From positions 1-57,632 of IMG/VR virus record IMGVR_UViG_3300028596_000014: a stretch of 57,632 nucleotides of DNA, one strand, 5' to 3'. The stretch is from a virus. Below are positions 1 through 57,632 of the stretch, piece after piece. The notes below the pieces were generated by a model. It searched no databases, was not told the origin of the DNA, and saw only the letters and a program-made list of their open reading frames with translations. The stretch's first letter is position 1; every line of letters starts with the position of its first letter. The translations under genes and the position numbers were made by a program.

Positions 1-541
1 GGGCGAGTACCGCGCCGTCGTCGGCGCGGTACTCGCCCCGGTTGATGTCGTCGATGAGCGCCTGCGCGAACCGGCCGGGGCACGCCGTCTGCGCGCCCGG
101 GGCGTCCTGGTGGCCGCCCGCGAGCCGGGCCGACTTCCACCAGCCCCGGGCGACGCCGAGCCGCAGCAGGCCGTCCACGGCCTCCAGCATGGGGCGCGGC
201 GGGGTGACCTTGTCGTAGTTGCCCACGAGCACGATGTTGACCGTCGGCGTGTTGTACCCAGCGATCGCAGCGCCCACGCGGTCGATGCTGACGCCCTCGA
301 ACACGAGGCCCACCGGGGTGATCGGGAAGTGGTACGACACGCCTGCGCCGAACCGCTTCTGGCCGATGTCCTCCAGCGTGCGGATCGCTGCGTAGTCGTC
401 GGTGAACGGCGGCAGCAGGTCGGGCGCAACCGTCACCGAGTGGTGGAGGTAGACGTCCAGGTCGCCCACGGGCCGGTACCCGAACCCGTCGGCGTAACGC
501 GCGCCCCAGTCGGGCCGCTGGATGATGTTGGGGGTGCTCAT
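1..541 (-). CDS. Endolysin (amidase), N-terminal part; gene crosses the map junction
   Basis: This is the 5' part of a gene that continues at 57506-57107 once the circle is closed; the whole protein is about 309 aa. It should cleave the amide bond between muramic acid and the stem peptide during lysis. Residues 1-165 look like an Amidase_2/PGRP domain: a LHHS motif near residue 32 and the later pair GGHQD / TACPG supply the expected zinc-binding His, His and Cys. The start at 541 (MSTPNIIQRPDW) lacks a strong ribosome site and lies 20 bp after a long palindrome. Bases 1-11 are not true coding sequence (fold-back artefact). The holin follows the distal end of the gene. Confidence 0.9.
   Translation of the reverse strand, partial: MSTPNIIQRPDWGARYADGFGYRPVGDLDVYLHHSVTVAPDLLPPFTDDYAAIRTLEDIGQKRFGAGVSYHFPITPVGLVFEGVSIDRVGAAIAGYNTPTVNIVLVGNYDKVTPPRPMLEAVDGLLRLGVARGWWKSARLAGGHQDAPGAQTACPGRFAQALIDDINRGEYRADDGAVLA
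12..137. repeat. Terminal redundancy, left copy
   Basis: 126 bp identical to 57507-57632. It shows that the two ends join and the molecule is complete; the unique length is 57,495 bp. Confidence 0.95.
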
Positions 542-560
542 GTACGCATCGTAACTTGCC

Positions 561-622
561 CGTTCTTCTCTCATCACGTTATGCTCGCGCCGCAGGCGCG
601 CATAAGTGATGATGGAAGAACG
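561..622. repeat. Dispersed long palindrome, copy 1
   Basis: Arms CGTTCTTC...CATCAC and GTGATG...GAAGAACG flank a second stem (TTATG / CATAA with CGCGCC / GGCGCG). It lies just 5' of the endolysin start and beyond the terminator of the DUF932 gene. The arms match copies at 7318, 30556 and 39665, while the inner stems differ. Confidence 0.7.
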
Positions 623-630
623 AACTACGC

Positions 631-660
631 AAAGAGCCCCGGCCGGTTGGCCGGGGCTCT
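631..660 (-). terminator. Rho-independent terminator of the DUF932 gene
   Basis: A perfect 12-bp stem (AGAGCCCCGGCC / GGCCGGGGCTCT) with a 4-base loop, followed on the minus strand by TTT, lies 14 bases after the DUF932 stop codon. Confidence 0.8.
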
Positions 661-674
661 CGTCTTGCGGAGGG

Positions 675-1694
675 TCAGACGCTGACCGCGATGTCCTGCG
701 CCATGCGGGAGGCCGAGGCCACCAGGCGATCACGGTCCAGGAACGACCGGCGGAACAGGTTCTCGGCCCGGTCGGCGTCGGTCTTGCCGCGCGTCGAGCG
801 GAAGTGCTGGCTGTACTCGACCGCACCCTGGACCAGGCCGTAGGCCGTGTTCTTCACGCCCTCGCTGGTCTCGCTGGCGAAGATCGTGCGCAGGTCGGCC
901 CGCGCCGTCTCGATGTTGGTCAGGACGCGCTTGCTGACGATCTGCGCCTCCGGCGCCGGGACGAAGCGCTCGATGAACTCCTCGCGCTGCGCGTCGGTGA
1001 TCCGCATGGTCAGCAGGTGCTCGTTGAACACCTTCCACTCCTCGACGGAGACCCGCCACATGGCGAGCGCCTGCTTGGCCTCCTCGATGCGGTCCTTCAC
1101 GTTCTTCGTGTGCCGGAAGACAATCTCCGTGCCGTGCGCCTTGGCGGACATGTCGGCCATCCGCGAGGTGTTGGCGCAGACGATGCGCGTGTTGATCGCC
1201 TGGCCCCGGAACGAGCCGCCGCCGTCGTGGCTGTTCTGGAGGGCGAAGTACTGGAGCGTCGCGCCGTTCGGGTCGCCCTTGAGGGTCAGGGGCTCGTCGA
1301 GGCGGAGCAGCAGCCACACCTGGCGGCCACCGCGCAGCGTGCCGCCGGTCTCGTAGCGGACGTCGCCGCCGAGCCCGGCCACGGCCTCCGCGATGTCGTA
1401 CATCTCGGAGTTGGTGACGATGCCGAGCGTGTCGTTCGTGACGCCGATGTGCCCGCCGTTGTCGCTGCGGACGACCTCCTGCTGGCCCTCGATGGGCTCG
1501 TAGGTGACCGTCGGCATCCCGTCCGGGCCGAAGCCGGGCACCTGCCGGAAGACCGGGGCGGTGATCGGCTCCCACGGGTGGGCGATCTGCTGCGCCTCCT
1601 CGCGGGTCGGGTACTCGCTGAGCACCGTGCCCAGGCCGTGCCACGGCATCTCGCGGACGGAGAACATGTTGTCGGTGCTGGTGATCTCGTGCAT
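675..1694 (-). CDS. DUF932 / phage-plasmid-like protein
   Basis: This 339 aa protein begins MHEITSTDNMFSVREMPWHGLG; the WHGLG motif near the N terminus is typical of the DUF932 (TIGR03299) family, which is widespread in actinophages and plasmids and has no settled biochemical role. The start at 1694 is preferred over upstream in-frame codons because AGGGAGC lies 8 bases before it and the upstream codons fall inside the promoter motif at 1723-1739. It is a single-gene transcription unit, with that promoter before it and a strong hairpin after it. Confidence 0.85.
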   Translation of the reverse strand: MHEITSTDNMFSVREMPWHGLGTVLSEYPTREEAQQIAHPWEPITAPVFRQVPGFGPDGMPTVTYEPIEGQQEVVRSDNGGHIGVTNDTLGIVTNSEMYDIAEAVAGLGGDVRYETGGTLRGGRQVWLLLRLDEPLTLKGDPNGATLQYFALQNSHDGGGSFRGQAINTRIVCANTSRMADMSAKAHGTEIVFRHTKNVKDRIEEAKQALAMWRVSVEEWKVFNEHLLTMRITDAQREEFIERFVPAPEAQIVSKRVLTNIETARADLRTIFASETSEGVKNTAYGLVQGAVEYSQHFRSTRGKTDADRAENLFRRSFLDRDRLVASASRMAQDIAVSV

Positions 1695-1722
1695 GGGGTG
1701 CTCCCTTGGGGTGGTGTTGCTT

Positions 1723-1766
1723 TGTGCTGACATACGTAACACTACCCCCATCAGTAAGACGGGGCA
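1723..1766 (-). promoter_or_regulatory. Cassette-type promoter, copy upstream of the DUF932 gene
   Basis: On the minus strand: TTGCCC, 17 bases, TAGTGT, then the conserved TTACGTATGTCAGCACA (1739-1723), about 28 bases before the start codon. Confidence 0.7.
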
Positions 1767-1793
1767 ACTCCAAACGATAACGGTCATGTTACG

Positions 1794-1828
1794 AAAAAGC
1801 GGCCCGACCTCCACAGAGGCCGGGCCGC
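1794..1828 (-). terminator. Rho-independent terminator
   Basis: GCGGCCCG / CGGGCCGC stem followed on the minus strand by TTTTT, immediately after the gene ending at 1831. Confidence 0.8.
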
Positions 1829-1830
1829 CA

Positions 1831-1995
1831 TCACGCCTTGCTGATGCGGTCGTTGCTGATCAGGAACGGCACGCCGCGCACGCGGACGATCGTGAAGCCG
1901 CCCTTGCTGTCGGCGTCTGCGACGCCCGCGTGCGGCGGGCTGCCGGGGTTGTCGGCCTGCACCCACACCAGGTCGCCCTTGCTGAACGAGGCCAT
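1831..1995 (-). CDS. Small unknown protein, 54 aa
   Basis: The reading frame begins MASFSKGDLVWVQADNPGSP and ends ISNDRISKA. It looks like a small beta-rich protein of the KOW/SH3 kind (KGDLVWV...GGFTIVRVRGVPFLI), but I cannot name a family. Only 1 base separates it from the upstream gene, and a T-tailed terminator follows directly, so it is the last gene of the unit that starts at 3550. Confidence 0.65.
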   Translation of the reverse strand: MASFSKGDLVWVQADNPGSPPHAGVADADSKGGFTIVRVRGVPFLISNDRISKA

Positions 1996-1996
1996 C

Positions 1997-2317
1997 TCAC
2001 ACGCCTTCGTCGATCAGGACGCGCAGCGTGGCGCAGGGCCACTGCCCGCCGCACTCCCCGCAGCGGCGCAGGTCGCGCGGCTCCCGAGACTCGACGACCT
2101 CGTCCGAGAAGGTGTGCACCGTCCAGCAGCAGATGCCGTCCCGGTGCTCGCTCGGCAGGTGCCCGTTCGGCTCCGTGCAGAACAGCCGGGCCTCGTGGGT
2201 GCCGCTGCCGAGGGAGTGCTTCACCGACAGCGTGGCGCGGGCGCCGCACTGGATCGTGCCGGTGGGCTGGTGGATCGTGCGCAGGGCGGCGGAGATGGCC
2301 GTCAGAGTGCCGGTCAT
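1997..2317 (-). CDS. Hypothetical Cys-rich protein, 106 aa
   Basis: Starts MTGTLTAISAALRTI. Seven cysteines, including FCTEP, ICCWT and a CGECGGQWPC cluster near the C terminus, suggest a metal-binding fold, but no family is recognised. Its ATG overlaps the stop of the preceding gene (ATGA), so it is translationally coupled within the 3550-1831 operon. Confidence 0.7.
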   Translation of the reverse strand: MTGTLTAISAALRTIHQPTGTIQCGARATLSVKHSLGSGTHEARLFCTEPNGHLPSEHRDGICCWTVHTFSDEVVESREPRDLRRCGECGGQWPCATLRVLIDEGV

Positions 2318-2958
2318 GACCGGGCCTCGTACTCGTCTGCCAGCATGTCCTGCGCAGCGCGCCCGACCTCGGCCAGGCCGAGCAGCGCCTCCAGCGTGTC
2401 CGCCTTGATGGTCAGCACGTCGGTGTCTCGGCTCATGCGGCTGCGCTCCACCCGGAACGACGTCAGGATGCCTAGGTCCCGCACCCGCTCGTTGATCCGG
2501 CCCTCGCGCTCTCGGAGCCGCGCCTTCTCGGCGTTGGCCGCCTTGCGCTCCTCGGCCTTCCGGTCGCGGACCGCCTGCATCTTGTCCTCGGCGTCCTCCC
2601 AGGTCGTCACGAGCATCCTGGTCTCGGTGACCTCGGGGTCGCCCCAATGCCCCGGAACGTGGTCCTGCGGCTTGATCCACGAGCGGATCAGGACGAGGTT
2701 GCCCTTGTCACGGTAGCCCCGGCTCTTGTCCCGGCGCCGGTAGCGCTTCGGGACGATCAGGTGCGGGGCCTCGGGGCTGCCCGGGTCCGGCACGGTGTCC
2801 GGGTCGGACTCGTCGTGCGTGGCCTGCCAGTGCGCCTGGACGAGCCACGGCTCGGCGTCGAGCACCTGCACCCGGGTGACGTAGGACGGGTACTCGGCCC
2901 AGTCCTTCACGCGGGACTCGGCGTACTCGACGCCGACCTGGATCTTGCTGCGCTGCAT
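2314..2958 (-). CDS. Hypothetical protein, 214 aa
   Basis: Begins MQRSKIQVGVEYAESRVKDW; AGGGAGA lies 8 bases before the ATG. The N-terminal half is beta-rich. Residues 125-165 are a charged helix (EDKMQAVRDRKAEERKAANA) that probably forms a coiled coil. I recognise no catalytic motif. It sits in the small-gene operon downstream of the promoter at 3579. Confidence 0.75.
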   Translation of the reverse strand: MQRSKIQVGVEYAESRVKDWAEYPSYVTRVQVLDAEPWLVQAHWQATHDESDPDTVPDPGSPEAPHLIVPKRYRRRDKSRGYRDKGNLVLIRSWIKPQDHVPGHWGDPEVTETRMLVTTWEDAEDKMQAVRDRKAEERKAANAEKARLREREGRINERVRDLGILTSFRVERSRMSRDTDVLTIKADTLEALLGLAEVGRAAQDMLADEYEARS

Positions 2959-2980
2959 GGTGTTCTCCCTGGGGGACGGG

Positions 2981-3004
2981 GCGGGCCGCCGGTCGACGGC
3001 CCGC
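2981..3004 (-). other. Intergenic hairpin
   Basis: GCGGGCC / GGCCCGC stem between the genes at 3014 and 2958. It has no T-tract, so it is a weak terminator or an RNA-stability element rather than a clear stop. Confidence 0.4.
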
Positions 3005-3013
3005 CGGAGTGGT

Positions 3014-3550
3014 TCAGGAGTGCGAGAGGACGGTGACCTTGCCGGGGTGGACGCCGAACCGCGCCGTCGAGCGCTTGCTGTGCCCGAGCAGGTCGAGCGT
3101 GAGGGTGCCGTCGCTCGGGTCCACGTACCGGACCGACCACTTGGCCGCCTCGCCCTTGGCGAGGAACGGCTTGGTGTAGGACACGACGTCGCCGCGCTGC
3201 GGGCCGGTCGGGGCCGGGGCGTCGGGCACCTCCGCCTTGCCGCAGTCCATGCACACGCTGACGCCGTCGAGACCGGGGATGGCCGCCATCTCGTGGCCGC
3301 TCTCGCAGAGGTCCGGCAGGTCGGACAGCGCCTTGACCTGGCCGCCCGCCTTCTTGATCAGCGTGGCGAGGCCGAAGCCGTTCTTGAGGTTGTGGTCGCC
3401 CCGGACGCCGACGCGGGCGTCCGTCATGTGGTACGCCTCGTGGCTCGTGACGAACGACGGCGTCCCGGCGCGGCGGAGCGCGGCGTAGGTGTGCGTCATG
3501 TTGTCGACGTGGGCGTGGCGGCGGGCGCGGCGGGTGGTGTTGCGGCTCAT
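3014..3550 (-). CDS. Hypothetical zinc-finger-containing protein, 178 aa
   Basis: Begins MSRNTTRRARRHAHVDNM with AGGAGG 8 bases upstream, which fixes the start inside a longer open frame. The middle contains CESGHEMAAIPG followed by CMDCGK, a spacing that fits a small zinc ribbon. The C-terminal third (GDVVSYTKPF...WSVRYVD) is beta-rich. It is the first gene after the cassette-type promoter at 3579. Function unknown. Confidence 0.75.
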   Translation of the reverse strand: MSRNTTRRARRHAHVDNMTHTYAALRRAGTPSFVTSHEAYHMTDARVGVRGDHNLKNGFGLATLIKKAGGQVKALSDLPDLCESGHEMAAIPGLDGVSVCMDCGKAEVPDAPAPTGPQRGDVVSYTKPFLAKGEAAKWSVRYVDPSDGTLTLDLLGHSKRSTARFGVHPGKVTVLSHS

Positions 3551-3578
3551 GGTGTTCCTCCTGGTTTGGGTGCTGCGT

Positions 3579-3622
3579 TGTGCTGACATACGTAACATTA
3601 GCACGTCAGCAAGGGAGGGCAA
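3579..3622 (-). promoter_or_regulatory. Cassette-type promoter upstream of the gene at 3550
   Basis: Minus strand: TTGCCC, 16 bases, TAATGT, then TTACGTATGTCAGCACA (3595-3579). Confidence 0.7.
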
Positions 3623-3644
3623 CACCAAACATGTTACGAACAGG

Positions 3645-3959
3645 TTACGACTCCGGCAGGAGCGCGAGCGCCTCCTCGACGCTGAGCACGACGTCAGCCA
3701 CGGCGCCTGCCGCCCGCAGGTCCGCGATGCGCTTGCGCTGCCGGACCGTCGCGCGGTCGCGCGCGTGCGCCTCGCTCTCGCCGGTGCGCCGCTTCTTCAC
3801 CTCGAAGCCGTAGTACCGGCCGCGCAGGATCACGGCCATGTCCGGCAGCCCGCCGGACTGGTACGGGCCGCCTGCGATCTTGACGACGTAGGCGTCCGGG
3901 AACCGGCGCAGGATCGCGCGGGTGATGCTCGCGGTGAGCGTGCCCTCGGGCTGGCCCAT
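3645..3959 (-). CDS. VRR-NUC domain nuclease (Holliday-junction-resolvase-like)
   Basis: A 104 aa protein that is essentially one VRR-NUC domain of the PD-(D/E)XK superfamily. The signature is visible: GLPD with the acidic residue at 40, then FEVKKR with Glu53 and Lys55. Stand-alone VRR-NUC proteins in phages are thought to resolve branched DNA. ACCAGGAGGACCC lies just before the ATG, which excludes the longer open frame running through the tRNA genes. It forms a recombination set with the SSB-like, Sak4-like and exonuclease genes upstream. Confidence 0.88.
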   Translation of the reverse strand: MGQPEGTLTASITRAILRRFPDAYVVKIAGGPYQSGGLPDMAVILRGRYYGFEVKKRRTGESEAHARDRATVRQRKRIADLRAAGAVADVVLSVEEALALLPES

Positions 3960-3981
3960 GGGTCCTCCTGGAGACGAGAGT

Positions 3982-4012
3982 GGCCCGCCCCGGAGTGAGT
4001 GCGGGGCGGGCC
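3982..4012 (-). terminator. Hairpin after the tRNA pair
   Basis: GGCCCGCCCC / GGGGCGGGCC stem between the tRNA genes and the nuclease gene. No T-tract is present, so it may slow transcription or protect the tRNA 3' end rather than stop transcription. Confidence 0.45.
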
Positions 4013-4043
4013 GTGCGGCAGCCGGTGAAGGGCGGCCGACGCG

Positions 4044-4114
4044 AGGCGCTGGCGGGAGTTGAACCCGCTTGTCCGGCTTTGCAGGCCGTTCCCTGGCCGT
4101 TCGGGCACAGCGCC
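4044..4114 (-). tRNA. tRNA-Cys (GCA)
   Basis: Cloverleaf on the minus strand: acceptor GGCGCTG / CAGCGCC, D stem CCC/GGG, anticodon loop CTGCAAA (GCA), T arm GCGGG-TTCAACT-CCCGC, discriminator T. The top anticodon-stem pair is an A-G mismatch. No CCA is encoded. One base separates it from the tRNA-Asn gene. Confidence 0.88.
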
Positions 4115-4115
4115 T

Positions 4116-4191
4116 TGGCTGGCCGCTCAGGATTTGAACCTGAACCTCCCTGGGTAACAACCAGGTGCGCTGCCAGTTACGCCAGCGGCCA
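4116..4191 (-). tRNA. tRNA-Asn (GTT)
   Basis: Cloverleaf on the minus strand: acceptor TGGCCGC / GCGGCCA, D stem GCG/CGC, anticodon loop TTGTTAC (GTT) on a CCTGG/CCAGG stem, T arm TCAGG-TTCAAAT-CCTGA, discriminator G and an encoded CCA (4118-4116). Confidence 0.92.
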
Positions 4192-4345
4192 TAAAACGTG
4201 ACCCCGGGCCGCTATCTGGACCCGGGGCCACGCTGGTACAGGCGGTCGGTGGTCCGCCTGGACTGAGGCCGGGACGGGGAGAACCAGAAGGTTGAGTGTC
4301 AGCACAACCACCATCTCTACCCGCCCCGGCGGTCTGAACCCTACC
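4192..4345. other. Intergenic region upstream of the tRNAs
   Basis: It holds two hairpins (CCCCGGG...CCCGGGG at about 4203-4227; CAGGCGG...CCGCCTG at about 4240-4261) and an isolated TGTCAGCACAAC on the plus strand (about 4298), a fragment of the cassette promoter motif in the wrong orientation for its neighbours. No coding sequence is supported. The hairpins could end the SSB-like transcript or help process the tRNAs. Confidence 0.45.
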
Positions 4346-4996
4346 TCAGAGGCTGATGTCGGAGAGCGACAGCGTCTCCGGCTCGGCAGCCTGCGGGCGG
4401 GCGGTGGCCGGGGCGTCGTCCTCGGCCGGGGTCTCGGCGGCCCCCTGCGCCGTCGTGAACTCCTTGACCGGCTCGGCGGCGACCTCGGCCACCTCGGGCT
4501 CGGCCATCTCGTTCTCGATCGAGTTGGCCTCGTCGTAGGGCACCTCGGCGGGCTCCTCGACGACCACGTCCTGCACCTCCTCGACGGCGGTGCCGGAAGC
4601 GGCGGCGTCGGCCACGTAACGGCTGTAGCCGTCGACCTGGCTGTTGGCCGGGCGGCCCCGGTACGGCTCGCCCAGCGAGACGTCGATGAGCACCTTGCGG
4701 CGCATCCACTGGTCGGGGTTGATCGAGAGCCGCTTCTTCGGCGTGGGCAGGCCCAGGCCGTTGAGGAAGCCGACGATCTTGAAGAGGCCCTTGCCGTTGG
4801 TGACGAGCCGGTCGATGAGCACGCTGCCCGCGTACGGCCCCTCCATGATCCGGAGCCAGACGGTGAACATGTCCGCCCCGGAGGCCTTCGACTTGCCGAG
4901 TTCGTAGTCGTCGACCTGCACGAGGTACTTACCGTCCGGGACGGTGTCACCGATCATCGGCTTGTAGCCGGACAGGTCCAGGGTGTATGCACCCAT
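4346..4996 (-). CDS. DUF669-like single-stranded-DNA-binding protein
   Basis: A 216 aa protein in two parts. Residues 1-130 are a beta-rich domain (GKYLVQVDDYELGKSK..., FTVWLRIMEGPYAGSVLIDRL) that resembles the DUF669/OB-fold proteins found beside Sak4-type ATPases. Residues 135-216 are an acidic, disordered tail ending LSLSDISL, like the tails SSBs use to recruit partners. It probably coats ssDNA during replication and annealing. It is encoded directly after the Sak4-like gene (37-base gap). Confidence 0.7.
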   Translation of the reverse strand: MGAYTLDLSGYKPMIGDTVPDGKYLVQVDDYELGKSKASGADMFTVWLRIMEGPYAGSVLIDRLVTNGKGLFKIVGFLNGLGLPTPKKRLSINPDQWMRRKVLIDVSLGEPYRGRPANSQVDGYSRYVADAAASGTAVEEVQDVVVEEPAEVPYDEANSIENEMAEPEVAEVAAEPVKEFTTAQGAAETPAEDDAPATARPQAAEPETLSLSDISL

Positions 4997-5033
4997 TTGT
5001 TTCTCTTTTCTGTGAGGGTTGTTGCTGTTTGTG

Positions 5034-5876
5034 CTACTTGCTTGCGGCCTTGGCCGCAGGCATACCGCCGATGCCGAGCGTCGTCCCGAGGGAGACGAGC
5101 GACAGCGGGGCCTTCCGACCCAGCACGGGCGGGATCCGACCGTGCAGGTGCGCCGGGACGCGCGCCTTGATGCGGTAGTCGATGTCGTTGCCGAACCGAG
5201 CGACGTGCCGCTCCTTGGGGTTGCCGTCCTCGTCGCTCTGGTCGAAGTCGGCCTCGGCCTCGCAGAACATCACGTAGTCCGGGGCGGCCAGGGTGATCGA
5301 CTGCGCACCCTTCTGCACGTCCACGGTGCGCGTGATGGTGTTGTTGACCTCGTCCTGCGTGACCTTCGTCTGCGCCGTCAGGATGACGTGCATCGGGTTG
5401 GGCCGCTCGGCGTCGGCCAGCGAGTACCAGAACGTCGGGATGTCGCTCATGATGTCGAGCGCCTGGCCCCAGGTGCGCTGGTCGGCCGGGGCGGTGCCCT
5501 GCCCGATTTCACGCACTGCCGTCTCGCTGTGGCCCAGCAGGAACCGCATCGTGGCCTTCTGGACGCCGGTCAGGGAGTCGAGGATGACCGCCTTGAAGCC
5601 GCCCTCGCCCTTGTCCAGCGCGTAGAAAATCTCGTCCAACTGCTTGATGGACTTGGGCCGGACGATGGTGATGTTCTTCGCCCACGGCGTCCCGACGAAC
5701 GACCGGGTGCCGCGCTCGCCGCGCATGTCCACCAGCAGCGTCTTGCCGAGGGCTGCGATCGTGCTCGCGAGGTACGTCTTGCCGCTGCCCTGGCTGCCGT
5801 GCAGCAGGAAGCGACCGTAGTCCTCACCGATGTCCTCGACGCCGTACAGCGTGAGGCCCGCGATCGTGTTGCTCAT
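5034..5876 (-). CDS. Sak4-like ATPase / single-strand annealing recombinase (AAA_24)
   Basis: 280 aa. The Walker A motif HGSQGSGKT spans residues 26-34, and a Walker B-like strand follows (FKAVILDSLTGV). The gene order exonuclease, this ATPase, SSB-like protein is the usual arrangement of Sak4-type recombination systems, in which the ATPase promotes strand annealing with its SSB partner. GGAG five bases before the ATG supports the start at 5876. The region upstream carries a degenerate TACGTATGT promoter motif. Confidence 0.82.
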   Translation of the reverse strand: MSNTIAGLTLYGVEDIGEDYGRFLLHGSQGSGKTYLASTIAALGKTLLVDMRGERGTRSFVGTPWAKNITIVRPKSIKQLDEIFYALDKGEGGFKAVILDSLTGVQKATMRFLLGHSETAVREIGQGTAPADQRTWGQALDIMSDIPTFWYSLADAERPNPMHVILTAQTKVTQDEVNNTITRTVDVQKGAQSITLAAPDYVMFCEAEADFDQSDEDGNPKERHVARFGNDIDYRIKARVPAHLHGRIPPVLGRKAPLSLVSLGTTLGIGGMPAAKAASK

Positions 5877-5921
5877 CTGTCTCCAGTTGTTCGTGGGTGA
5901 GGTCCCTCTGACCTTGACCCT

Positions 5922-5945
5922 ACATACGTAAGCATACGCTACCCG
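5922..5945 (-). promoter_or_regulatory. Degenerate cassette-type promoter
   Basis: The minus strand reads TATGCTTACGTATGTAGGGTC: the first ten bases of the conserved motif (TTACGTATGT, 5931-5922) are kept while the CAGCACA half is changed. It lies 46 bases before the Sak4-like gene. Confidence 0.5.
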
Positions 5946-5956
5946 GCGAGGGTCGG

Positions 5957-6154
5957 CTACTCGGCCTCCGGCGGGAGCGCTGCGCGCACCGCTGCGTCCT
6001 TGGATTCGAGCAGTTTGCGCAGCGCCACGGTCCTCTCGGGGCTGCGCGGCAGGCTCGCCACCAGGCCGTGAGCGAGCGTGTGGAACGGCTCGCTCACGGC
6101 CCGGAGCGGCTGCGGCAGGTGGTCGAACGCGAAGTACCTCAGGATCGGTTCCAT
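5957..6154 (-). CDS. Small conserved actinophage protein, 65 aa
   Basis: MEPILRYFAFDHLPQPLRAV... ERTVALRKLLESKDAAVRA. A protein with this pattern is common in actinobacteriophage genomes, usually near replication or tail genes, and has no known function. Predicted all-helical. It starts 9 bases after the exonuclease stop codon and is probably translated from the same message. Confidence 0.8.
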   Translation of the reverse strand: MEPILRYFAFDHLPQPLRAVSEPFHTLAHGLVASLPRSPERTVALRKLLESKDAAVRAALPPEAE

Positions 6155-6163
6155 CCAGGCAGG

Positions 6164-7297
6164 CTACGCCTTCTCGGCCAGGCCGTAGGAGGCGGGCTCC
6201 AGCCGCCGGTTGGTGCGCATCTCGTCGAGGCAGAGGTGCACGAAGTCGCAGCCCTTGCAGCCGGTGCGCGACAGGTTCCGGGCGACCGGCCCGCGCGTCG
6301 GGTCGTTGAACCGGCGCGACGCCTCCGCCTGGCCCTCGGCCGTGGCAACGGCCTCCTGGAGGTGGCCGCGCACCATGCGCGGGTTCACCGGGTCGAGCGT
6401 GCGCCGGTTCCACTTGTCGCGCTCGCCGGGCGCCTGCAACTTCTCGACCACCTTCGGGTCGCGCAGGTACTCGCCCGCCCCGCTGCCGTCCTTCTTGAGG
6501 CCCGGGAACGGCACCGGCTCCTCGGTGAAGTCGAGGTACTTGTCCAGGTCGTAGTCCGTGACGGACGCCGACAACTTGCCCGCCTTGGTGACGGCGGGCT
6601 GCGCGGCAGGCTTGCTGCGGGCACGGTCGTAGCCGACGGCCTTCACGTCGATCTTGAGGTGCACCGACACGCCCCAGGCGTAGAGGTGCAACTGCGAGTC
6701 GAGCAGGTCGTCCAGGGACTCGGTGGTGGCGATGGTGCCGTTGGTCTTGTGGTCGCGGACGACGACGAGCCCCAGGCGCTTGTCGTAGTAGACCTCGTCC
6801 ACGCGGCCCCGCAGCACGACGCCGGTGTCCGCGATCGGCACCTCGAACTGAACCTCGACCGCGAGAACCACCTCGTTCTCGCGGGACTCCCGGCCCCAGG
6901 CCGCCTCCCACCTGCGGTCCATCTCCGCGAGGTGCTCAGGCAGCGGCGCGCCCATCTTGTCCAGCCACCGCTCCTGGTCGTCGGCGGGCATCGCCTGCCA
7001 GTAGCGCGCGGCGGCGAGCAGCACGTCCGAGCCGGTGAGCGTGTCGGTGACCGGCAGGACCGGCCCCTTGTCGCCCGTGGAGACCTCGTCCGGCAGGTAC
7101 ATCGGCTCCTTGCCCTGGACCCGGCTGCGGGCGATGGCGTCGGCCGCGCGCAGCGCGTGCCACCACGAGCCGAACTCGCGGGTGATCAGATCGGTGACGG
7201 CGGCGGGCCGCAGGCGGCGGAGGCTGCTGTACTCGTACTTCTTGGGGCAGGCTCGGTAGGTGCCGAGGCTGCTCGGGGAGACTGCGATCGTGGGCAT
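6164..7297 (-). CDS. RecB/Cas4-type exonuclease (PD-(D/E)XK with Fe-S cluster)
   Basis: 377 aa. The N terminus SPSSLGTYRACPKKYEY and the C-terminal CKGCDFVHLC give the one-plus-three cysteine set of Cas4/AddB-type 4Fe-4S nucleases. The nuclease core is clear: GRVDEVYYD, then VVVRDHKTNG (Asp and Lys), then DSQLHLYAWG. It should resect DNA ends to expose strands for the Sak4-like annealing protein encoded next. AAGGAG eight bases before the ATG fixes the start at 7297. A long palindrome (7318-7375) sits in its leader or promoter. Confidence 0.85.
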   Translation of the reverse strand: MPTIAVSPSSLGTYRACPKKYEYSSLRRLRPAAVTDLITREFGSWWHALRAADAIARSRVQGKEPMYLPDEVSTGDKGPVLPVTDTLTGSDVLLAAARYWQAMPADDQERWLDKMGAPLPEHLAEMDRRWEAAWGRESRENEVVLAVEVQFEVPIADTGVVLRGRVDEVYYDKRLGLVVVRDHKTNGTIATTESLDDLLDSQLHLYAWGVSVHLKIDVKAVGYDRARSKPAAQPAVTKAGKLSASVTDYDLDKYLDFTEEPVPFPGLKKDGSGAGEYLRDPKVVEKLQAPGERDKWNRRTLDPVNPRMVRGHLQEAVATAEGQAEASRRFNDPTRGPVARNLSRTGCKGCDFVHLCLDEMRTNRRLEPASYGLAEKA

Positions 7298-7317
7298 GGG
7301 GCTCCTTGGGTGGGGTC

Positions 7318-7375
7318 GTTCTTCTTTCATCATCACCACACCCCCTACGGGGGAGGGTGATGATGAAAGAAGAAC
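7318..7375. repeat. Dispersed long palindrome, copy 2
   Basis: Perfect 20-bp arms, GTTCTTCTTTCATCATCACC and its complement, around an 18-base centre. Here it lies in a divergent promoter region where neither flanking gene ends, so it is not simply a terminator. Confidence 0.8.
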
Positions 7376-7535
7376 AGAGACGGTACAGAGGGCGGTACAA
7401 ACCGGCAGGTCAGGGCTGGAGGTAGGGTTCTGGAACCGTCCCGCCGTGCCCTCGCTGGAGGTGCGCACCGCGCCGTGTGTTGACTAAAGTATCATGTGCT
7501 CGGCCCCTCCACGGGGCCTCGGTGAAAGGAACCAC
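7376..7535. other. Divergent control region between recombination and replication genes
   Basis: Between the exonuclease start (7297) and the first plus-strand frame (7536). It contains an AT-rich patch at 7478-7497 (TTGACTAAAGTATCAT) that gives plausible -10 boxes on both strands (TATCAT plus, GATACT minus) and a GGCCCC/GGGGCC hairpin at 7502-7518. It is a candidate for early promoters and possibly for a replication origin. No coding sequence is supported. Confidence 0.4.
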
Positions 7536-7634
7536 ATGACCCTGGAAATGCCGAAGGGCTGCGCCCCCAGACGCAGCCCTTCACGTAACAGCAACCCCAC
7601 CCCGACCGTGTGCGATGAAAGGACGGCGGGATGA
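7536..7634 (+). CDS. Possible 32-codon leader ORF
   Basis: MTLEMPKGCAPRRSPSRNSN..., preceded by AAAGGA. Its stop overlaps the ATG of the primase-helicase gene (ATGA), which is the coupling pattern used throughout this genome. The frame contains a perfect 11-bp hairpin (GAAGGGCTGCG 7553-7563 / CGCAGCCCTTC 7572-7582), so it may be a regulatory leader peptide rather than a functional protein. Confidence 0.35.
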   Translation: MTLEMPKGCAPRRSPSRNSNPTPTVCDERTAG

Positions 7635-9841
7635 ACCTCAGCCGCGAGACTACCATCAAGAGCGCGGTAGAGGCATACGAACGTGGGTATACGCCCGTGC
7701 CGGTCCGGCCGGGCACCAAGCGCCCCTTCGACTCCGCGTGGACCGCGCTGCACTACGACTCCGCCGAGCAGGTGCGCACGGCGTTCGGTGCGGAGGACTC
7801 TTCTCTGGGGATCGCCCTCGGCTCGCCGTCGGGCGGCCTGGTGGACGTCGACATCGACCACCCGAAGGCGCTCACGGCAGCGCAGATCTTCCTCCGGGGG
7901 ACGACGGCGGCCGTCAGCGGCCGGGCCTCGCGGCCGGGCAGCCACTACTGGTACGTGGTGCGCGACGGGCTGCCCGAGGGCACCACGCGGTGGCAGCACA
8001 GCGACCCGAAGCACCCGAAGCGGACCCTGGTCGAACTGCGGTCCACCGGCGGGCAGACGGTCATCGCGCCGTCTGTCCACCCCGACGGCGACGCCTACCT
8101 GTGGGACAGCGAGCCGTGGGGCGGCCCGGAGGGACCTGCCGTGATCGACGGCGGGGAACTGCGCAGCCGGGTCGGATGCATCGCACTCGGCACGCTGCTG
8201 GCCGTCGAGTGGCCCACGCGCGGCGGCCGTCACGACGCCTACCTGGCGCTCGCGGGGGCGCTGCTGGCGGAGGGCTACGACTCCACCCGCCGCGTCTCGC
8301 CGGTGTGGCGCAACCTCGCGCCGGGCATCGTCGCGGTGATCGCCCAGGCGACGCACGACGAGGAGGGGATGCAGACCCGCATCGAGCAGTCGATCGAGTC
8401 CACGCTCCAGAAGATCGCCCGGGGCAAGCCCACGCAGGGCTGGCCGACCCTGGCCCAGCACCTCCCGGAGGAGGTGGTGGACCGCTGCAAGGACTTCGTG
8501 TTCGGCATCGAGGAGGCCGAGGGCCACACCCGGCCGCCGACGGTCTCGTCTGACGACGCGTACGACCCGTACAGCGACGTTCAGACGCTCGGGGCAGCCG
8601 GGTCCGTCGAGGTGGATCTGAGCGCCTACAGCGACCAGGAGGACGACGAGGAGGACGACGGCACGCAGGACGCCGCGCAGTCCATCGCGTTCGAGCGGAT
8701 GGTCCAGCACGAGGTACTCCGGATGGAGGTCCGCGAGGTGGCGCGCGAGCGCTACGCCGAGGTCCGGGCCGAGAAGCAGTTGGCCGACAACCCGGAACTG
8801 GAGGCCCCAATCCGGACGGCGGCCGACGTGCTCACCGACGAACCGCCGGAGCCCGGCCGGATCGACCGGCTGCTGCCCTGGAACTCGTCGATGCTGCTCG
8901 TCGCACAGCGCAAGACGGGCAAGACGATCTGGCTCTGCAACCTGGCGCACTCGCTGCTCACCGGGGAGAAGTTCCTCAACGAGTTCGCGGTGCGCGCGCT
9001 GGAGCCGACGCAGAAGGTCGCGTTCCTCAACTTCGAGGTGAACGGCCCGATGCTCGCGGACGACCTGAGCAGGCGCGGCGTGCCGCTGGACCGCGTGCTC
9101 CAGGTGGACCTGCGCGGGCGGCTGAACCCGTTCAAGCACAAGTCCGTCCGGGCCAAGTTGACCAAGGCCCTGGTCAGCCACAACGTCGGGGCGATCTTCG
9201 TCGACACGTTCGCACAGGCGTTCACCGGTGAGTCCCAGAACGACACGGCCGACGTCGGCAACTGGCTGCGCGAACTCAACGAGTGGGTCCGGGCCGAGGT
9301 CGGTGCGATCGACCTGGTGCTTACGGCGCACGCAGGGTGGGACGGAGACCGGGCGCGCGGCTCGTCGGCGCTGGAGGACTGGGCCGACTCCATCGTGCAC
9401 CTGCGCCGCACGGACAAGGACGACATGACGTCCATGCGACAGATGCGGGCCACCGGCCGCGAGGACGTCCACCTGGAGTGGGGCAACCTGCCGTTCGACC
9501 AGGAGGAGCGTCGTACCTGGTACGAGGAGGCCGAGCAGGTGGACAAGGTCCAGGAGCAGTTGGACCGGATGAACGCGGCTGACGAGGCGATCCGCGACGC
9601 GCTGCGGATCGCCACCGAGCCCCTGCGGGCGCAGGAACTCTGCGACGCCGCCGGAGCACTCCCCGCCGGTCGGGGGATCAGCAACCGGGCACTCGACCAG
9701 GCGCGGCAGCGGCTCGTCACCCTGGGCGAAATTATGACGACGCGCGGCACCGGCCGGGGCTCGCCCCTGCTGCACGCGCTGGACCCGGACTACACCGAGG
9801 ACTACGGCCCGGACGAGCAGCCGGGCGAATCGGGCGAATAG
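7631..9841 (+). CDS. Bifunctional primase-polymerase / RepA-like helicase
   Basis: 736 aa. Residues 10-210 form a Prim-Pol domain: GYTPVPVRPGTKRP, the metal-binding DVDIDH, RASRPGSHYWYV and VELRSTGGQTVIAPS. Residues 400-640 form a RecA-fold ATPase of the RepA/AAA_25 type with Walker A AQRKTGKT and Walker B GAIFVDTF. The fusion should prime and unwind DNA at the phage fork. The linker (about 300-350) is highly acidic. AAAGGA lies 9-14 bases before the ATG. It is the first large gene of the plus-strand replication block. Confidence 0.88.
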   Translation: MNLSRETTIKSAVEAYERGYTPVPVRPGTKRPFDSAWTALHYDSAEQVRTAFGAEDSSLGIALGSPSGGLVDVDIDHPKALTAAQIFLRGTTAAVSGRASRPGSHYWYVVRDGLPEGTTRWQHSDPKHPKRTLVELRSTGGQTVIAPSVHPDGDAYLWDSEPWGGPEGPAVIDGGELRSRVGCIALGTLLAVEWPTRGGRHDAYLALAGALLAEGYDSTRRVSPVWRNLAPGIVAVIAQATHDEEGMQTRIEQSIESTLQKIARGKPTQGWPTLAQHLPEEVVDRCKDFVFGIEEAEGHTRPPTVSSDDAYDPYSDVQTLGAAGSVEVDLSAYSDQEDDEEDDGTQDAAQSIAFERMVQHEVLRMEVREVARERYAEVRAEKQLADNPELEAPIRTAADVLTDEPPEPGRIDRLLPWNSSMLLVAQRKTGKTIWLCNLAHSLLTGEKFLNEFAVRALEPTQKVAFLNFEVNGPMLADDLSRRGVPLDRVLQVDLRGRLNPFKHKSVRAKLTKALVSHNVGAIFVDTFAQAFTGESQNDTADVGNWLRELNEWVRAEVGAIDLVLTAHAGWDGDRARGSSALEDWADSIVHLRRTDKDDMTSMRQMRATGREDVHLEWGNLPFDQEERRTWYEEAEQVDKVQEQLDRMNAADEAIRDALRIATEPLRAQELCDAAGALPAGRGISNRALDQARQRLVTLGEIMTTRGTGRGSPLLHALDPDYTEDYGPDEQPGESGE

Positions 9842-9857
9842 GTCTCGTCTTTATTCC

Positions 9858-9894
9858 TCATCACCGCACTACCCCTTAGGTAGTGCGGTGATGA
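9858..9894. repeat. Dispersed long palindrome, diverged copy
   Basis: 16-bp arms (TCATCACCGCACTACC and complement) around CCTTA, just after the primase-helicase stop. The TCATCACC/GGTGATGA core is shared with the other copies, but the GTTCTTC arms are lost. It could end the primase-helicase transcript. Confidence 0.6.
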
Positions 9895-9935
9895 AGATAA
9901 ATACACACGTAACATGTAAACTGAGAGGCATGAGC

Positions 9936-10136
9936 ATGGACAGCAACCTCCGAGCCCTCCTGTACGGCAACCCGGCAACCTCGCCGTCTTCCTGGACCAA
10001 CGGTCGCGTCACGGTGCGCTACCGGGCCAGCGACGACGTGTGGACCTGGAGCACGAACGACGGGAAGAAGGGCTCCTCCGACATGGCCGAGACGGTCCTC
10101 AAGGCCATCGCCCCCTACCTGCGGAAGAACCCGTGA
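9936..10136 (+). CDS. Small hypothetical protein, 66 aa
   Basis: MDSNLRALLYGNPATSPSSW.... The ATG at 9936 is preferred over the one at 9930 because GAGAGG then lies at normal spacing. Beta-hairpin region VTVRYRASDDVWTWS then a helix (SDMAETVLKAIAPYL). Its stop overlaps the GTG of the helicase gene. A TACACACGTAACATG sequence just upstream resembles the TACGTA-type promoters. Function unknown. Confidence 0.65.
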   Translation: MDSNLRALLYGNPATSPSSWTNGRVTVRYRASDDVWTWSTNDGKKGSSDMAETVLKAIAPYLRKNP

Positions 10137-11755
10137 CGATCAACTTCAAGCCGCGCGGGGAGCCCCGCTACGAGCACCAGCGCCGGGTGCTGCGGCGCAT
10201 CATCGAGACGCGCGGCGTGTGCGCGCTGCTGTGCGACCCGGGCACCGGCAAGACGGCCGCCACCGTCGACTACATCAGCGCGCTCGCGCTCAAGACCGAC
10301 CGCACGGTGCGCGTGCTCGTGCTCGCACCGCTCGTCGCCCTGGACTCCTGGGTCGGGCAAACGGCGAAGTATGCGGCCGAAGGCGTGGCCGTGTGGGCGG
10401 AGGCCCTGGGCGGCTCCGTGACGCAGCGCGCCGAGGTGCTCGCCGCGCGCGGGCAGCGGTTCGATGCCCGGCTCGGGCACCGGCGCTCCATCGCCTGGGC
10501 CGGGCTCAACGTGGACGCCTACCAGTTCCGCGACAACCTGCCCGGCCGGACCAACCTGTGGGCCGACATGATCGGCGGCGGGCCGGGCATCGTGCTGGAG
10601 GTGCTGTCTCTCGACTCGCTGAGCCAGCGCCGCGAGGTGAGCCGCAGCAAGACCGTGGCCGACGTGCTGCACAAGGCGGTCGAGCGGTTCGGGCCGGACG
10701 TGATCGTGGTGGACGAGAGCCACCGCATCAAGTCCGCGAGCGCCAACGTGAGCCGGATGGCCGCCCGGCTGAGCAAGATGGCACCCCGGCGCCTGATCCT
10801 GACCGGGACCGTGATGCCGCACAGCCCGATGGACGTGTGGGCGCAGTGGCGGTTCCTGGAGCCGATGGCGTTCAACGTCCCGGACCCGAAGCGGCCCGGC
10901 GAGATGAAGGCGATGCCGTTCGGCCAGTTCCAGGAGCGCTACGGCGTGTTCGGCGGCTGGCAGGGGCGGCAGATCATCGGGTACCAGAACCTCGGTGAGA
11001 TGCAGCGCGTCATGGACCAGAACAGCATCGTCGTCCGCAAGGAGGACGCGCTGGACCTGCCCGAGACCGTCGACATCACGGTGCCGGTGCACCTGTCGCC
11101 CAAGGAGCAGACGGCCTACGACCAGATGAAGGACCAGTTGGCCGCTGTGCTCGGCGGCGGCGCCGTCGCCACGGTGCCGAACCGGCTCGCGCAGATGATG
11201 CGCCTGCGGCAGATCACGAGCGGCTACCTGCCCGACGACGCCGGGGTGACCCGGACCATTGGGGACTCGAAGGTGGCGGCGGCCCGGGGCATCGTGTGCA
11301 CGACGCTCGCCGGGGAGAAGCGCGTGGTGGTTTTCGCGCACTTCCGGCAGGAGATTGCCGACCTGGAGGCGGCGATCGGGGCGGCCGAGGGCAAGGACAC
11401 CGTGCTCATGACGATCACCGGCGACACGGCCCCGGCCGAGCGCGAGCGGCTGCGCAAGCGGTTCGGCTCGGACGAGGACGTGCGGATCGTGCTGATCGCC
11501 CAGATGCGCACGCTGTCGCTCGCGGTGAACGAACTGGTCACGGCGTCGCACGCCGTCTACACGTCGATCAGCGAGCGCCGGGACGATTGGGTGCAGAGCC
11601 GCGACCGGCTGCACCGGATCGGCCAGAAGCGGTCGGTCACGTTCTGGAACGTGATGGTGCCGCGCTCGGTGGATGAGGCGATCTACCAGGCGCACCTGAC
11701 GCGCGAGTCCGTCGAGAACGCGGTACTGCGCTACATCGAGAAGGGCGAGGACTAG
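10133..11755 (+). CDS. SNF2-type superfamily 2 helicase
   Basis: 540 aa from a GTG start that overlaps the previous stop (GTGA). Ordered helicase motifs are visible: Q-motif region YEHQRRVLRR, motif I DPGTGKTA, motif II DESHR, motif III LTGTVMP, and motif VI RDRLHRIGQKRSV, whose HRIGQ is diagnostic of SNF2-like enzymes. It probably remodels DNA or protein-DNA complexes at forks. A promoter-terminator composite follows at 11766. Confidence 0.9.
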   Translation: MTINFKPRGEPRYEHQRRVLRRIIETRGVCALLCDPGTGKTAATVDYISALALKTDRTVRVLVLAPLVALDSWVGQTAKYAAEGVAVWAEALGGSVTQRAEVLAARGQRFDARLGHRRSIAWAGLNVDAYQFRDNLPGRTNLWADMIGGGPGIVLEVLSLDSLSQRREVSRSKTVADVLHKAVERFGPDVIVVDESHRIKSASANVSRMAARLSKMAPRRLILTGTVMPHSPMDVWAQWRFLEPMAFNVPDPKRPGEMKAMPFGQFQERYGVFGGWQGRQIIGYQNLGEMQRVMDQNSIVVRKEDALDLPETVDITVPVHLSPKEQTAYDQMKDQLAAVLGGGAVATVPNRLAQMMRLRQITSGYLPDDAGVTRTIGDSKVAAARGIVCTTLAGEKRVVVFAHFRQEIADLEAAIGAAEGKDTVLMTITGDTAPAERERLRKRFGSDEDVRIVLIAQMRTLSLAVNELVTASHAVYTSISERRDDWVQSRDRLHRIGQKRSVTFWNVMVPRSVDEAIYQAHLTRESVENAVLRYIEKGED

Positions 11756-11765
11756 CCGCCGCGCG

Positions 11766-11840
11766 ACTCCCCGGAGATTAGTTATCCCGGGGAGTTGCAC
11801 GGTCCCGGTGGGCGATGCTAATGTTACGTATGTCAGCACA
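11766..11840 (+). promoter_or_regulatory. Cassette-type promoter with palindromic -35 block
   Basis: GACTCCCCGGAG...TTATCCCGGGGAGTTGCAC: an inverted repeat whose right arm abuts TTGCAC (11795-11800), 18 bases, TAATGT (11819-11824), then TTACGTATGTCAGCACA (11824-11840). The repeat may be the helicase terminator and an operator at the same time. Confidence 0.72.
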
Positions 11841-11871
11841 ACGCAGGCACCTAACCGACCGGGAGGTCACC

Positions 11872-12213
11872 ATGTTCGGCAACACGGTTCACACCCTCAG
11901 CAACGGCTTCTGCACCGTGTGCGGCGAGACCGAAGAGTGGATCCGCTCTTCCGGGGCCAAGTTCACCGAGGTCCAGGCTGCCGGGCGCACCTTCACCGAG
12001 GACGGCGCCGAGAAGGTCATGGCCGCCGACCTCGCCAAGGGCGACGTGATCCGGTACGACGAGCGGAACGTCTGGAAGATCGTCGAGGTGCTCAAGGAGA
12101 CCGCCGCGATGATCACCTACTCGTTCGAGTACGTCCGCACGCAGGACTCGGACCGGGTCGGCCTGGTCCGCTCCAAGACGTCGCGTAAGTCGACCAAGTT
12201 CCTCCTGGTCTGA
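11872..12213 (+). CDS. Hypothetical protein, 113 aa, with CxxC motif
   Basis: Starts MFGNTVHTLSNGFCTVCGET after GGGAGG. The single FCTVCGE motif suggests partial metal binding. The rest (GDVIRYDERNVWKIVEVL, ITYSFEYVRT) is a small beta-barrel-like segment. Monocistronic: its own promoter before it and the next promoter block immediately after it. No family recognised. Confidence 0.7.
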   Translation: MFGNTVHTLSNGFCTVCGETEEWIRSSGAKFTEVQAAGRTFTEDGAEKVMAADLAKGDVIRYDERNVWKIVEVLKETAAMITYSFEYVRTQDSDRVGLVRSKTSRKSTKFLLV

Positions 12214-12219
12214 CCGGCC

Positions 12220-12297
12220 GCAACTCCCCTGGAATTAGTTATCCGGGGGAGTTGCACCCGCCCCGGGCGGGATGCTAATGTTACGTATGTCAGCACA
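12220..12297 (+). promoter_or_regulatory. Cassette-type promoter with palindromic -35 block
   Basis: CAACTCCCC...ATCCGGGGGAGTTG inverted repeat overlapping TTGCAC (12252-12257), 18 bases, TAATGT (12276-12281), TTACGTATGTCAGCACA (12281-12297). Nearly the same layout as the preceding promoter. Confidence 0.72.
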
Positions 12298-12325
12298 GCA
12301 GGTCACCAAAACCGGAGGTAACACC

Positions 12326-12544
12326 ATGAACACCACGCCCGCCGCCATCGAGACCGTCACCGTCGGCCAGACCATCGTCTCCCGCAAGTACGGCTCGCTC
12401 CGGGTGACCCGGTCTGCTGTGGCCCGCAACCCGCGCAACGGCTACATCGACCCCACCAAGTGGGCGCTCCAGGTGCGCGACGCCAAGGGCGAGACGCGGT
12501 TCTTCAAGGCGGCCTTCGGCTTCCAGGTCCGCGTCGCCTCCTGA
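12326..12544 (+). CDS. Hypothetical protein, 72 aa
   Basis: MNTTPAAIETVTVGQTIVSR... with CCGGAGG before the ATG. Mostly beta (TVGQTIVSRKYGSLRVTRS, WALQVRDAKGETRFF); resembles small nucleic-acid-associated barrel proteins but is not assignable. First gene of an operon running to 13609. Confidence 0.65.
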   Translation: MNTTPAAIETVTVGQTIVSRKYGSLRVTRSAVARNPRNGYIDPTKWALQVRDAKGETRFFKAAFGFQVRVAS

Positions 12545-12592
12545 CCCCACCCCGGGCGGGGCTCCGGCCCCGCCCCTCCCCGAAGGAGCAAC

Positions 12593-12829
12593 ATGAGCCG
12601 CACCATGAGCCAGTTCGTGGTCCTGACCGACGACGGCGGCGCGCAGGCGTCCAAGGGCTACCTGCGCGAGAGCGAGGCGTGGGCCGAGTTCTGGGCCGAG
12701 GTCGCTCGGCAGCCGGACGACGGCGTGGCGCTGACCGGCTTCGACACGAAGCGCGTTCTCGCGTCCCGTACCGGTCTCGACTCGGCCGGTGTCCGCTGGT
12801 ACGCCCACCTGATGGTGGAGGTGCCGTAG
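12593..12829 (+). CDS. Hypothetical protein, 78 aa
   Basis: MSRTMSQFVVLTDDGGAQAS... after GAAGGAGC. Alpha/beta, with a Trp-rich helix (EAWAEFWAEVA). Its stop codon shares one base with the next GTG start. No family recognised. Confidence 0.65.
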   Translation: MSRTMSQFVVLTDDGGAQASKGYLRESEAWAEFWAEVARQPDDGVALTGFDTKRVLASRTGLDSAGVRWYAHLMVEVP

Positions 12830-13071
12830 TGGCCCGCCGGTTCGACCTCGACAACCCGCCCGCCGGGTACGAGTGGGTCTCGTGCAACGCACGGGACTAC
12901 GGCTCGGCCGGGTTCAGCATCCACCTGATCGCCACCGAGACGCGCAAGCGGCACTGGCAGACGACCGTCTGCGGCGCCACGGCCAGCGGGCCGGGCATCT
13001 GGCGGCGGCCCGCCTGGAACAGCACCAAGAGCAAGTGCCACTCCTGCTACGAGAAGGGAAAGACCCTGTGA
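12829..13071 (+). CDS. Hypothetical zinc-binding protein, 80 aa
   Basis: GTG start overlapping the previous stop by one base. Four cysteines: SCNARD, TTVCGA and CHSCYEKGK at the C terminus. The last pair fits half of a zinc ribbon. No enzymatic motif. Part of the coupled small-gene operon downstream of 12281. Confidence 0.65.
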   Translation: MARRFDLDNPPAGYEWVSCNARDYGSAGFSIHLIATETRKRHWQTTVCGATASGPGIWRRPAWNSTKSKCHSCYEKGKTL

Positions 13072-13397
13072 CCACGGTCAAGTACATCGACGTCGTCCCC
13101 CACGCCCAGGACCCGGAGGTGCTGCGGCACGCCGTCCAGATCTTCCAGGACAGCCGCCGCACCGGCCTCTCCTGGATGCAGGGCAATGCGACGCTCCAAC
13201 ACTGCGAGAACGTCGCGGTGACCCTCGTCCGGACGTACGTCCTGATGGGCAACCAGGGCGGCTTCGAGAACGCCGTGCTCTACGCCAAGGTGGCCGACCT
13301 ATTCGGCGCGCTGTCGTACTACTCCAGCGGGGCGCAGCGGCGGATCGAGTACCGCCACCTCCAGGAGCGGATCTTCCCGGCGGCGGTGGCCTCGTGA
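13068..13397 (+). CDS. Hypothetical helical protein, 109 aa
   Basis: GTG start with a GTGA overlap. MTTVKYIDVVPHAQDPEVLR.... Predicted helical throughout (EVLRHAVQIFQDSRR, ALSYYSSGAQRRIEYRHLQER). No recognised family. Confidence 0.65.
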   Translation: MTTVKYIDVVPHAQDPEVLRHAVQIFQDSRRTGLSWMQGNATLQHCENVAVTLVRTYVLMGNQGGFENAVLYAKVADLFGALSYYSSGAQRRIEYRHLQERIFPAAVAS

Positions 13398-13609
13398 GCC
13401 TCTTCCAGAACAGCCAGCGGCTCGTCTCCGCCGAGGGCGTCGGCACGACGGCCAGCGGCAACGTCACCTACCGCCTGCGGTTCGAGGACGGCAGCGTGTA
13501 CCTCACCGAGCCGGACTCGCAGGTCGGCAGCGCGGTGACGAACTACGTCGGCAAGATCGTCACGATCCGCCTGCGGCACAACCGCGTCACCCACGTCACG
13601 CCGCTGTGA
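13394..13609 (+). CDS. Hypothetical protein, 71 aa
   Basis: GTG start with a GTGA overlap; MSLFQNSQRLVSAEGVGTTA. Beta-rich (NVTYRLRFEDGSVYLTEPD, GKIVTIRLRHNRVTHV), like a small OB/SH3 barrel. Last gene of the operon; a TACGTAAC motif and a hairpin follow. Confidence 0.65.
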   Translation: MSLFQNSQRLVSAEGVGTTASGNVTYRLRFEDGSVYLTEPDSQVGSAVTNYVGKIVTIRLRHNRVTHVTPL

Positions 13610-13613
13610 GGTA

Positions 13614-13664
13614 GGCTGCACACATACGTAACTAGCGCGGGGCCGTCCACACGGGCGGCCCCGC
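13614..13664 (+). promoter_or_regulatory. TACGTA-type promoter and hairpin before DNA polymerase
   Basis: TAGGCT, then ACACATACGTAACTAGC, then a GCGGGGCCG / CGGCCCCGC hairpin (13637-13664) that ends 8 bases before the polymerase ribosome site. The hairpin may end upstream transcription or form a 5' leader structure. Confidence 0.5.
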
Positions 13665-13680
13665 TTCGTCAGGAGGACGA

Positions 13681-15690
13681 ATGACCACCACCCCGGACCC
13701 TTTCACCCAGGGGGACCTGTTCGACGTCACACGGGTCGCCTGGCTCTGGGATGAGGACGACCTGGACACGCTGCTCCGGCAGATCCACGCGCATCCGTTC
13801 ATCACCTGGGACCTGGAGAACACCGGTCTCGACGAGCACGCCTACGAGGGCGGCCCGACCAACGGCGGCTACCCGGCGCGGATCGTGCTGCTGTCGCTCA
13901 CGCTCGCCAAGTCCCTCGACGACATGGACCCGGTGACCTGGCTCGTGCCGCTCAGCCACAAGGGAGCGTCGCTGTTCCCGCGCTGGGTCGCGATCATCAC
14001 GGCCATCGCGACCGCGCTGCGCGACTCCGGCGCCGACCTGACGGCGCACAACGGGCGCTACGACTGCCGGTGGATCTTCGCGCACACGGGCGTCGACCTG
14101 ACGGGGCACCTGTCGTGGGACACGATGATCGTCGAGCACCTGCTCGACGAGAACCTGTCCACCAAGTTGAAGGTCCGCGCGCCGCGCCGGTTCGCGGTGC
14201 CGTCCTGGGCCGACGTCGACCTGTCGTCGCCGGGCGCCGCCGAGCGCGTGCCGCTGCTGGACCTGGGCTACTACGCCGCGCGCGACACGTACTGGACGTG
14301 GCGCCTGCGCATGGTGCAGCAGCGCGAACTCTGGCTGATGCCCGACAACGAGCCGGACGGCACCGAGGACGCCGACGAGCGCGAGATGATCCGGCTCGGC
14401 AGCCACGCGGAGTTCTGCGTGATGCCGATGGCCCGCAACCTCGCCGCCGTCGAGCAGCGCGGGTTCCGCCTGGATCAGGAGTGGGTCGCCCGCGAACTCG
14501 CGGAGGTGGACGGCATCGTCGCGGCGGCGTCCGCCGAACTGGTGACGCTGTTCACCGACACCGAGGAGATGACGGCCGCCGACGTGTCGTGGGCGCCGAC
14601 GAGCAACTGGTTCCGCGCGTGGTCCGACCAGCAGGTCGAGGCCGGGCGGCTGCGGGTCGACGCGATGACCGGCAAGGGTCGCCCGCAGTGGAACAGCGCG
14701 GTGCTCAAGCGGCAGACCCGCGAGGGCAACCAGGTGGCCGAGCGCCTGCTCGAACTGCGCCAGGCCGCCAAGAAGGCCGAGTTCCTGCGGTCGTGGCAGG
14801 AACTCGTCACGCCCGACTCCCGTATCCACGCCTCTTACAACGTGGGCCGGGTGAGCACCGGCCGCCTGTCGTCGTCCGAGCCGAACCTCCAGCAGGTCAC
14901 CAAGACGCTCAAGCCTGCGTTCGTGCCCGACCCGGGGATGCTCGTGGTCGAAATCGACTACAGCCAGATCGAACTGCGGGCCGCCGCGTTCATCGCGCGC
15001 TGCGAGCCGATGATCGAGGCGTACCAGCGCGGCGACGACCTGCACCGGCTCATGGCCGCGCAGATCACCAAGAAGGACCCGGCCGACGTCACCCCCGACG
15101 AGCGGCAGCGGGCCAAGGCGTCCAACTTCGGGCTGCTCTACATGCAGACCCCGGAGGGCTTCCAGACGTACGCCGAGACGGCCTACGGCGTCGTCCTGAC
15201 GCTGGAGGAGGCCTACGAGTCCTACACGGCGTTCTTCTCGCTGTGGGACGGCATGTCGCAGTGGCACCAGCAGATCATCAACACCGTGGTCCGCGAGGGC
15301 CAGGTGGTCTCGCCGCTCGGCCGGGTGCGCCGCACGCCGAACGCCATGACGGGCGACCCGTACCTGGTCAGCGAGGCGGCCCGGCAGGCGTGCAACGCGC
15401 CGGTGCAGTCGTTCGCCAGCGACATCATGCAGATGGTCGCGGCGGACATCTCCGGGGTGTTCGGCAACCCCGTGCCGGACGTGCAGATGGTCTCGACGGT
15501 GCACGACTCGATCGTGCTCCAGATCCCGGCCGACAACTGGAAGCGCCCGCTCGCGGCGACGATGCGCCGCATGATCGAGCCGCACCACCTGCTCGAACCG
15601 ATGGGTTGCTTCCTGGACGTGCCGCTCGCCGTCGAGGCGACGGTGGGCACGCGGTGGGGCAAGGGCGACGTGGCCGTTGTCGTATCCTGA
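13681..15690 (+). CDS. polA: DNA polymerase I family (family A) with proofreading exonuclease
   Basis: 669 aa replicative polymerase. Exonuclease motifs are intact: Exo I TWDLENTG (Asp, Glu), Exo II HNGRYD, Exo III YYAARD. The polymerase domain has motif A VEIDYSQIELR, motif B RQRAKASNFGLLY, and motif C VHDSI, where Ser replaces the usual Glu of HDE. There is no 5'-3' exonuclease domain. CAGGAGGAC precedes the ATG. Confidence 0.95.
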   Translation: MTTTPDPFTQGDLFDVTRVAWLWDEDDLDTLLRQIHAHPFITWDLENTGLDEHAYEGGPTNGGYPARIVLLSLTLAKSLDDMDPVTWLVPLSHKGASLFPRWVAIITAIATALRDSGADLTAHNGRYDCRWIFAHTGVDLTGHLSWDTMIVEHLLDENLSTKLKVRAPRRFAVPSWADVDLSSPGAAERVPLLDLGYYAARDTYWTWRLRMVQQRELWLMPDNEPDGTEDADEREMIRLGSHAEFCVMPMARNLAAVEQRGFRLDQEWVARELAEVDGIVAAASAELVTLFTDTEEMTAADVSWAPTSNWFRAWSDQQVEAGRLRVDAMTGKGRPQWNSAVLKRQTREGNQVAERLLELRQAAKKAEFLRSWQELVTPDSRIHASYNVGRVSTGRLSSSEPNLQQVTKTLKPAFVPDPGMLVVEIDYSQIELRAAAFIARCEPMIEAYQRGDDLHRLMAAQITKKDPADVTPDERQRAKASNFGLLYMQTPEGFQTYAETAYGVVLTLEEAYESYTAFFSLWDGMSQWHQQIINTVVREGQVVSPLGRVRRTPNAMTGDPYLVSEAARQACNAPVQSFASDIMQMVAADISGVFGNPVPDVQMVSTVHDSIVLQIPADNWKRPLAATMRRMIEPHHLLEPMGCFLDVPLAVEATVGTRWGKGDVAVVVS

Positions 15691-15710
15691 TACCCTACGT
15701 ACGTAATATC
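15690..15710 (+). promoter_or_regulatory. TACGTACGTA palindrome promoter of the RHH gene
   Basis: TACCCT followed by the perfect palindrome TACGTACGTA (15696-15705), in the 36-base gap before the tandem RHH gene. Likely promoter and possible autoregulatory operator. Confidence 0.5.
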
Positions 15711-15726
15711 TACCGGAAGGAGGACC

Positions 15727-16059
15727 ATGGCAGCCAACGGCAAGGGGCGCGCGATCCGCGTCCCTGAGGCGCTGTGGGAGACAGCCAAGGCGAAGGCGGC
15801 CCAGCGGGGCGCCAAGTCCCTGGGCGACGCCATCAGGACGTTCCTGGAGGCGTACGTGAAGTCCAGCCAGCCCGCCGTGAAGGACGGCGTCGGCGTGATG
15901 CGGGCGCGCACCGGCGCCGAGAAGCGGGTGGTGTGCACGTTCTACGTGTCCAACGACCTGTGGCAGACGGCGCACGACAAGGCGGAGAGCGTTGACGAGA
16001 CGCTTTCCGCCGCGATCCTCACGTTTCTCATCGCCTACGCGAAGGACAGCGAGGCGTGA
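15727..16059 (+). CDS. Tandem ribbon-helix-helix (RHH) DNA-binding protein
   Basis: 110 aa with two similar halves. Residues 8-45 (AIRVPEALWETAKAKAA...GDAIRTFLEAYVK) and 66-106 (VVCTFYVSNDLWQTAHDKAE...AAILTFLIAYAK) each show strand-helix-helix with matching Leu-Trp and Phe-Leu-x-Ala-Tyr positions. RHH proteins normally dimerise to make one DNA-binding unit; a fused pair would be a single-chain dimer. Good candidate for the regulator of the TACGTA promoters, one of which lies before this gene. GGAAGGAGG precedes the ATG. Confidence 0.75.
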   Translation: MAANGKGRAIRVPEALWETAKAKAAQRGAKSLGDAIRTFLEAYVKSSQPAVKDGVGVMRARTGAEKRVVCTFYVSNDLWQTAHDKAESVDETLSAAILTFLIAYAKDSEA

Positions 16060-16250
16060 GCAGCAGCCCCACCCCCACCTTTCCCGAAGACCCCGAGTGG
16101 GACTCGCACATCGAGACCGACCCGGAAAAGCGCGCAGCAGCGGCGCGCCGCCTGCGTCATTGGCAGCCGCTGCTCGCGGCCCGGAATAGCCGGGCATTCA
16201 TGGACGAACAACTCCAGGCAATAGAGGAATACGCAAACACGAGAGGCTAG
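16056..16250 (+). CDS. Hypothetical protein, 64 aa
   Basis: GTG start with a GTGA overlap; MSSSPTPTFPEDPEWDSHIE. Helical and charged, ending QAIEEYANTRG. No family recognised. The local sequence just downstream is more AT-rich than the genome norm. Confidence 0.6.
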   Translation: MSSSPTPTFPEDPEWDSHIETDPEKRAAAARRLRHWQPLLAARNSRAFMDEQLQAIEEYANTRG

Positions 16251-16254
16251 AAGA

Positions 16255-16674
16255 ATGGCAACCCTGATCCTCAAAAGCACCTCCGGAATTGCTCTCCCCC
16301 AGGAGCCTTTCCCCACCGAGTACGCCTACCTGACGTGGGAGGAGCCCCCGCGCCTCGCCGGGGCGGCCGACGTGCCACTGTGGTTCGACTCGCCGGACCG
16401 GGGCAGCCGCCCGCTGTTCCTGCGCGACTTCCACCGGAACTACATCACCGAGCGCGGCCTGATGCCGCAGGCGGCCGAGCGCGACCTTGTGCCGTTCTTC
16501 ACAGGCGTCCGCGAGGCGAGCGCGCTGCTCGGGCTCCAGCGGGCCGCGCAGTCGATCACGTACGACGGCCGCCCGCTCGGGGCGCGCCGCGCGGGCCGGG
16601 CACGCTGGCTGCGCAGCATGGCGGACCGGTACCTCGAACTCACAGATCAGCGACCAGTTCCGCTCGCGGAGTAG
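16255..16674 (+). CDS. Hypothetical protein, 139 aa
   Basis: MATLILKSTSGIALPQEPFP.... The first 15 codons use AT-richer codons than the rest. The middle (WFDSPDRGSRPLFLRDFHRN) and the Arg-rich C terminus (GARRAGRARWLRSMADRYLE) suggest nucleic-acid binding. No recognised domain. Confidence 0.65.
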   Translation: MATLILKSTSGIALPQEPFPTEYAYLTWEEPPRLAGAADVPLWFDSPDRGSRPLFLRDFHRNYITERGLMPQAAERDLVPFFTGVREASALLGLQRAAQSITYDGRPLGARRAGRARWLRSMADRYLELTDQRPVPLAE

Positions 16675-16694
16675 TAATCCGCCTGGCTTGGGTG

Positions 16695-16716
16695 TAGTGT
16701 TACGTATGTCAGCACA
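16695..16716 (+). promoter_or_regulatory. Cassette-type promoter upstream of the 16744 operon
   Basis: TAGTGT then TTACGTATGTCAGCACA (16700-16716). The -35 region is poor and the ATCCC..GGGG block is absent. Confidence 0.65.
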
Positions 16717-16743
16717 ACGCACCACAAACCAGGAGGTTCCACC

Positions 16744-17130
16744 ATGGCACGCACCGTCCGCAACATCACCACGACGCTCACCGCACCGGGCGAGCGCGTC
16801 GTCAAGGTGAACGGCGAGTACGTCGGCCTCGTCGTCCGAGAGAAGGACGGCTGGCACCGGCTCGGCAAGGGCAGCCGGATCGCGTACCGCACCTTCACCG
16901 AAGCGGCTCAGGCCCTCGTCAAGCGCCAGGAGCGCACGGCCCTGCACCTGCCGGTCCGGGCCGGGCAGATCGTGACCCTCCGGAACCGGCAGGACGGCAT
17001 CACGACGCGGCACTACGTCCAGGCCGTCTCTCAGTTCTCCAACAACCGCTGGACGATGTTCTGCGGCGGCATCGGCGTCCCGTACCGCTCCGACGACTAC
17101 GAGTTCGTCTCGGTCAGCGACACCTGGTGA
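16744..17130 (+). CDS. Hypothetical protein, 128 aa
   Basis: MARTVRNITTTLTAPGERVV... after CCAGGAGG. Contains VKVNGEYVGLVVREKDGWHRLGK, a strand pattern similar to the small paralogues at 43249 and 43488 (WxDVxVKGExVGFI). The second half is a separate beta region (GQIVTLRNRQDGITTRHYV). First gene of the long operon to 20581. Confidence 0.7.
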   Translation: MARTVRNITTTLTAPGERVVKVNGEYVGLVVREKDGWHRLGKGSRIAYRTFTEAAQALVKRQERTALHLPVRAGQIVTLRNRQDGITTRHYVQAVSQFSNNRWTMFCGGIGVPYRSDDYEFVSVSDTW

Positions 17131-17136
17131 CAACCC

Positions 17137-17163
17137 TGGCCCGGCCCCTCGCGGGCCGGGCCA
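17137..17163 (+). other. Intergenic hairpin
   Basis: GGCCCGGCCC / GGGCCGGGCC stem with a short loop, no T-tract, between the genes at 16744 and 17198. Possible partial terminator. Confidence 0.4.
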
Positions 17164-17197
17164 CCCCTCCCCGTCATTCCCCCAGAAAGAGGACATC

Positions 17198-17560
17198 ATG
17201 AGCAACTTCGCCATCCTGTCAGCCGCTCACCACCGCAACGGCTCGGGAGGGCGCGGCTTCTACGTCGGCGTCATCCGCAAGAAGGTCGACATCAGCGGCC
17301 CCGAACTGCTGTTCCAGGTCATCGCGCTGCCGACCAACGACGACACCGACTACACCGACCTGTCCCTCGTGTCGTTCCGGGGCTACGACGGTCTCGTGGA
17401 GATCTTCGTGACGAACATCGAGCGCACCATCGAGAACGAGACCGTGCAGTTCGGGGTCAACTCGTGGCGCGGCGAGTCGTTCCACGCCGAGGCCATCGCC
17501 ATCATCGCCGCCGTCCGCGAGCAGTGGGACTCCGACCTGCGAGGGTTGCCCCATGTATGA
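17198..17560 (+). CDS. Hypothetical protein, 120 aa
   Basis: MSNFAILSAAHHRNGSGGRG... with AAAGAGGACATC upstream. Alpha/beta: FYVGVIRKKV, LLFQVIALPTND, a C-terminal helix (EAIAIIAAVREQWD). No family recognised. The next gene overlaps its 3' end by 8 bases. Confidence 0.7.
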   Translation: MSNFAILSAAHHRNGSGGRGFYVGVIRKKVDISGPELLFQVIALPTNDDTDYTDLSLVSFRGYDGLVEIFVTNIERTIENETVQFGVNSWRGESFHAEAIAIIAAVREQWDSDLRGLPHV

Positions 17561-17720
17561 CACGCAGATGAACCGCATGACCGCCCAGGTGTCGTTCGGC
17601 CGCGACTACAGCGGCCGGACGGCGCCCGGCGTCGTCGAGCACGTCCCGACGGCCGACGAGGCCGCAGCCCTGTACCCGCGCCGCCCGAAGCGGCGCTCCT
17701 TCTGGAAGAGGAACCGATGA
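17553..17720 (+). CDS. Small basic protein, 55 aa
   Basis: MYDTQMNRMTAQVSFGRDYS... ending RRPKRRSFWKRNR. It overlaps the previous gene by 8 bases and the next by 4 (ATGA), so it is almost certainly translated. The basic C terminus suggests nucleic-acid contact. Function unknown. Confidence 0.6.
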   Translation: MYDTQMNRMTAQVSFGRDYSGRTAPGVVEHVPTADEAAALYPRRPKRRSFWKRNR

Positions 17721-18331
17721 CGACCACCACCCACGCGCACGAGGACTGGCAGATCAGCAAGGACGCGGCCGAGCAGCCGTACTGCACCGTCTGCGGCGAG
17801 CACCCGGACCCGGTGCGGGCGGCCCTGGCCGCGTACCGCGCCGCGCAGGACGAGGTCCGCCGCGCCGAGCACCAGCGGCAGAAGGCCGCGCAGGCGCTCT
17901 ACGAGGCCAGGCAGCGGGCCGGGCAGCAGGGCTCCGTCGAGGAGCCGATGCCGAACTACGCCTTCCGAGCGCGTATCGCCTACGTGGAGGAGCCGACCGT
18001 GGACGGCCGCGTCATCAAGCCGGGCTCCGTCGACTGGCAGTTCGGTCAGCGCATCCCGGTCACGGCCGAGTTCGAGGGCGGCAACGTCATCGGCCACGCG
18101 ATCCCCTCCCACATCGACCCCAGCGGCGCCGTCATGGCGACCATCTGCGTGGAGCGTGATCTGTTCCAGGACGCCCCTCTCGGTTTCTCTCTCGGCGTCG
18201 GCCTGGACTCCATCGAGGCGGACATCGACGAGGTGACGCAGGCCATGACCATCAAGAGCGGGCGCCTGCGGCAGGTCGCAGCGCAGGCGCCGCAGAAGGC
18301 CTCGTGGCCCGGCTGCGTGGTCACGCGCTGA
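17717..18331 (+). CDS. Hypothetical protein with prohead-protease-like middle region, 204 aa
   Basis: Residues 15-65 hold YCTVCGEHPDP and a coiled-coil helix (QDEVRRAEHQRQKAAQALYE). Residues 82-195 (DGRVIKPGSVDWQ, RIPVTAEFEGGNVIGHAIP, APLGFSLGVGLDSIE) follow the strand order of HK97-type prohead proteases and loosely resemble this phage's own protease at 38037. That is only pattern similarity: no catalytic His/Ser pair is evident, and an early-region protease-fold protein would be unusual. Confidence 0.55.
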   Translation: MTTTTHAHEDWQISKDAAEQPYCTVCGEHPDPVRAALAAYRAAQDEVRRAEHQRQKAAQALYEARQRAGQQGSVEEPMPNYAFRARIAYVEEPTVDGRVIKPGSVDWQFGQRIPVTAEFEGGNVIGHAIPSHIDPSGAVMATICVERDLFQDAPLGFSLGVGLDSIEADIDEVTQAMTIKSGRLRQVAAQAPQKASWPGCVVTR

Positions 18332-18531
18332 TGGAGTGGAAGGCGATCAAGCGCGTGACGGGCGTCGGCCCGGCGCACGCGATGAGGGAGCCCGGCAAGA
18401 CGTGGTGCGGGCGCGTCGACGAGACGCGCGGCAACCGGTTCAGCGAGGTCTGGATCACCGTGCCTGAGCCGGAGTCCGGCAAGAAGTGCATCCACTGCAA
18501 GGCGGCTCTGGGAAGGGGCAACCGTGGCTGA
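18331..18531 (+). CDS. Hypothetical zinc-ribbon-like protein, 66 aa
   Basis: MEWKAIKRVTGVGPAHAMRE.... Cys at TWCGR and KKCIHCKA gives a WCG...CxxC arrangement of the kind seen in small actinobacterial zinc proteins. The ATG shares one base with the previous stop. Confidence 0.65.
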   Translation: MEWKAIKRVTGVGPAHAMREPGKTWCGRVDETRGNRFSEVWITVPEPESGKKCIHCKAALGRGNRG

Positions 18532-18784
18532 GAACGCTACCGAGCCGGACGCGAACGGTCCGTGCCCGACGTGCGACTTCATCGGGCCGGACCAGTTGCC
18601 GATGACCAGTGCCGTTCGCGATCTGCACCGTGCATTCCACGACGTGTGGCGAACGGCAGTGGTCGCGTTCGGCCCGCTGGTCGCCATGATGCAGGAGGCG
18701 GCCGACCGCGAACGGCAGGCGACCAAGGACGCTTACGTCCTGGTCAACGAGTCGTACGCGGCGCACCTGCGCGGCGAACGTTAG
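18524..18784 (+). CDS. Hypothetical protein, 86 aa
   Basis: GTG start overlapping the previous gene by 8 bases. Begins with a CPTCDF motif, then a long helix (SAVRDLHRAFHDVWRTAVVAF). No family recognised. Confidence 0.62.
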   Translation: MAENATEPDANGPCPTCDFIGPDQLPMTSAVRDLHRAFHDVWRTAVVAFGPLVAMMQEAADRERQATKDAYVLVNESYAAHLRGER

Positions 18785-19014
18785 TGCCCACCATCACGGC
18801 GGCTGACGTCCGGGACGCAGCCGTTCGCATCTGCGAACGCGACGGGATTTCCCTCGCTGACCTGCGCGAACGGGTGCGTCTCGGCGGCATCGCCGCCCGA
18901 ACGAAACCGTGCCAGCAGTGCGGCACGGTCTGGACGGCCGCCCGCGAGGGCGCACGTTTCTGCTCCGGCGGCTGCCGGTCGCAGTGGAACCGAGAGAACG
19001 GGAACGAATCGTGA
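18784..19014 (+). CDS. Hypothetical zinc-finger protein, 76 aa
   Basis: GTG start overlapping the previous stop by one base. Helical N terminus (DVRDAAVRICERDGISLADL) followed by CQQCGTVWTA...RFCSGGCRSQWNR, a four-cysteine ribbon like those in FmdB or HNH-associated proteins. It is coupled to the glycosyltransferase gene (GTGA). Confidence 0.68.
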   Translation: MPTITAADVRDAAVRICERDGISLADLRERVRLGGIAARTKPCQQCGTVWTAAREGARFCSGGCRSQWNRENGNES

Positions 19015-20087
19015 AGGTCGCAGTAATCCCATCCGATACGGGAGCGTGCGGATACTTCCGTCTCATCTGGCCCGCCGAGGCGGTCCGTAGCGTCCGGCCC
19101 GACTGGACCGTGAACGTTTACCGCCCGCAGGACGTGAAGGTCGGCATGGGTCCCCGGGGCGTATCCGTTCGCGGCCTGGACCTGACCGACCTGGACATGG
19201 TCGTGATGCAGCGCGTCGGCACGCCCCGGCAGGTCGACATGGCACGCGCGCTCCAGGCGGCCGGTATCGCCGTCGTCATCGACGTGGACGACGCGCTGTA
19301 CGCCATCGACCCGGACAGCGGCTCGTACGCGGCGTGGAACGACCGCCGCTCCGCGACGCACTGGTCCAACCTGGAGGAGGCCTGCCGTCGGGCGGACCTG
19401 GTCACGGTGACCACCGACGCGCTCGCGCGGCACTACGCGCGGCACAGCCGGGTCGAGCGCATCCCGAACGGGCTGCCCGACGGCGCCTACGAGGAGCCGG
19501 TGGCGCTCTCCGGGCTGACGGACCACGTCGTGCTCGGCTGGTCCGGGGTGGCCGTGTCGCACCCGCACGACCTGGAGGTCGTGGGCGCCGCTGTGGCGAA
19601 CGTTCTCGCGTCCGACCCCCAGGTGTCCGTCAAGGTCGTGGGAGACGCTGCGTGGGCCGCAGGCGTGCTCCAGGTGCCCGAGGACCGGCTCATCGACGGA
19701 GGCCTGCACCCGCTGAACTACTACCACGCCGCGCTGGCGGGTACCGACGTGGGTATGGTGCCGCTCGCGAACACCAAGTTCAACGAGGCCAAGTCGGCGC
19801 TCAAGGCGCTGGAGTACCTCGGCGTCGGTGCTCGCGTCGTCGCGAGCCGCACCCCGGCCAACGTCGAGTTGACGCTGAGCGCGGGCACGGACGCCATGTC
19901 CATCTGCACGACGCCCGAAGGGTGGGAGCGCGCGCTGCGGCAGCAGATCGCCGCCGTGCGCTGGCACCGCGAGCACGGCACGAACCCCGGACGTGACGTC
20001 TGGTACATGAGCATCCTCGGAAGGGCCGAGGAGTGGGCGGCTGCGTGGGAACGCGCGGCGGCCCGGCGGAAGAACCTGACCCGGTAG
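19011..20087 (+). CDS. GT-B fold glycosyltransferase (GT4-like)
   Basis: 358 aa. It has the two-domain layout of GT-B enzymes: an N-terminal Rossmann half (VAVIPSDTGACGYFRLIWPA, IAVVIDVDDALYAI, RADLVTVTTDALARHY, VERIPNGLPD) and a C-terminal nucleotide-sugar half (VVLGWSGVAVSHPHD, GMVPLANTKFNEAKSALKAL, EYLGVGARVVAS), the last part matching GT4 consensus. Target unknown: it could act on the hydroxylated bases made by the TET enzyme, on host wall glycan or on virion protein. GTG start coupled to the zinc-finger gene. Confidence 0.8.
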   Translation: MKVAVIPSDTGACGYFRLIWPAEAVRSVRPDWTVNVYRPQDVKVGMGPRGVSVRGLDLTDLDMVVMQRVGTPRQVDMARALQAAGIAVVIDVDDALYAIDPDSGSYAAWNDRRSATHWSNLEEACRRADLVTVTTDALARHYARHSRVERIPNGLPDGAYEEPVALSGLTDHVVLGWSGVAVSHPHDLEVVGAAVANVLASDPQVSVKVVGDAAWAAGVLQVPEDRLIDGGLHPLNYYHAALAGTDVGMVPLANTKFNEAKSALKALEYLGVGARVVASRTPANVELTLSAGTDAMSICTTPEGWERALRQQIAAVRWHREHGTNPGRDVWYMSILGRAEEWAAAWERAAARRKNLTR

Positions 20088-20106
20088 GGCCAGGGGAGAG
20101 GCAGGC

Positions 20107-20259
20107 ATGGCGAAGTTGGGGGACATCTGGGGCAGCCCGGGACGGGACTGCGGTACGTGCGGCGGCGACGGGGTGGTGCTCGGCGGTAGCCGGGCCAACC
20201 CGCAGGAGCGCCCCTGCCCGGACTGCAATCCGGACAAGCAGCAGGGAGCGTGGCTATGA
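20107..20259 (+). CDS. DnaJ-type zinc-ribbon miniprotein, 50 aa
   Basis: MAKLGDIWGSPGRDCGTCGG... with CGTCGGDG and CPDCNPDK: one CxxCxGxG unit plus one CxxC, as in half of a DnaJ zinc domain. Coupled to the next gene (ATGA). Confidence 0.65.
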   Translation: MAKLGDIWGSPGRDCGTCGGDGVVLGGSRANPQERPCPDCNPDKQQGAWL

Positions 20260-20426
20260 GCGTCGTGATCAGGAAGGTCGGCGGCGCGGCACAGTGGACG
20301 TGCACGGTGCTCACGAACAAGGGCGGCCTCAAGAAGAAGGTCCCGTGCGGTCACATGGCCGTCGCGGACTCCGAGCAGAGCGCCCGCGTGGCGTACGAGG
20401 CCCACAAGAGCGAGGTGCACCGGTGA
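20256..20426 (+). CDS. Hypothetical protein, 56 aa
   Basis: MSVVIRKVGGAAQWTCTVLT...; short beta region then a helix (SEQSARVAYEAHKSEVHR). Overlaps neighbours on both sides by 4 bases, which supports expression. Confidence 0.6.
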   Translation: MSVVIRKVGGAAQWTCTVLTNKGGLKKKVPCGHMAVADSEQSARVAYEAHKSEVHR

Positions 20427-20581
20427 CCCGAGCGCAGCGCGTGTGGCGCATGGAGGCCCGTGACTCCGAGCACGAGCCGATCATCGGCCCGTGGGAGACG
20501 AAGGCCGAGGCCGAGCAGCGCAAGACGGACGTGGTCGACGGCCACTTCATCCTGAGCGCGAAGGTCGTCCGGCAGAAGTAG
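20423..20581 (+). CDS. Hypothetical protein, 52 aa
   Basis: GTG start with a GTGA overlap; MTRAQRVWRMEARDSEHEPI. Beta-hairpin then helix (WETKAEAEQRKTDVVDGHFI). Last gene before a strong terminator. Confidence 0.6.
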   Translation: MTRAQRVWRMEARDSEHEPIIGPWETKAEAEQRKTDVVDGHFILSAKVVRQK

Positions 20582-20593
20582 CCCGAACACAGG

Positions 20594-20634
20594 AAGACCC
20601 CCACCGAATGACGGAGACGGTGGGGGTCTTTCTC
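20594..20634 (+). terminator. Strong rho-independent terminator ending the plus-strand block
   Basis: 13-bp stem AAGACCCCCACCG / CGGTGGGGGTCTT followed by TCTCT, 13 bases after the last plus-strand stop. It separates the early block from the convergent structural block. Confidence 0.88.
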
Positions 20635-20662
20635 TGAGGCGGCCCGGTGGCCTGCTGCCAGC

Positions 20663-21064
20663 CTACGACGGGTCCGGTGGCTGTGCCTGCTGAGCCGCGC
20701 TGGCGGCGATGTGCAGGTCCACACGCTGCGCGACGGCCCGCAGGTCCGCCCGCACCCCCTCCGTCTCCGTACGAGACGCCTGGCGATCCTCAGCGACCGT
20801 CTTCGCCAACTGCCCGACGGCCGCCGCCGTCTCCTTGCCCGCCTTCGCGCTCTCCTCCTGGAGCAGGCGGATCGCGGTGATTTCGTCCCGCATGTTGGGG
20901 TACTCGGTGTCCTGGTGGCTGTTCTCGGTCTGCCCGAGCACGCGCTCCAGCCGCCCCTTGATCGAGCGCCAGATGAACACCAGCAGCAGGAAGAGCGCCG
21001 CCCCGAGGATCGAGGAGACGAGCCCTTCCCATGTGGTGAGGTCGAACATCTTGGTCAGGTCCAT
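20663..21064 (-). CDS. Single-pass membrane protein with coiled coil, 133 aa
   Basis: Residues 16-32 (LVSSILGAALFLLLVFI) are one membrane segment, followed by a basic stop (WRSIKGR) and a long coiled coil (RDEITAIRLLQEESAKAGKE). It is the last gene of the structural operon, after the tail-tip gene. It could be a second holin, an antiholin or spanin-like factor; the sequence does not decide. The canonical-looking holin is at 56904. Confidence 0.7.
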   Translation of the reverse strand: MDLTKMFDLTTWEGLVSSILGAALFLLLVFIWRSIKGRLERVLGQTENSHQDTEYPNMRDEITAIRLLQEESAKAGKETAAAVGQLAKTVAEDRQASRTETEGVRADLRAVAQRVDLHIAASAAQQAQPPDPS

Positions 21065-21136
21065 GTTCCGAGGCTAGTTACTGCGGGCCGGTGCGCCTGC
21101 CCAGGCAGCGGGTGAAATTTCTCCCGCCTGACCTGG

Positions 21137-21598
21137 TCAGTTGTCCATGTTGGAGAAGTTGATGCTGCACGAGTTCGTGTGCGTCGCCGTGTTGCAACGC
21201 ACCTGGATGCCGCCGTTCGACTGGATCGCGACGCGGAACAGGTTGGCCGCCGAGGTGGCTCCGGATGCCCCAATCCAAATCAGGGAGACAGGGAACCGGA
21301 ATTCCGCAGGGATTCCGCCGACGGCGACGGGCATCTGCAACGAGTTCGCCGCGCCCCAATTGGTCGTCGGGGAAAGCGTGCCTCGGTATATCACCAAGTG
21401 CCCAATACGCCGCACTTCCAGAGCGGAAGTGAAACCGGCTGCCGCCGGGACGGTTACCCACCCCGTGTCATATACCTGACCCGGGGTGAAGATGATCCGT
21501 AGTTGAAGGATCAACCGCTCCAGCGCGGAAATGCGCTGACCGTAATCCTGGATCGTCTTGAAAATGTCAAAGTCGCGCCGCAGCGTATTCGTCGCCAT
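21137..21598 (-). CDS. Probable tail-tip / receptor-binding protein, 153 aa
   Basis: Starts MATNTLRRDFDIFKTIQDYG. Residues 5-35 are a trimer-type coiled coil (ISALERLILQLR); residues 40-153 are a beta-sandwich rich in small and aromatic residues ending SCSINFSNMDN. Position after the tail hub fits a host-recognition tip. Codon use is visibly AT-richer than neighbouring genes (many A/T third positions), suggesting recent acquisition. Its ATG shares one base with the upstream stop. Confidence 0.6.
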   Translation of the reverse strand: MATNTLRRDFDIFKTIQDYGQRISALERLILQLRIIFTPGQVYDTGWVTVPAAAGFTSALEVRRIGHLVIYRGTLSPTTNWGAANSLQMPVAVGGIPAEFRFPVSLIWIGASGATSAANLFRVAIQSNGGIQVRCNTATHTNSCSINFSNMDN

Positions 21599-22848
21599 CA
21601 GCAGTCCTCGCAATTCTCGAACAGGCCAGACGAGAGCATGCTCGTGGGGTATTCGTTCACGATTGTCTGGACGGTTACCTGCTCCGGCCCTTCCAGGTTG
21701 ACGGCCACCGAGACGCGGCCGATGGTCGGGATGTTCGAGCCGGGGAACGACGGGCCGCCCTGGATCTGCCAGTAGGGCGCCTTGATGTCGACGTCCACGA
21801 TGTAGCCGGGCACGAGGTCATCGAGGAACAGCGTCGGATCGCCGCCAACGTCGCCGTACTCCAGCCCGGAGAGGTTGAACTGGAGGTTCATCGCCGGGTC
21901 CATGTGGTCCTGCTGGTAGCCGAACGCCTGCTGCCCCAGCGCGATGAGTCCCTGCACGCCGGAGAACGACGGCGCCGCATCCCAGCGCGGCTGGTCGGAG
22001 AACGGCGAGTTGGCCGTTCCGATCGTCGGCGTGCCGTCGTCGAGCGGGTCACCGAAGGCGTCCACCTGGTTGGCGAGTTCGTTGCCGTCGAGGTTGACGG
22101 TGAAGTCGTTCACCGTGTCCCAGGTGATCTTGGGCGGCGTCGCGGGCTGCGTCAGGTCGTCGAAGAACCCCATCTCGCTGTACCACTTCTCGGTCAGCCC
22201 CGGGATCGGGCCGGTGCGGTAGTGGAACATCTGGTAGACCGGCCCGTTGATGACGCCGGTCAGTTGCCGCAGCATCTCCCCGATGAACGGGCGCTCGGCC
22301 GCGAGGTAGGTGCGGTCGCGGTTGAACGCCGACGCGCCGACGCCGCCGATGAGCGGGATGCCGAGCGCGGGCGACGGGTCGATGCTGCCGCCGTTGATGT
22401 TCTCGCCCCGGGCGTACATCACCAGGTCACGGGCGATGAAGTTCTGGCTCAGCCCGGTGAACGTCAGGTCAGAGCGGATCATGCGGAAGTCGAGGTACTT
22501 CTGCATCTCCGCGAAGCCGAGCGTCACCGAGCCGTCGCTGTTGCCCTGCATCGTCTCGACGTAGCCACCGAACATGTTGATCGGGTTGTTCGGCGTCGCC
22601 GCGCCGCCCCGGATCCGCTGGAAGAAGATGCCGACGGCGCCGGGGAACGTATCGACCGCGTCCACGAAGCCCGCGCTCATCTGCGCCTCCGTGCCGAAGC
22701 GGTGGAACGTGATCGAGCCCCGGCCCGGGTCCATGAAGCCGGTCTCGAACTCGAAGGACATCGGGGTGATCGCGTGCGTCACAGCCCCGGTGAACAGGTT
22801 GGTCAGTTCCACGCGCCAGTTCGGCGCGCACTCGCACACATCCACCAT
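21598..22848 (-). CDS. Tail hub protein (ReqiPepy6 gp37-like / Tal N-terminal type)
   Basis: 416 aa. The N-terminal region (WRVELTNLFTGAVTH, PMSFEFETGFMDPGRG, GGYVETMQGNSDGSVTLGFAEMQKYLD) matches the pattern of the siphovirus ReqiPepy6 gp37-like tail family: hub-type beta domains that link the Dit ring to the tip. Two cysteine pairs occur at the ends (CEC, CEDC). Coupled to the Dit-like gene upstream. Confidence 0.75.
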   Translation of the reverse strand: MVDVCECAPNWRVELTNLFTGAVTHAITPMSFEFETGFMDPGRGSITFHRFGTEAQMSAGFVDAVDTFPGAVGIFFQRIRGGAATPNNPINMFGGYVETMQGNSDGSVTLGFAEMQKYLDFRMIRSDLTFTGLSQNFIARDLVMYARGENINGGSIDPSPALGIPLIGGVGASAFNRDRTYLAAERPFIGEMLRQLTGVINGPVYQMFHYRTGPIPGLTEKWYSEMGFFDDLTQPATPPKITWDTVNDFTVNLDGNELANQVDAFGDPLDDGTPTIGTANSPFSDQPRWDAAPSFSGVQGLIALGQQAFGYQQDHMDPAMNLQFNLSGLEYGDVGGDPTLFLDDLVPGYIVDVDIKAPYWQIQGGPSFPGSNIPTIGRVSVAVNLEGPEQVTVQTIVNEYPTSMLSSGLFENCEDC

Positions 22849-24968
22849 CAGCCGCTCACCACCGCGTTCTGCCAGACGACGTTGACGAACCCGGTGTCCG
22901 CCAGGTCACCAGTCTGCACCGTGATGTCGTGCACGCCCGGCGCCAGCGGCGAGTCGAAGTCCCCCTCCAGGTTGTCCGTGACGTCCACGAAACCGTCGGA
23001 CGCCCGGCCCCAGCGCGTGTCGATGGTGATGACGGTGCCGATCGGCACGTCCTCGGTGTAGGTGAACTGGTGGTTGCCGTACGTGACCACGATCGGCGCG
23101 GTCAGTTCCGGGAACAGCGTGATGACCGGGTAGGCACACAGCGTCCCGGCCACCTCCATGGTGTCCGGCGCCGTCGAGGCCGCCCCCTCGTTGATCCACA
23201 CCTGCCCGAAGTCGAGCACCTGGTCAGCGAGAGCCGTGCCGGTCCACACCAGCCGCCACTGCACGAACTCCGCGAGCGCAGGCGCGACGATGTTCTGCTG
23301 GAGCACGCGCTGCCACGTCGAACCCACCGACGGCGCCGTGCCGCTGTGGTTGCTGATCAGCGTGCCCGCAGCGTTGTACCAGGACCAGTCCAGGCGCGGC
23401 GCCGGGCCGCCGGGGATGTCCTTCCGCGCCCAGAACGCCACGCTGAACACGTCGGCGGGGTCAACAGGGTCCCCGGCCAGGCCCGTGCCGGACAGCGCCA
23501 TCGCCATGGGGGAGGTGGTGTTCGGCGCGATGATGCGGCGCCGGAAGTACGGGCCGCCGTCCGGCCCGCTCGGGCCGCCTGACTGCGGGTACGAGTCGTC
23601 CACGGTGGCGCCGTTGAGCGTCATCGTCAGCCCGGCCAGCGTCGGGTCCGAGGCGAGGTTCTGGCTGATCGCGAGCACGGACTGCACCTGGTCCAGGTCC
23701 CAGAACGTGCCCGGCGTCAGGTCGTCCGGCAGGATCAGCCGGGCGTCCGCCGCGTCGAAGCGCAGCAGCACCGTGGCGCCGCCGATGTCGGACCGACGCC
23801 ACGTCACCTCCGCCACGCGGGGCCGCCCGTGTACGGCGTACGGGCCGTTGTAGATCTTCTCCTCGTCGGTGGCGTCGGGGTTGTGGCAGTCCGTGAACAG
23901 CACCAGCGTGGCGCCGGTGCAGTTCCGGCTCCACTCCTGCGTCAGCCGGGCCACCGCCTGCCGAGCCGACAGCGGGGCCGGGCCGGGTGTAGCCGCGAGA
24001 ACCCCGGGCGCGACGACGCGCCAGACGTTGCTCTGGGCATCGTCGAAGACGCGCGTGCCCGCACCCTCTTCCACGAAGTCCGGGCTCGCCACGACGGTGC
24101 CGTCGATCCCCCGGCGCACCTCGACGTAGAAGACCTTCCCCGCGATGCGCTCCGAGCCCCCGTCGTTGTACGCGCCGACGGCCAGTTCCGGCCCGGCCGC
24201 GCCCGGCGCCGGTGCCCACACCGACGTCACGCCTGCGGTGGTCACGGTCGCGCCGAGTTGCGTCCACGTCTCGCCGTCGGTGCTCGTGTAGAACCGCACA
24301 TCGTGCCCGCCAGCGCCGTTGTCGACGTCGAGCGTGTAGCGCAGCCACAGGTCGACCCCGTTGGCGATCACCGGCGCCGCCGTCGAGGCGCGGGACTGCA
24401 CCGTGGCGTTCGTGCCGTCGATGGACCAGAACAGCGCGAGCGTGCCCGAGGTGTTGATGCGCGTCGTGAACGCGCGCTGGTCGACCCCGACCGTGCGCCA
24501 CCGGCTCACCGGTGCGCTGGAGGCGGCCGGAGTCCAGTCGTCCATAGCCAGGTGGATACGCACGTCCAGGTCACCGGTGATGTTCAGCGCGTCGCGGTGC
24601 GCCGTCTGCGCCCGGCCCGGCGAGATGCCGTCGAGCAGCAGGTAGCCCTCCGGCTGCCCGAGCGGGGAGCAGCCGGGGCACCCGACGTTCGGGATGTCGA
24701 CCTGGAACGTGATCTGGCGCGGCTCGTAGTAGTCCGCGAACTGCACGACACCGTCTCGCTGAGCGAACGCAACGTCGCCGCTGCGCACCGGGGGCACCCC
24801 CAGGCCCGCAGGCGGCTCTGTGAGGAAGCCCAGGGGGATCGTGGGCAGGTAGGCGTTCACGGCGTCCCCGCCGGACAGGCTGATGCCCTGCTCCTGCTCC
24901 GGGCCGTCGATCTGGTTGTACCCATCCCGCCACATGGCGAGACCCCACGCGCCGCTGTTGCCGCTCAT
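22848..24968 (-). CDS. Distal-tail (Dit-like) minor tail protein with inserted lectin-like domains
   Basis: 706 aa, far longer than a bare Dit. The N-terminal 115 residues and parts of 310-470 form the tail ring scaffold. Residues about 125-310 (ITGDLDVRIHLAMDD, TLALFWSIDGTN, DLWLRYTLDVDNGAGGHDV, FYTSTDGETWTQLG, AGKVFYVEVRRG) are a concanavalin/LamG-like sandwich. Residues about 470-620 (FSVAFWARKDIPGGPAP, WSWYNAAGTLISN) look like a carbohydrate-binding module. Both probably bind host surface sugars. ATGA overlap with the tape measure gene. Confidence 0.72.
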   Translation of the reverse strand: MSGNSGAWGLAMWRDGYNQIDGPEQEQGISLSGGDAVNAYLPTIPLGFLTEPPAGLGVPPVRSGDVAFAQRDGVVQFADYYEPRQITFQVDIPNVGCPGCSPLGQPEGYLLLDGISPGRAQTAHRDALNITGDLDVRIHLAMDDWTPAASSAPVSRWRTVGVDQRAFTTRINTSGTLALFWSIDGTNATVQSRASTAAPVIANGVDLWLRYTLDVDNGAGGHDVRFYTSTDGETWTQLGATVTTAGVTSVWAPAPGAAGPELAVGAYNDGGSERIAGKVFYVEVRRGIDGTVVASPDFVEEGAGTRVFDDAQSNVWRVVAPGVLAATPGPAPLSARQAVARLTQEWSRNCTGATLVLFTDCHNPDATDEEKIYNGPYAVHGRPRVAEVTWRRSDIGGATVLLRFDAADARLILPDDLTPGTFWDLDQVQSVLAISQNLASDPTLAGLTMTLNGATVDDSYPQSGGPSGPDGGPYFRRRIIAPNTTSPMAMALSGTGLAGDPVDPADVFSVAFWARKDIPGGPAPRLDWSWYNAAGTLISNHSGTAPSVGSTWQRVLQQNIVAPALAEFVQWRLVWTGTALADQVLDFGQVWINEGAASTAPDTMEVAGTLCAYPVITLFPELTAPIVVTYGNHQFTYTEDVPIGTVITIDTRWGRASDGFVDVTDNLEGDFDSPLAPGVHDITVQTGDLADTGFVNVVWQNAVVSG

Positions 24969-27496
24969 CGCGCCACCCCTCCGATGACCTCGCGCCGCGC
25001 CTGCGTCGCATAACGGATGTTCCAGTTGATTTCCTGCAAGCGTCCCCCGCTCGTGGTCGGGCCGTTGAAGATCTGCTGCACCGTGACGTCCCCGACGCCC
25101 GCCATCGGCGTCGAGGCGGCGGCGGTCGCCACGTTCGAGCCGGTCGCCTGCGCCGTGCGCCGCAGCGGGGCCAGCGCCCGGCCGCCCGGTGCGATCGGCG
25201 CGAGCGCGCGCTGCATGGCCGAGGCAGGCACGTTGACGTTCTGGACGATGCCGTCCCCGACCATCTCCGCGATCTTGCGGCCGGACTGCTCCGGGTTGCC
25301 GAGGCCCGACAGCGGCCCCTCCTTGGCCGGGGAGAACGGCAGGTAGGCGCGGATCGTGCCCGCGAGGTTGCCCGCCGCCGACGCCACCCGGCCGATCATG
25401 GCGTTGATGCCGTCGATGAGCCCCTGCACGACGTTCCGGCCCGCGTTGTAGAGCAGCCCGCCGAGGTTGCCCACGGCTCGGCTGATCTGCCCCGGTAGCC
25501 GGGTGAAGTACCCCAGCGCCCGGCCGAGGCCGCTGGCGACGTAGTTGCCCAGGCGGTTCACCCCGCTACGGAACAGCGTGCCCGCCGTCGACCACAGCGC
25601 CCGCACGAACGCGAGCGCTCGGTTGCGCAGGTTGAGGAAGCCGTTGACCACCCGCGTGACCCACGAGAGCACGCCGACGATGACGCGCGTCTGCGCCTGG
25701 ACGAACGAGGACACGACGCCGTTCCACCACGAGCGCACGGCGTTCAGCACCTGCTGGCCGCCGTTCTTGAAGTAGTTCTGGATCGTCTTCCACAGGAACT
25801 GCACAACCCCTTCCAGGATCGCCACAACCCCGTCGGCAATCTGCACCAGGCCGGACCACGCCTTGTCCCAATCTCCGGTAAAGACACCGGTCAGGAAGGT
25901 AATGAGGCCGCCGAGGATATCGAACACTCCGCCGATTACGTCCACAATCAGGTTGATTGCGTTCATTACCTGCGCGCCAAAGACCGTCAGGAAGATGTCA
26001 AGGATCGGCAGCAGCACCGGGATCAGCCCGGAGATGGCTGGGTAGAGGTTCGTCATGAACAGACCGGCGATGCGCTCGATGGCGGCGCCGAGCCCGGTCA
26101 CGAGCGTGGTCACGAGCGGGGCCAGCGCGGACACCAACTGGAGCACCAGCCCGATGACGGCGCCGAGCACGGGCGCGAGCGCCGTGAGCGCCCCGCCGAT
26201 GGCCTGCCCGAGGGCGGTCGCGATCGGCAGCAGGATCGAGCGCAGCGTCTCGAACTGCGGCAGCAGCGCGCCGATGATCGAGAAGATGCCCTGGAAGATG
26301 GGCACGGCGACGCCGCCCAACTGCCGGATGGCGAGGCCGGACTGCTGGATCAGGCCAAAGAACTGCTGGAGGCCGCCCTGCGCCTCCGCCGTCTTGAGGA
26401 AGTCGGCCAGTTGCCCGGTCGCCTGCTCGAAGACGTTGAGCAGCGTGGCCCCCTGCTCCGCCCCGGCGCCGAACACGCTGATGAGGATGGAGCCGACGTT
26501 GCTGACGATGCCCACGAGCGTGCCGAGGATCGCGTTGCTGCCGCGCAGGAAGGCGTTCAACTGCCCGCTCTGCGCGACCCCCTCGGCCCAGCCCGCGAAG
26601 CCCTCCGAGGCGTCGCTGATCGCCCGCGCCATCTCGGTGGCCGGGCCGATGCTGCCCCCGAACAGCGCGAACAGCCCCCGGCCGATGTTGCCGACCGACG
26701 GCAGGATTGCCTCCAGCGTGTCGTTGAGGCCGCCCAGGATCGCGTCGACCTGCCGCACGCGCTCGCCCTCGGTGGCCCACGCGGTGAAGCCCCGGATCGT
26801 GCTGTTGAGGATGCCTGCCGTCTCCGTCAGCGAGGACTGGAGCACGGGCAGGAACGACTCCCCCAGGGCCGAGATGTCCTCGCCTACGCCCCGGAAGAAC
26901 CGCCCCTGGACCGCGCGCTGTACGTCCTGCCAGGCCGGGCCGAGCGCCGTGACAGCGTTGACCACCTGCCGGGCCGACGGCGCGAGGTCCTTCATCCCGG
27001 CGTCGAGTTCCTTCTGCGTCTCGGCCGACACGGCGCCGGTCTTGGCGAGTTCCTCCTGCGCCTTGCTCTGCGCGTCGAAGGCCTCCGTCAGGCCCTGGCT
27101 CGCGACCTGCACCGTGGCCGAGGCGAGCCCGAGCGAGGCGAAGATCGTGCCCGCCGAGAGGGCGCCACCGGCCGCCTGCCCGAGCGCGCCGCCGACGGCG
27201 ACCGCCCCGGCCACGATGCCGCCGAGCAGGGCCGGGATCGGGACGATGGCGCCGATGAGCCCAGCCCCGGCGGTGCCGACCTTCGCCAGGGAGAACTCCA
27301 ACTGGCCGAAGGTGCCGATGGCGGCCTCGTTGCTGGAGGCGCCCCGGGAGATGCCCCGGGACAGCCCCCGGCCGATGCTGTCGCCCTCGCGCTCAGCGTT
27401 GCGGGCGGCCCGGCGCACCCCGCGCGACAGGTCGCCGTCCAGGTCGTCGAGGTCGGCACCAACCTCGATGACCGCCTCGCCCAGGGACTGCACCAC
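24965..27496 (-). CDS. Tape measure protein
   Basis: 843 aa, the longest gene, in the expected place after the tail chaperones. The N-terminal third is helical (DDLDGDLSRGVRRAARNAER), followed by hydrophobic helices (IGAIVPIPALLGGIVAGAVA, LGAVIGLVLQLVSALAPLV) and Gly/Ala-rich repeats. By the usual rule of about 1.5 angstrom per residue it predicts a tail near 125 nm, so a siphovirus. The C-terminal part (NLAGTIRAYLPFSPAKEGPL) is the common tape-measure terminal motif. Confidence 0.93.
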   Translation of the reverse strand: MVQSLGEAVIEVGADLDDLDGDLSRGVRRAARNAEREGDSIGRGLSRGISRGASSNEAAIGTFGQLEFSLAKVGTAGAGLIGAIVPIPALLGGIVAGAVAVGGALGQAAGGALSAGTIFASLGLASATVQVASQGLTEAFDAQSKAQEELAKTGAVSAETQKELDAGMKDLAPSARQVVNAVTALGPAWQDVQRAVQGRFFRGVGEDISALGESFLPVLQSSLTETAGILNSTIRGFTAWATEGERVRQVDAILGGLNDTLEAILPSVGNIGRGLFALFGGSIGPATEMARAISDASEGFAGWAEGVAQSGQLNAFLRGSNAILGTLVGIVSNVGSILISVFGAGAEQGATLLNVFEQATGQLADFLKTAEAQGGLQQFFGLIQQSGLAIRQLGGVAVPIFQGIFSIIGALLPQFETLRSILLPIATALGQAIGGALTALAPVLGAVIGLVLQLVSALAPLVTTLVTGLGAAIERIAGLFMTNLYPAISGLIPVLLPILDIFLTVFGAQVMNAINLIVDVIGGVFDILGGLITFLTGVFTGDWDKAWSGLVQIADGVVAILEGVVQFLWKTIQNYFKNGGQQVLNAVRSWWNGVVSSFVQAQTRVIVGVLSWVTRVVNGFLNLRNRALAFVRALWSTAGTLFRSGVNRLGNYVASGLGRALGYFTRLPGQISRAVGNLGGLLYNAGRNVVQGLIDGINAMIGRVASAAGNLAGTIRAYLPFSPAKEGPLSGLGNPEQSGRKIAEMVGDGIVQNVNVPASAMQRALAPIAPGGRALAPLRRTAQATGSNVATAAASTPMAGVGDVTVQQIFNGPTTSGGRLQEINWNIRYATQARREVIGGVAR

Positions 27497-27502
27497 CCCG
27501 GA

Positions 27503-27907
27503 TCACCTCCCGCGTGCTGGTCGGCCGCGCGATCCGGGCGTGCCGTTGCTGTTCTTCGCCAGGTTACCGCGCCGACCGGGCTGTTCCCGGGTCGTGGTCG
27601 GCTTGGCGTCCGGCTGCGGCGGTCCGTCTGGCTGGAGCGCCGCCTTGAGCGCCTTGAACGCGCTCGTCTCGTTGGCTGCCGACCACGGCGACTCGGCCGG
27701 GGGTTCCTCGCCCTTGGGCGGCATCCACAACTTCCGGTCGAACTTTGCCAGCGCCTGCTCATCCGGGGCATTTCGTGTCGCCCAGAAGTAGATCAGGTTG
27801 AGCATTCGGTCGATCGGAAGGTCCATGATGTCCGTGTTACGTGACGTTGCCCAGCCCTCCAGCGTCGGCCAGTTCTCCGACGCCAGGTGCAACAGGCGAA
27901 ACGTCAC
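27503..27907 (-). CDS. Tail assembly chaperone, second frame (GT-like)
   Basis: 134 aa from a GTG that overlaps the previous stop by 4 bases. Begins MTFRLLHLASENWPTLEGWA; the tail is Pro/Lys-rich and disordered. It lies in the -1 frame relative to the upstream chaperone and that frame is open across the junction, as expected for a G/GT pair made by frameshifting. I do not see a convincing slippery heptamer, and there is no good ribosome site for the GTG (AAGAAGG is about 18 bases away), so either frameshift or stop-start coupling is possible. Confidence 0.75.
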   Translation of the reverse strand: MTFRLLHLASENWPTLEGWATSRNTDIMDLPIDRMLNLIYFWATRNAPDEQALAKFDRKLWMPPKGEEPPAESPWSAANETSAFKALKAALQPDGPPQPDAKPTTTREQPGRRGNLAKNSNGTPGSRGRPARGR

Positions 27908-28239
27908 GTAGTAGGGCGGCCAGCGACCTTCTTCTGGAGCCAGTTGAGGATGCTCTCCAGGTCGGGGACGTCGAAGTCGTCGTCCTTGTCCTTGAGCCGG
28001 TTGACGAAGTAGGCCGACGGCGGTTCGGTGCCCTCGTCCGCAACGAAGTCCGTGTCCAGCCCCTCCTGGAGCCAGTCGAACGTCTCGCGCGTCAGCGAGA
28101 GCACCGTGCCGCCGTTGACCGTCTCCAGGAAGATGGCCGACTGCTTGGGCGGGATGAACTTGAACGGCGTGCCGTCCACGGTGAACTCGATCGGCTTCTT
28201 GTTCCGGGTGCCTGTGGTGAAGGCCATGGTTGCGCTCAT
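27904..28239 (-). CDS. Tail assembly chaperone, first frame (G-like)
   Basis: 111 aa from the ATG at 28239 (a GTG at 28245 and an ATG at 28227 are alternatives; none has a strong ribosome site). Domain pattern KKPIEFTVDGTPFKFIPPKQSAIF...ESILNWLQKKVAGRPTT is typical of chaperones encoded before the tape measure in actinophages. They bind the tape measure while the tube polymerises. Confidence 0.78.
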   Translation of the reverse strand: MSATMAFTTGTRNKKPIEFTVDGTPFKFIPPKQSAIFLETVNGGTVLSLTRETFDWLQEGLDTDFVADEGTEPPSAYFVNRLKDKDDDFDVPDLESILNWLQKKVAGRPTT

Positions 28240-28270
28240 GGTCACGAGACTACCCGACCTAGGTCACACG

Positions 28271-28672
28271 TCAGATCTTGAGCGTCGCGAGCACCCGGCT
28301 GAGCCACCGCGTGGCCTTGATGCCCTTGACCCGCTTCGCGAAGACGAACGCCCCGTTGCGGCCCCGGAACCGCAGCACCTTCGCCGTGCGCGGGCCGTGG
28401 TCGCGGGTGCCGCGCTCCAGGAAGATGCCGTAGTCCACGTTCGTGCCGACCTGGTAGTTGATCGGCCGCCGCGACGACGGGAAGCGCTGGTACTGCACCG
28501 AGTTCCGCAGGCGGCCCGTGTCCACCGAGCCGTCCGCCGTGAGGTTCAACTTGGCCCGGTCGCGCGCCTGCGCGGCGACGCGCCGCACCTCGTTGTCGAC
28601 GGCGCCGCCTGGCCCCTTGAGCCGGGCCACTGCCTTCCTGTCGAGGGTGATACGGACGCGCGTGCGGGCCAT
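28271..28672 (-). CDS. Head-tail connector / HK97 gp10-like protein
   Basis: 133 aa, MARTRVRITLDRKAVARLKG. The NLTADGSVDTGRLRNSV...GTNVDYGIFLERGTR segment is the classic HK97 gp10-like pattern (tail completion/neck protein). Its ATG shares one base with the upstream stop. Confidence 0.8.
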   Translation of the reverse strand: MARTRVRITLDRKAVARLKGPGGAVDNEVRRVAAQARDRAKLNLTADGSVDTGRLRNSVQYQRFPSSRRPINYQVGTNVDYGIFLERGTRDHGPRTAKVLRFRGRNGAFVFAKRVKGIKATRWLSRVLATLKI

Positions 28673-29232
28673 CAGCGGCTCGCCTCCGGCAGGTCGTAGG
28701 GCAGGTCCGGCAGCGGGTGCGGGTCGGGGCAGGCGCACGACGGCAGCGCGAAGTACACGCGCCACTCCCCGCCCATGCAGCCGCCCTCGGTCTCCAGCGG
28801 GTTCCACTGCTGGATCATCTTCTTACCCAGACCGCGCGGCACCCAGCAGCAGCGGATCGCGGTCTCCAGCAGGGCGGCGTCCTCGTTGATGCCGCGCGCG
28901 TCGGCGGTCATCTCCTCCGCCGTGGGGAAGTTCTCGTGGTCGTCCACGGTGTGCGCGCAGCGGCGCACCGCGACCCCCAACTGTACGGCCCAGAACAGCG
29001 GATTGCAGTTGCTCGCCGTCGTGTCGATGGTCGGGAAGGTGCGGCTCGGGAACCGCTCGATGATCCGGATGGACAACTGGCCGCCGCCCGCGCAGCAGTC
29101 GTCGTCGGGCACGGTGAGGCCGGGGTTGAGGAACGCCTTGCCGACGGGTCGGCCGCCCTCCTGGAGCGCGCCGTTGGCACACGCCAGCAGCGCCCACATC
29201 TCGGGGGTCAGGTTGTCGGGGATCGTCGCCAT
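28672..29232 (-). CDS. Head-tail connector or neck protein, 186 aa
   Basis: MATIPDNLTPEMWALLACAN... with nine cysteines spread through the protein (DDCCAGGG, IRCCWVP, SCACPDP), unusual for a cytoplasmically assembled virion part. Position between the gp10-like gene and the adaptor fits a neck component. The ribosome site is weak (AGGGA about 13 bases upstream). It is divergent from the plus-strand cassette starting at 29323. Confidence 0.6.
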   Translation of the reverse strand: MATIPDNLTPEMWALLACANGALQEGGRPVGKAFLNPGLTVPDDDCCAGGGQLSIRIIERFPSRTFPTIDTTASNCNPLFWAVQLGVAVRRCAHTVDDHENFPTAEEMTADARGINEDAALLETAIRCCWVPRGLGKKMIQQWNPLETEGGCMGGEWRVYFALPSCACPDPHPLPDLPYDLPEASR

Positions 29233-29242
29233 GGGGAAAGAG

Positions 29243-29301
29243 TAATCCCTGGGGGTTGCGCGGCTTCGGGCGGTGGGTCTAATGTTACGTATGTCAGCAC
29301 A
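29243..29301 (+). promoter_or_regulatory. Cassette-type promoter of the plus-strand insert
   Basis: TAATCCCTGGGGG block, TTGCGC (29256-29261), 18 bases, TAATGT (29280-29285), TTACGTATGTCAGCACA (29285-29301). It drives three plus-strand genes inside the minus-strand structural operon. Confidence 0.72.
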
Positions 29302-29322
29302 GCCCGAGACCAGGAGGTCATC

Positions 29323-29868
29323 ATGAACACCGTCACCGAAGCCCAGGTCAACTTCATCCAGCGGCTCCAGGCCGAGCGCATCCCCGACAAGGCGGCCAAC
29401 GGCGGTCTGGAAGCCCTGCGCATGATGTGGACGGAGAAGCGGGCCACCCGACAGGGCGCCTCGCTGGTGATCGACTTCTTGCTCGCCTGCCCGGTCCGCG
29501 AGGTCGCGCCGGTCATCGACGAGGTGAGCATCGAGGGGATGCACCGGCTGGACGGCCAGATCTACAAGGTCCAGGTCGCCGTGCACGGCTCCGGCCGCCC
29601 GTACGCCAAGCGCCTGGTCACCGAGCAGGTCGGCACCTGCGGCGGCTGCGAGAAGTGCGACGGCGAGGACCGCTGCCCGGTCTACACCTCGCGGTTCGAC
29701 TACGCGGCGGGCGTCGTGCGGCGGCTGAGCCTGGAGACGCGGCTCTCGCTGGAAGAGGCCAAGGAGTTCGGGGCTGTCTACGGCACCTGCTGCGTGTGCA
29801 GCCGCACGCTGACGAAGGAGTCCAGCATCGAGGCGGGCATTGGCCCGATCTGCGCTGGCAAGTTCTGA
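29323..29868 (+). CDS. DUF6011-domain zinc protein, 181 aa
   Basis: MNTVTEAQVNFIQRLQAERI... after CCAGGAGG. The C-terminal motif GTCCVCSRTLTKESSIEAGI followed by GPICAGKF is the DUF6011 zinc-binding signature of actinobacterial and phage proteins. A second cluster GTCGGCEKCDGEDRCPV lies in the middle. Function unknown; often in accessory phage loci. First gene of a plus-strand cassette opposing the structural operon. Confidence 0.8.
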   Translation: MNTVTEAQVNFIQRLQAERIPDKAANGGLEALRMMWTEKRATRQGASLVIDFLLACPVREVAPVIDEVSIEGMHRLDGQIYKVQVAVHGSGRPYAKRLVTEQVGTCGGCEKCDGEDRCPVYTSRFDYAAGVVRRLSLETRLSLEEAKEFGAVYGTCCVCSRTLTKESSIEAGIGPICAGKF

Positions 29869-29919
29869 CCCACCCCGGCGGGGCGCTCCGGCGCCCCGCC
29901 ACCACGAGAGGAGAGCAAG

Positions 29920-30138
29920 ATGGCAGTCACCCTGGTGACCGAGCCGGTCAACGAGTACACCTGCGATGGATGCGGCAAGTCGTCCATCGCCACAGAGAGC
30001 GAGGACCCGCCCAAGGGCATCACCGGCAACGTGTTCGAGGTGACCGACTTCGGCGGCGACGGCGGCGACTTCTGGGCCTGCTCGCGCAAGTGCCTGCGCG
30101 CGGCCGTCTTCACCACCCTGGACAGGGGGAGCCGATGA
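29920..30138 (+). CDS. Small zinc-binding protein, 72 aa
   Basis: MAVTLVTEPVNEYTCDGCGK... with TCDGCGKSS and WACSRKCLRAA, giving four cysteines of a single ribbon. GAGAGGAGAGC precedes the ATG. Coupled to the next gene (ATGA). Confidence 0.7.
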   Translation: MAVTLVTEPVNEYTCDGCGKSSIATESEDPPKGITGNVFEVTDFGGDGGDFWACSRKCLRAAVFTTLDRGSR

Positions 30139-30554
30139 GCGCCGCGAGCCTGCCCGCGTGGGTCGAGGTCGGCGCGCCTGCGCTGGTCACCTGGGGCATC
30201 CGGGACGAGCACGTCGAGAAGGTGGTGGTCACCAAGATCACCCCGACGGGCCAGGTCGTCACAAACGGCGGCCAACGTAACGAGCGCCGGTTCATGGCCC
30301 GGGACTTCCGACCCGACGGCACGGCTCACAAGTGGAGCACTGGCACCTTCGGCACGGCGTACGACCTGTTCCCGGTCGACCACGAGAAGGCCCCGCTCAT
30401 CCTGGCGCAGCAGGAGGTCAACCAGACCTGGGGCCGGGTCCGGCGCGACATCGACGTGCTGGAGAAGGCCAAGACGCTCAACGACGCCGCCGCGCTGGTG
30501 CAGTCGCTCTCGAACTGGCGCCGGGCCAAGGAGAACCTGGACGCTTTGTCCTGA
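30135..30554 (+). CDS. Hypothetical protein, 139 aa
   Basis: MSAASLPAWVEVGAPALVTW...; beta-rich first half (KVVVTKITPTGQVVTNG), then a helical second half (WGRVRRDIDVLEKAKTLNDA). Last gene of the plus-strand cassette; a long palindrome separates it from the convergent connector gene. Confidence 0.68.
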   Translation: MSAASLPAWVEVGAPALVTWGIRDEHVEKVVVTKITPTGQVVTNGGQRNERRFMARDFRPDGTAHKWSTGTFGTAYDLFPVDHEKAPLILAQQEVNQTWGRVRRDIDVLEKAKTLNDAAALVQSLSNWRRAKENLDALS

Positions 30555-30555
30555 T

Positions 30556-30614
30556 CGTTCTTCGTTCATCACCCACCCTCCTATAAGGAGGGTGGGTGAT
30601 GATGAAAGAAGAAC
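30556..30614. repeat. Dispersed long palindrome, copy 3 (between convergent genes)
   Basis: CGTTCTTCGTTCATC...GATGATGAAAGAAGAACACG with inner stem ACCCACCCTCCT / AGGAGGGTGGGT. It begins two bases after the plus-strand stop and ends five bases before the minus-strand stop, so here it probably serves as a bidirectional terminator. Confidence 0.8.
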
Positions 30615-30618
30615 ACGA

Positions 30619-31512
30619 CTAGACAGGCCAGGTGGTCTGCCGGTTGCGAGGCGGCATCCGGTCCGGGCTGAGCACGCGCATCCGGCGCGGCCGACGCACC
30701 ACAGAGGCCACCCACGAGTCGATCAACCAGATACCGGTGTGCCCCTCGTCGATGTCGTCGAAGGCGTCCAGGACGGCCACCGTGACCCCCTGCCGGGTGA
30801 TCGACTGCACCCGCTGCGGCAGCCCGCACGAGCGGTCGTTGCACGCGGCCTTGGCGAGTTCGTTGGCGAGCAGCCCTGCGGCCACCTGCCCGCCTGACGG
30901 CACCGGGTAGCCCCGGGTGTACGTCACGCCCCAGGTGTCCGCCTCACCGAGGTCAGCGGACATGTCCTGGCAGGTGGGCCACCGGCCGCCGTCCGTGCGC
31001 ACCAGGAGCCGCGCGTTGTCGACGCGGTACGAGCCGAACGGCAGCGTCTCGCCGTCGATCTGCACCGAGTCCACCGAGAGCACCGGCCCCGGCAGCCGGA
31101 GCGCCGGTGTCGAGCCGCAGCCGCACGAGTCGCCACACTGCCCGCACCCGATGTTGTACCACTGCCCCTGGATGATAACGGGCGTGAACGGGCGCTGGCC
31201 GGGCAACTGCCCGCCGCCGCCCCAGAACGTGCTCTGCCCCTGCCAGCACTCCTGACGGCACGGGCGCAGCGTCAGGTCGCAGGTGCCGTACTTCCGGCCG
31301 GTCCAGTTCCAGAGGTAGGTCGCGGCCATCTCCTCGAAGACCGCCACGCCGGACGCGGGCAGCGACGCGAGCGGCTCGGGCAGCCCGCCGCCGCACGCGC
31401 TGTAGTCCACCGGCCAGTTGCACGGCACCTCCGCCGTCGGCGTGCCCGGCAGCGGCAGGACGGCCGCGTCGAACGCGGTGGAGAAGGCGTCGCTGAACTC
31501 GTTCTCAGCCAT
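30619..31512 (-). CDS. Head-tail adaptor protein, Cys-rich, 297 aa
   Basis: MAENEFSDAFSTAFDAAVLP.... Cys-dense middle (YNIGCGQCGDSCGCGS) and a C-terminal region (GQVAAGLLANELAKAACNDR) with the helical look of gp6-type connectors. Gene order (capsid side before, tail side after) supports a role in closing the portal vertex. Coupled to the gene upstream by one base. Confidence 0.6.
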   Translation of the reverse strand: MAENEFSDAFSTAFDAAVLPLPGTPTAEVPCNWPVDYSACGGGLPEPLASLPASGVAVFEEMAATYLWNWTGRKYGTCDLTLRPCRQECWQGQSTFWGGGGQLPGQRPFTPVIIQGQWYNIGCGQCGDSCGCGSTPALRLPGPVLSVDSVQIDGETLPFGSYRVDNARLLVRTDGGRWPTCQDMSADLGEADTWGVTYTRGYPVPSGGQVAAGLLANELAKAACNDRSCGLPQRVQSITRQGVTVAVLDAFDDIDEGHTGIWLIDSWVASVVRRPRRMRVLSPDRMPPRNRQTTWPV

Positions 31513-32237
31513 CAGACCACCGTCCCGGCGCCGTCGACCCAGGCCGCCCCACGCCACCAGATGTTCCGGCCCAGGGTCGTGTCGAAGTAGGAGAAGCCGA
31601 TCGGGCGCACGCCCGGCCGCTGCGCCGTCGTGCCCGCCGCGCCGAGCGTACGGAACGGGCGCACCAGCAGCGCGCCCATGCTGACGTGCGAGTCGAGCAC
31701 GATGCCCGCCACCGACGCGGACACGGCCGTCGTCAGGGCACCGGCTGCGCTGCTGTAGACCGTCGACCCGGCCGCGAAGCCGGACGTGTCGATGTCCCGC
31801 ACCAGGCCGAACACCGTGATGTGCCCGTTCGTGTTGTTCGGGATGTCCTCCGTGGTCAGGCCCCGGATCATGCCCTGGCCGTCGTCGAGCGCGACCGTGG
31901 GCAGGTTGCCGACGTTGCCCGTGATGCGCACCGGCCGACCGTTGACGATCGTGGCGCCGGAGTTGTTGCGCACGTTGATCCGGGACTCGAAACCGACCTG
32001 GAGTGCGGACGTGGGGCTGGTGTCCACCTCCAGCGTCTCGTCCTCCGCGTTCCAGTGCAGGCGCCCGGCCGTCTGCGCGAGTTCGGTCGCCGTCGGGTCG
32101 AGGTACAGCCCCTCGATGGGCTCGGTGCCGTCGGTGCGGTGCCACAGCGCGGTGACCGCTGCGCGCACGTCGGCCGCGTCGATCAGGCCGGTGGCGTTGT
32201 CGGGCAGCAGGTCCAGAATCTCGTCCAGCGTAGCCAT
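31512..32237 (-). CDS. Virion decoration / head-fibre-like protein, 241 aa
   Basis: N terminus MATLDEILDLLPDNATGLID followed by a helix (AADVRAAVTALWHR) is the short start domain seen on phage fibre or decoration proteins. The remainder is repetitive beta (GRLHWNAEDETLEVD, VGFESRINVRNNSG) ending GFSYFDTTLGRNIWWRGAAW, a fibre-tip style repeat. It may protrude from the head or from the tail. GAGGAAG precedes the ATG. Confidence 0.55.
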   Translation of the reverse strand: MATLDEILDLLPDNATGLIDAADVRAAVTALWHRTDGTEPIEGLYLDPTATELAQTAGRLHWNAEDETLEVDTSPTSALQVGFESRINVRNNSGATIVNGRPVRITGNVGNLPTVALDDGQGMIRGLTTEDIPNNTNGHITVFGLVRDIDTSGFAAGSTVYSSAAGALTTAVSASVAGIVLDSHVSMGALLVRPFRTLGAAGTTAQRPGVRPIGFSYFDTTLGRNIWWRGAAWVDGAGTVV

Positions 32238-32276
32238 GGGGTCTTCCTCGTCTCGGTCGGGTCCAGCGTAACGACA

Positions 32277-32310
32277 GGCGGCCCCGCCCCGTGAGGAGCG
32301 AGGCCGCCTG
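32277..32310 (-). terminator. Hairpin after the tail-tube gene
   Basis: GGCGGCC / GGCCGCC stem between the tail-tube gene and the decoration-like gene, no clear T-tract. Likely tunes expression of downstream genes relative to the abundant tube protein. Confidence 0.4.
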
Positions 32311-32322
32311 GTGTTCGTCCGA

Positions 32323-33018
32323 TCAGGGAGCGACCGGCAGGTACGGCACGAAGCCGCAGGCCGACGGCGGCGGGGCCACGCCGGTCTCCACCAGGAGCAG
32401 GTGGTCCAGCGGGTCGAGCGCCGTCGGCAGCACCGAGGGGACGCCCGCGTCCATGAGCACGTTGAACGGGCCGACGCCCCACGCGTTGCCGCCGCGCGTG
32501 AACGCGCCGGTCATCGAGAACGTGATGGCGTCCTCACCGGTCACCTCCACGTCACCGAGCACGCCTGCGTTGACGAACGGGAGCAGCATGTAGCCGCTCG
32601 CCTCCTCGTCGCCCGGCTCGCAGGCGCGGCCGGAGAGCCCCGTCCACAGTTCGAGCGAGAACTTCTTGTCGATGGTGCCCTCGGCCACCGTGATGCCCGC
32701 GTTCTCCAGGTCGTAGTCCTGGTAGGGCTCGGCGTTGGTGGTCAGTGACATCAGGTCGGGGTCGACGCCGCAGAACTCCATCTCCAGCGTGAAGCGCTTG
32801 AACGAGTCGCTGGTGCGCTCGTTCACGCACAGCGAGCCGTCCGCCTTGCGGGTGATGATTTCCGTGCCCTCCTCGATTTCCGAGGTGAGCGTCAGCGAGA
32901 TGAAGCCGTCCGTGGCGACGACGGCGTCCGTTGCCCCGGACGCAGGCAGGTTGCCGCACTCGTCGAGCGCGACAGCCCGGATGCGCTTCCCGAGGACCGG
33001 GATGAAGCACTTGGTCAT
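32323..33018 (-). CDS. Major tail (tube) protein
   Basis: 231 aa, MTKCFIPVLGKRIRAVALDE. Pattern of beta strands (DGFISLTLTSEIEEGTEIIT, FKRFTLEMEFCGVDPDLMSL, DKKFSLELWTGLSG) is that of actinophage tube proteins. CGGAGGATT precedes the ATG. It has its own late-type promoter (33051-33083) and a following hairpin, consistent with high output. Confidence 0.8.
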   Translation of the reverse strand: MTKCFIPVLGKRIRAVALDECGNLPASGATDAVVATDGFISLTLTSEIEEGTEIITRKADGSLCVNERTSDSFKRFTLEMEFCGVDPDLMSLTTNAEPYQDYDLENAGITVAEGTIDKKFSLELWTGLSGRACEPGDEEASGYMLLPFVNAGVLGDVEVTGEDAITFSMTGAFTRGGNAWGVGPFNVLMDAGVPSVLPTALDPLDHLLLVETGVAPPPSACGFVPYLPVAP

Positions 33019-33050
33019 GGCGGAATCCTCCGTTGAGAGGCCCGGCCCAA

Positions 33051-33083
33051 TAGCCAGCGACGTACATCTGTGCCCAGGTTATC
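33051..33083 (-). promoter_or_regulatory. Late-type promoter motif before the tail-tube gene
   Basis: Minus strand: GATAACCT, then AGATGTACGTCGCTGGC. Shares TA.CCT...GAT.TACGT.GCTGGC with the copies before the capsid and protease genes. Confidence 0.6.
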
Positions 33084-33094
33084 TGCCTGGCTTG

Positions 33095-33472
33095 CTACCC
33101 GAGAACAGCAGCGATCGGGTCGTAGTCCTTCTCGGGCTGTGCAGCCTCCGCCGGGGCGTCGGGCACGGTGTCCTCGTTCTCGTCCGCAGGCGTCTCGTCA
33201 GCGGCCTCCGAGGACTCCTCCGGGCCGTTCTCGCCGGTGGCCTCCTGCGGCTGCTCCTGGGCCTCCTGCGAGCCCTCGTCGAGCGGCTTCGAGAGGATCT
33301 CCAGCGCCTGCTGCACCAGGGGGTCGTCAGCCGGGTCGGTGGGCACCGGCTCCGGGTTGACCGGCGGCTGCGTCGCGGCGAACTGCTCCACGAGCGCGAG
33401 CCGGGCGTCCGGCTCCGGGGCCGCAGCCCGCTTGATGCGACGGAAGCCGCCGTCCATCACCAGACGTCCCAT
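33095..33472 (-). CDS. Acidic low-complexity protein, 125 aa
   Basis: MGRLVMDGGFRRIKRAAAPE... After a basic start the protein is Glu/Asp/Pro/Ala-rich and predicted disordered, ending EKDYDPIAAVLG. Possibly a virion-associated or assembly factor; the position downstream of capsid genes is the only hint. One-base overlap with the upstream stop. Confidence 0.55.
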   Translation of the reverse strand: MGRLVMDGGFRRIKRAAAPEPDARLALVEQFAATQPPVNPEPVPTDPADDPLVQQALEILSKPLDEGSQEAQEQPQEATGENGPEESSEAADETPADENEDTVPDAPAEAAQPEKDYDPIAAVLG

Positions 33473-34299
33473 CAGACGACCTCCACTTCCACCGGGATGA
33501 TGAGCACCGGCGGGCACTCGTCCCAGCCGACCAGGTAGCGGCGCTCCGCCACCCCGTACAGGTTGTTGTTCGCCCGGTCGAGCAGGTCGCCCGCCCGGTT
33601 GGTCGGCGTGAAGACCTCCGACCGGTACGCCATGAGCGCGGGGCTCGCGACGATCCACTCGCCCTCCTGCACGCCATCCGGGTGCGAACCGGGGTAGCCC
33701 GCGCCCGCGATGACGGGCGTGCCCAACTTGGTGAACAGCCGGTTGCCGCGCACCTCCAGCGCGTCCTCCGAGAGGAGGATCGACGCCACCAGGCGCGACA
33801 TGTGGATGACGCCGAGCGAGCCGTAGCCCGTGGCGATGTACTGCTCCGCCTCGGCCAGAGCCAGGTGCGGCAGCCGAGCAGCGCCCGCCGCCGTCGCGCC
33901 CTCGGAGAAGTTCGGCGTGTTGCCCAGGTCACCAGTCCAGATGGCCTGCTCAGCGCGAGCCTCCTCGCGGGCGATCAGGTGCTCGGTGGCGCGGTCCTGC
34001 GCGTACTCCAGCGTGTGGCCGATCGGGCTGCACTCGTACGAGCCGTAGACCGTGAACGGCACGGCGTCGTCGGTGCCCGCCGCCTCGGCCATGACCTTGG
34101 GCAGGCCGATGACCGGCTCCTCCGGGTCGCAGTCGACCGGGCCGATGCCGGACGCGGGGCCGCAGGTCAGCGGCTCCCAGACGACGCCGTTCTCCCAGCG
34201 GGAGTTCCCCACGGGGCGCGGGGTGACGACGGACAGCAGCCCGAACGGCAGGGCCGTGCGAGCGATCGGGTCGACGACCGTCGGCGGTGCGAAAGCCAT
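33472..34299 (-). CDS. Capsid-associated virion protein, 275 aa
   Basis: MAFAPPTVVDPIARTALPFG after AGGAGGGAC. Alpha/beta sequence (TVYGSYECSPIGHTLEYAQD, GSLGVIHMSRLVASILLSED) of a kind often encoded directly after the capsid gene in actinophages and labelled virion structural. It has some resemblance to capsid-fold proteins, so a second capsid or cement protein is possible. Confidence 0.6.
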   Translation of the reverse strand: MAFAPPTVVDPIARTALPFGLLSVVTPRPVGNSRWENGVVWEPLTCGPASGIGPVDCDPEEPVIGLPKVMAEAAGTDDAVPFTVYGSYECSPIGHTLEYAQDRATEHLIAREEARAEQAIWTGDLGNTPNFSEGATAAGAARLPHLALAEAEQYIATGYGSLGVIHMSRLVASILLSEDALEVRGNRLFTKLGTPVIAGAGYPGSHPDGVQEGEWIVASPALMAYRSEVFTPTNRAGDLLDRANNNLYGVAERRYLVGWDECPPVLIIPVEVEVV

Positions 34300-34338
34300 G
34301 CGGGTTGTCCCTCCTGGTCAGGTGCGGACCCAGCAGCG

Positions 34339-34362
34339 GGCGGCCTCCGAAGAGGCCGCCCG
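34339..34362 (-). other. Hairpin after the major capsid gene
   Basis: GGCGGCCTC / GAGGCCGCC perfect stem with a tetraloop, between the capsid gene and its downstream partner; no T-tract. Probably stabilises or attenuates the capsid message. Confidence 0.45.
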
Positions 34363-34372
34363 CCAGAAGGGA

Positions 34373-36208
34373 TCAGGCTGCGGCGGTGCCGTCGCAGTCG
34401 ATGTCGACGCCAGCGCCGGTCGCGCCCGACGGGCAGATGGAGACGGTGACCACGCGCGAGTCGTGGCACATCTTCGCCATCAGGTAGCCCTCCTCGGTGA
34501 AGAGCGCCGTGTAGTTGTTCTCGCCCAGCCCGACGGAGTCGTAGATGGTGTCGAGGGTGATGACGTCCGCCGCACCCTTGACCCAGGTACCCGCCGGGTA
34601 CAGCAGGAAGTCCACCGTGGTGGGCCACGCGCCGAACCCGGAGGCCGGGGTCGTCGCGATGTCCTGCCAGTCGTAGACGAACTGCGGGGCGACGCCGCGC
34701 TGACGGAACCAGCCGTTGATCTGCTCGTTCGTCACCGACAGCATGTCGACGCCGAGGCGGCGCGACAGGTCGGAGCGGATGACGCCGTGGACCCACATGG
34801 GGAACACGGCCTCCAGCGTGGCCGACCGCGACATGCGGTTGACCGTGCGGAGGTGCTCCACCTGGAGTTCGATCGCCGTCAGCAGCGGCGCCGTGGCGCC
34901 GACCTGCGGCGACGGCATGATGACGGCCGTCGAGCCAGCGACCATCTTGGCGATGACGTTGGCGTTCAGGCGGTGGTCGTGGCCGATCAGCGCGCCGCGC
35001 AGCACGCGGGCGATGACCTCGGGGTAGCCGCGCGCCTGGAGCAGGCCCGCCGTCAGGCAGAGGCCGCAGACGTCGAGACGCTCCTCGTCGAACTCGGGGC
35101 ACTCGATGTGGTAGCAGGGCTTCGGCCCCTCCACGTTCGGGTCCTCCGGGGTCGCGCCGGGCGCGTACGTGCCGTCGATGTCGTCCTGCTCGGTGAAGCA
35201 GAAGCCCGTGGCCGAGTAGATGGACGCGAAGTCCGGACCCTGGGTGAAGTTGATGCCACCCCGGTTGATGGTGATTTCCGGGACGGAGAGCAGACCGTCG
35301 CGCGACTCCAGTTCGCACAGGTCGTAGATCGTCTCCGACGGCGCGCACCAGCCACCGGCCGCGAGCAGGGAGCCCGAGCCGCCCTGGCCGTTGTCGAGCA
35401 GGGCCTCGTTGCGGGCCGCGTCGATGACGGACTGGATGTGCTCCGGGTCCTTGTTCTTGACCAGGAACCGCTCGTCGGTCGGCTTCTGGATGACCGCCAG
35501 GTTGTGCTGCTGGCGCAGGCGGCGGCCCGAGCGCGCGGCCCGGATGTAGTCCTGCTCCGGGAAGGTCCGCAGCAGGTCGTCCACGCGACCGGCCGTGGTG
35601 GACCAGTCGGTGCCCGCGTTGGTGTCAGGCGTGCGCAGGATGTCCCGGATGGTCCGGTTGCCGTAGCGGTCGGCCGGGGTCTCCTCGCGGCGCGGGGCCG
35701 CAGCGCGCGGGCGGCGCACGGAGTTGAGCGGCACGCGGCGGGCGCCGGTGCCGGACGCGACGAGCGCCGGGTCAGCGGCAGGCTCCTCGACGACGGGCTC
35801 CGTCTCCTCGACGACGGGCGCGTCCACGACGTCGGCCGGGGCGGCGGGCTCGCCCGCACCGGCGCCGGTGTCGCCGCCGAGCGTGATGCCCGCAGCCTCC
35901 GCGAGGGACGCGGCCTCGGCGGCACGCGCTGCGGCGGCCTCGGCGCGGCCGTCCTTCTCGCCCTTGACGCGGGTGATGCCCTCGGTCAGCGCCGAGAGCG
36001 CGTCGACCTGCTCGGAGGTCAGGCCGGTGCCGTCGCCGTAGATGTCCTGGAAGGCGCCGAGCGAGTCGTTGAGCAGGGTCTCGACGTCCGCGTCCGAGAG
36101 GGCCGAAAGGTCCTCCGGGAACTCGATGGCGTCGTCCGTGCCCTGGTCCTCGTAGTTGGTCGCCAGCGGGAACAGCGACTCGCGCCGCCCGCCGAAGATC
36201 TTCGCCAT
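34373..36208 (-). CDS. Major capsid protein with fused N-terminal scaffold
   Basis: 611 aa. Residues 1-260 are acidic/Ala-rich and helical (LSDADVETLLNDSLGAFQDI, AEAAAARAAEAASLAEAAGI), like a scaffolding delta domain, followed by a Pro/Arg linker. From about residue 270 the HK97-type shell domain begins (NKDPEHIQSVIDAARNEALL ... PEVIARVLRGALIGHDHRLN ... GFGAWPTTVDFLLYPAGTWV). The neighbouring protease presumably removes the scaffold part. AGGAGGATT precedes the ATG. Confidence 0.85.
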   Translation of the reverse strand: MAKIFGGRRESLFPLATNYEDQGTDDAIEFPEDLSALSDADVETLLNDSLGAFQDIYGDGTGLTSEQVDALSALTEGITRVKGEKDGRAEAAAARAAEAASLAEAAGITLGGDTGAGAGEPAAPADVVDAPVVEETEPVVEEPAADPALVASGTGARRVPLNSVRRPRAAAPRREETPADRYGNRTIRDILRTPDTNAGTDWSTTAGRVDDLLRTFPEQDYIRAARSGRRLRQQHNLAVIQKPTDERFLVKNKDPEHIQSVIDAARNEALLDNGQGGSGSLLAAGGWCAPSETIYDLCELESRDGLLSVPEITINRGGINFTQGPDFASIYSATGFCFTEQDDIDGTYAPGATPEDPNVEGPKPCYHIECPEFDEERLDVCGLCLTAGLLQARGYPEVIARVLRGALIGHDHRLNANVIAKMVAGSTAVIMPSPQVGATAPLLTAIELQVEHLRTVNRMSRSATLEAVFPMWVHGVIRSDLSRRLGVDMLSVTNEQINGWFRQRGVAPQFVYDWQDIATTPASGFGAWPTTVDFLLYPAGTWVKGAADVITLDTIYDSVGLGENNYTALFTEEGYLMAKMCHDSRVVTVSICPSGATGAGVDIDCDGTAAA

Positions 36209-36242
36209 GGGGTAATCCTCCTGTGAGGGAGGTCCGGCCCTG

Positions 36243-36276
36243 CGCGCCAGCGACGTATCTCTATCGGGAGGGTAGC
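36243..36276 (-). promoter_or_regulatory. Late-type promoter motif before the capsid gene
   Basis: Minus strand: GCTACCCT, then AGAGATACGTCGCTGGCG, 35 bases before the capsid start codon. Confidence 0.6.
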
Positions 36277-36290
36277 ACCCGTGTACGCAC

Positions 36291-36334
36291 AAACGAGCCC
36301 CGGCCGCTGCACAGATGCAGCAACCGGGGCTCGT
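36291..36334 (-). terminator. Rho-independent terminator before the capsid gene
   Basis: ACGAGCCCCGG / CCGGGGCTCGT 11-bp stem followed on the minus strand by TTTG. Ends the accessory cassette 37760-36346 and insulates the capsid promoter. Confidence 0.75.
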
Positions 36335-36345
36335 ATCGGGATGAA

Positions 36346-36603
36346 CTACTCCTTGATGTCGAGGATGCGCCCGTCCGAGGTCAGGCAGTAGTTCGTGTAG
36401 TTGACCCACGTGTTCCGGCCGCCTCCGGCCAGTTCGCTCGTGCGGTCGATGTGCCCGCCCTGAGCGTGGCACCAGGTCTCCCACTCCTCCAGGTCATTGG
36501 CAGACCAGATGATCAGGAAGACGGCAGCGAACACCATGACCACCGCCACCAGCCCGACCGCCGCAGGGGCGACCGGGCCGACGGGGTGGCGGTGGTGCCT
36601 CAC
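36346..36603 (-). CDS. Single-pass membrane protein, 85 aa
   Basis: GTG start with a GTGA overlap with the lipoprotein gene. Residues 11-34 (VAPAAVGLVAVVMVFAAVFL) form a membrane helix; the rest, with two cysteines (WCHAQGG, NYCLTSDG), would lie outside the cell if the Arg/His-rich N terminus stays inside. Probably works with the adjacent lipoprotein at the host surface. Last gene of its cassette. Confidence 0.68.
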   Translation of the reverse strand: MRHHRHPVGPVAPAAVGLVAVVMVFAAVFLIIWSANDLEEWETWCHAQGGHIDRTSELAGGGRNTWVNYTNYCLTSDGRILDIKE

Positions 36604-36947
36604 GAGCACTTCCCGTCGCGGTAGTACTCGCCCTCGGCGCAGGCCATGTAGACCTGCTCCCCGACGGAGCGCCAGCCCGCCTCCGGCTCGTGCTTGCCGG
36701 GCGCCCCGCCCGTTTCCTCCCGGAGGTACAGGCTGTAGGACGCGGGCCGGTGCTGCTGGCAGGAGTACGGGACCGTCCGCGTGGAGGTCGTCTTGCCGTT
36801 GTAGTACGGGACCGACCGGTAGCAGGTCGTCCAGTACCACTCGGCCGGGCGGTAGTCCTTCTGGACGACCGTCCCCTCCGCCGGGCCGCACCCGGCGAGG
36901 GCCACCGCCGCCACGAGGGCGACGGCGGCCACACGCAGGCGGCGCAT
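36600..36947 (-). CDS. Phage-encoded lipoprotein (superinfection-exclusion candidate)
   Basis: 115 aa from the ATG at 36947: basic n-region MRRLR, hydrophobic core VAAVALVAAVALAG and lipobox LAGC with Cys at about residue 19, so it should be lipidated and anchored outside the membrane. The mature part has an Arg/Tyr/Trp-rich N-terminal half and five further cysteines. Surface lipoproteins from phages commonly block adsorption or DNA entry by related phages; that role is inferred from type and context, not from homology. Confidence 0.72.
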   Translation of the reverse strand: MRRLRVAAVALVAAVALAGCGPAEGTVVQKDYRPAEWYWTTCYRSVPYYNGKTTSTRTVPYSCQQHRPASYSLYLREETGGAPGKHEPEAGWRSVGEQVYMACAEGEYYRDGKCS

Positions 36948-37201
36948 CAGGCGGCGCGCCGGATGTAGGTGGCGGAGGTGTCCACCGTCGAGCGGCGGAA
37001 GATGCTCGGGGCGCCCGCCGGGCGCTGCACCAGCCACTCGCCCTCGATCTGCGTGATCCGCCGACCGGTGAGCCGGGTGCGCGCCCGGGTGACGAGCACC
37101 AGCGGCGTGCCCTGCTCGCTGAGCAGGATGTCGCCCGGCAGGACGCGGCGCGCCGTCGTGACGAACTCGGCGGCCGGGGCGGGAGCGGTGAGCGTGTTCA
37201 T
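36947..37201 (-). CDS. Hypothetical protein, 84 aa
   Basis: MNTLTAPAPAAEFVTTARRV after CCAGGAGGA. The core (VLPGDILLSEQGTPLVLVTR, ITQIEGEWLVQRPA) looks like a small beta-barrel. Upstream lies an unusual structured element instead of a standard promoter, though the GTCAGCACA leader half is retained (about 37237-37245). Confidence 0.6.
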   Translation of the reverse strand: MNTLTAPAPAAEFVTTARRVLPGDILLSEQGTPLVLVTRARTRLTGRRITQIEGEWLVQRPAGAPSIFRRSTVDTSATYIRRAA

Positions 37202-37236
37202 GATTCCTCCTGGTTAGGGATGCTGCGGGGTGGATG

Positions 37237-37300
37237 TGCTGACTTGCGTCACCCGCTCCGGACTTGCACCGGAGGCGCCTACGCGCTGCGGGCGGTGACC
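37237..37300 (-). ncRNA. Structured leader with T-arm-like hairpin
   Basis: On the minus strand: GTCACC (37299-37294) can pair with GGTGAC (37253-37248), enclosing a GCGC/GCGC hairpin and a perfect CTCCGG-TGCAAGT-CCGGAG hairpin (37274-37256) that resembles a tRNA T arm. There is no anticodon arm, so it is not a working tRNA. It precedes the gene starting at 37201 and ends in a GTCAGCACA leader fragment. Could be a tRNA remnant or a regulatory RNA. Confidence 0.35.
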
Positions 37301-37306
37301 CAGGGT

Positions 37307-37333
37307 GCGGCCCGGGGGTGTCCCCAAGCCGGG
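37307..37333 (-). terminator. Hairpin after the gene ending at 37347
   Basis: GGTGCGGCCCGG / CCGGGCCGCACC stem downstream of the stop; no T-run. Probably ends or reduces the transcript started at the 37785 promoter. Confidence 0.55.
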
Positions 37334-37346
37334 CCGCACCGGGAAC

Positions 37347-37760
37347 TCAGATGGCCGAGAAGGCGGCCAGGATGTCCTCGCTGGAGGCGAGGCCCGCGCG
37401 CTCGGCCTGCTCCTCCTCGATGACGCCGATGATGAGGTCCGTCTCCGCGATGCGCTCCTTGCGGTCGTCCCCGATGTAGAGGTTGACCAGGTTGCGGCGG
37501 TCCTTGTGCAGCGACTCACGCAGCAGGTCGAGCACGGTGCTGTCCATCTCGGCCACCTGCTGGGCGACCTGCTCCTTGGCGGCCATGCGGCTCCGGGAGG
37601 CCCAGGCAGCGTCCTCCTCGGCGCGGCGAGCGGCCTCGGCGGCGTCAGCCTCGGGAGCCTCGACCGTGACCTCCTCGACGAGGCAGGTGCCGCAGAACTG
37701 GTCGCTGTCGTGCTCGCACTCAGCGGTGCGGGTGACGTCGGTGCGGGTGACGGTGCTCAT
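37347..37760 (-). CDS. Hypothetical coiled-coil protein, 137 aa
   Basis: MSTVTRTDVTRTAECEHDSD... with CEHDSDQFCGTCLVEE (possible zinc site) at the N terminus, then a long charged coiled coil (DAAEAARRAEEDAAWASRSR) and a helical C terminus (IIGVIEEEQAERAGLASSED). CCGGAGG precedes the ATG. First gene after a full cassette-type promoter. Function unknown. Confidence 0.7.
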   Translation of the reverse strand: MSTVTRTDVTRTAECEHDSDQFCGTCLVEEVTVEAPEADAAEAARRAEEDAAWASRSRMAAKEQVAQQVAEMDSTVLDLLRESLHKDRRNLVNLYIGDDRKERIAETDLIIGVIEEEQAERAGLASSEDILAAFSAI

Positions 37761-37784
37761 GATGACCTCCGGTTTGTGTTGCGT

Positions 37785-37848
37785 TGTGCTGACATACGTA
37801 ACATTAGCCTCCGCGCAGACAGCGTGCAACCCCTGGGGATAAGAAAGT
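37785..37848 (-). promoter_or_regulatory. Cassette-type promoter overlapping a terminator tail
   Basis: Minus strand: TTATCCCCAGGGGTTGCAC, 18 bases, TAATGT, TTACGTATGTCAGCACA (37801-37785). The TTATCCCC block is the U-tract side of the preceding terminator, so stop and restart signals are fused. Confidence 0.74.
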
Positions 37849-37881
37849 CCCTGACCCGAGGCATCGCCTCAGGTCAGGGAC
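37841..37881 (-). terminator. Rho-independent terminator after the protease operon
   Basis: GTCCCTGACC / GGTCAGGGAC stem with TTTCTTAT after it on the minus strand, just past the 38-aa gene. Confidence 0.8.
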
Positions 37882-37891
37882 CAGAAATTGC

Positions 37892-38008
37892 TCAGGAAGC
37901 CGGAGCGGGCTGCGGCTTCGGTGCGGGCTTCGGGGCGACCTTGGCCGCCGTCTTGGCCGCGCTGGTGGCCGCCGGGTTCTTCCGGGGCCGCTTGTTACAT
38001 GCGCACAT
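37892..38008 (-). CDS. Small Lys/Pro/Ala-rich protein, 38 aa
   Basis: MCACNKRPRKNPAATSAAKT ending in a KPAPKPQPAPAS repeat. GTAGGAGGCTCC precedes the ATG, a strong ribosome site that supports expression. The N-terminal CAC pair and basic tail resemble small late proteins next to capsid protease genes in other actinophages. Terminator follows. Confidence 0.6.
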   Translation of the reverse strand: MCACNKRPRKNPAATSAAKTAAKVAPKPAPKPQPAPAS

Positions 38009-38036
38009 GGAGCCTCCTACGTGGGTGACATGTCCC

Positions 38037-39599
38037 CTACAGCGTACCGAGCGACTGAGCGAACGCCAGCACCTTGACGCGCTTCGCCATCTCGGCCGCC
38101 TCCGCGAGCCGCTCGTCCGACGCCGGGGCGACGCGCGCCTGCCGCTGCCGCTCCGCGTCCGCGAGGTGCTTGAGGTAGCGCAGGTCGTCCACCGACAGCG
38201 CACCGGGCAGCCCCGGGCGCAGCACCTCGCGAGGGGCGAGCATCCCCGCCGCCACGAGGGACTGCATGGCGCCGCCCGCCACGAGCGCGCGCGTGCGCGG
38301 GACCGGGAAGCCGGGCACGTTGACGCCGAGCGCCGCGACCAGTTCCATCCCGGCGCCGATGCGACGCCAGTCGCCGGAGATGGGCGAGGCGCGTAGCGCG
38401 CGCACCTGCTCCGGGGTGGCGTTCGGCCGGACGACGCCCGCCACCCAGATGCCGAACGAGTCCTCGCCCGCCCGCACGTAGGCCACCGCCGTGCCGGTGT
38501 TGTCGTAGTGCGCCAGCGCCTCGGGCGAGCGCAGGTTCGCCTCGGCGTGGCCGGTGTCGATGGTCAGGTGCCCCACCGCCACCTCGCTGCCGTCGTCGAC
38601 CTGCACGGCGCCCGTGTGGAAGAAGGCGTAGCCGCTCGGGGACGACGGCGGGGTGACGCACTGCCCCGGGTAGCCGATGTGGCAGGTGTCCCAGGTGGCG
38701 ATGTGGCCGAACACGCGGCCGGTGTCGCTGACCGTGAGCGGCGTCGGGCCGTCCAGGTCCGGCGCGTCGAAGGCAGCGCGCGGCGGCGCGACGCGCTCGG
38801 TGACCGTGGCAGCCGCCGTCAGCGCGGGCAGCAGTTCGGCGGCGAGCGCGTCGCCGTCGATCAGGGCGACCAGTGCCTCCGCGAAGGCGGGCGTCGCCAC
38901 GAGCGTGGCCGCGCGCACGCGCGCCGACGTGGTGACCATCATCTCGTCGTCGCTGGACATCGACAGGACGGTCACGTAGCCGCGCTCGTCGGTGGCGCGG
39001 GCCTCGCTCTCCGGCCAGATGGGAGCGCCCGTCTCCGGGTCGTAGCCGGTCGGCTGCATGGCCTCGTCCATCTGGGGCTCCAGCAGTTCGGCCTTCACCC
39101 GAATCTCGAACGACACGTCGTCCAGGTCCATCGAGATGCCGGGCGTCAGGCCCTCCTGGACCTGCCGGTAGGCCTCCCGGCCGATGTCGCTGCCGAGGTC
39201 GAACGCGCCCGAGCCGATGATGGCCCCGTTCTCGCCGCGCGTGATGTCGCTGATCCACCCGACGACGCGAGCGCCCTGGTGGCCGCCGTTGTTCTCGGGC
39301 GCCCACAGCAGCGGCACGGGCACGGACCACGACAGCGCGTTCGCCTCGATGAGGCGGCCGTCGCCGGTGGGGCGCGTCTCGTAGCCGATCGGGCCGGTCC
39401 ACTGCGCGGCCGGGGTGCCTGCGGCGATCAGGGTCTGGATCTGCTCCAGGTAGGCGCCGTCCTCGAAGCCGACGGCGGTAGCGGCGGCCGAGCACGGCGC
39501 GCAGTCGGCGTCCGTGGATGCGGCGCGGGCGGCTGCGTCGGCAACGGCGATGGGCGCGTAGGTGGTCAGGGCCAGGGGGTCGAGCGGTCGGTGCTGCAC
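38037..39599 (-). CDS. Capsid maturation protease
   Basis: 520 aa from a GTG with GGAGG upstream. Residues 50-260 form the prohead-protease region (WSVPVPLLWAPENNGGHQGA, GAFDLGSDIGREAYRQVQEG, LTPGISMDLDDVSFEI). Residues 300-400 are an actinophage-typical extra domain (FGHIATWDTCHIGYPGQCVT, GHLTIDTGHAEANLRSPEAL). It should cleave the scaffold segment of the capsid protein. A late-type promoter lies directly upstream. Confidence 0.83.
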   Translation of the reverse strand: MQHRPLDPLALTTYAPIAVADAAARAASTDADCAPCSAAATAVGFEDGAYLEQIQTLIAAGTPAAQWTGPIGYETRPTGDGRLIEANALSWSVPVPLLWAPENNGGHQGARVVGWISDITRGENGAIIGSGAFDLGSDIGREAYRQVQEGLTPGISMDLDDVSFEIRVKAELLEPQMDEAMQPTGYDPETGAPIWPESEARATDERGYVTVLSMSSDDEMMVTTSARVRAATLVATPAFAEALVALIDGDALAAELLPALTAAATVTERVAPPRAAFDAPDLDGPTPLTVSDTGRVFGHIATWDTCHIGYPGQCVTPPSSPSGYAFFHTGAVQVDDGSEVAVGHLTIDTGHAEANLRSPEALAHYDNTGTAVAYVRAGEDSFGIWVAGVVRPNATPEQVRALRASPISGDWRRIGAGMELVAALGVNVPGFPVPRTRALVAGGAMQSLVAAGMLAPREVLRPGLPGALSVDDLRYLKHLADAERQRQARVAPASDERLAEAAEMAKRVKVLAFAQSLGTL

Positions 39600-39630
39600 A
39601 GGAACCTCCGTAGGTCCCGTGCGGCCCGAA

Positions 39631-39664
39631 CGCCAGCCACGTACGTATCTCCCGCCAGGGTAGC
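39631..39664 (-). promoter_or_regulatory. Late-type promoter motif before the protease gene
   Basis: Minus strand: GCTACCCT, then GGGAGATACGTACGTGGCTGGCG. It abuts the arm of a long palindrome (39665-39723). Confidence 0.6.
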
Positions 39665-39723
39665 CGTTCTTCTTTCATCATCACCCCCTCCCTTATAGGG
39701 GAGGGGGTGATGAACGAAGAACG
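39665..39723. repeat. Dispersed long palindrome, copy 4
   Basis: CGTTCTTCTTTCATCATCACC...GTGATGAACGAAGAACG with inner stem CCCCTCCC / GGGAGGGG-like. It lies between the MuF-like stop (39730) and the protease promoter, where it could end one transcript before the next begins. Confidence 0.8.
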
Positions 39724-39729
39724 ATCCGC

Positions 39730-40710
39730 TCAGAACAGGACAGATGCGCCGATGAGCGTGCACCGGCAGTTGATGGTCTCTTCGGCCGGGCCGGACGGGT
39801 CCCCGGGCATGAGAAGCGGCGCCCCACCGACGTCGAACGGGGCCGTCAACGGGACCACCTGCCGGTCCGCGAGGACGTGGCTCGGCCGGGTGCGGCTGTC
39901 GCGCGTGGCAATCCACGCCTTCTGGTCCTCGCCCTCGTCGCTGAGCGCGGCGAGCCCGGCTGCGTTGTAGGCCCCGGTCGACTCCGTGCGGGCGATGCGC
40001 TGCGCGCGCGTGTTCCAGTACGACTGCTCGGCGTCGAGCGCGAGCCGCGCGCGGGTGCGGTCGGCCTGCAACTGCGCCACCACCGGGTCGTTCTCGCGAG
40101 CGGCCTCGCGCGCCGGGGTGCCGGGCGGCCCGAGCGGGTCGAGGATCGCCTCGATGTCCGTCGTCAGGCGCTCGTACTCGCTGCGCCAGTACGCGCCGTC
40201 CACCTCCCAATCCAGGTCAGCAGCAATCCGGGCGGACAGTTCGTTGTTCGTCCAGCCGAACGACGCGGCCAGCGTCACCGCGACGCGCACCAGGTCGAAG
40301 GCGGCGTCGGGCAGGGGCGGCGTCAGCCCGCGCACGAGCCGGTCCGACACGCGGGCCAGGTACTCGTCCAGATTGTCCAGGCTGGACAGCGTCTCCTCGC
40401 CGTCGGACGTGGCCCCGTACCCGGCCCGCCACGCGCGGCGCACGGCGTCGATGACGTAGTCCGCCACGAACGTCTCCCACCAGCCGGTGAGCGTGCCGAG
40501 CGTCAGCGGCCACACCCGGGTCGCGCCCGGGGTGAGCGCCGCCACGAGCGACTGCGGGTTGGGCGCCTGCCGAACGCCGTAGTCGGCGGCCTCCGTGACG
40601 GCGCTCAGGAAGGCGCGGACGGCCCGGTCGACTGCCGGGCCGACCACGTCCTCCTCGATGCGGTCCAAGTCGGCCAGGAGGCCGCTGGCCGACCGCTGCC
40701 GGAGCGTCAC
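39730..40710 (-). CDS. MuF-like minor capsid protein
   Basis: 326 aa from a GTG that overlaps the previous stop. The C terminus carries the MuF pattern: RIARTESTGAYNAAGLAALS, then KAWIATRDSRTRPSHVLADR, then PGDPSGPAEETINCRC. The N-terminal half is helical. MuF proteins sit near the portal inside the head and are sometimes ejected with DNA. The order portal, small gene, MuF, protease, capsid is standard. Confidence 0.87.
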   Translation of the reverse strand: MTLRQRSASGLLADLDRIEEDVVGPAVDRAVRAFLSAVTEAADYGVRQAPNPQSLVAALTPGATRVWPLTLGTLTGWWETFVADYVIDAVRRAWRAGYGATSDGEETLSSLDNLDEYLARVSDRLVRGLTPPLPDAAFDLVRVAVTLAASFGWTNNELSARIAADLDWEVDGAYWRSEYERLTTDIEAILDPLGPPGTPAREAARENDPVVAQLQADRTRARLALDAEQSYWNTRAQRIARTESTGAYNAAGLAALSDEGEDQKAWIATRDSRTRPSHVLADRQVVPLTAPFDVGGAPLLMPGDPSGPAEETINCRCTLIGASVLF

Positions 40711-41165
40711 GGGGTCACGTCCGGCAGGGTGAGGCCGATCTTGCCGACGAGCCAGTACCGCAGCGACACGGTCTCGTGCTCCAGGCTGCGCTCCAGCAGC
40801 AGCCGGACGTACTCGTCCAGGCACTTGGTCAGCACCTCGGCCGAGACGCCGAGCGCGTCGGCGCGGCGTGTGGTCAGCAGCGCGGGCAGCACGTCCCACG
40901 CGGAGTCCAGCGTGCGGTCGACGTCCTTGCTGTCGGCGTGCCACAGCGTGTGCGCGACGTGCCACGGCCGCCCGTCGAACTCCTTGAAGCGGCTGCGCGG
41001 CTGCCGGACGATCTTCCGGCCGAGCGAGTCGAGCGCCTTGATGACGAGCACGTCGCACACGTCGAGCAGGGCGGAGCGCTCCGCGAGCGCGGGCAGCGAC
41101 CAGGCGCCGCAGGCGGGACACGGCGAGACGGGCGACTGCCCGGCGGACGGGGTCATGGCGGTCAC
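40707..41165 (-). CDS. Hypothetical protein between portal and MuF, 152 aa
   Basis: GTG start with a GTGA overlap with the portal stop. MTAMTPSAGQSPVSPCPACG carries a CPAC pair; the rest is helical (AERSALLDVCDVLVIKALDS, ECLDEYVRLLLER-like). Not assignable; may help portal or MuF assembly. Confidence 0.65.
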   Translation of the reverse strand: MTAMTPSAGQSPVSPCPACGAWSLPALAERSALLDVCDVLVIKALDSLGRKIVRQPRSRFKEFDGRPWHVAHTLWHADSKDVDRTLDSAWDVLPALLTTRRADALGVSAEVLTKCLDEYVRLLLERSLEHETVSLRYWLVGKIGLTLPDVTP

Positions 41166-42814
41166 TCGGTGGCTCCTTCATCGATCGGGGCGGGGTCGTT
41201 GGCCGTGTCGGGCAGGCCGTCGGCGGCGGGCTCCGGGTCCGGCTCGGGCTCCGGCTCGGCCTGGCCGACCGGCTCGCCGGTGCGCCCGGCCAGCACCTCG
41301 CGGATCTGCCCGAGCAGCGCGGGCATCCCGGGGTTGGCCGCGAGCGCGGGCGTCTGCTGCACCATCGCGAGCACCATGGCGACGGCGGCGTCCATCCCGC
41401 CGTCCTCCGGAGCGTCCTCGTCGGTGAAGCCGGTCTCGCGCCGCAGTGCGTCGTCGTTGATGACGCCGCGCTCGTGCGCGGTGAAGGCGTCCGCCGTGTT
41501 GTTCGGGCGGCTGATCAGGTGCTGCACCGAGTAGTGCACCACGTAGTCCGCCGCCTGCTCCTCGGTGAAGCCGCCCCGCGCCTCCAGCATGGGGTGGAGG
41601 AACTGCGTGGTCAGCGCGTCGCAGAAGCGCGCCAGCGGCGGCTCCACGTGCGTGGTGATCGTGTCCTCCTTGACCAGCCACGCGCCCCAGTGGTTCATCG
41701 AGCCGACGCCGAGCAGCAGTTCCGGCGGGGCGTCCTGCCCGAGCGCGAGGCGGCGGATGGCCTCGTCCCGCAGTTCGCGGGTCTCCTCGTCGAACGGGGT
41801 CGAGAACGACTGGAAGTGCACGTAGTCGGCGGCGGCCCGGCCGGTCCCGTCGTCGGGGATGGGGACGGTGAGCGGGACGACGGCGGCGGCCGACGCGCGG
41901 TCGCGGATCGGGGTGAGCATGGCGTCCATGAACGCCTCGTCGAAGTCGACGTCCTCCGCGTCCTCGCCCTCCCCGGCGATCTTCGCCTTGGCGCTCTGCA
42001 TCAGGAACAGCACACCGGCGCCCGCGAGGCGGCTGTCCGTCTGCGCGGAGATGTGCATGGTCAGGCCGACGAGTTCGCGCAGCACCGGCAGCGAGGCCCG
42101 CGTGGGGCTGTTCGCGTCGCGACGGCGGCGCGGGTGGCTGTTCCACACGCGGATCAGGTAGATGTCCCGCTGCGAGACGTGGATCTTGCCGTCCGTGTCG
42201 GCGGCGTCGGCGTCGGCCCACTCCAACTGCACGCTGGAGCCGTCGATCAGCACCTCGTCGACGGACATGTAGCGCCACACCAGGTCGTCCACGGCAATCT
42301 CCGTGGGCTCGGGGGTCACCTCCGGCGCGATGCGGAACTCCAGGTCCGACTCCGGGTCCACCTGCGCGGCGAGGAACTGCTTGGGCACGCCGACCAGGTA
42401 GCCCTCCCCCGCGACGCGGTCGTTCGCGCCGTAGCGCTCCAGCATCTGCGAGCGCTCGGACTCCGTGCCGAGCAGGTCGAGCACGTCGGCCGGGTCGCCC
42501 TCCTCGACGGGGACGGGCGCGCCGAGTTCGTCCTGATCGCTGACGCGGCCGACGTACAGCCGGGCGCGGCCGATCGTGTTGGCGATCGTGTCGACGATGT
42601 AGCGCTGCTCGCCCACGAGGTCGTACATGTCCCACGCCTCGCCCTGCCAGCCGGTGTTGGTGCCCTTGAGCACGAACGACCGGTCGACGTTGCGCTCCTT
42701 GAGCCGGGCGGCGGACGCGCGGATGGACTTGACCATCCACCCCCAGGGCGTCTTCGGGGTCTTGTCAGGGAGCGCGCGGCGCGTCGAGCGCACCGGCGGG
42801 GCGGTAAGGGTCAT
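41162..42814 (-). CDS. Portal protein
   Basis: 550 aa. After a short tail the protein shows portal-type segments: RYIVDTIANTIGRARLYVGR, LIRVWNSHPRRRRDANSPTR, RELVGLTMHISAQTDSRLAG, and a helix with GSMNHWGAWLVKEDTITTHV, typical of actinophage portals. C-terminal Pro/Glu-rich tail. It forms the dodecameric vertex for packaging. CAGGAGGAC precedes the ATG; the longer open frame upstream is the opposite reading of the next gene. Confidence 0.9.
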   Translation of the reverse strand: MTLTAPPVRSTRRALPDKTPKTPWGWMVKSIRASAARLKERNVDRSFVLKGTNTGWQGEAWDMYDLVGEQRYIVDTIANTIGRARLYVGRVSDQDELGAPVPVEEGDPADVLDLLGTESERSQMLERYGANDRVAGEGYLVGVPKQFLAAQVDPESDLEFRIAPEVTPEPTEIAVDDLVWRYMSVDEVLIDGSSVQLEWADADAADTDGKIHVSQRDIYLIRVWNSHPRRRRDANSPTRASLPVLRELVGLTMHISAQTDSRLAGAGVLFLMQSAKAKIAGEGEDAEDVDFDEAFMDAMLTPIRDRASAAAVVPLTVPIPDDGTGRAAADYVHFQSFSTPFDEETRELRDEAIRRLALGQDAPPELLLGVGSMNHWGAWLVKEDTITTHVEPPLARFCDALTTQFLHPMLEARGGFTEEQAADYVVHYSVQHLISRPNNTADAFTAHERGVINDDALRRETGFTDEDAPEDGGMDAAVAMVLAMVQQTPALAANPGMPALLGQIREVLAGRTGEPVGQAEPEPEPDPEPAADGLPDTANDPAPIDEGATE

Positions 42815-43179
42815 CGGTCGTCCTCCTGGTCGTCTCCGCCATCGTAGATGTCCAGGCGGGCCGCGAGGTGAGCGACGACGTAGTTCAGGGCGAGCGCACC
42901 GACGAGCAGGCGCCAGGCGATCAGCCACCAGCCGCCCGCGAGGTCGGCGCCGTACCACAGCAGCAGGGAGCCGAGGCCGATCCACATACCGATGCAGAAC
43001 GGGCAGATGAACCCGTCGGCCAGCCACTGCTTCCCCTCGCTGAGCCGCCCGCGCAGGCGGGACTCCAGCGGGATGAGCAGGCGGCGGCCGAGGTCGTCCA
43101 CGATGAACAGGCGCACGAGGCGCAGCGTGCCGACGGCGAGGATCAGGCCGTCCAGGAGAACGAGCAGTAGGGGAGACAT
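42811..43179 (-). CDS. DUF1360-like membrane protein, 122 aa
   Basis: MSPLLLVLLDGLILAVGTLR...; the RLVRLFIVDDLGRRL start, then FICPFCIGMWIGLGSLLLWY and a further hydrophobic stretch, match DUF1360, a three-helix membrane family of unknown function. An in-frame GTG at 43194 is an alternative start; neither has a clear ribosome site. ATGA overlap with the portal gene. Confidence 0.72.
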   Translation of the reverse strand: MSPLLLVLLDGLILAVGTLRLVRLFIVDDLGRRLLIPLESRLRGRLSEGKQWLADGFICPFCIGMWIGLGSLLLWYGADLAGGWWLIAWRLLVGALALNYVVAHLAARLDIYDGGDDQEDDR

Positions 43180-43201
43180 GTGACGAGCGTACACAGACGG
43201 A

Positions 43202-43239
43202 CGCCCCGCCCTCCCGGCAGGGGGAGAACGGGGCGCCTG
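43202..43239 (-). terminator. Hairpin ending the small-gene cassette before portal
   Basis: GGCGCCCCG / CGGGGCGTCC stem (with an inner CCC/GGG) after the gene ending at 43249; no long T-run. Confidence 0.5.
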
Positions 43240-43248
43240 GTGGAGAGG

Positions 43249-43449
43249 CTACCGACGTGCGGCGGCAGCCTTCACCGCGTCGATCGCGGCGGCGCGGGTG
43301 TTGGTGGAGGCCACCCGCTGACTGCCGGACTTGCCCTTGTTGTCGAGGTAGGCGTGCCACTTACCGCCCACCTGTGACGGGGCGACGATGAAGCCCACCG
43401 TCTCGCCCTTCACCTCGACGTCGGTCCAGCCGTTGCCGATGCGTGCCAT
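43249..43449 (-). CDS. Small paralogue A, 66 aa
   Basis: MARIGNGWTDVEVKGETVGF... Shares the pattern WTDVxVKGExxGFxxxxxxxxxWxAYxDxxxKxGS with the neighbour at 43488, so the two are tandem duplicates that diverged. The fold looks like a short beta sheet followed by a helix (TRAAAIDAVKAAAA). Function unknown. Confidence 0.65.
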   Translation of the reverse strand: MARIGNGWTDVEVKGETVGFIVAPSQVGGKWHAYLDNKGKSGSQRVASTNTRAAAIDAVKAAAARR

Positions 43450-43487
43450 CGGTCCTGCCTTTCTGTTGGGGTGGATTGCTGTTGCGC

Positions 43488-43679
43488 TCAGCCGAACGCG
43501 GCGTGCTGCACCATGCCCATGGCCTGGGCCTTGGTGATGCACTTGCCGAGCAGGGTGCTGCCCGCCTTGCGCTGGTAGTCCATGTAGGCGTCCCAGAACC
43601 CGTCCTCGGCGTTCCGCTTCACGTACCCGATGACCTGGCCCTTGACCCGGACATCGGTGTACGCGCCGCTGCGGGTCAC
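43488..43679 (-). CDS. Small paralogue B, 63 aa
   Basis: GTG start with a GTGA overlap. MTRSGAYTDVRVKGQVIGYV, then FWDAYMDYQRKAGSTLLGKC. Paralogue of the gene at 43249. Similar strand motifs also appear at the start of the 16744 protein. No known function. Confidence 0.65.
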   Translation of the reverse strand: MTRSGAYTDVRVKGQVIGYVKRNAEDGFWDAYMDYQRKAGSTLLGKCITKAQAMGMVQHAAFG

Positions 43680-43843
43680 CCGTTCCTCCGGACGAACCGG
43701 ATGTGGGCCTCGCAGTGCGACCGCCACGGGCCGCCGGTGAGGCCGGAGACGTACCGCTCCGCCCACTCCAGCCACTCGGCCGTCGAGACGGCGCCGCTGG
43801 TGCGCTTCTTGCGCCAGGCCTCCCACTCCTGCGCCGGGCTCAC
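43676..43843 (-). CDS. Hypothetical protein, 55 aa
   Basis: GTG start; MSPAQEWEAWRKKRTSGAVS, helical and Trp-rich, ending HCEAHIRFVRRNG. Overlaps both neighbours by 4 bases, which supports translation in the coupled operon 44395-43249. Confidence 0.6.
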   Translation of the reverse strand: MSPAQEWEAWRKKRTSGAVSTAEWLEWAERYVSGLTGGPWRSHCEAHIRFVRRNG

Positions 43844-44037
43844 CGGGTCACCTCGACGAGGCGGATGATGATGCCCGCGATGTCGGCGTCCCGGCCGTGC
43901 ATCAGCAGGTTGGTTGCCCGCAGGCGCTGCTCGGCGGTGGTCTCGCGCCGCCCCTGGTCCGCCAGCGCTGCGCCGACGGCGCCCCGGTAGGACGGCTCCT
44001 CGTAGGTCTTGCTCCCGACCTTGACCTTGACCTTCAC
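43840..44037 (-). CDS. Hypothetical protein, 65 aa
   Basis: GTG start; MKVKVKVGSKTYEEPSYRGA, a strand then helices (ATNLLMHGRDADIAGIIIRL). Overlaps neighbours by 4 bases. No family recognised. Confidence 0.6.
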   Translation of the reverse strand: MKVKVKVGSKTYEEPSYRGAVGAALADQGRRETTAEQRLRATNLLMHGRDADIAGIIIRLVEVTR

Positions 44038-44225
44038 TCGCGTGCTCCTTCTGGCTTGATCTGGATGCCGCCGATGATGACGGTCACCCCGCGACCGAGC
44101 GCATTGCGCGCGCTCCGCCGCTCATCGGACGTGGTTACGGCTGCGTGCTCGCCGCGCAGTGCGGCGGAGAGCACGTCAGCCCAGGACCGGCCCACGTAGA
44201 CGCGGCCCTGGACTGACGCCTGCAC
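44034..44225 (-). CDS. Hypothetical protein, 63 aa
   Basis: GTG start; MQASVQGRVYVGRSWADVLS, helix then strands (RGVTVIIGGIQIKPEG). Shares one base with the stop of the gene above it. Function unknown. Confidence 0.6.
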   Translation of the reverse strand: MQASVQGRVYVGRSWADVLSAALRGEHAAVTTSDERRSARNALGRGVTVIIGGIQIKPEGARE

Positions 44226-44395
44226 TATGGCCGCCGCTTCGGGTTGGCCGTGTGGCCGTCACCCTTGGTCTTCGCGTCCTGCATGGTGCGGACGCGGTTC
44301 GCCGTCCAGCGGCACCCGGCGACGGTGCACCAGACGAAGAACGTCTTGGTCACCTTGTCGTAGTCGAAGTCGGTGCGGTGGACCGGCTCGCTCAT
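44225..44395 (-). CDS. Hypothetical zinc-finger-like protein, 56 aa
   Basis: MSEPVHRTDFDYDKVTKTFF, then WCTVAGCRWTANR and a His near KGDGHTAN: a C2H-type arrangement often seen in small actinophage proteins. CGAGGAGG precedes the ATG. First gene after a full cassette promoter. Confidence 0.68.
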   Translation of the reverse strand: MSEPVHRTDFDYDKVTKTFFVWCTVAGCRWTANRVRTMQDAKTKGDGHTANPKRRP

Positions 44396-44416
44396 GTTGA
44401 CCTCCTCGGTAGGGGT

Positions 44417-44472
44417 TGTGCTGACATACGTAACATTACCCCCACCGACGGGGACGCGCAACCCCGTATCGG
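44417..44472 (-). promoter_or_regulatory. Cassette-type promoter after terminase
   Basis: Minus strand: ATCCCGATACGGGGTTGCGC, about 17 bases, TAATGT, TTACGTATGTCAGCACA (44433-44417). The palindromic block also lies just past the terminase stop. Confidence 0.72.
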
Positions 44473-44478
44473 GATGAA

Positions 44479-46083
44479 TTACCGGCCGGGGATGCGGCGC
44501 GACGTCACGCGGGCGCTGCCGGTCCGGGCGCGCTCGGGCTTCCGGGCCGCAGCCGGGTTGCCCAACTTCATCACCGCGTCGCCCTTGAGCCGCGTCTGCG
44601 CCTGCGTGTGGGCGTCCACCATGTCGTCGTGCGCGCCGGTCGGGAAGTTGCGGTGCTCGGTGAGGAACTCCGTCACCCACTCGTAGCCGGGCTCGGACGG
44701 GTGCGGGATGAGCGTGTTGCGCGCCTCCAGCGTCGGAGTGATCGCGCGGGCGCGCACCTCCTTGCCGTCGCGCGGGCTGACCGGAATCAGGCCGTCGATC
44801 TTGCGGCGCATCGTGTCGATGACCGCCGTGCCGTTGGCCTTGTCCTCGACGAGCCGAGCCGGGACGTACGGCGCGGCGAAGGCGAGCATCTCGGCCAGCG
44901 TCTGTGTGAACGTCCACCGGCCGCGCACCTGCGCCGTGAGGATCCGGTTCGGCCCGCGCCGGACCCACCGCTGCCCCACCACGTAGTCGCTGTCGCTGTT
45001 GCCCTTGAACGCGCAGTCCCACGACTCCACCCAGGTGTCGCCCGCGTGCGGGGCGATGTCGAGCAGCACGATGTCCTCGCCGTTGGCGAGCGCGGGGTTG
45101 GTCGTCCAGTAGCGCCACCACGCCATGTCGAAGATCGCTCCCCGGCTCGGAGCGGGCCGCTGCTGGTACAGCGCGGACCACACGTACGAGCCGACGTCGC
45201 GCTTGACCCCCTCCCACCGGGCCAGGGCCTCCTCAGGCGTCTCGTCCACGAGCGGGGTCAGCAGCGGCTCGCCCTCGGCTCGGCCGAGCACGTCGTCCTC
45301 CTCAGCGAGCGCCGGGAACGAGATGACCTCCCACTCGTCCGGGTCGCCCTCGTGCTCGGCCGACAGCAGCCGCCCGATGAAGTCGTCCTCGTGCCAGCGC
45401 GTGCCGATGGCGATCACCAGCGCGGGCGGCTCCAGGCGGGTGCTCGCCGTCGAGAGCCACCAGTCCCAGACGGACTGCCGCAGCACCTCGGAGTGGGCCG
45501 CCCCGAAGTCCTTGATCAGGTCGTCCAGCAGCAGCACCTTGAAGCCACGGCCGGTGATCGAGCCGCCGACGGACCGCGACAGCACCCCGCCGCCCTCGGC
45601 CGTCTCCCACTCCTGCGCGGCCCCGGCGTCGGGCGCGATGCGGATACCGAGTTCGGGGTGCTCCGTGACCCACCGGCGCACGGCGCGGCCCCACGCGGTA
45701 GACAGGCTGGCCTCATGCGAGACCATGCCGATCTTCCACTCGGGGTGGCGCCGTAGCAGCCACAGCGGCAGGTACTGGCTCGCCAGCGTGGACTTGCCCG
45801 CGCGGGGCGGCATCGAGATGGCGATGCGCCGGTTGCCGCCCGCCTCCACGTCCTTGACCGCCTGCTCCAGCCGGGCGGCGAGGTAGTCGAGGTGCGGGCG
45901 GCTGCGGTACCCGTCGTCCAACTCCTGGGCCTGCTCCAGCGGGTTGGCAGGCAGGTTGACCTGGCTCGCCGGGAGCGCGTCGAGCAGCGCGCGGGCAGCG
46001 GGCTCGGGCAGGCCGTCGAGCAGGTCGTACACCTGCTCTTCGGTGAGCCCGGCCAGCAGGCGGGTCAGTTCGTCGTCGGACAA
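44479..46083 (-). CDS. terL: Terminase large subunit
   Basis: 534 aa, TTG start supported by GAGGAG five bases upstream. ATPase: Walker A MPPRAGKST, Walker B VLLLDDLI. Nuclease: LLDIAPHAGDTWVES (first acidic centre), then LVEDKANG and AHDDMVDA. This is the Terminase_6 type. It cuts and packages the genome, here directly downstream of the DNA-modification genes, so modified DNA could be its substrate. Confidence 0.94.
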   Translation of the reverse strand: MSDDELTRLLAGLTEEQVYDLLDGLPEPAARALLDALPASQVNLPANPLEQAQELDDGYRSRPHLDYLAARLEQAVKDVEAGGNRRIAISMPPRAGKSTLASQYLPLWLLRRHPEWKIGMVSHEASLSTAWGRAVRRWVTEHPELGIRIAPDAGAAQEWETAEGGGVLSRSVGGSITGRGFKVLLLDDLIKDFGAAHSEVLRQSVWDWWLSTASTRLEPPALVIAIGTRWHEDDFIGRLLSAEHEGDPDEWEVISFPALAEEDDVLGRAEGEPLLTPLVDETPEEALARWEGVKRDVGSYVWSALYQQRPAPSRGAIFDMAWWRYWTTNPALANGEDIVLLDIAPHAGDTWVESWDCAFKGNSDSDYVVGQRWVRRGPNRILTAQVRGRWTFTQTLAEMLAFAAPYVPARLVEDKANGTAVIDTMRRKIDGLIPVSPRDGKEVRARAITPTLEARNTLIPHPSEPGYEWVTEFLTEHRNFPTGAHDDMVDAHTQAQTRLKGDAVMKLGNPAAARKPERARTGSARVTSRRIPGR

Positions 46084-46092
46084 CGGGTCTCC

Positions 46093-46881
46093 TCAGCGGA
46101 CGGGGACGGGCGGCAGATCGAGGCCGGGCAGGCGCCGCAGGGTGACCTCGGCGGTGCCCTTCGCGGCCGACCGGCGGTTGGTCAGCAGGTCGGGCCACTC
46201 TGCCACGAGTCGGTGCGTGCCTTCCTCCTGGTAGGCGGCGTCGCGGTAGACCTGCATCCCGCCCGGCTCGGTGTAGAAGCGGGTCTTGAGCGTCACGTTG
46301 TCGAGGCGGAGCACCGCGCCGTCGCGCAGGAAGTGCCGGATCGTGCGCTCGTAGTCCTCCTTCTCGTCGAAGTTCAGCACCTCGGTGGGGTCGTGGCGCA
46401 GGGTCATCCCCCAGAACGTGCCGACGATGTGCCGGAACCCGAGGTGCGCCCGGTTCGCCATGAAGTACCCGTTCCGCACGGGGTACACGCCCCACAGCGA
46501 CACACCCTGCTGCCCGGCCATGAGAAACGCACCCTGGATCAGGCCGTCCACGTTGGTCACCGACACGAGCCGCCCGGCGTCGAGCCGCTCGATGGCCCGG
46601 ATGTCGTCGTCCGCCTGCACGAGCCGGGTGCCACGCGGGTACTGCGGCTGGATCACGTTGCGGGCGCCGCGCAGGCCCGACCGGCTGCCGTGCCCGTACA
46701 CGGCGATGTCGGCGTAGCCCGCGTCGTCGAGCGCGGCGCGGTACGTGGCGACCTCCTCGTGCAGGACCCAGACGTGCACGGCACCCCGGGGCACCCCGCC
46801 GTCGAGCAGGACCGGCAGCGTGCACTTGACCAGCAGTGGCGACCGCTCCCGCGAGGGGATCGCCACGTAGTAGCCCGTCAC
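46093..46881 (-). CDS. TET-associated glycosyltransferase (TAGT, GT-A fold)
   Basis: 262 aa. Nucleotide-sugar motif at the N terminus (YYVAIPSRERSPLL), then RGARNVIQPQYPRGTRLV and the metal-binding QADDDIR (Asp91-93), as in the TET-associated GT family predicted to add sugars to hydroxymethylated bases. Later segments (GYFMANRAHLGFRHIVGTFW, YERTIRHFL) complete the acceptor side. GTG start overlaps the TET stop by 4 bases, so both enzymes are made together. Confidence 0.82.
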   Translation of the reverse strand: MTGYYVAIPSRERSPLLVKCTLPVLLDGGVPRGAVHVWVLHEEVATYRAALDDAGYADIAVYGHGSRSGLRGARNVIQPQYPRGTRLVQADDDIRAIERLDAGRLVSVTNVDGLIQGAFLMAGQQGVSLWGVYPVRNGYFMANRAHLGFRHIVGTFWGMTLRHDPTEVLNFDEKEDYERTIRHFLRDGAVLRLDNVTLKTRFYTEPGGMQVYRDAAYQEEGTHRLVAEWPDLLTNRRSAAKGTAEVTLRRLPGLDLPPVPVR

Positions 46882-47798
46882 GACTCGGCTGCGTTCTCGT
46901 TGCGGATCGCCGCATTGATGCGCGGCTGCCCGGTGCGCTTGCCCTGCATCAGCCGCTCTGGCTTGTAGCCGGGCGCGGCCATGCGCTCCTCCCGCTCGGT
47001 GCGCTTCCGCCGGGCGAGCGCCGTCTCAGCGGCGTAGGTGTGGCAGTCCTTGAGGCCCTGGAGCGCGTAGTAGACCACGCTGATTCGGTAGCCGCCCGGC
47101 ACGACGACGCGCATCGGGGTGACGCCGTGCACGAGCCCCTTGCCGTAGAACATCACGGCGTAGCCGTCGCGGCAGGGCACCACCATGTCGTACTCGGGGA
47201 TGTGCAGGTGCCCGCCCGCCACGCCCCGGCGCATCACGGGCATGGCCGACCACGCCTCGAAGTTGTTGCCGTCGCGGTGGTAGGGCAGCGCGGACTCGCT
47301 GTTGATGACGCCGCTGGTCCACAGGGACTCGTCGCTCAGGCGCCACTCGGGCAGCACCTTCTCGATCGTCTCCCTGTCGGCCAGTTCGATCTCCGGGAAC
47401 GCCTCACCGAGGGCCGCCCCCATCGTCTCGCTGTAGGAGACCAGGTAGGCGTGTACGTCGGGCTGCTCGTCGGCGAGCCGGGCGAGCATGCACGCCTCCT
47501 GGCCCATCATCGGCTTGCGCGGCCGGTTGCCGAACGTCCGCGACGTGTTGCGCACGCCGGACGCGCGCGGCGTCGGGCTGGAGCCGCCCATCTTCACCTG
47601 GAGGATGTTGCGCCGGAAGGCGGCCCGGTCGGGCATGGCGAGGTTGGCGAGCACGGGCGCGCCGGTGTCGGCGTCCACGTACAGCACCTCTTCGCGGAAG
47701 GTCGGGTCGAGCGCGGGCGCCTGCGTGCCGACCAGCGCGCCCGCCTCCTCGTAGGAGAGGACGCGCTGCACCGGCACGCGCGGGATGTCGCTACGCAT
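46878..47798 (-). CDS. TET/JBP-family 2-oxoglutarate/Fe(II) dioxygenase
   Basis: 306 aa. The double-stranded beta-helix core is clear: LPYHRDGNNF gives His174 and Asp176 (HxD), GLVHGVTP gives His224, and GYRISVVYY gives Arg238, which binds 2-oxoglutarate. The preceding TSRTFGNRPRKPMM region is characteristic of TET/JBP proteins. Such enzymes hydroxylate the 5-methyl group of cytosine or thymine in DNA; phage members are known to oxidise 5mC for later glycosylation. GGAG seven bases before the ATG; 8-base overlap with the ParB-like gene. Confidence 0.87.
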   Translation of the reverse strand: MRSDIPRVPVQRVLSYEEAGALVGTQAPALDPTFREEVLYVDADTGAPVLANLAMPDRAAFRRNILQVKMGGSSPTPRASGVRNTSRTFGNRPRKPMMGQEACMLARLADEQPDVHAYLVSYSETMGAALGEAFPEIELADRETIEKVLPEWRLSDESLWTSGVINSESALPYHRDGNNFEAWSAMPVMRRGVAGGHLHIPEYDMVVPCRDGYAVMFYGKGLVHGVTPMRVVVPGGYRISVVYYALQGLKDCHTYAAETALARRKRTEREERMAAPGYKPERLMQGKRTGQPRINAAIRNENAAES

Positions 47799-48561
47799 CG
47801 AACGTCTCCACGCCCAGCGCCTCGCTGATCGGGTCGAAGTCGGCCGCGTCCGGCTCGGCCTCGTCGGCGGGCGCCTCAACACCGGGGAACTCCTGAGCCA
47901 GCCAGATCTGCACAGCGCCCGCGTTGTTGTCGACGCCGTAGCGCTCGCGCAGCGCCTTGAGCCGCGCCTGGATGACGGGGTACTCGCTGACGGCGTAGTC
48001 CAGGATGACGAGCCGCCGCCCCTCGGCTGCGTACGTGTCGCTGTCCTTCTTGGTCGGCACGTCGTCCTTCTTGGTGACCTTCGGCGCGGGGGTGGCGTCC
48101 AGTTCCTCCAGCCGGGCGCGCAGGTCGTCGGTGTCGTTCTCGGAGAAGCCGACGCCGGTGTAGTCGCCCAGGTTGTCGAGCAGGTCGAGCAGGCTCTCGT
48201 CCACCCAGCCGCCGAGTTCGGTGGTGCGGTTCAGCGCGATCAGCGCGGCGCGCGCCTCCGCGTCGTCCTTGGACGCCCACCCCACGATGACCGGCACGAG
48301 CCAGTGGCCGCCCGCGTCCACGCGCACGCCCTCGGGCGGAGCGTCGCCCCGGTCGCGCCGGGCCACGAGCGACTTCTTCCGCCCGTGCCCGCTGATGATG
48401 TAGCCGGTGCGGTCGTCCCGGGCGATCTGGTCGATCACGCCGAAGCGCTCCAGCGAGGCGTCGATGGTCTCCACGCTGTGGGACTTGGGGTTGGCCGGGT
48501 CCTCCAGCAGGTGGTCGAGCGGGATGTACTCCGTGCGGCGGGGAGCGGTCTCGGTCGTCAT
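47791..48561 (-). CDS. ParB-like nuclease-fold protein
   Basis: 256 aa. N-terminal ParB/Srx domain: EYIPLDHLLEDPANPKSHSV, ASLERFGVIDQIARD, and the nucleotide-binding ISGHGRKKSL. The C-terminal half is helical with an acidic end; it lacks a classical ParB HTH. In the middle of a DNA-modification operon, and with no ParA nearby, it is more likely a DNA-targeting or nucleotide-using partner of the modification enzymes than a plasmid partition factor. ATGA overlap. Confidence 0.8.
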   Translation of the reverse strand: MTTETAPRRTEYIPLDHLLEDPANPKSHSVETIDASLERFGVIDQIARDDRTGYIISGHGRKKSLVARRDRGDAPPEGVRVDAGGHWLVPVIVGWASKDDAEARAALIALNRTTELGGWVDESLLDLLDNLGDYTGVGFSENDTDDLRARLEELDATPAPKVTKKDDVPTKKDSDTYAAEGRRLVILDYAVSEYPVIQARLKALRERYGVDNNAGAVQIWLAQEFPGVEAPADEAEPDAADFDPISEALGVETFDA

Positions 48562-49217
48562 GCGGTGCCTCCGTAGATCTGGGCCGCCCGGTCGGGTCGG
48601 CCGCTGGTGTTCTTGCCGTGCCAGTGCCACGTCCAGGTCCGGCGGTTGAGGTGCTCGAACTTGGCCCCCAGGCCGAGCAGCCGCAGCCACAGCGCCCAGT
48701 CCTCGCAGTCGGGGTGGGGCCACGTCTCGCTGTTCGGCTCCGGGAAGCCGCCCGCCTGCACGAACAGGTCGGTGCGGACCAGCGCTGTGACCGGCACGAA
48801 GTTGGCGCTCAGCAGCCGCTCCGGGTCGAAGGGGCGGCCCTCGGCGCCGAGCGGGTCCCGGCTGTTGTCCAGGACGCCGCCCACGTTCAGGTGGAACCAC
48901 GGGTAGACGACGTCGGCCCCGGTCGCGTCGGCGTGCTCGATGAGCGCCTGGACGTGCCCCGGGTCGAACTCGTCGTCGTCGTCGAGGAAGGCGATCCACG
49001 GCGGCCGGAGGCCCGCGTTCAGGCTGTTGACCACGGCGAGGTTGCGCATGGCCGCAGGCCCCTTGCCGTCCGTGTCCACCTCGATAGCCCCGGCAACGAG
49101 CACGTCCTCGCGGATCGACTTGCACGCGCGCTTGAGCAGCGCGTCGCGGCCGGGGATGGTCGGGATGACGACGAGCGCCTGCACGTCGTCCATGGAGAGC
49201 CGCTTCGCCTCAGCCAC
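48558..49217 (-). CDS. GT-A family 2-like glycosyltransferase
   Basis: 219 aa from a GTG. ALVVIPTIPGRDALLKRACK at the N terminus, GKGPAAMRNLAVVNS, then WIAFLDDDDEFDP with the DxD-type Asp cluster at 79-82, and CEDWALWLRLLGLGAKF near the end: a compact GT2-like enzyme. Likely adds the first or second sugar to the modified base alongside the TAGT enzyme. It overlaps the methyltransferase gene by 8 bases and the ParB-like gene by 4. Confidence 0.82.
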   Translation of the reverse strand: MAEAKRLSMDDVQALVVIPTIPGRDALLKRACKSIREDVLVAGAIEVDTDGKGPAAMRNLAVVNSLNAGLRPPWIAFLDDDDEFDPGHVQALIEHADATGADVVYPWFHLNVGGVLDNSRDPLGAEGRPFDPERLLSANFVPVTALVRTDLFVQAGGFPEPNSETWPHPDCEDWALWLRLLGLGAKFEHLNRRTWTWHWHGKNTSGRPDRAAQIYGGTA

Positions 49218-49809
49218 GGAGCCGTCCTCCCTTCCACTGGAGGAACGTCACGCCGCGCGGCGTCGGCAGGCTGAGCCGGTTGAAGCCCATCTCCGCCGCC
49301 GCGTCCGCGACCTCGCGTGCGAACTGCGGGTACTTGGTCCCGGCCGGGTCGCCGCAGTCGTGCACGCCGACGATCGCGCCCGGGGTGAGCAGCGGGCGGA
49401 TGGCGCGCAGTTCGGGCACGCGCAACTCGAACAGCGAGTCGAGCCAGGCGAAGCCGACCTCGCCCGGGTTGCGCTGCTGGAGGGCCGCGAGGCCGGGCAG
49501 GCTCTCCATCTGGACCACCTGCACCGGCAGCCCTGCCACGCGGTCGGCCGTCGCGGCGACGCGCGCCGTGTCCACCTCGAACGTGACCAGGTGCCCGACG
49601 CCTGCGGTGAACAGCACCTGCCCGATCAGTTCGGCCGTCTGCCCGAAGGCGGAGCCGGTCTCGATGACCAGGTCCGGCCGCAGCGCCTCGACGAACGCGG
49701 CAGCGAGGCGGCTGACCTCAATCTCGGTCGAGTCGCTGTCCGGGCTGTGCCAGCGCTCGGGGTGCGGGCAGTCGCGACGGGACGGGGTGAAGCGGGATTC
49801 GAGTTCCAT
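49210..49809 (-). CDS. SAM-dependent methyltransferase (Methyltransf_24 / sugar-O-MTase type)
   Basis: 199 aa. Rossmann motif I LVIETGSAFGQTAELI, acidic LVTFEVDTARV, then VGFAWLDSLFELRVPELRAI and PGAIVGVHDCGDP. This is the pattern of small-molecule and sugar methyltransferases. It has none of the PCQ/ENV motifs of cytosine-C5 DNA methyltransferases, so it is unlikely to make the 5mC substrate; it more probably methylates the transferred sugar. First enzyme of the modification operon. Confidence 0.75.
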   Translation of the reverse strand: MELESRFTPSRRDCPHPERWHSPDSDSTEIEVSRLAAAFVEALRPDLVIETGSAFGQTAELIGQVLFTAGVGHLVTFEVDTARVAATADRVAGLPVQVVQMESLPGLAALQQRNPGEVGFAWLDSLFELRVPELRAIRPLLTPGAIVGVHDCGDPAGTKYPQFAREVADAAAEMGFNRLSLPTPRGVTFLQWKGGRLRG

Positions 49810-49816
49810 GGGTTCC

Positions 49817-49999
49817 TCAGTCGTCGGTGTCAGGGGCGTCAGCCAGGTCTTCGGCCGTCGCGTCGCTGACGATGATGTGGATGACGGTGCGGCGCGGGTT
49901 GGCGAGCGAGCCGGAGGCCAGCCCCTTGGGCGGGCGCCCCGGGTCGTTGCTCGGCGGGCGCTTGCGCTTGCGCTTGCCCGTGCCCCAGCCGCCGGTCAC
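49817..49999 (-). CDS. Small basic AT-hook-like protein, 60 aa
   Basis: GTG start; MTGGWGTGKRKRKRPPSNDP then GRPPKG, an AT-hook-like core, and an acidic tail. It overlaps the gene above by 4 bases and is 7 bases from the methyltransferase gene. Perhaps a DNA-binding helper of the modification set. Confidence 0.55.
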   Translation of the reverse strand: MTGGWGTGKRKRKRPPSNDPGRPPKGLASGSLANPRRTVIHIIVSDATAEDLADAPDTDD

Positions 50000-50226
50000 G
50001 GCTTCGCCCGCAACGTGAGCACGGTCATGGCCGGGACGCCGATCGTGAAGGCGCTACCCGGCCACGCGGGCTGGTGCTCCTCGATGACCTCGCCGTCGGC
50101 CACGAGCCCCAGGTCACCGAGCGCCTGGTGCAGCGAGCGCACAGCGGCCTCGCGGAACAGCGGGTCGGCCAGGAAGTCCGTGCGGTGCCGGAACGAGACC
50201 TCGCGGATCGGGGCGGCGGCCGTCAC
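49996..50226 (-). CDS. Hypothetical protein, 76 aa
   Basis: GTG start; MTAAAPIREVSFRHRTDFLA, helix (AAVRSLHQALGDLGLVADGE) and strands at the C terminus (FTIGVPAMTVLTLRA). Coupled to both neighbours. Function unknown. Confidence 0.6.
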   Translation of the reverse strand: MTAAAPIREVSFRHRTDFLADPLFREAAVRSLHQALGDLGLVADGEVIEEHQPAWPGSAFTIGVPAMTVLTLRAKP

Positions 50227-50474
50227 GAGTGCATCTCGTAGTAGGTGTAGGCGCGCTCCTCCTCGGGCACGGACTCGTCGTCGGCAAGGTCGCGCCGCGT
50301 GAACGTGTCCGGGTTGACGTCGATGCCGAACTCGTTGGGGAAGAACTCCTCCAGGATGCGCTTGTAGACGCCGTCCATCTCGGGGTGCTCGTTGACGGGC
50401 TCGGTCAGGGTACGCACGCGGCCGACGGACCAGCCGTTCTCCTCGTCGTACCAGCCCCAGATCTTGTACGTCAT
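50223..50474 (-). CDS. Hypothetical acidic protein, 83 aa
   Basis: MTYKIWGWYDEENGWSVGRV..., highly acidic and aromatic (ILEEFFPNEFGIDVNPDTFT). Overlaps neighbours by 4 bases. Charge and size recall DNA-mimic proteins, but nothing in the sequence proves that. Confidence 0.6.
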   Translation of the reverse strand: MTYKIWGWYDEENGWSVGRVRTLTEPVNEHPEMDGVYKRILEEFFPNEFGIDVNPDTFTRRDLADDESVPEEERAYTYYEMHS

Positions 50475-50623
50475 GCGGGCTTCCTCTCGTTCCAGTAGAT
50501 GCGCCGGTCACGCACCGGGCACTCCCAGCCCTTCGCGCCGTCGAAGATGACGATGCTGCGCTTGAACGGGTCGATGTCCACCTCGCGGCCGTCCTCCGGT
50601 CCGCCGACCACCTGCGCCTTCAC
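50471..50623 (-). CDS. Hypothetical protein, 50 aa
   Basis: GTG start; MKAQVVGGPEDGREVDIDPF, then RIYWNERKPA. The VGGPEDGREV start recurs in small phage proteins of unknown role. 4-base overlaps on both sides. Confidence 0.58.
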   Translation of the reverse strand: MKAQVVGGPEDGREVDIDPFKRSIVIFDGAKGWECPVRDRRIYWNERKPA

Positions 50624-51018
50624 AGCGCGGCCTCCTCGTCGTCGGTCATCTCGGGCAGGTCAGCCTCGTCGCGCAGCGCGTTGATCCGCTCCACGAGCAG
50701 CGCCTTGGCGCTCTCGCCGTCGATCACGGTCGCCGTGCGCGGCACGCCTGCGCGGTCGAGCAGGCTGTTGGCGGCCCGCTGCCGGTCGGCGCTCTTGTCC
50801 GCCTGGACCATCTCGCGGGCGAGCGTGCTGATCGCCGGGTCCACCAGTTCCAGCAGCCGCAGAGCCGCCTTCCGCCGCACCTGCGGGGCGCTGCCGCCGT
50901 GCGTGGCGCACACCGTCCCGCCCTTGATCGGCGGCCGTCCGCAGGGCTGCCCGTTGGTCCGCTTGGCACTGCACAGCCTCTTTGCAGAGGTCCCTACATC
51001 CATAGGTGCATCACTCAT
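50620..51018 (-). CDS. Zinc-finger protein, terminase-small-subunit-like, 132 aa
   Basis: The N-terminal motif LCSAKRTNGQPCGRPPIKGG followed by TVCATHGGSAPQ is the short C3H module found in many actinophage proteins annotated as terminase small subunits. The following helices (VRRKAALRLLELVDPAISTL, SLLDRAGVPRT) fit a DNA-binding oligomer. Being in the same operon as the large subunit supports the idea, although it lies about 4.5 kb upstream. Confidence 0.6.
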   Translation of the reverse strand: MSDAPMDVGTSAKRLCSAKRTNGQPCGRPPIKGGTVCATHGGSAPQVRRKAALRLLELVDPAISTLAREMVQADKSADRQRAANSLLDRAGVPRTATVIDGESAKALLVERINALRDEADLPEMTDDEEAAL

Positions 51019-51274
51019 CGGAAGTACCCCCTATACGAAACATGCTCCCCAGCACCTCGGTAAGGTGCGGATCTGGGGCCTGCCCTACCGGGTCATGGCT
51101 CCCATCGCCGTGGGAAAAGGCCAGGCGACTCGTCGAGTAGGCCTCTACAGAAGACCGCTCCAGCCTCAGCCGGTTGCGTACCCGGCTGGACATCTTCAAC
51201 TTGCCGGACTTCGCGAGATACCAGACACGCTGGCGGGACACGCCCAGGTATTCGGCAGCCTCTTTGACTTCCAC
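51011..51274 (-). CDS. Excisionase/MerR-type HTH protein, 87 aa
   Basis: GTG start after TAGGAGG. MEVKEAAEYLGVSRQRVWYL then SGKLKMSSRVRNRLRLERSS is a winged HTH of the HTH_17 kind. It overlaps the zinc-finger gene by 8 bases. Its promoter retains TTACGTAT but lacks CAGCACA. Probably an operon regulator. Confidence 0.72.
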   Translation of the reverse strand: MEVKEAAEYLGVSRQRVWYLAKSGKLKMSSRVRNRLRLERSSVEAYSTSRLAFSHGDGSHDPVGQAPDPHLTEVLGSMFRIGGTSDE

Positions 51275-51490
51275 AGCGGGTACCTCCTATACGTAACATG
51301 CGGCCGGGGAGGAGCCGCTGTAAGGGATGATACACACGCGAGCGCCCCGCCCACGCCCGTGGCCCCTGTTGGTCAGGTGGCTTGGACTAGGACGGGGCGC
51401 TCGGCTTCCCCTGGTGCTCGGGCTGTGGCTCCCGGGCTCCTGCTGTGCAGGCTAGCACCTGCTGTCGCAGAACACTTGAAACCAGGGTAC
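51275..51490. other. Intergenic control region
   Basis: Contains ATGTTACGTATAGGAGG (minus strand, about 51297-51281), in which the TACGTA box directly abuts the ribosome site, and a long-range stem GAGCGCCCCG / CGGGGCGCTC (about 51331-51402). No coding sequence supported. Likely end of the 53430-51491 transcript and start of the packaging/modification operon. Confidence 0.5.
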
Positions 51491-51646
51491 TTAGTACGAG
51501 CGCCGGGTCGTGCGCCGCTTGCGGCACCGCGAGCAGATCTGCCGCGTGTGCCCCGTGTGCGCGGGCCAGACCATGTCGGTGATCGAGTACAGGCGCCACC
51601 GGTGCAGCCCCAGCCAGCAGGCGTACGCCCACGTCGGGCGGCGCAT
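51491..51646 (-). CDS. Small basic zinc-like protein, 51 aa
   Basis: MRRPTWAYACWLGLHRWRLY, then TRQICSRCRKRRTTRRSY: a C...H/CxxC set with a very basic C terminus. One-base overlap with the upstream stop. Confidence 0.6.
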   Translation of the reverse strand: MRRPTWAYACWLGLHRWRLYSITDMVWPAHTGHTRQICSRCRKRRTTRRSY

Positions 51647-51828
51647 CAGTGCTGCCCGTGGCACTTGAAGCCCTCGCAGGCCGGGCACCAGTCCTCGGTC
51701 TTGGCGCGGTTCTGCGTCCACCCCTTGCGCGCGGCTGCGGCACGGGCGGTGGCCGCGTCGCGGGCCGCCGTCGGGATGCCCCGGCCGCAGCAGTCGCACC
51801 GCAGGTGCGTCGCCTTCCAGGCGGTCAT
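51646..51828 (-). CDS. Small zinc-binding protein, 60 aa
   Basis: MTAWKATHLRCDCCGRGIPT, then WCPACEGFKCHGQH: two CxxC pairs forming a ribbon. 4-base overlap upstream. Confidence 0.65.
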   Translation of the reverse strand: MTAWKATHLRCDCCGRGIPTAARDAATARAAAARKGWTQNRAKTEDWCPACEGFKCHGQH

Positions 51829-52031
51829 CGGAACCTCGCCTGCGGGTGGCTGTGCTCGCTCATCGGCTCCAGGTGGACCTGGAACGTGCCCGCCGCCAGG
51901 TGCAGCACGCGCTTGACCAGCCGGTGCGTGCGGTGCGCGGTAACCAGGCGCGCCTGCGTGGCGCCGTCGGCCCCGCGCACCTCCACCAGGTTCTCGTTGA
52001 TGAACTTGATACGGACCTCGGCGTTGCTCAC
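51825..52031 (-). CDS. Hypothetical protein, 68 aa
   Basis: GTG start; MSNAEVRIKFINENLVEVRG, beta-rich, ending HSHPQARFR. 4-base overlaps on both sides support expression. No family recognised. Confidence 0.6.
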   Translation of the reverse strand: MSNAEVRIKFINENLVEVRGADGATQARLVTAHRTHRLVKRVLHLAAGTFQVHLEPMSEHSHPQARFR

Positions 52032-52252
52032 CGGTTCCTCCTGTCGTCGTTGGTGCCCCTGCGGCGTCGGTACGCGGCCAGCGACGCCCGCTCGATGTAG
52101 ACCCACCGGCCGCGCTGGAGGGTCCTCACCTCGCCTGAGGCGATGATCATGGTGATGCGCTCGCGGGTCAGCCCGGTCTCGGCCGCCGCTTCCTTGCGCG
52201 ACACCCACTTGCTCGGGTCCGGCTTGTCGGCCCCCTGGTAGGCCCTCACCAT
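52028..52252 (-). CDS. HTH DNA-binding protein, 74 aa
   Basis: MVRAYQGADKPDPSKWVSRK, then EAAAETGLTRERITMIIASG and RTLQRGRWVYIERASLAAYR: an excisionase/MerR-like helix-turn-helix with wing. One of three such small HTH proteins in this region. Confidence 0.7.
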   Translation of the reverse strand: MVRAYQGADKPDPSKWVSRKEAAAETGLTRERITMIIASGEVRTLQRGRWVYIERASLAAYRRRRGTNDDRRNR

Positions 52253-52407
52253 CCGGTCATCCGGTTCTTCGGGACCCAGGTGCGGATCTTGTTGACGCCG
52301 ACGAGGCGCAGCACCCACGTCCGGCCGCACACCGAGCAGTTGCGCTCGGTCTTGATGCGGTTGATGCCCGGGTGCGGCAGGTGCTCCTTGCAGTCGTGGT
52401 GGGTCAC
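52246..52407 (-). CDS. Hypothetical zinc-binding protein, 53 aa
   Basis: GTG start; MTHHDCKEHLPHPGINRIKT, then NCSVCGRTWVLRLVG: a CxxC pair with upstream Cys/His. Overlaps the HTH gene by 7 bases. Confidence 0.58.
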   Translation of the reverse strand: MTHHDCKEHLPHPGINRIKTERNCSVCGRTWVLRLVGVNKIRTWVPKNRMTGW

Positions 52408-52565
52408 GGCAGGCTCCTAACTAGGATGAACAGTGCGAAACAGGCGACGATCAGGTACCCCGACCGAGGTGTGCGCTCTGCCCACCAGGCGATCCGGTGG
52501 CAGATCGAGACGACCACGTACAGCAGGCTCAGCACGAACGCCGCGACCGAGAAGGACTCGATCAT
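52404..52565 (-). CDS. Two-helix membrane protein, 53 aa
   Basis: MIESFSVAAFVLSLLYVVVS and YLIVACFALFILVRSLP are two membrane helices with a short basic loop between them. Size is that of a small holin or an envelope-modifying peptide, but it is far from the lysis genes. ATGA overlap with the gene upstream. Confidence 0.6.
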   Translation of the reverse strand: MIESFSVAAFVLSLLYVVVSICHRIAWWAERTPRSGYLIVACFALFILVRSLP

Positions 52566-53125
52566 GCCCGCTCCTGCGGGTCGGTGAGGTGCTGGTGCTC
52601 GACCTTGCAGCCGTAGGGCACCGTCGGGTCGACGCGGGCCTCCGTGCGGGTCGGGTAGACGTCCACGCGCACGCCGTACTCGCCGCCCTGGAGCGCCTCC
52701 TCAGCGGCCCGCTCGACGACGGCATGGTGCTGGTCGGTGCGCTTCTGGAGCAGCGTCAGGTACGGGTTCGGCTCGCCGCTGTCGCCGCGCTCCGCCTCCC
52801 ACGAGGCAGCGAGCGCGGCATCGTCGATCGTGCGGCCCATCTCCCCGATCGCGTACGAGGTGCGGGCCGCGAGCCGGGACTGCTCCGCCGGAGTGCCGAG
52901 CGGGGTGCGCAGGGCCTCGGTCAGCCGCTGCTCGAAGTCGTCCGGCTTGTGCTGCTGCACCGGCGGAACGACGTCGAGGGTGACCCGGCAGCCGGGGTAG
53001 CGGCGCATCAGCCACTTGACCCGCTCCACGGCGGAGTCGAGGTTGCTGTACTCGCTGTCCTTGCTGCGTGAGCCCAGCGGCCCGCTCGTGACCAGGTGGA
53101 TACGGAAGACCGTCACGGCGCTCAC
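52562..53125 (-). CDS. Hypothetical protein, 187 aa
   Basis: GTG start; MSAVTVFRIHLVTSGPLGSR. Alpha/beta N-terminal domain (LDSAVERVKWLMRRYPGCRV), helical middle (YAIGEMGRTIDDAALAASWE), and a C-terminal strand region (GVRVDVYPTRTEARVD). No family recognised. Confidence 0.68.
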   Translation of the reverse strand: MSAVTVFRIHLVTSGPLGSRSKDSEYSNLDSAVERVKWLMRRYPGCRVTLDVVPPVQQHKPDDFEQRLTEALRTPLGTPAEQSRLAARTSYAIGEMGRTIDDAALAASWEAERGDSGEPNPYLTLLQKRTDQHHAVVERAAEEALQGGEYGVRVDVYPTRTEARVDPTVPYGCKVEHQHLTDPQERA

Positions 53126-53430
53126 TGCTGGTTCCCGAGCAGGTAGGCGCGCAGCCGGTCGCGGAGGCACGGCGAGCACGTGTCGTCGTAGTCGGGCTCG
53201 TCCCCCTGCGCGTGCTCGCGCGGGTTCAGGAGGCGGCTGTGCTCGCACGGCGTGTGCCGCCAGGTGCTCAGGCGCGGCCCCATGTCCACGTCATTGATGC
53301 GGTCGATGACCTGCTCCATCGTGCGAGCGCGGTCGGCCATCGCGATGATCTGGTGCTCCTGGCGCTGCGTCAGGTTGCGGGCCAGGGAGAGGGTGGTCAG
53401 CCGCTTGCTGACCGGCTTGCCCTTCGTCAT
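53122..53430 (-). CDS. Hypothetical protein, 102 aa
   Basis: MTKGKPVSKRLTTLSLARNL; helical, with CEHSRLLNPREHA and CSPCLRDRLRAYLLG giving a possible zinc site. First gene of the 53430-51491 operon. Confidence 0.66.
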   Translation of the reverse strand: MTKGKPVSKRLTTLSLARNLTQRQEHQIIAMADRARTMEQVIDRINDVDMGPRLSTWRHTPCEHSRLLNPREHAQGDEPDYDDTCSPCLRDRLRAYLLGNQQ

Positions 53431-53457
53431 GGTGGTGCCTCTCTCGTGAGATGCGGA

Positions 53458-53485
53458 GGCGCCCCGCCCGGGTGGACGGGGCGCC
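53458..53485 (-). terminator. Hairpin after the DUF6891-like gene
   Basis: GGCGCCCCG / CGGGGCGCC stem just past the stop at 53498, no T-run. Confidence 0.5.
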
Positions 53486-53497
53486 GGTGCTACAGGG

Positions 53498-54091
53498 TCA
53501 CTCCCAGGAGCGCTTGCGACGAGCCGGGACCGTGACCTTGACGCAGTCGCTCGTGGTGCCGTCCCACTCGACGGCGAACCCCTGCGCCTTGAAGGCGTCG
53601 ACCACGGCCTGCGCCCCGCCGTTGGCGTGGTTGAAATAGACCGACTTGCTGGTCTCGCTGTAGCCGTACTCCTTCGGAGCGACGGCGAGCCCGTCCTCGT
53701 GCCACTTGATGCCCAGGTTCTGCGCGTAGATGAACCAGGCGGCCGGGGTGGACTCCTTGTCGAACTTCTTCACGCCCTTGAACGGCTCGGAGCAGCCGTT
53801 GCAGCAGCCCGAGATGTTCTGCTGCACCATCGTGCCCGCCGAGCGGACCGCCTTGATGGCTGCGTTCCAGCGCTGGCGCGGCGTCGGCGGCTTCGGGTCC
53901 TCCTCGACCTTGAGCAGGTCGACCGTGCCGATGCGAGCCAGCAGGTCGGCCTCCTGGCCGGAGACGCCGAGCACGACGCCCGCCGCCGTGCGGACGGCGA
54001 ACTGCGGACGCAGGAACTCGGCGTTCTGGCTGCGCTCGGTGACCTCGCTGCGGAGAACGGTGCCCGTGGCGGCGTCGGTGGTGATGTTCAT
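53498..54091 (-). CDS. DUF6891-like protein, 197 aa
   Basis: MNITTDAATGTVLRSEVTER. The C-terminal half (MVQQNISGCCNGCSEPFKGV, AAWFIYAQNLGIKWHED, SKSVYFNHANGGAQAVVDAF) follows the CCxxC plus helix layout of DUF6891, an actinobacterial family of unknown role. GGAGGG precedes the ATG; its own cassette promoter sits at 54122. Confidence 0.68.
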   Translation of the reverse strand: MNITTDAATGTVLRSEVTERSQNAEFLRPQFAVRTAAGVVLGVSGQEADLLARIGTVDLLKVEEDPKPPTPRQRWNAAIKAVRSAGTMVQQNISGCCNGCSEPFKGVKKFDKESTPAAWFIYAQNLGIKWHEDGLAVAPKEYGYSETSKSVYFNHANGGAQAVVDAFKAQGFAVEWDGTTSDCVKVTVPARRKRSWE

Positions 54092-54121
54092 GGTGAAACC
54101 CTCCGGTGTGTGGTGCTTCGT

Positions 54122-54144
54122 TGTGCTGACATACGTAACACTAC
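54122..54144 (-). promoter_or_regulatory. Cassette-type promoter of the DUF6891-like gene
   Basis: Minus strand: TAGTGT, TTACGTATGTCAGCACA (54138-54122). Directly downstream of a terminator. Confidence 0.66.
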
Positions 54145-54155
54145 ACGCCAGTAAG

Positions 54156-54187
54156 CCACCCCGCTACCTAATTAGGTAACGGGGTGG
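54156..54187 (-). terminator. Hairpin terminator with AT palindrome
   Basis: CCACCCCG / CGGGGTGG stem enclosing TACCTAATTAGGTA, an inner palindrome, after the gene ending at 54196. Confidence 0.65.
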
Positions 54188-54195
54188 TTACGGTC

Positions 54196-54708
54196 TCAGA
54201 CGAGCAGGGTGCCGTTCGGCAGCGGCTCGGGGTAGCCCTGCACCTTGGTCTTCTCGGCCGCCACCAGGGCCTCGCCCCAGGTGCGGGCCGTGTCCTGGTA
54301 GACCTGCGCCGCCGAGAACACGTCCACGGCCTCGGTCGTCAGGTCGAAGCCGGACAGTTCCCGCAGGCGCCGCAGGAACCAGGGCGAGCCGACGTTCGTC
54401 TCCCCGTGCTCCTCCTCGCACGCCTCGTCCGGGTCGCAGACGTGCGTGACCGCGAGGTCGTCTGACTCCCGCTCGATCTGCGCGAGCACGTCCAACGACA
54501 CGCCTTCCAGTGCCAGGGCCACCCCGACGAGGCAGTCGGCGCAGCCGTTGCGCACGTAGACGCACGACTTGGCACCGAGGGCCACGTTCGGCGGGAACCG
54601 CTCCTCGTCGGTCTTGTAGTTGTACTCGGGGCTGCGCGTCGCGACGGCGTCCTTGAGCATCCGGACGGCGCGCGACGCGTTGATGACGGTGGGGGTGGGG
54701 TTGCTCAT
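54196..54708 (-). CDS. Hypothetical protein, 170 aa
   Basis: MSNPTPTVINASRAVRMLKD. Cysteines at KSCVYVRNGCADC and HVCDPDEACEEEHG suggest metal binding; helical C terminus (AAQVYQDTARTWGEALVAAE). Coupled to the small membrane gene upstream (ATGA). Unknown function. Confidence 0.68.
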   Translation of the reverse strand: MSNPTPTVINASRAVRMLKDAVATRSPEYNYKTDEERFPPNVALGAKSCVYVRNGCADCLVGVALALEGVSLDVLAQIERESDDLAVTHVCDPDEACEEEHGETNVGSPWFLRRLRELSGFDLTTEAVDVFSAAQVYQDTARTWGEALVAAEKTKVQGYPEPLPNGTLLV

Positions 54709-54884
54709 GCCAGGCCTCCGGGGCAGGTGTAGATGGCGGTGATGGCCCCGGCCGCGAAGCCGACGAGGCCGGACAGGGTGACCCAGCCGTTCCGCTCGAT
54801 CTTGGCGAGGTGACGGCGGTACAGCCGACGGCGCCGGTCGATGTCAGAGCGCAGCGGCGGGACCTTGGTCGGCGGCCAGGTCAC
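54705..54884 (-). CDS. Single-pass membrane protein, 59 aa
   Basis: GTG start; basic N-terminal half (RSDIDRRRRLYRRHLAKIER) then one membrane helix (VTLSGLVGFAAGAITAIYTC). 4-base overlaps with both neighbours. Confidence 0.62.
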   Translation of the reverse strand: MTWPPTKVPPLRSDIDRRRRLYRRHLAKIERNGWVTLSGLVGFAAGAITAIYTCPGGLA

Positions 54885-55063
54885 GCCTTGCCCTCGCTGC
54901 GCCGCAGCAGGGCCTCGACCTCGGACGCCTTGTACCGGCGGTGTCCGCCGAGGGTCCGGATGCTGGACAACTTCCCGCTCCGCGCCCAGCGGGTGACGGT
55001 CTTCGGGTCGACCTTGAACTTGGCCGCAACCTCGGCCGGGGTGAGCAGGTGCTCGTCGCTCAT
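54881..55063 (-). CDS. bldC-like: BldC-like MerR-family DNA-binding protein, 60 aa
   Basis: LLTPAEVAAKFKVDPKTVTR, WARSGKLSSIRTLGGHRRYK and ASEVEALL follow almost word for word the core of Streptomyces BldC, a small regulator that times sporulation and binds direct repeats as a cooperative filament. AAAGG precedes the ATG. A phage copy could switch host development genes or act on phage promoters. It is coupled to the membrane protein gene. Confidence 0.85.
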   Translation of the reverse strand: MSDEHLLTPAEVAAKFKVDPKTVTRWARSGKLSSIRTLGGHRRYKASEVEALLRRSEGKA

Positions 55064-55089
55064 GGGTGGTGCCTTTCGTGAGGGTTGTG

Positions 55090-55114
55090 CCCGGCCGCCG
55101 GGATGGCGGCCGGG
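55090..55114 (-). terminator. Intergenic hairpin
   Basis: CCCGGCCGC / GCGGCCGGG stem between the genes at 55124 and 55063; no T-run. Confidence 0.45.
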
Positions 55115-55123
55115 CGGGAACTG

Positions 55124-55279
55124 CTAGTCGTCGCTCTTGATGCAGGTAGCGACCTCGCCACAGTCGTGGCTGACCTGGTCCGAGCCGACGCCGGAGATGC
55201 CGATGAGGACCGCGAGGGCGAGCACGATGAAGAGAGCGCCGCCGCAGCCGATGCCCGCGTTGCCGTCCTTCGCGCTCAT
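55124..55279 (-). CDS. Small membrane protein, 51 aa
   Basis: MSAKDGNAGIGCGGALFIVL then AVLIGISGVG: one membrane helix, with two cysteines after it (HDCGEVATCIKSDD), possibly a disulfide outside the cell. ATGA overlap with the gene at 55276. Confidence 0.62.
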   Translation of the reverse strand: MSAKDGNAGIGCGGALFIVLALAVLIGISGVGSDQVSHDCGEVATCIKSDD

Positions 55280-55443
55280 GCCTTCCACTCCTCGCCGGTG
55301 ACCGAGTCGCGGTGCCAGGGGCCGGAGTGCTTGCGCTGGTCACAGATGCTGACCGCGAAGTTGCCCTTCGCCTCTCCGGTGCCCTTGAACGCTCCGTGCT
55401 TCTGGGCTCCGCAGATGGACTGCTTGGTGACCGACCTGATCAT
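55276..55443 (-). CDS. Hypothetical protein, 55 aa
   Basis: MIRSVTKQSICGAQKHGAFK, then CDQRKHSGPWHRDSVTGEEW: a His/Cys-rich miniprotein, perhaps metal-binding. GGAAGGA precedes the ATG; first gene after a cassette promoter. Confidence 0.62.
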   Translation of the reverse strand: MIRSVTKQSICGAQKHGAFKGTGEAKGNFAVSICDQRKHSGPWHRDSVTGEEWKA

Positions 55444-55467
55444 GTGCTGATCCTTCCGTAGGTGGTT

Positions 55468-55490
55468 TGTGCTGACATACGTAACCGTAG
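55468..55490 (-). promoter_or_regulatory. Cassette-type promoter
   Basis: Minus strand: TACGGT, TTACGTATGTCAGCACA (55484-55468), with no palindromic -35 block. Confidence 0.62.
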
Positions 55491-55510
55491 CACATACCGC
55501 CCGATTCGCA

Positions 55511-55666
55511 CTACTTAGGCTGACCAAGCACCAGCAGGACGATGAACCCGACGAAGATGGAGAAAGCGGCCAGACGCCCGCGTACCGTGCCCGCCTTCCG
55601 GTCGAGGGCCATGCCGAGCGCGAGCACGGCGAGCACCGTGAAGAGGGTCCAGTGCATCCACGTCAT
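55511..55666 (-). CDS. Two-helix membrane protein, 51 aa
   Basis: MTWMHWTLFTVLAVLALGMA and FSIFVGFIVLLVLGQPK are two membrane helices joined by a basic loop (DRKAGTVRGR). Similar in plan to the protein at 52404. Possible holin-like or envelope peptide; role unknown. Confidence 0.62.
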   Translation of the reverse strand: MTWMHWTLFTVLAVLALGMALDRKAGTVRGRLAAFSIFVGFIVLLVLGQPK

Positions 55667-55875
55667 GAGCCAGACCCCTCGGCCGCCAGGATGCGGCGCA
55701 GGTCCGCCTCGACGTCGGCCCACTGTGCGCGCGGCTCCGGCTGGTACTGCGCCCGGGTGCGGTAGTTGTCCGCCAGAGACCGGATCGCCCGCTCCAGGGC
55801 CGGTTCCTGCGGCGTGGCGGTACAGCCCGCCACCGCGTGCGGGCCGCCGCAGCGACCGCATTCCAGGTAGGTCAT
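55663..55875 (-). CDS. Hypothetical zinc-finger protein, 70 aa
   Basis: MTYLECGRCGGPHAVAGCTA (CxxC...H...C) followed by helices (ERAIRSLADNYRTRAQYQPE). 4-base overlaps on both sides. Confidence 0.63.
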   Translation of the reverse strand: MTYLECGRCGGPHAVAGCTATPQEPALERAIRSLADNYRTRAQYQPEPRAQWADVEADLRRILAAEGSGS

Positions 55876-56135
55876 CGAGCCTCCTGCATCTTGGTGGCGG
55901 CGGCCACGACGTGGCTGCACTGCGCGACGCCGAGCGCCGCCTTCCCGTGCCGACAGGTGCAGGTCCGGCTGACGACCTCGCCGTCCGGCCCGAGCACGAT
56001 CTGCACGCGGTACGGGGCGCCCTGGCGGCTGCCCTCGATCCACCAGACCGTCTCGTCCTGCGCGTCCTGCATCACCCGGCCCTCGGCCAGGTAGCGCTTC
56101 GCCTTGGCGATCACGCCGTCTGACAGCGTCACCAT
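55872..56135 (-). CDS. SWIM zinc-finger protein, 87 aa
   Basis: The motif CTCRHGKAALGVAQCSH is a SWIM finger (CxCx(n)CxH). The N-terminal part (VIAKAKRYLAEGRVMQDAQD) is helical then beta (VWWIEGSRQGAPYRVQIVLG). SWIM domains bind DNA or proteins. It overlaps the HTH gene by 7 bases. Confidence 0.78.
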   Translation of the reverse strand: MVTLSDGVIAKAKRYLAEGRVMQDAQDETVWWIEGSRQGAPYRVQIVLGPDGEVVSRTCTCRHGKAALGVAQCSHVVAAATKMQEAR

Positions 56136-56377
56136 CGCACTCCTCCTACGTACTCGGCCCCGAACTCGTTGGCCCGGGGCGTGAATCGGTTCTTCGGGTC
56201 ATACCCTGCCGGGATGCCCGCTGCCTGCCGGTCCCGGAGGACCGTCCGCCACGAGACGCTGAGGGCCTCAGCAATCTCGTGGTCGGTACGGCCCTCCCCG
56301 GCGAGCCGTCGGACCGCCTGGCGACGCCTGGCGATGTCCTCGGGGCTGTTGCGCGGGTGGGTCTGCCCGCGTCTCAC
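56129..56377 (-). CDS. HTH DNA-binding protein, 82 aa
   Basis: GTG start; DIARRRQAVRRLAGEGRTDH, then EIAEALSVSWRTVLRDRQAA is a helix-turn-helix of the resolvase/LuxR kind. Likely a transcription factor. Coupled to the secreted-protein gene by 4 bases. Confidence 0.72.
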   Translation of the reverse strand: MRRGQTHPRNSPEDIARRRQAVRRLAGEGRTDHEIAEALSVSWRTVLRDRQAAGIPAGYDPKNRFTPRANEFGAEYVGGVRW

Positions 56378-56793
56378 CGCTCGGCAGCGGCCTCGGCCGC
56401 GACGTGCTGCGCGATGCAGTCGTCCCCTGCCATGCGGAACATCTCGCGGGCCGACTCGCGCGTGCTGCGCCAGCCCTCTTCCCGCTCGTTGTGCTTGGCG
56501 ATGGGGCTCAGCGCGGCCTCCATCGCGTCGGCGTCGCCGGAGACGACGGACAGCGTGACCTCGCCCGCGAGGGCGGCTGCCTTGTCCGCGTACTGCTCCA
56601 CGCGGCGCTCGGCGGAGATGGCCTCCGTGCCGGACTGGATGGCCTGCACGCAGACCTCGGGCACGGCCTCACTGACCGTGATGACCTCGGGCTCCGCGAG
56701 CGCCGAGACGGTCAGGCCGCCGCCGCAGTAGGCCGCGCCCGCCACGAGGACGAGCAGTGCCGCACGGGCTCGGGCCGGGGTGATGATCTTCAT
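56374..56793 (-). CDS. Secreted or membrane-anchored protein, 139 aa
   Basis: MKIITPARARAALLVLVAGA followed by AYCGGGLTVSALA: a signal peptide or N-terminal anchor. The mature part is helical (ERRVEQYADKAAALAGEV, DADAMEAALSPIAKHNERE) with three cysteines in all. AGGAGG precedes the ATG. Possibly acts at the host surface, for example in superinfection immunity. It has its own cassette promoter. Confidence 0.65.
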   Translation of the reverse strand: MKIITPARARAALLVLVAGAAYCGGGLTVSALAEPEVITVSEAVPEVCVQAIQSGTEAISAERRVEQYADKAAALAGEVTLSVVSGDADAMEAALSPIAKHNEREEGWRSTRESAREMFRMAGDDCIAQHVAAEAAAER

Positions 56794-56816
56794 GGTGCCT
56801 CCTGGATCGGTGAATA

Positions 56817-56840
56817 GTGCTGACATACGTAACATACACC
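56817..56840 (-). promoter_or_regulatory. Cassette-type promoter
   Basis: Minus strand: TATGTT overlapping TTACGTATGTCAGCAC (56832-56817), directly after the lysis-cassette terminator. Confidence 0.64.
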
Positions 56841-56847
56841 GATACGA

Positions 56848-56891
56848 AGAGAGGCGCTAACCGGGGCAATAGCCCTGGTCAGCGCCTCTCT
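56848..56891 (-). terminator. Terminator of the lysis cassette
   Basis: AGAGAGGCGCT / AGCGCCTCTCT 11-bp stem with extra pairing inside (ACCGGGGC / GCCCTGGT), just after the holin stop. Confidence 0.75.
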
Positions 56892-56903
56892 AAACGGGAC
56901 GAA

Positions 56904-57107
56904 CTACTTGGGCCGGTTGGCCGGTGCGCCCCACGTCAGGCCGAACGCCCCGGCGAAGCCGAGCACGGTCGCCAGCGCGATGACCAGCCACTCCTCCTGC
57001 GTGATGCCGGGGGTCTGGGCCGCCGTGATCGTGCTGCCCAGGAACGCCACGATCGTGCCCGCGATGCCGCCCGCGATGGCCTTGGTGCTGGTGGTCTTGC
57101 CCTCCAT
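56904..57107 (-). CDS. Holin
   Basis: 67 aa with two membrane helices (AIAGGIAGTIVAFLGSTITA and WLVIALATVLGFAGAFGLTW) and a short basic tail, directly downstream of the endolysin gene with a one-base overlap. This is the usual actinophage holin layout; it would time membrane opening for lysis. GAGGA lies five bases before the ATG. Confidence 0.82.
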   Translation of the reverse strand: MEGKTTSTKAIAGGIAGTIVAFLGSTITAAQTPGITQEEWLVIALATVLGFAGAFGLTWGAPANRPK

Positions 57108-57632
57108 CAGATCCTCTTCTCGTTGATGCGCCGCTGGAGCGCCATGATCGCCTTGGACTCTCGCGACAGTACCCCGTCGACCGGGGTACCCAGCCAGCGC
57201 TGGAGCGCGCGCACGGTGTCCTCACCGAGCAGCCCGTCCCGCTTGCTGACCGGCATCCCGATGCGCTCCTGGAGCGCCGTGATGACCCGGCTGCCCTCGG
57301 CCCGGTTGTCGGCCACCCACTGCCAGCCGGACGTGAGGCCGGGGTTGCCCGCCTTCCACGAGCGGGCCTGGCTGGAGACGACGCCGTCCGTCGGCGTGCC
57401 CAGCGCGCGCTGGAGGCGGCGCGTGGTGCTGCCGCCCCAGAACCCGTCCACCGCGATGCGCCCGGTCGAGGGCTTCGGCGGGGTGATGGGGTTGTCCACC
57501 TCCTCGGCGCCGTCGTCGGCGCGGTACTCGCCCCGGTTGATGTCGTCGATGAGCGCCTGCGCGAACCGGCCGGGGCACGCCGTCTGCGCGCCCGGGGCGT
57601 CCTGGTGGCCGCCCGCGAGCCGGGCCGACTTC
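57107..57632 (-). CDS. Endolysin, C-terminal part (continues from 541)
   Basis: 3' portion of the amidase gene. Residues about 175-309 carry two peptidoglycan-binding repeats of the form DGFWGGSTTRRLQRALGTPT and DGLLGEDTVRALQRWLGTPV, each with the DGxxG...T..LQ..LGTP pattern, followed by DG and a helix (ESKAIMALQRRI). They should anchor the enzyme to wall glycan. Bases 57507-57632 repeat 12-137. Confidence 0.9.
   Translation of the reverse strand, partial: KSARLAGGHQDAPGAQTACPGRFAQALIDDINRGEYRADDGAEEVDNPITPPKPSTGRIAVDGFWGGSTTRRLQRALGTPTDGVVSSQARSWKAGNPGLTSGWQWVADNRAEGSRVITALQERIGMPVSKRDGLLGEDTVRALQRWLGTPVDGVLSRESKAIMALQRRINEKRI
57507..57632. repeat. Terminal redundancy, right copy
   Basis: Identical to 12-137. 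The sequence just left of it (57496-57506) differs from bases 1-11, which instead form a fold-back. Confidence 0.95.

Follow-up and report, generated by a model that had tools for sequence, protein, structure and literature searches.

We analysed a stretch of viral DNA of 57,632 nt, the IMG/VR virus record IMGVR_UViG_3300028596_000014 (G+C 70%), hereafter called the window, which carries a perfect direct repeat of 126 bp at both genome ends (12-137 = 57507-57632). Because of this end repeat, the genome is best taken as circularly closed and complete, with a length of about 57.5 kb, and gene absences in the window therefore hold for the entire genome. On the minus strand, six genes follow each other: MT (49210-49809), a SAM-dependent methyltransferase that is Methyltransf_24/CmcI-like (small-molecule or sugar O-methyltransferase type); GT2 (48558-49217), a GT2-type glycosyltransferase and the other half of an MT-GT2 cassette; ParB (47791-48561), a ParB/Srx-fold protein; TET (46878-47798), a TET/JBP-type Fe(II)/2-oxoglutarate dioxygenase and predicted DNA hydroxylase of, likely, thymine or, possibly, 5-methylcytosine; TAGT (46093-46881), a GT-A glycosyltransferase with a hydroxymethyl base as its predicted substrate; and TerL (44479-46083), the terminase large subunit (Terminase_6N/6C above cut-off; phrog_38, E 4e-93). 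From MT to TAGT the neighbouring genes overlap by 8, 4, 8 and 4 nt, a gap of 9 nt separates TAGT from TerL, and all six genes were also chosen by a codon-usage gene caller. The likely start of TET is the ATG at 47798, since this codon overlaps the stop of ParB and the alignment with relatives begins at it; the listed open reading frame, which begins at a GTG at 47882, is too long. Coordinates, overlaps and gene caller agree with the first-pass annotation, which had described five overlapping genes at 46093-49809 ending just before terminase, and confirm that the DNA-decorating gene set in this interval is real.

The TET protein scored 16.4 bits against the Pfam profile Tet_JBP, under the cut-off of 34.9 (a detection threshold, not a biological feature), and because of this it is the fold and the active site that assign it to TET/JBP. 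Tet_JBP was the sole Pfam family matched by all members (16/16) of the first TET alignment, and the PDB profile matches were to NgTet1 (5cg8/4lt5). The top Foldseek match of the AF2 model (pLDDT 82) was NgTET1 (E 1.9e-11), and the 26 best matches comprised NgTET1, TET2, CcTET and CMD1, ahead of other 2-oxoglutarate oxygenases, i.e., the double-stranded beta-helix fold of the model is nearest to TET/JBP proteins. Both the HxD...H iron site and the 2-oxoglutarate-binding arginine are present, and H173-x-D175, H223 and R237 (residue 1 being the one that follows the ATG) are identical in all 37 aligned relatives. The TET/JBP-type oxygenase with a complete HxD..H..R site that had been read from the sequence was thus borne out, and Foldseek places the protein encoded at 46878 within TET/JBP, contrary to the outcome in HMM or structure searches that the first-pass annotation had named as speaking against its reading. 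The PHROG name for TET, 'queuine tRNA-ribosyltransferase', was rejected, because fold and active site are those of TET/JBP.

The other four proteins also belong to the families to which they had been assigned at first reading. TAGT reached 21.2 bits against Pfam TAGT (PF20691; cut-off 27.5), a sister protein (locus L007) scored 35.1 bits, above that cut-off, and the profile matched 12 of 14 aligned family members. The acidic motif of TAGT, described earlier as DDD, is QADDD, with two aspartates invariant in 14 sequences, and the best viral Foldseek matches of its AF2 model (pLDDT 88.6) were the TAGT of cyanophage S-CBWM1 (E 2.9e-23), other TAGT-domain proteins and beta-glucosyl-HMC-alpha-glucosyltransferase; the protein thus combines a profile match, a GT-A fold with acidic motif and a TET neighbour, the features of TAGT membership. 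GT2, with its DDDD inside FLDDDDE, matched Glycos_transf_2 above cut-off (36.5 bits). MT matched Methyltransf_24 above cut-off (31 bits) and RMNT_CmcI at 20.9 bits (below the cut-off of 23.2), and its match in the structure database was catechol O-methyltransferase (5zy5, E 2e-4). ParB was recognized through PHROGs (phrog_620, E 2.8e-22; phrog_6392, E 2e-19), with zero matches in Pfam and no match in a sequence search against solved structures. Among the proposed profile assignments, therefore, Glycos_transf_2 and Methyltransf_24 stood above their cut-offs, whereas Tet_JBP and TAGT remained below theirs and Pfam was silent on ParB.

A tblastn search with TET returned 89 annotated phage records, mostly from Mycobacterium, Microbacterium, Arthrobacter and Gordonia phages, and an alignment search yielded 257 IMG/VR stretches with a TET relative, of which 80 were kept. 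Relatives occurred in 2 of 84,980 bacterial and archaeal genomes, which marks this TET as belonging to a phage family. The Mycobacterium phages that were opened among the TET records are Bclasvirinae. After dereplication of the TET loci at 90% identity, ParB stood immediately upstream of TET in 65 of the 66 loci with enough upstream sequence, and ParB is thus an almost constant partner of TET. The coupling with ParB, which had been considered possibly new, is consequently near-universal in this TET family and has also been reported for Rhodococcus phage Tonitrus (PMC11955845); what is new here is that a glycan cassette accompanies this particular gene set, and that glycosyl and amino-acid branches are interchanged behind a single type of TET. 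Gordonia phage Wooper and phage Tonitrus have ParB-TET-aGPT-Pplase2/ADDT-kinase operons (PMC11955845), and they resemble the window in their orthologous TET (46-48% identity), in the position of ParB directly or nearly upstream and in the terminase that comes after the module, but where they have ADDT and a kinase the window has TAGT. Mycobacteriophages Acadian and Indlovu and Arthrobacter phage Altadena share with the window the order ParB-TET-TAGT (TAGT 36-44% identical), followed in the two mycobacteriophages by terminase; all three add a PIG-L deacetylase, and the mycobacteriophages also a kinase, whereas the window instead has MT-GT2 upstream. Among further cultured relatives, Lilmac1015 has TAGT with PIG-L, like Altadena, Kozie has ADDT with a kinase, and Nigel has a kinase only.

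Two alternatives were observed downstream of ParB-TET: TAGT, in some loci accompanied by a PIG-L deacetylase, and a P-loop kinase, alone or together with ADDT (amino acid:DNA transferase). A kinase or ADDT was present in 2 of 25 TAGT loci vs 32 of 42 loci without TAGT (Fisher 3e-8), i.e., TAGT and kinase/ADDT replace each other behind a constant ParB-TET core, in near mutual exclusion. Of 50 TET contigs, 28 had Ploopntkinase3 (PF18751) and 18 had ADDT, both above cut-off, and the two genes lie mostly directly after TET; the window has neither an hmU DNA kinase nor ADDT, both of which are present in sister operons. The ADDT of the TET phages belongs to the family of gp51 of Pseudomonas phage M6, and the TET-linked kinases share phrog_800 with the 5-hmdU DNA kinases of M6 and Salmonella phage ViI. 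BLASTP of the TET-linked kinases against the M6 and ViI kinases gave no match, so that they are joined through phrog_800 only, and as the characterised 5-hmdU kinases are placed in a different Pfam family (PF18748 vs PF18751), the base on which the TET-linked kinases would act is deduced indirectly. On a maximum-likelihood tree of TET, 7 changes suffice to explain the TAGT state, against a mean of 18 after shuffling; the window TET and its two closest relatives fall into an 11-member clade together with eight kinase/ADDT phages (support 100/100).

Thymine is more likely than 5-methylcytosine to be the substrate of this TET, judging from the gene content of the window and its relatives. The 5-methylcytosine initially favoured did not hold up, because a C5-methyltransferase (PF00145) was found neither in the closed genome nor in the 15 closest relatives (control genomes were positive in 10 of 14 cases), and because the same TET family serves thymidine-type kinase/ADDT operons that have no hydroxymethylase. 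Searches for a dUMP-hydroxymethylase (PF00303) found none in the 50 TET contigs and none in the window, using a profile that detects M6 gp58 and ViI gp60 as positive controls. In this respect the TET phages examined differ from M6 and ViI, in which hmdU is made at the nucleotide level and the PF00303 enzyme is present, although sister operons share the ADDT family with M6 and the phrog_800 kinase family with both. Since the kinase/ADDT phages have no PF00303 enzyme, their hydroxymethyl group would have to come from elsewhere, most simply from TET, and the nesting of the window TET among such phages suggests, as the simplest reading of genome content, that it has the same thymine activity.

The solved TET relatives NgTET1 and TET2, to which the protein is closest in structure, act mainly on 5mC, and a host C5-methyltransferase that supplies this base is conceivable. 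On such a cytosine route, DNA methylated at C5 by host or phage would be oxidised by TET to 5hmC, glycosylated by TAGT and GT2, and O-methylated by MT. Phage systems with C5-methyltransferase, TET and glycosyltransferase that make glycosylated cytosine have been reported (Burke et al. 2021, PNAS, as presented in PMC12730594), and to the extent that they are described there, the window shares with them a TET and a TET-associated glycosyltransferase, but has no C5-methyltransferase and a TET that matches the canonical Tet_JBP profile weakly. We regard the cytosine route as improbable, given the missing C5-methyltransferase and its scarcity elsewhere (7 of 50 more distant TET contigs, 2.1-31 kb from TET and never adjoining), and given that downstream TAGT is exchanged for enzymes of thymidine hypermodification. 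Cyanophage S-CBWM1, which has a canonical TET and TAGT, is likewise without PF00145, so that absence of the C5-methyltransferase alone does not discriminate between the two bases; a search from S-CBWM1 for canonical phage TETs returned S-CBWM1 only and thus gave no 5mC-type control set. That TET might be a regulator or act on another substrate altogether, in phages with DNA that is not hypermodified, could be entertained because the literature searched gave no chemistry of this TET family and no base analysis of virions from such phages, but the fixed pairing of ParB-TET with enzymes that consume hydroxymethyl groups (ADDT, kinase, TAGT) across many loci makes it very unlikely.

Very probably, then, the phage oxidises and glycosylates a pyrimidine of its DNA, and on balance we favour ParB-TET-TAGT as a DNA-modification unit that would convert thymine to hmU and further to glycosyl-hmU in virion DNA. 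TET would hydroxylate the 5-methyl group of thymine in phage DNA after replication, yielding 5-hydroxymethyluracil, TAGT would add a sugar to the hydroxymethyl group, and the resulting base-J-like O-glycosyl-hmU would, until the DNA is packaged, shield it from nucleases of the host; recruitment of the enzymes to the DNA or to replicating or packaging complexes may be the task of ParB. We infer the thymine substrate, the sugar, the protective purpose and the role of ParB from observed gene content, families, folds, conservation and module exchange. Hydroxymethyl pyrimidines made by TET/JBP enzymes were reportedly predicted by Iyer et al. in 2013 to be starting points for complex modifications. 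In the base J pathway of kinetoplastids, JBP1/2 hydroxylate thymine and a J-glucosyltransferase then O-glycosylates it; the logic predicted for the phage would be analogous, thymine hydroxylation followed by O-glycosylation in DNA, whereas the enzymes are only distantly related and the genome is that of a phage, not of a eukaryote. For phage Tonitrus, the authors of the genome suggested thymidine hypermodification for the ParB, Tet-like, aGPT-Pplase2 and kinase genes (PMC11955845). Should TET indeed act on thymine, the base J pathway would have a prokaryotic counterpart in these phages; their TET enzymes, being specific for thymine, could be put to use in DNA labelling and would help to explain how specificity diverged in TET/JBP enzymes.

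The MT-GT2 pair requires separate consideration. Among the TET relatives examined, it lies inside the operon in the window and in G002 (TET 85%) only; in the closest relative (G001, TET 89% identical), MT (85%) and GT2 (67%) are located about 26 kb from TET, directly after a gene that matches the GT4-like glycosyltransferase of the window (19110-20087, plus strand; Glyco_trans_1_4 17 bits, weak), so that GT4-MT-GT2 are contiguous. MT and GT2 adjoin each other in G001, G002, L112 (order GT4-MT-GT2) and L113 (MT-GT2-sulfotransferase-like), GT2 is near MT in L114, and purifying selection acts on the pair (dN < dS). TET was absent from L112, L113 and L114 by a profile that matched three positive controls, although these contigs may be incomplete. 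The distance from TET in G001 and the occurrence in TET-less contigs suggest a movable glycan cassette that need not act on DNA, and it may target either DNA or virion protein. The initial view of a DNA-modification operon was therefore upheld in part: TET/JBP and TAGT are supported by Foldseek, the 5mC substrate is not, and the membership of MT-GT2 is doubtful.

If all five genes nevertheless formed one pathway, TAGT would place the first sugar on hmU, GT2 would add a second and MT would O-methylate the glycan. In line with this, MT, GT2 and ParB form a series of overlapping genes, the same order is kept in G002, and an FkbM-type methyltransferase is found between ParB and a distant TET in cyanophage MED4-117; the operon of G002 further contains a UDP-galactopyranose mutase, which lies between TAGT and terminase, and a sulfotransferase-like gene. 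The single pathway proposed at first reading is, however, not supported: the location of MT-GT2 next to GT4 in G001 and the TET-less L112-L114, in which MT has a GT2-type neighbour, weigh against it, and we consider it rather doubtful. The mutase of G002 hints at galactofuranose as the sugar. Evenly balanced, in our judgement, is the proposal that MT-GT2, together with GT4, glycosylates virion proteins and shares the operon by chance: mycobacteriophages encode glycosyltransferases that act on their capsid and tail proteins (PMC12363180), GT4 lies near tail genes, the cassette adjoins GT4 and is found in phages that have no TET, and Arthrobacter phage Atuin, likewise TET-less, again has GT4- and GT2-like genes. 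The operon location in two genomes, which suggests at least co-regulation, and the possible incompleteness of the TET-less contigs weigh against it. MT-GT2 would thus be an accessory glycan cassette, either for elongation or O-methylation of the sugar on DNA or, with somewhat higher probability, for decoration of virion proteins; both are compatible with hmU as the product of TET.

As a broader and more tentative proposal, to which we give a little less than even weight, a widespread family of actinobacterial phages may make base-J-like, O-glycosylated hmU through a thymine-specific TET with exchanged glycosyl, amino-acid and phosphate branches, the sugar of a sister phage perhaps being galactofuranose and the glycan of the window perhaps a methylated disaccharide. 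The exchange of modules on the ParB-TET core makes this question testable in cultured phages of Microbacterium, Arthrobacter, Gordonia and Mycobacterium smegmatis. In public records, these TETs are named 'queuine tRNA-ribosyltransferase' and the linked kinases 'terminase small subunit', and the present assignments correct the database names of both.

The TET-associated glycosyltransferase (TAGT) of the window (46093-46881) and its counterpart in the sister phage L008 (8939-9757) share an identity of only about 33-35%, whereas ParB, the TET/JBP-type dioxygenase (TET) and terminase are 76-85% identical between the two phages. Judged by this difference, the glycosyltransferase has undergone replacement, which perhaps altered the sugar. 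L008 carries a UDP-galactopyranose mutase gene (9754-10884; GLF, 231 bits) flanked by TAGT and terminase, which suggests that the DNA sugar of this phage is galactofuranose.

In several TET phages with the alternative kinase/ADDT module (L018, L009, L025, L088 and L090), an Asp/Asn beta-hydroxylase-like gene (2656-3759 in L018) is flanked by ADDT and kinase, and in two further stretches (L001 and L005) an FAD oxidoreductase occupies this interval; genes inserted here probably serve the tailoring of the attached amino acid. In cyanophage MED4-117 (L122, 7614-9738), ParB, an FkbM-type methyltransferase and TET lie consecutively, followed by a small ORF and terminase, and a methyl ether on the hydroxymethyl base is possible. 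The ParB of this cyanophage is annotated as a DNA methylase. Streptomyces phage KimJongPhill (L016), which is without a window-type TET, has a GT-methyltransferase-GT cassette (4631-6463) and, away from it, a weak thymidylate-synthase-family match.

Some public names are misleading: TETs of phrog_6059 go by "queuine tRNA-ribosyltransferase", with one called DpdA-like, while "terminase small subunit" is the name given to the kinases of phrog_800, among them M6 gp54 and ViI gp61 of thymidine-hypermodifying phages. Examples lie at L004 776-2382, L011 813-3588 and L124 11686-12249.

A perfect 126-bp direct repeat, one copy per end (12-137 and 57507-57632), marks the window as a closed contig that holds a complete genome of about 57.5 kb. 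Adjacent tRNA-Cys(gca) and tRNA-Asn(gtt) genes lie at 4043-4191; in Microbacterium phages Margaery and MO526, a tRNA-Cys gene is found close to the TET operon.
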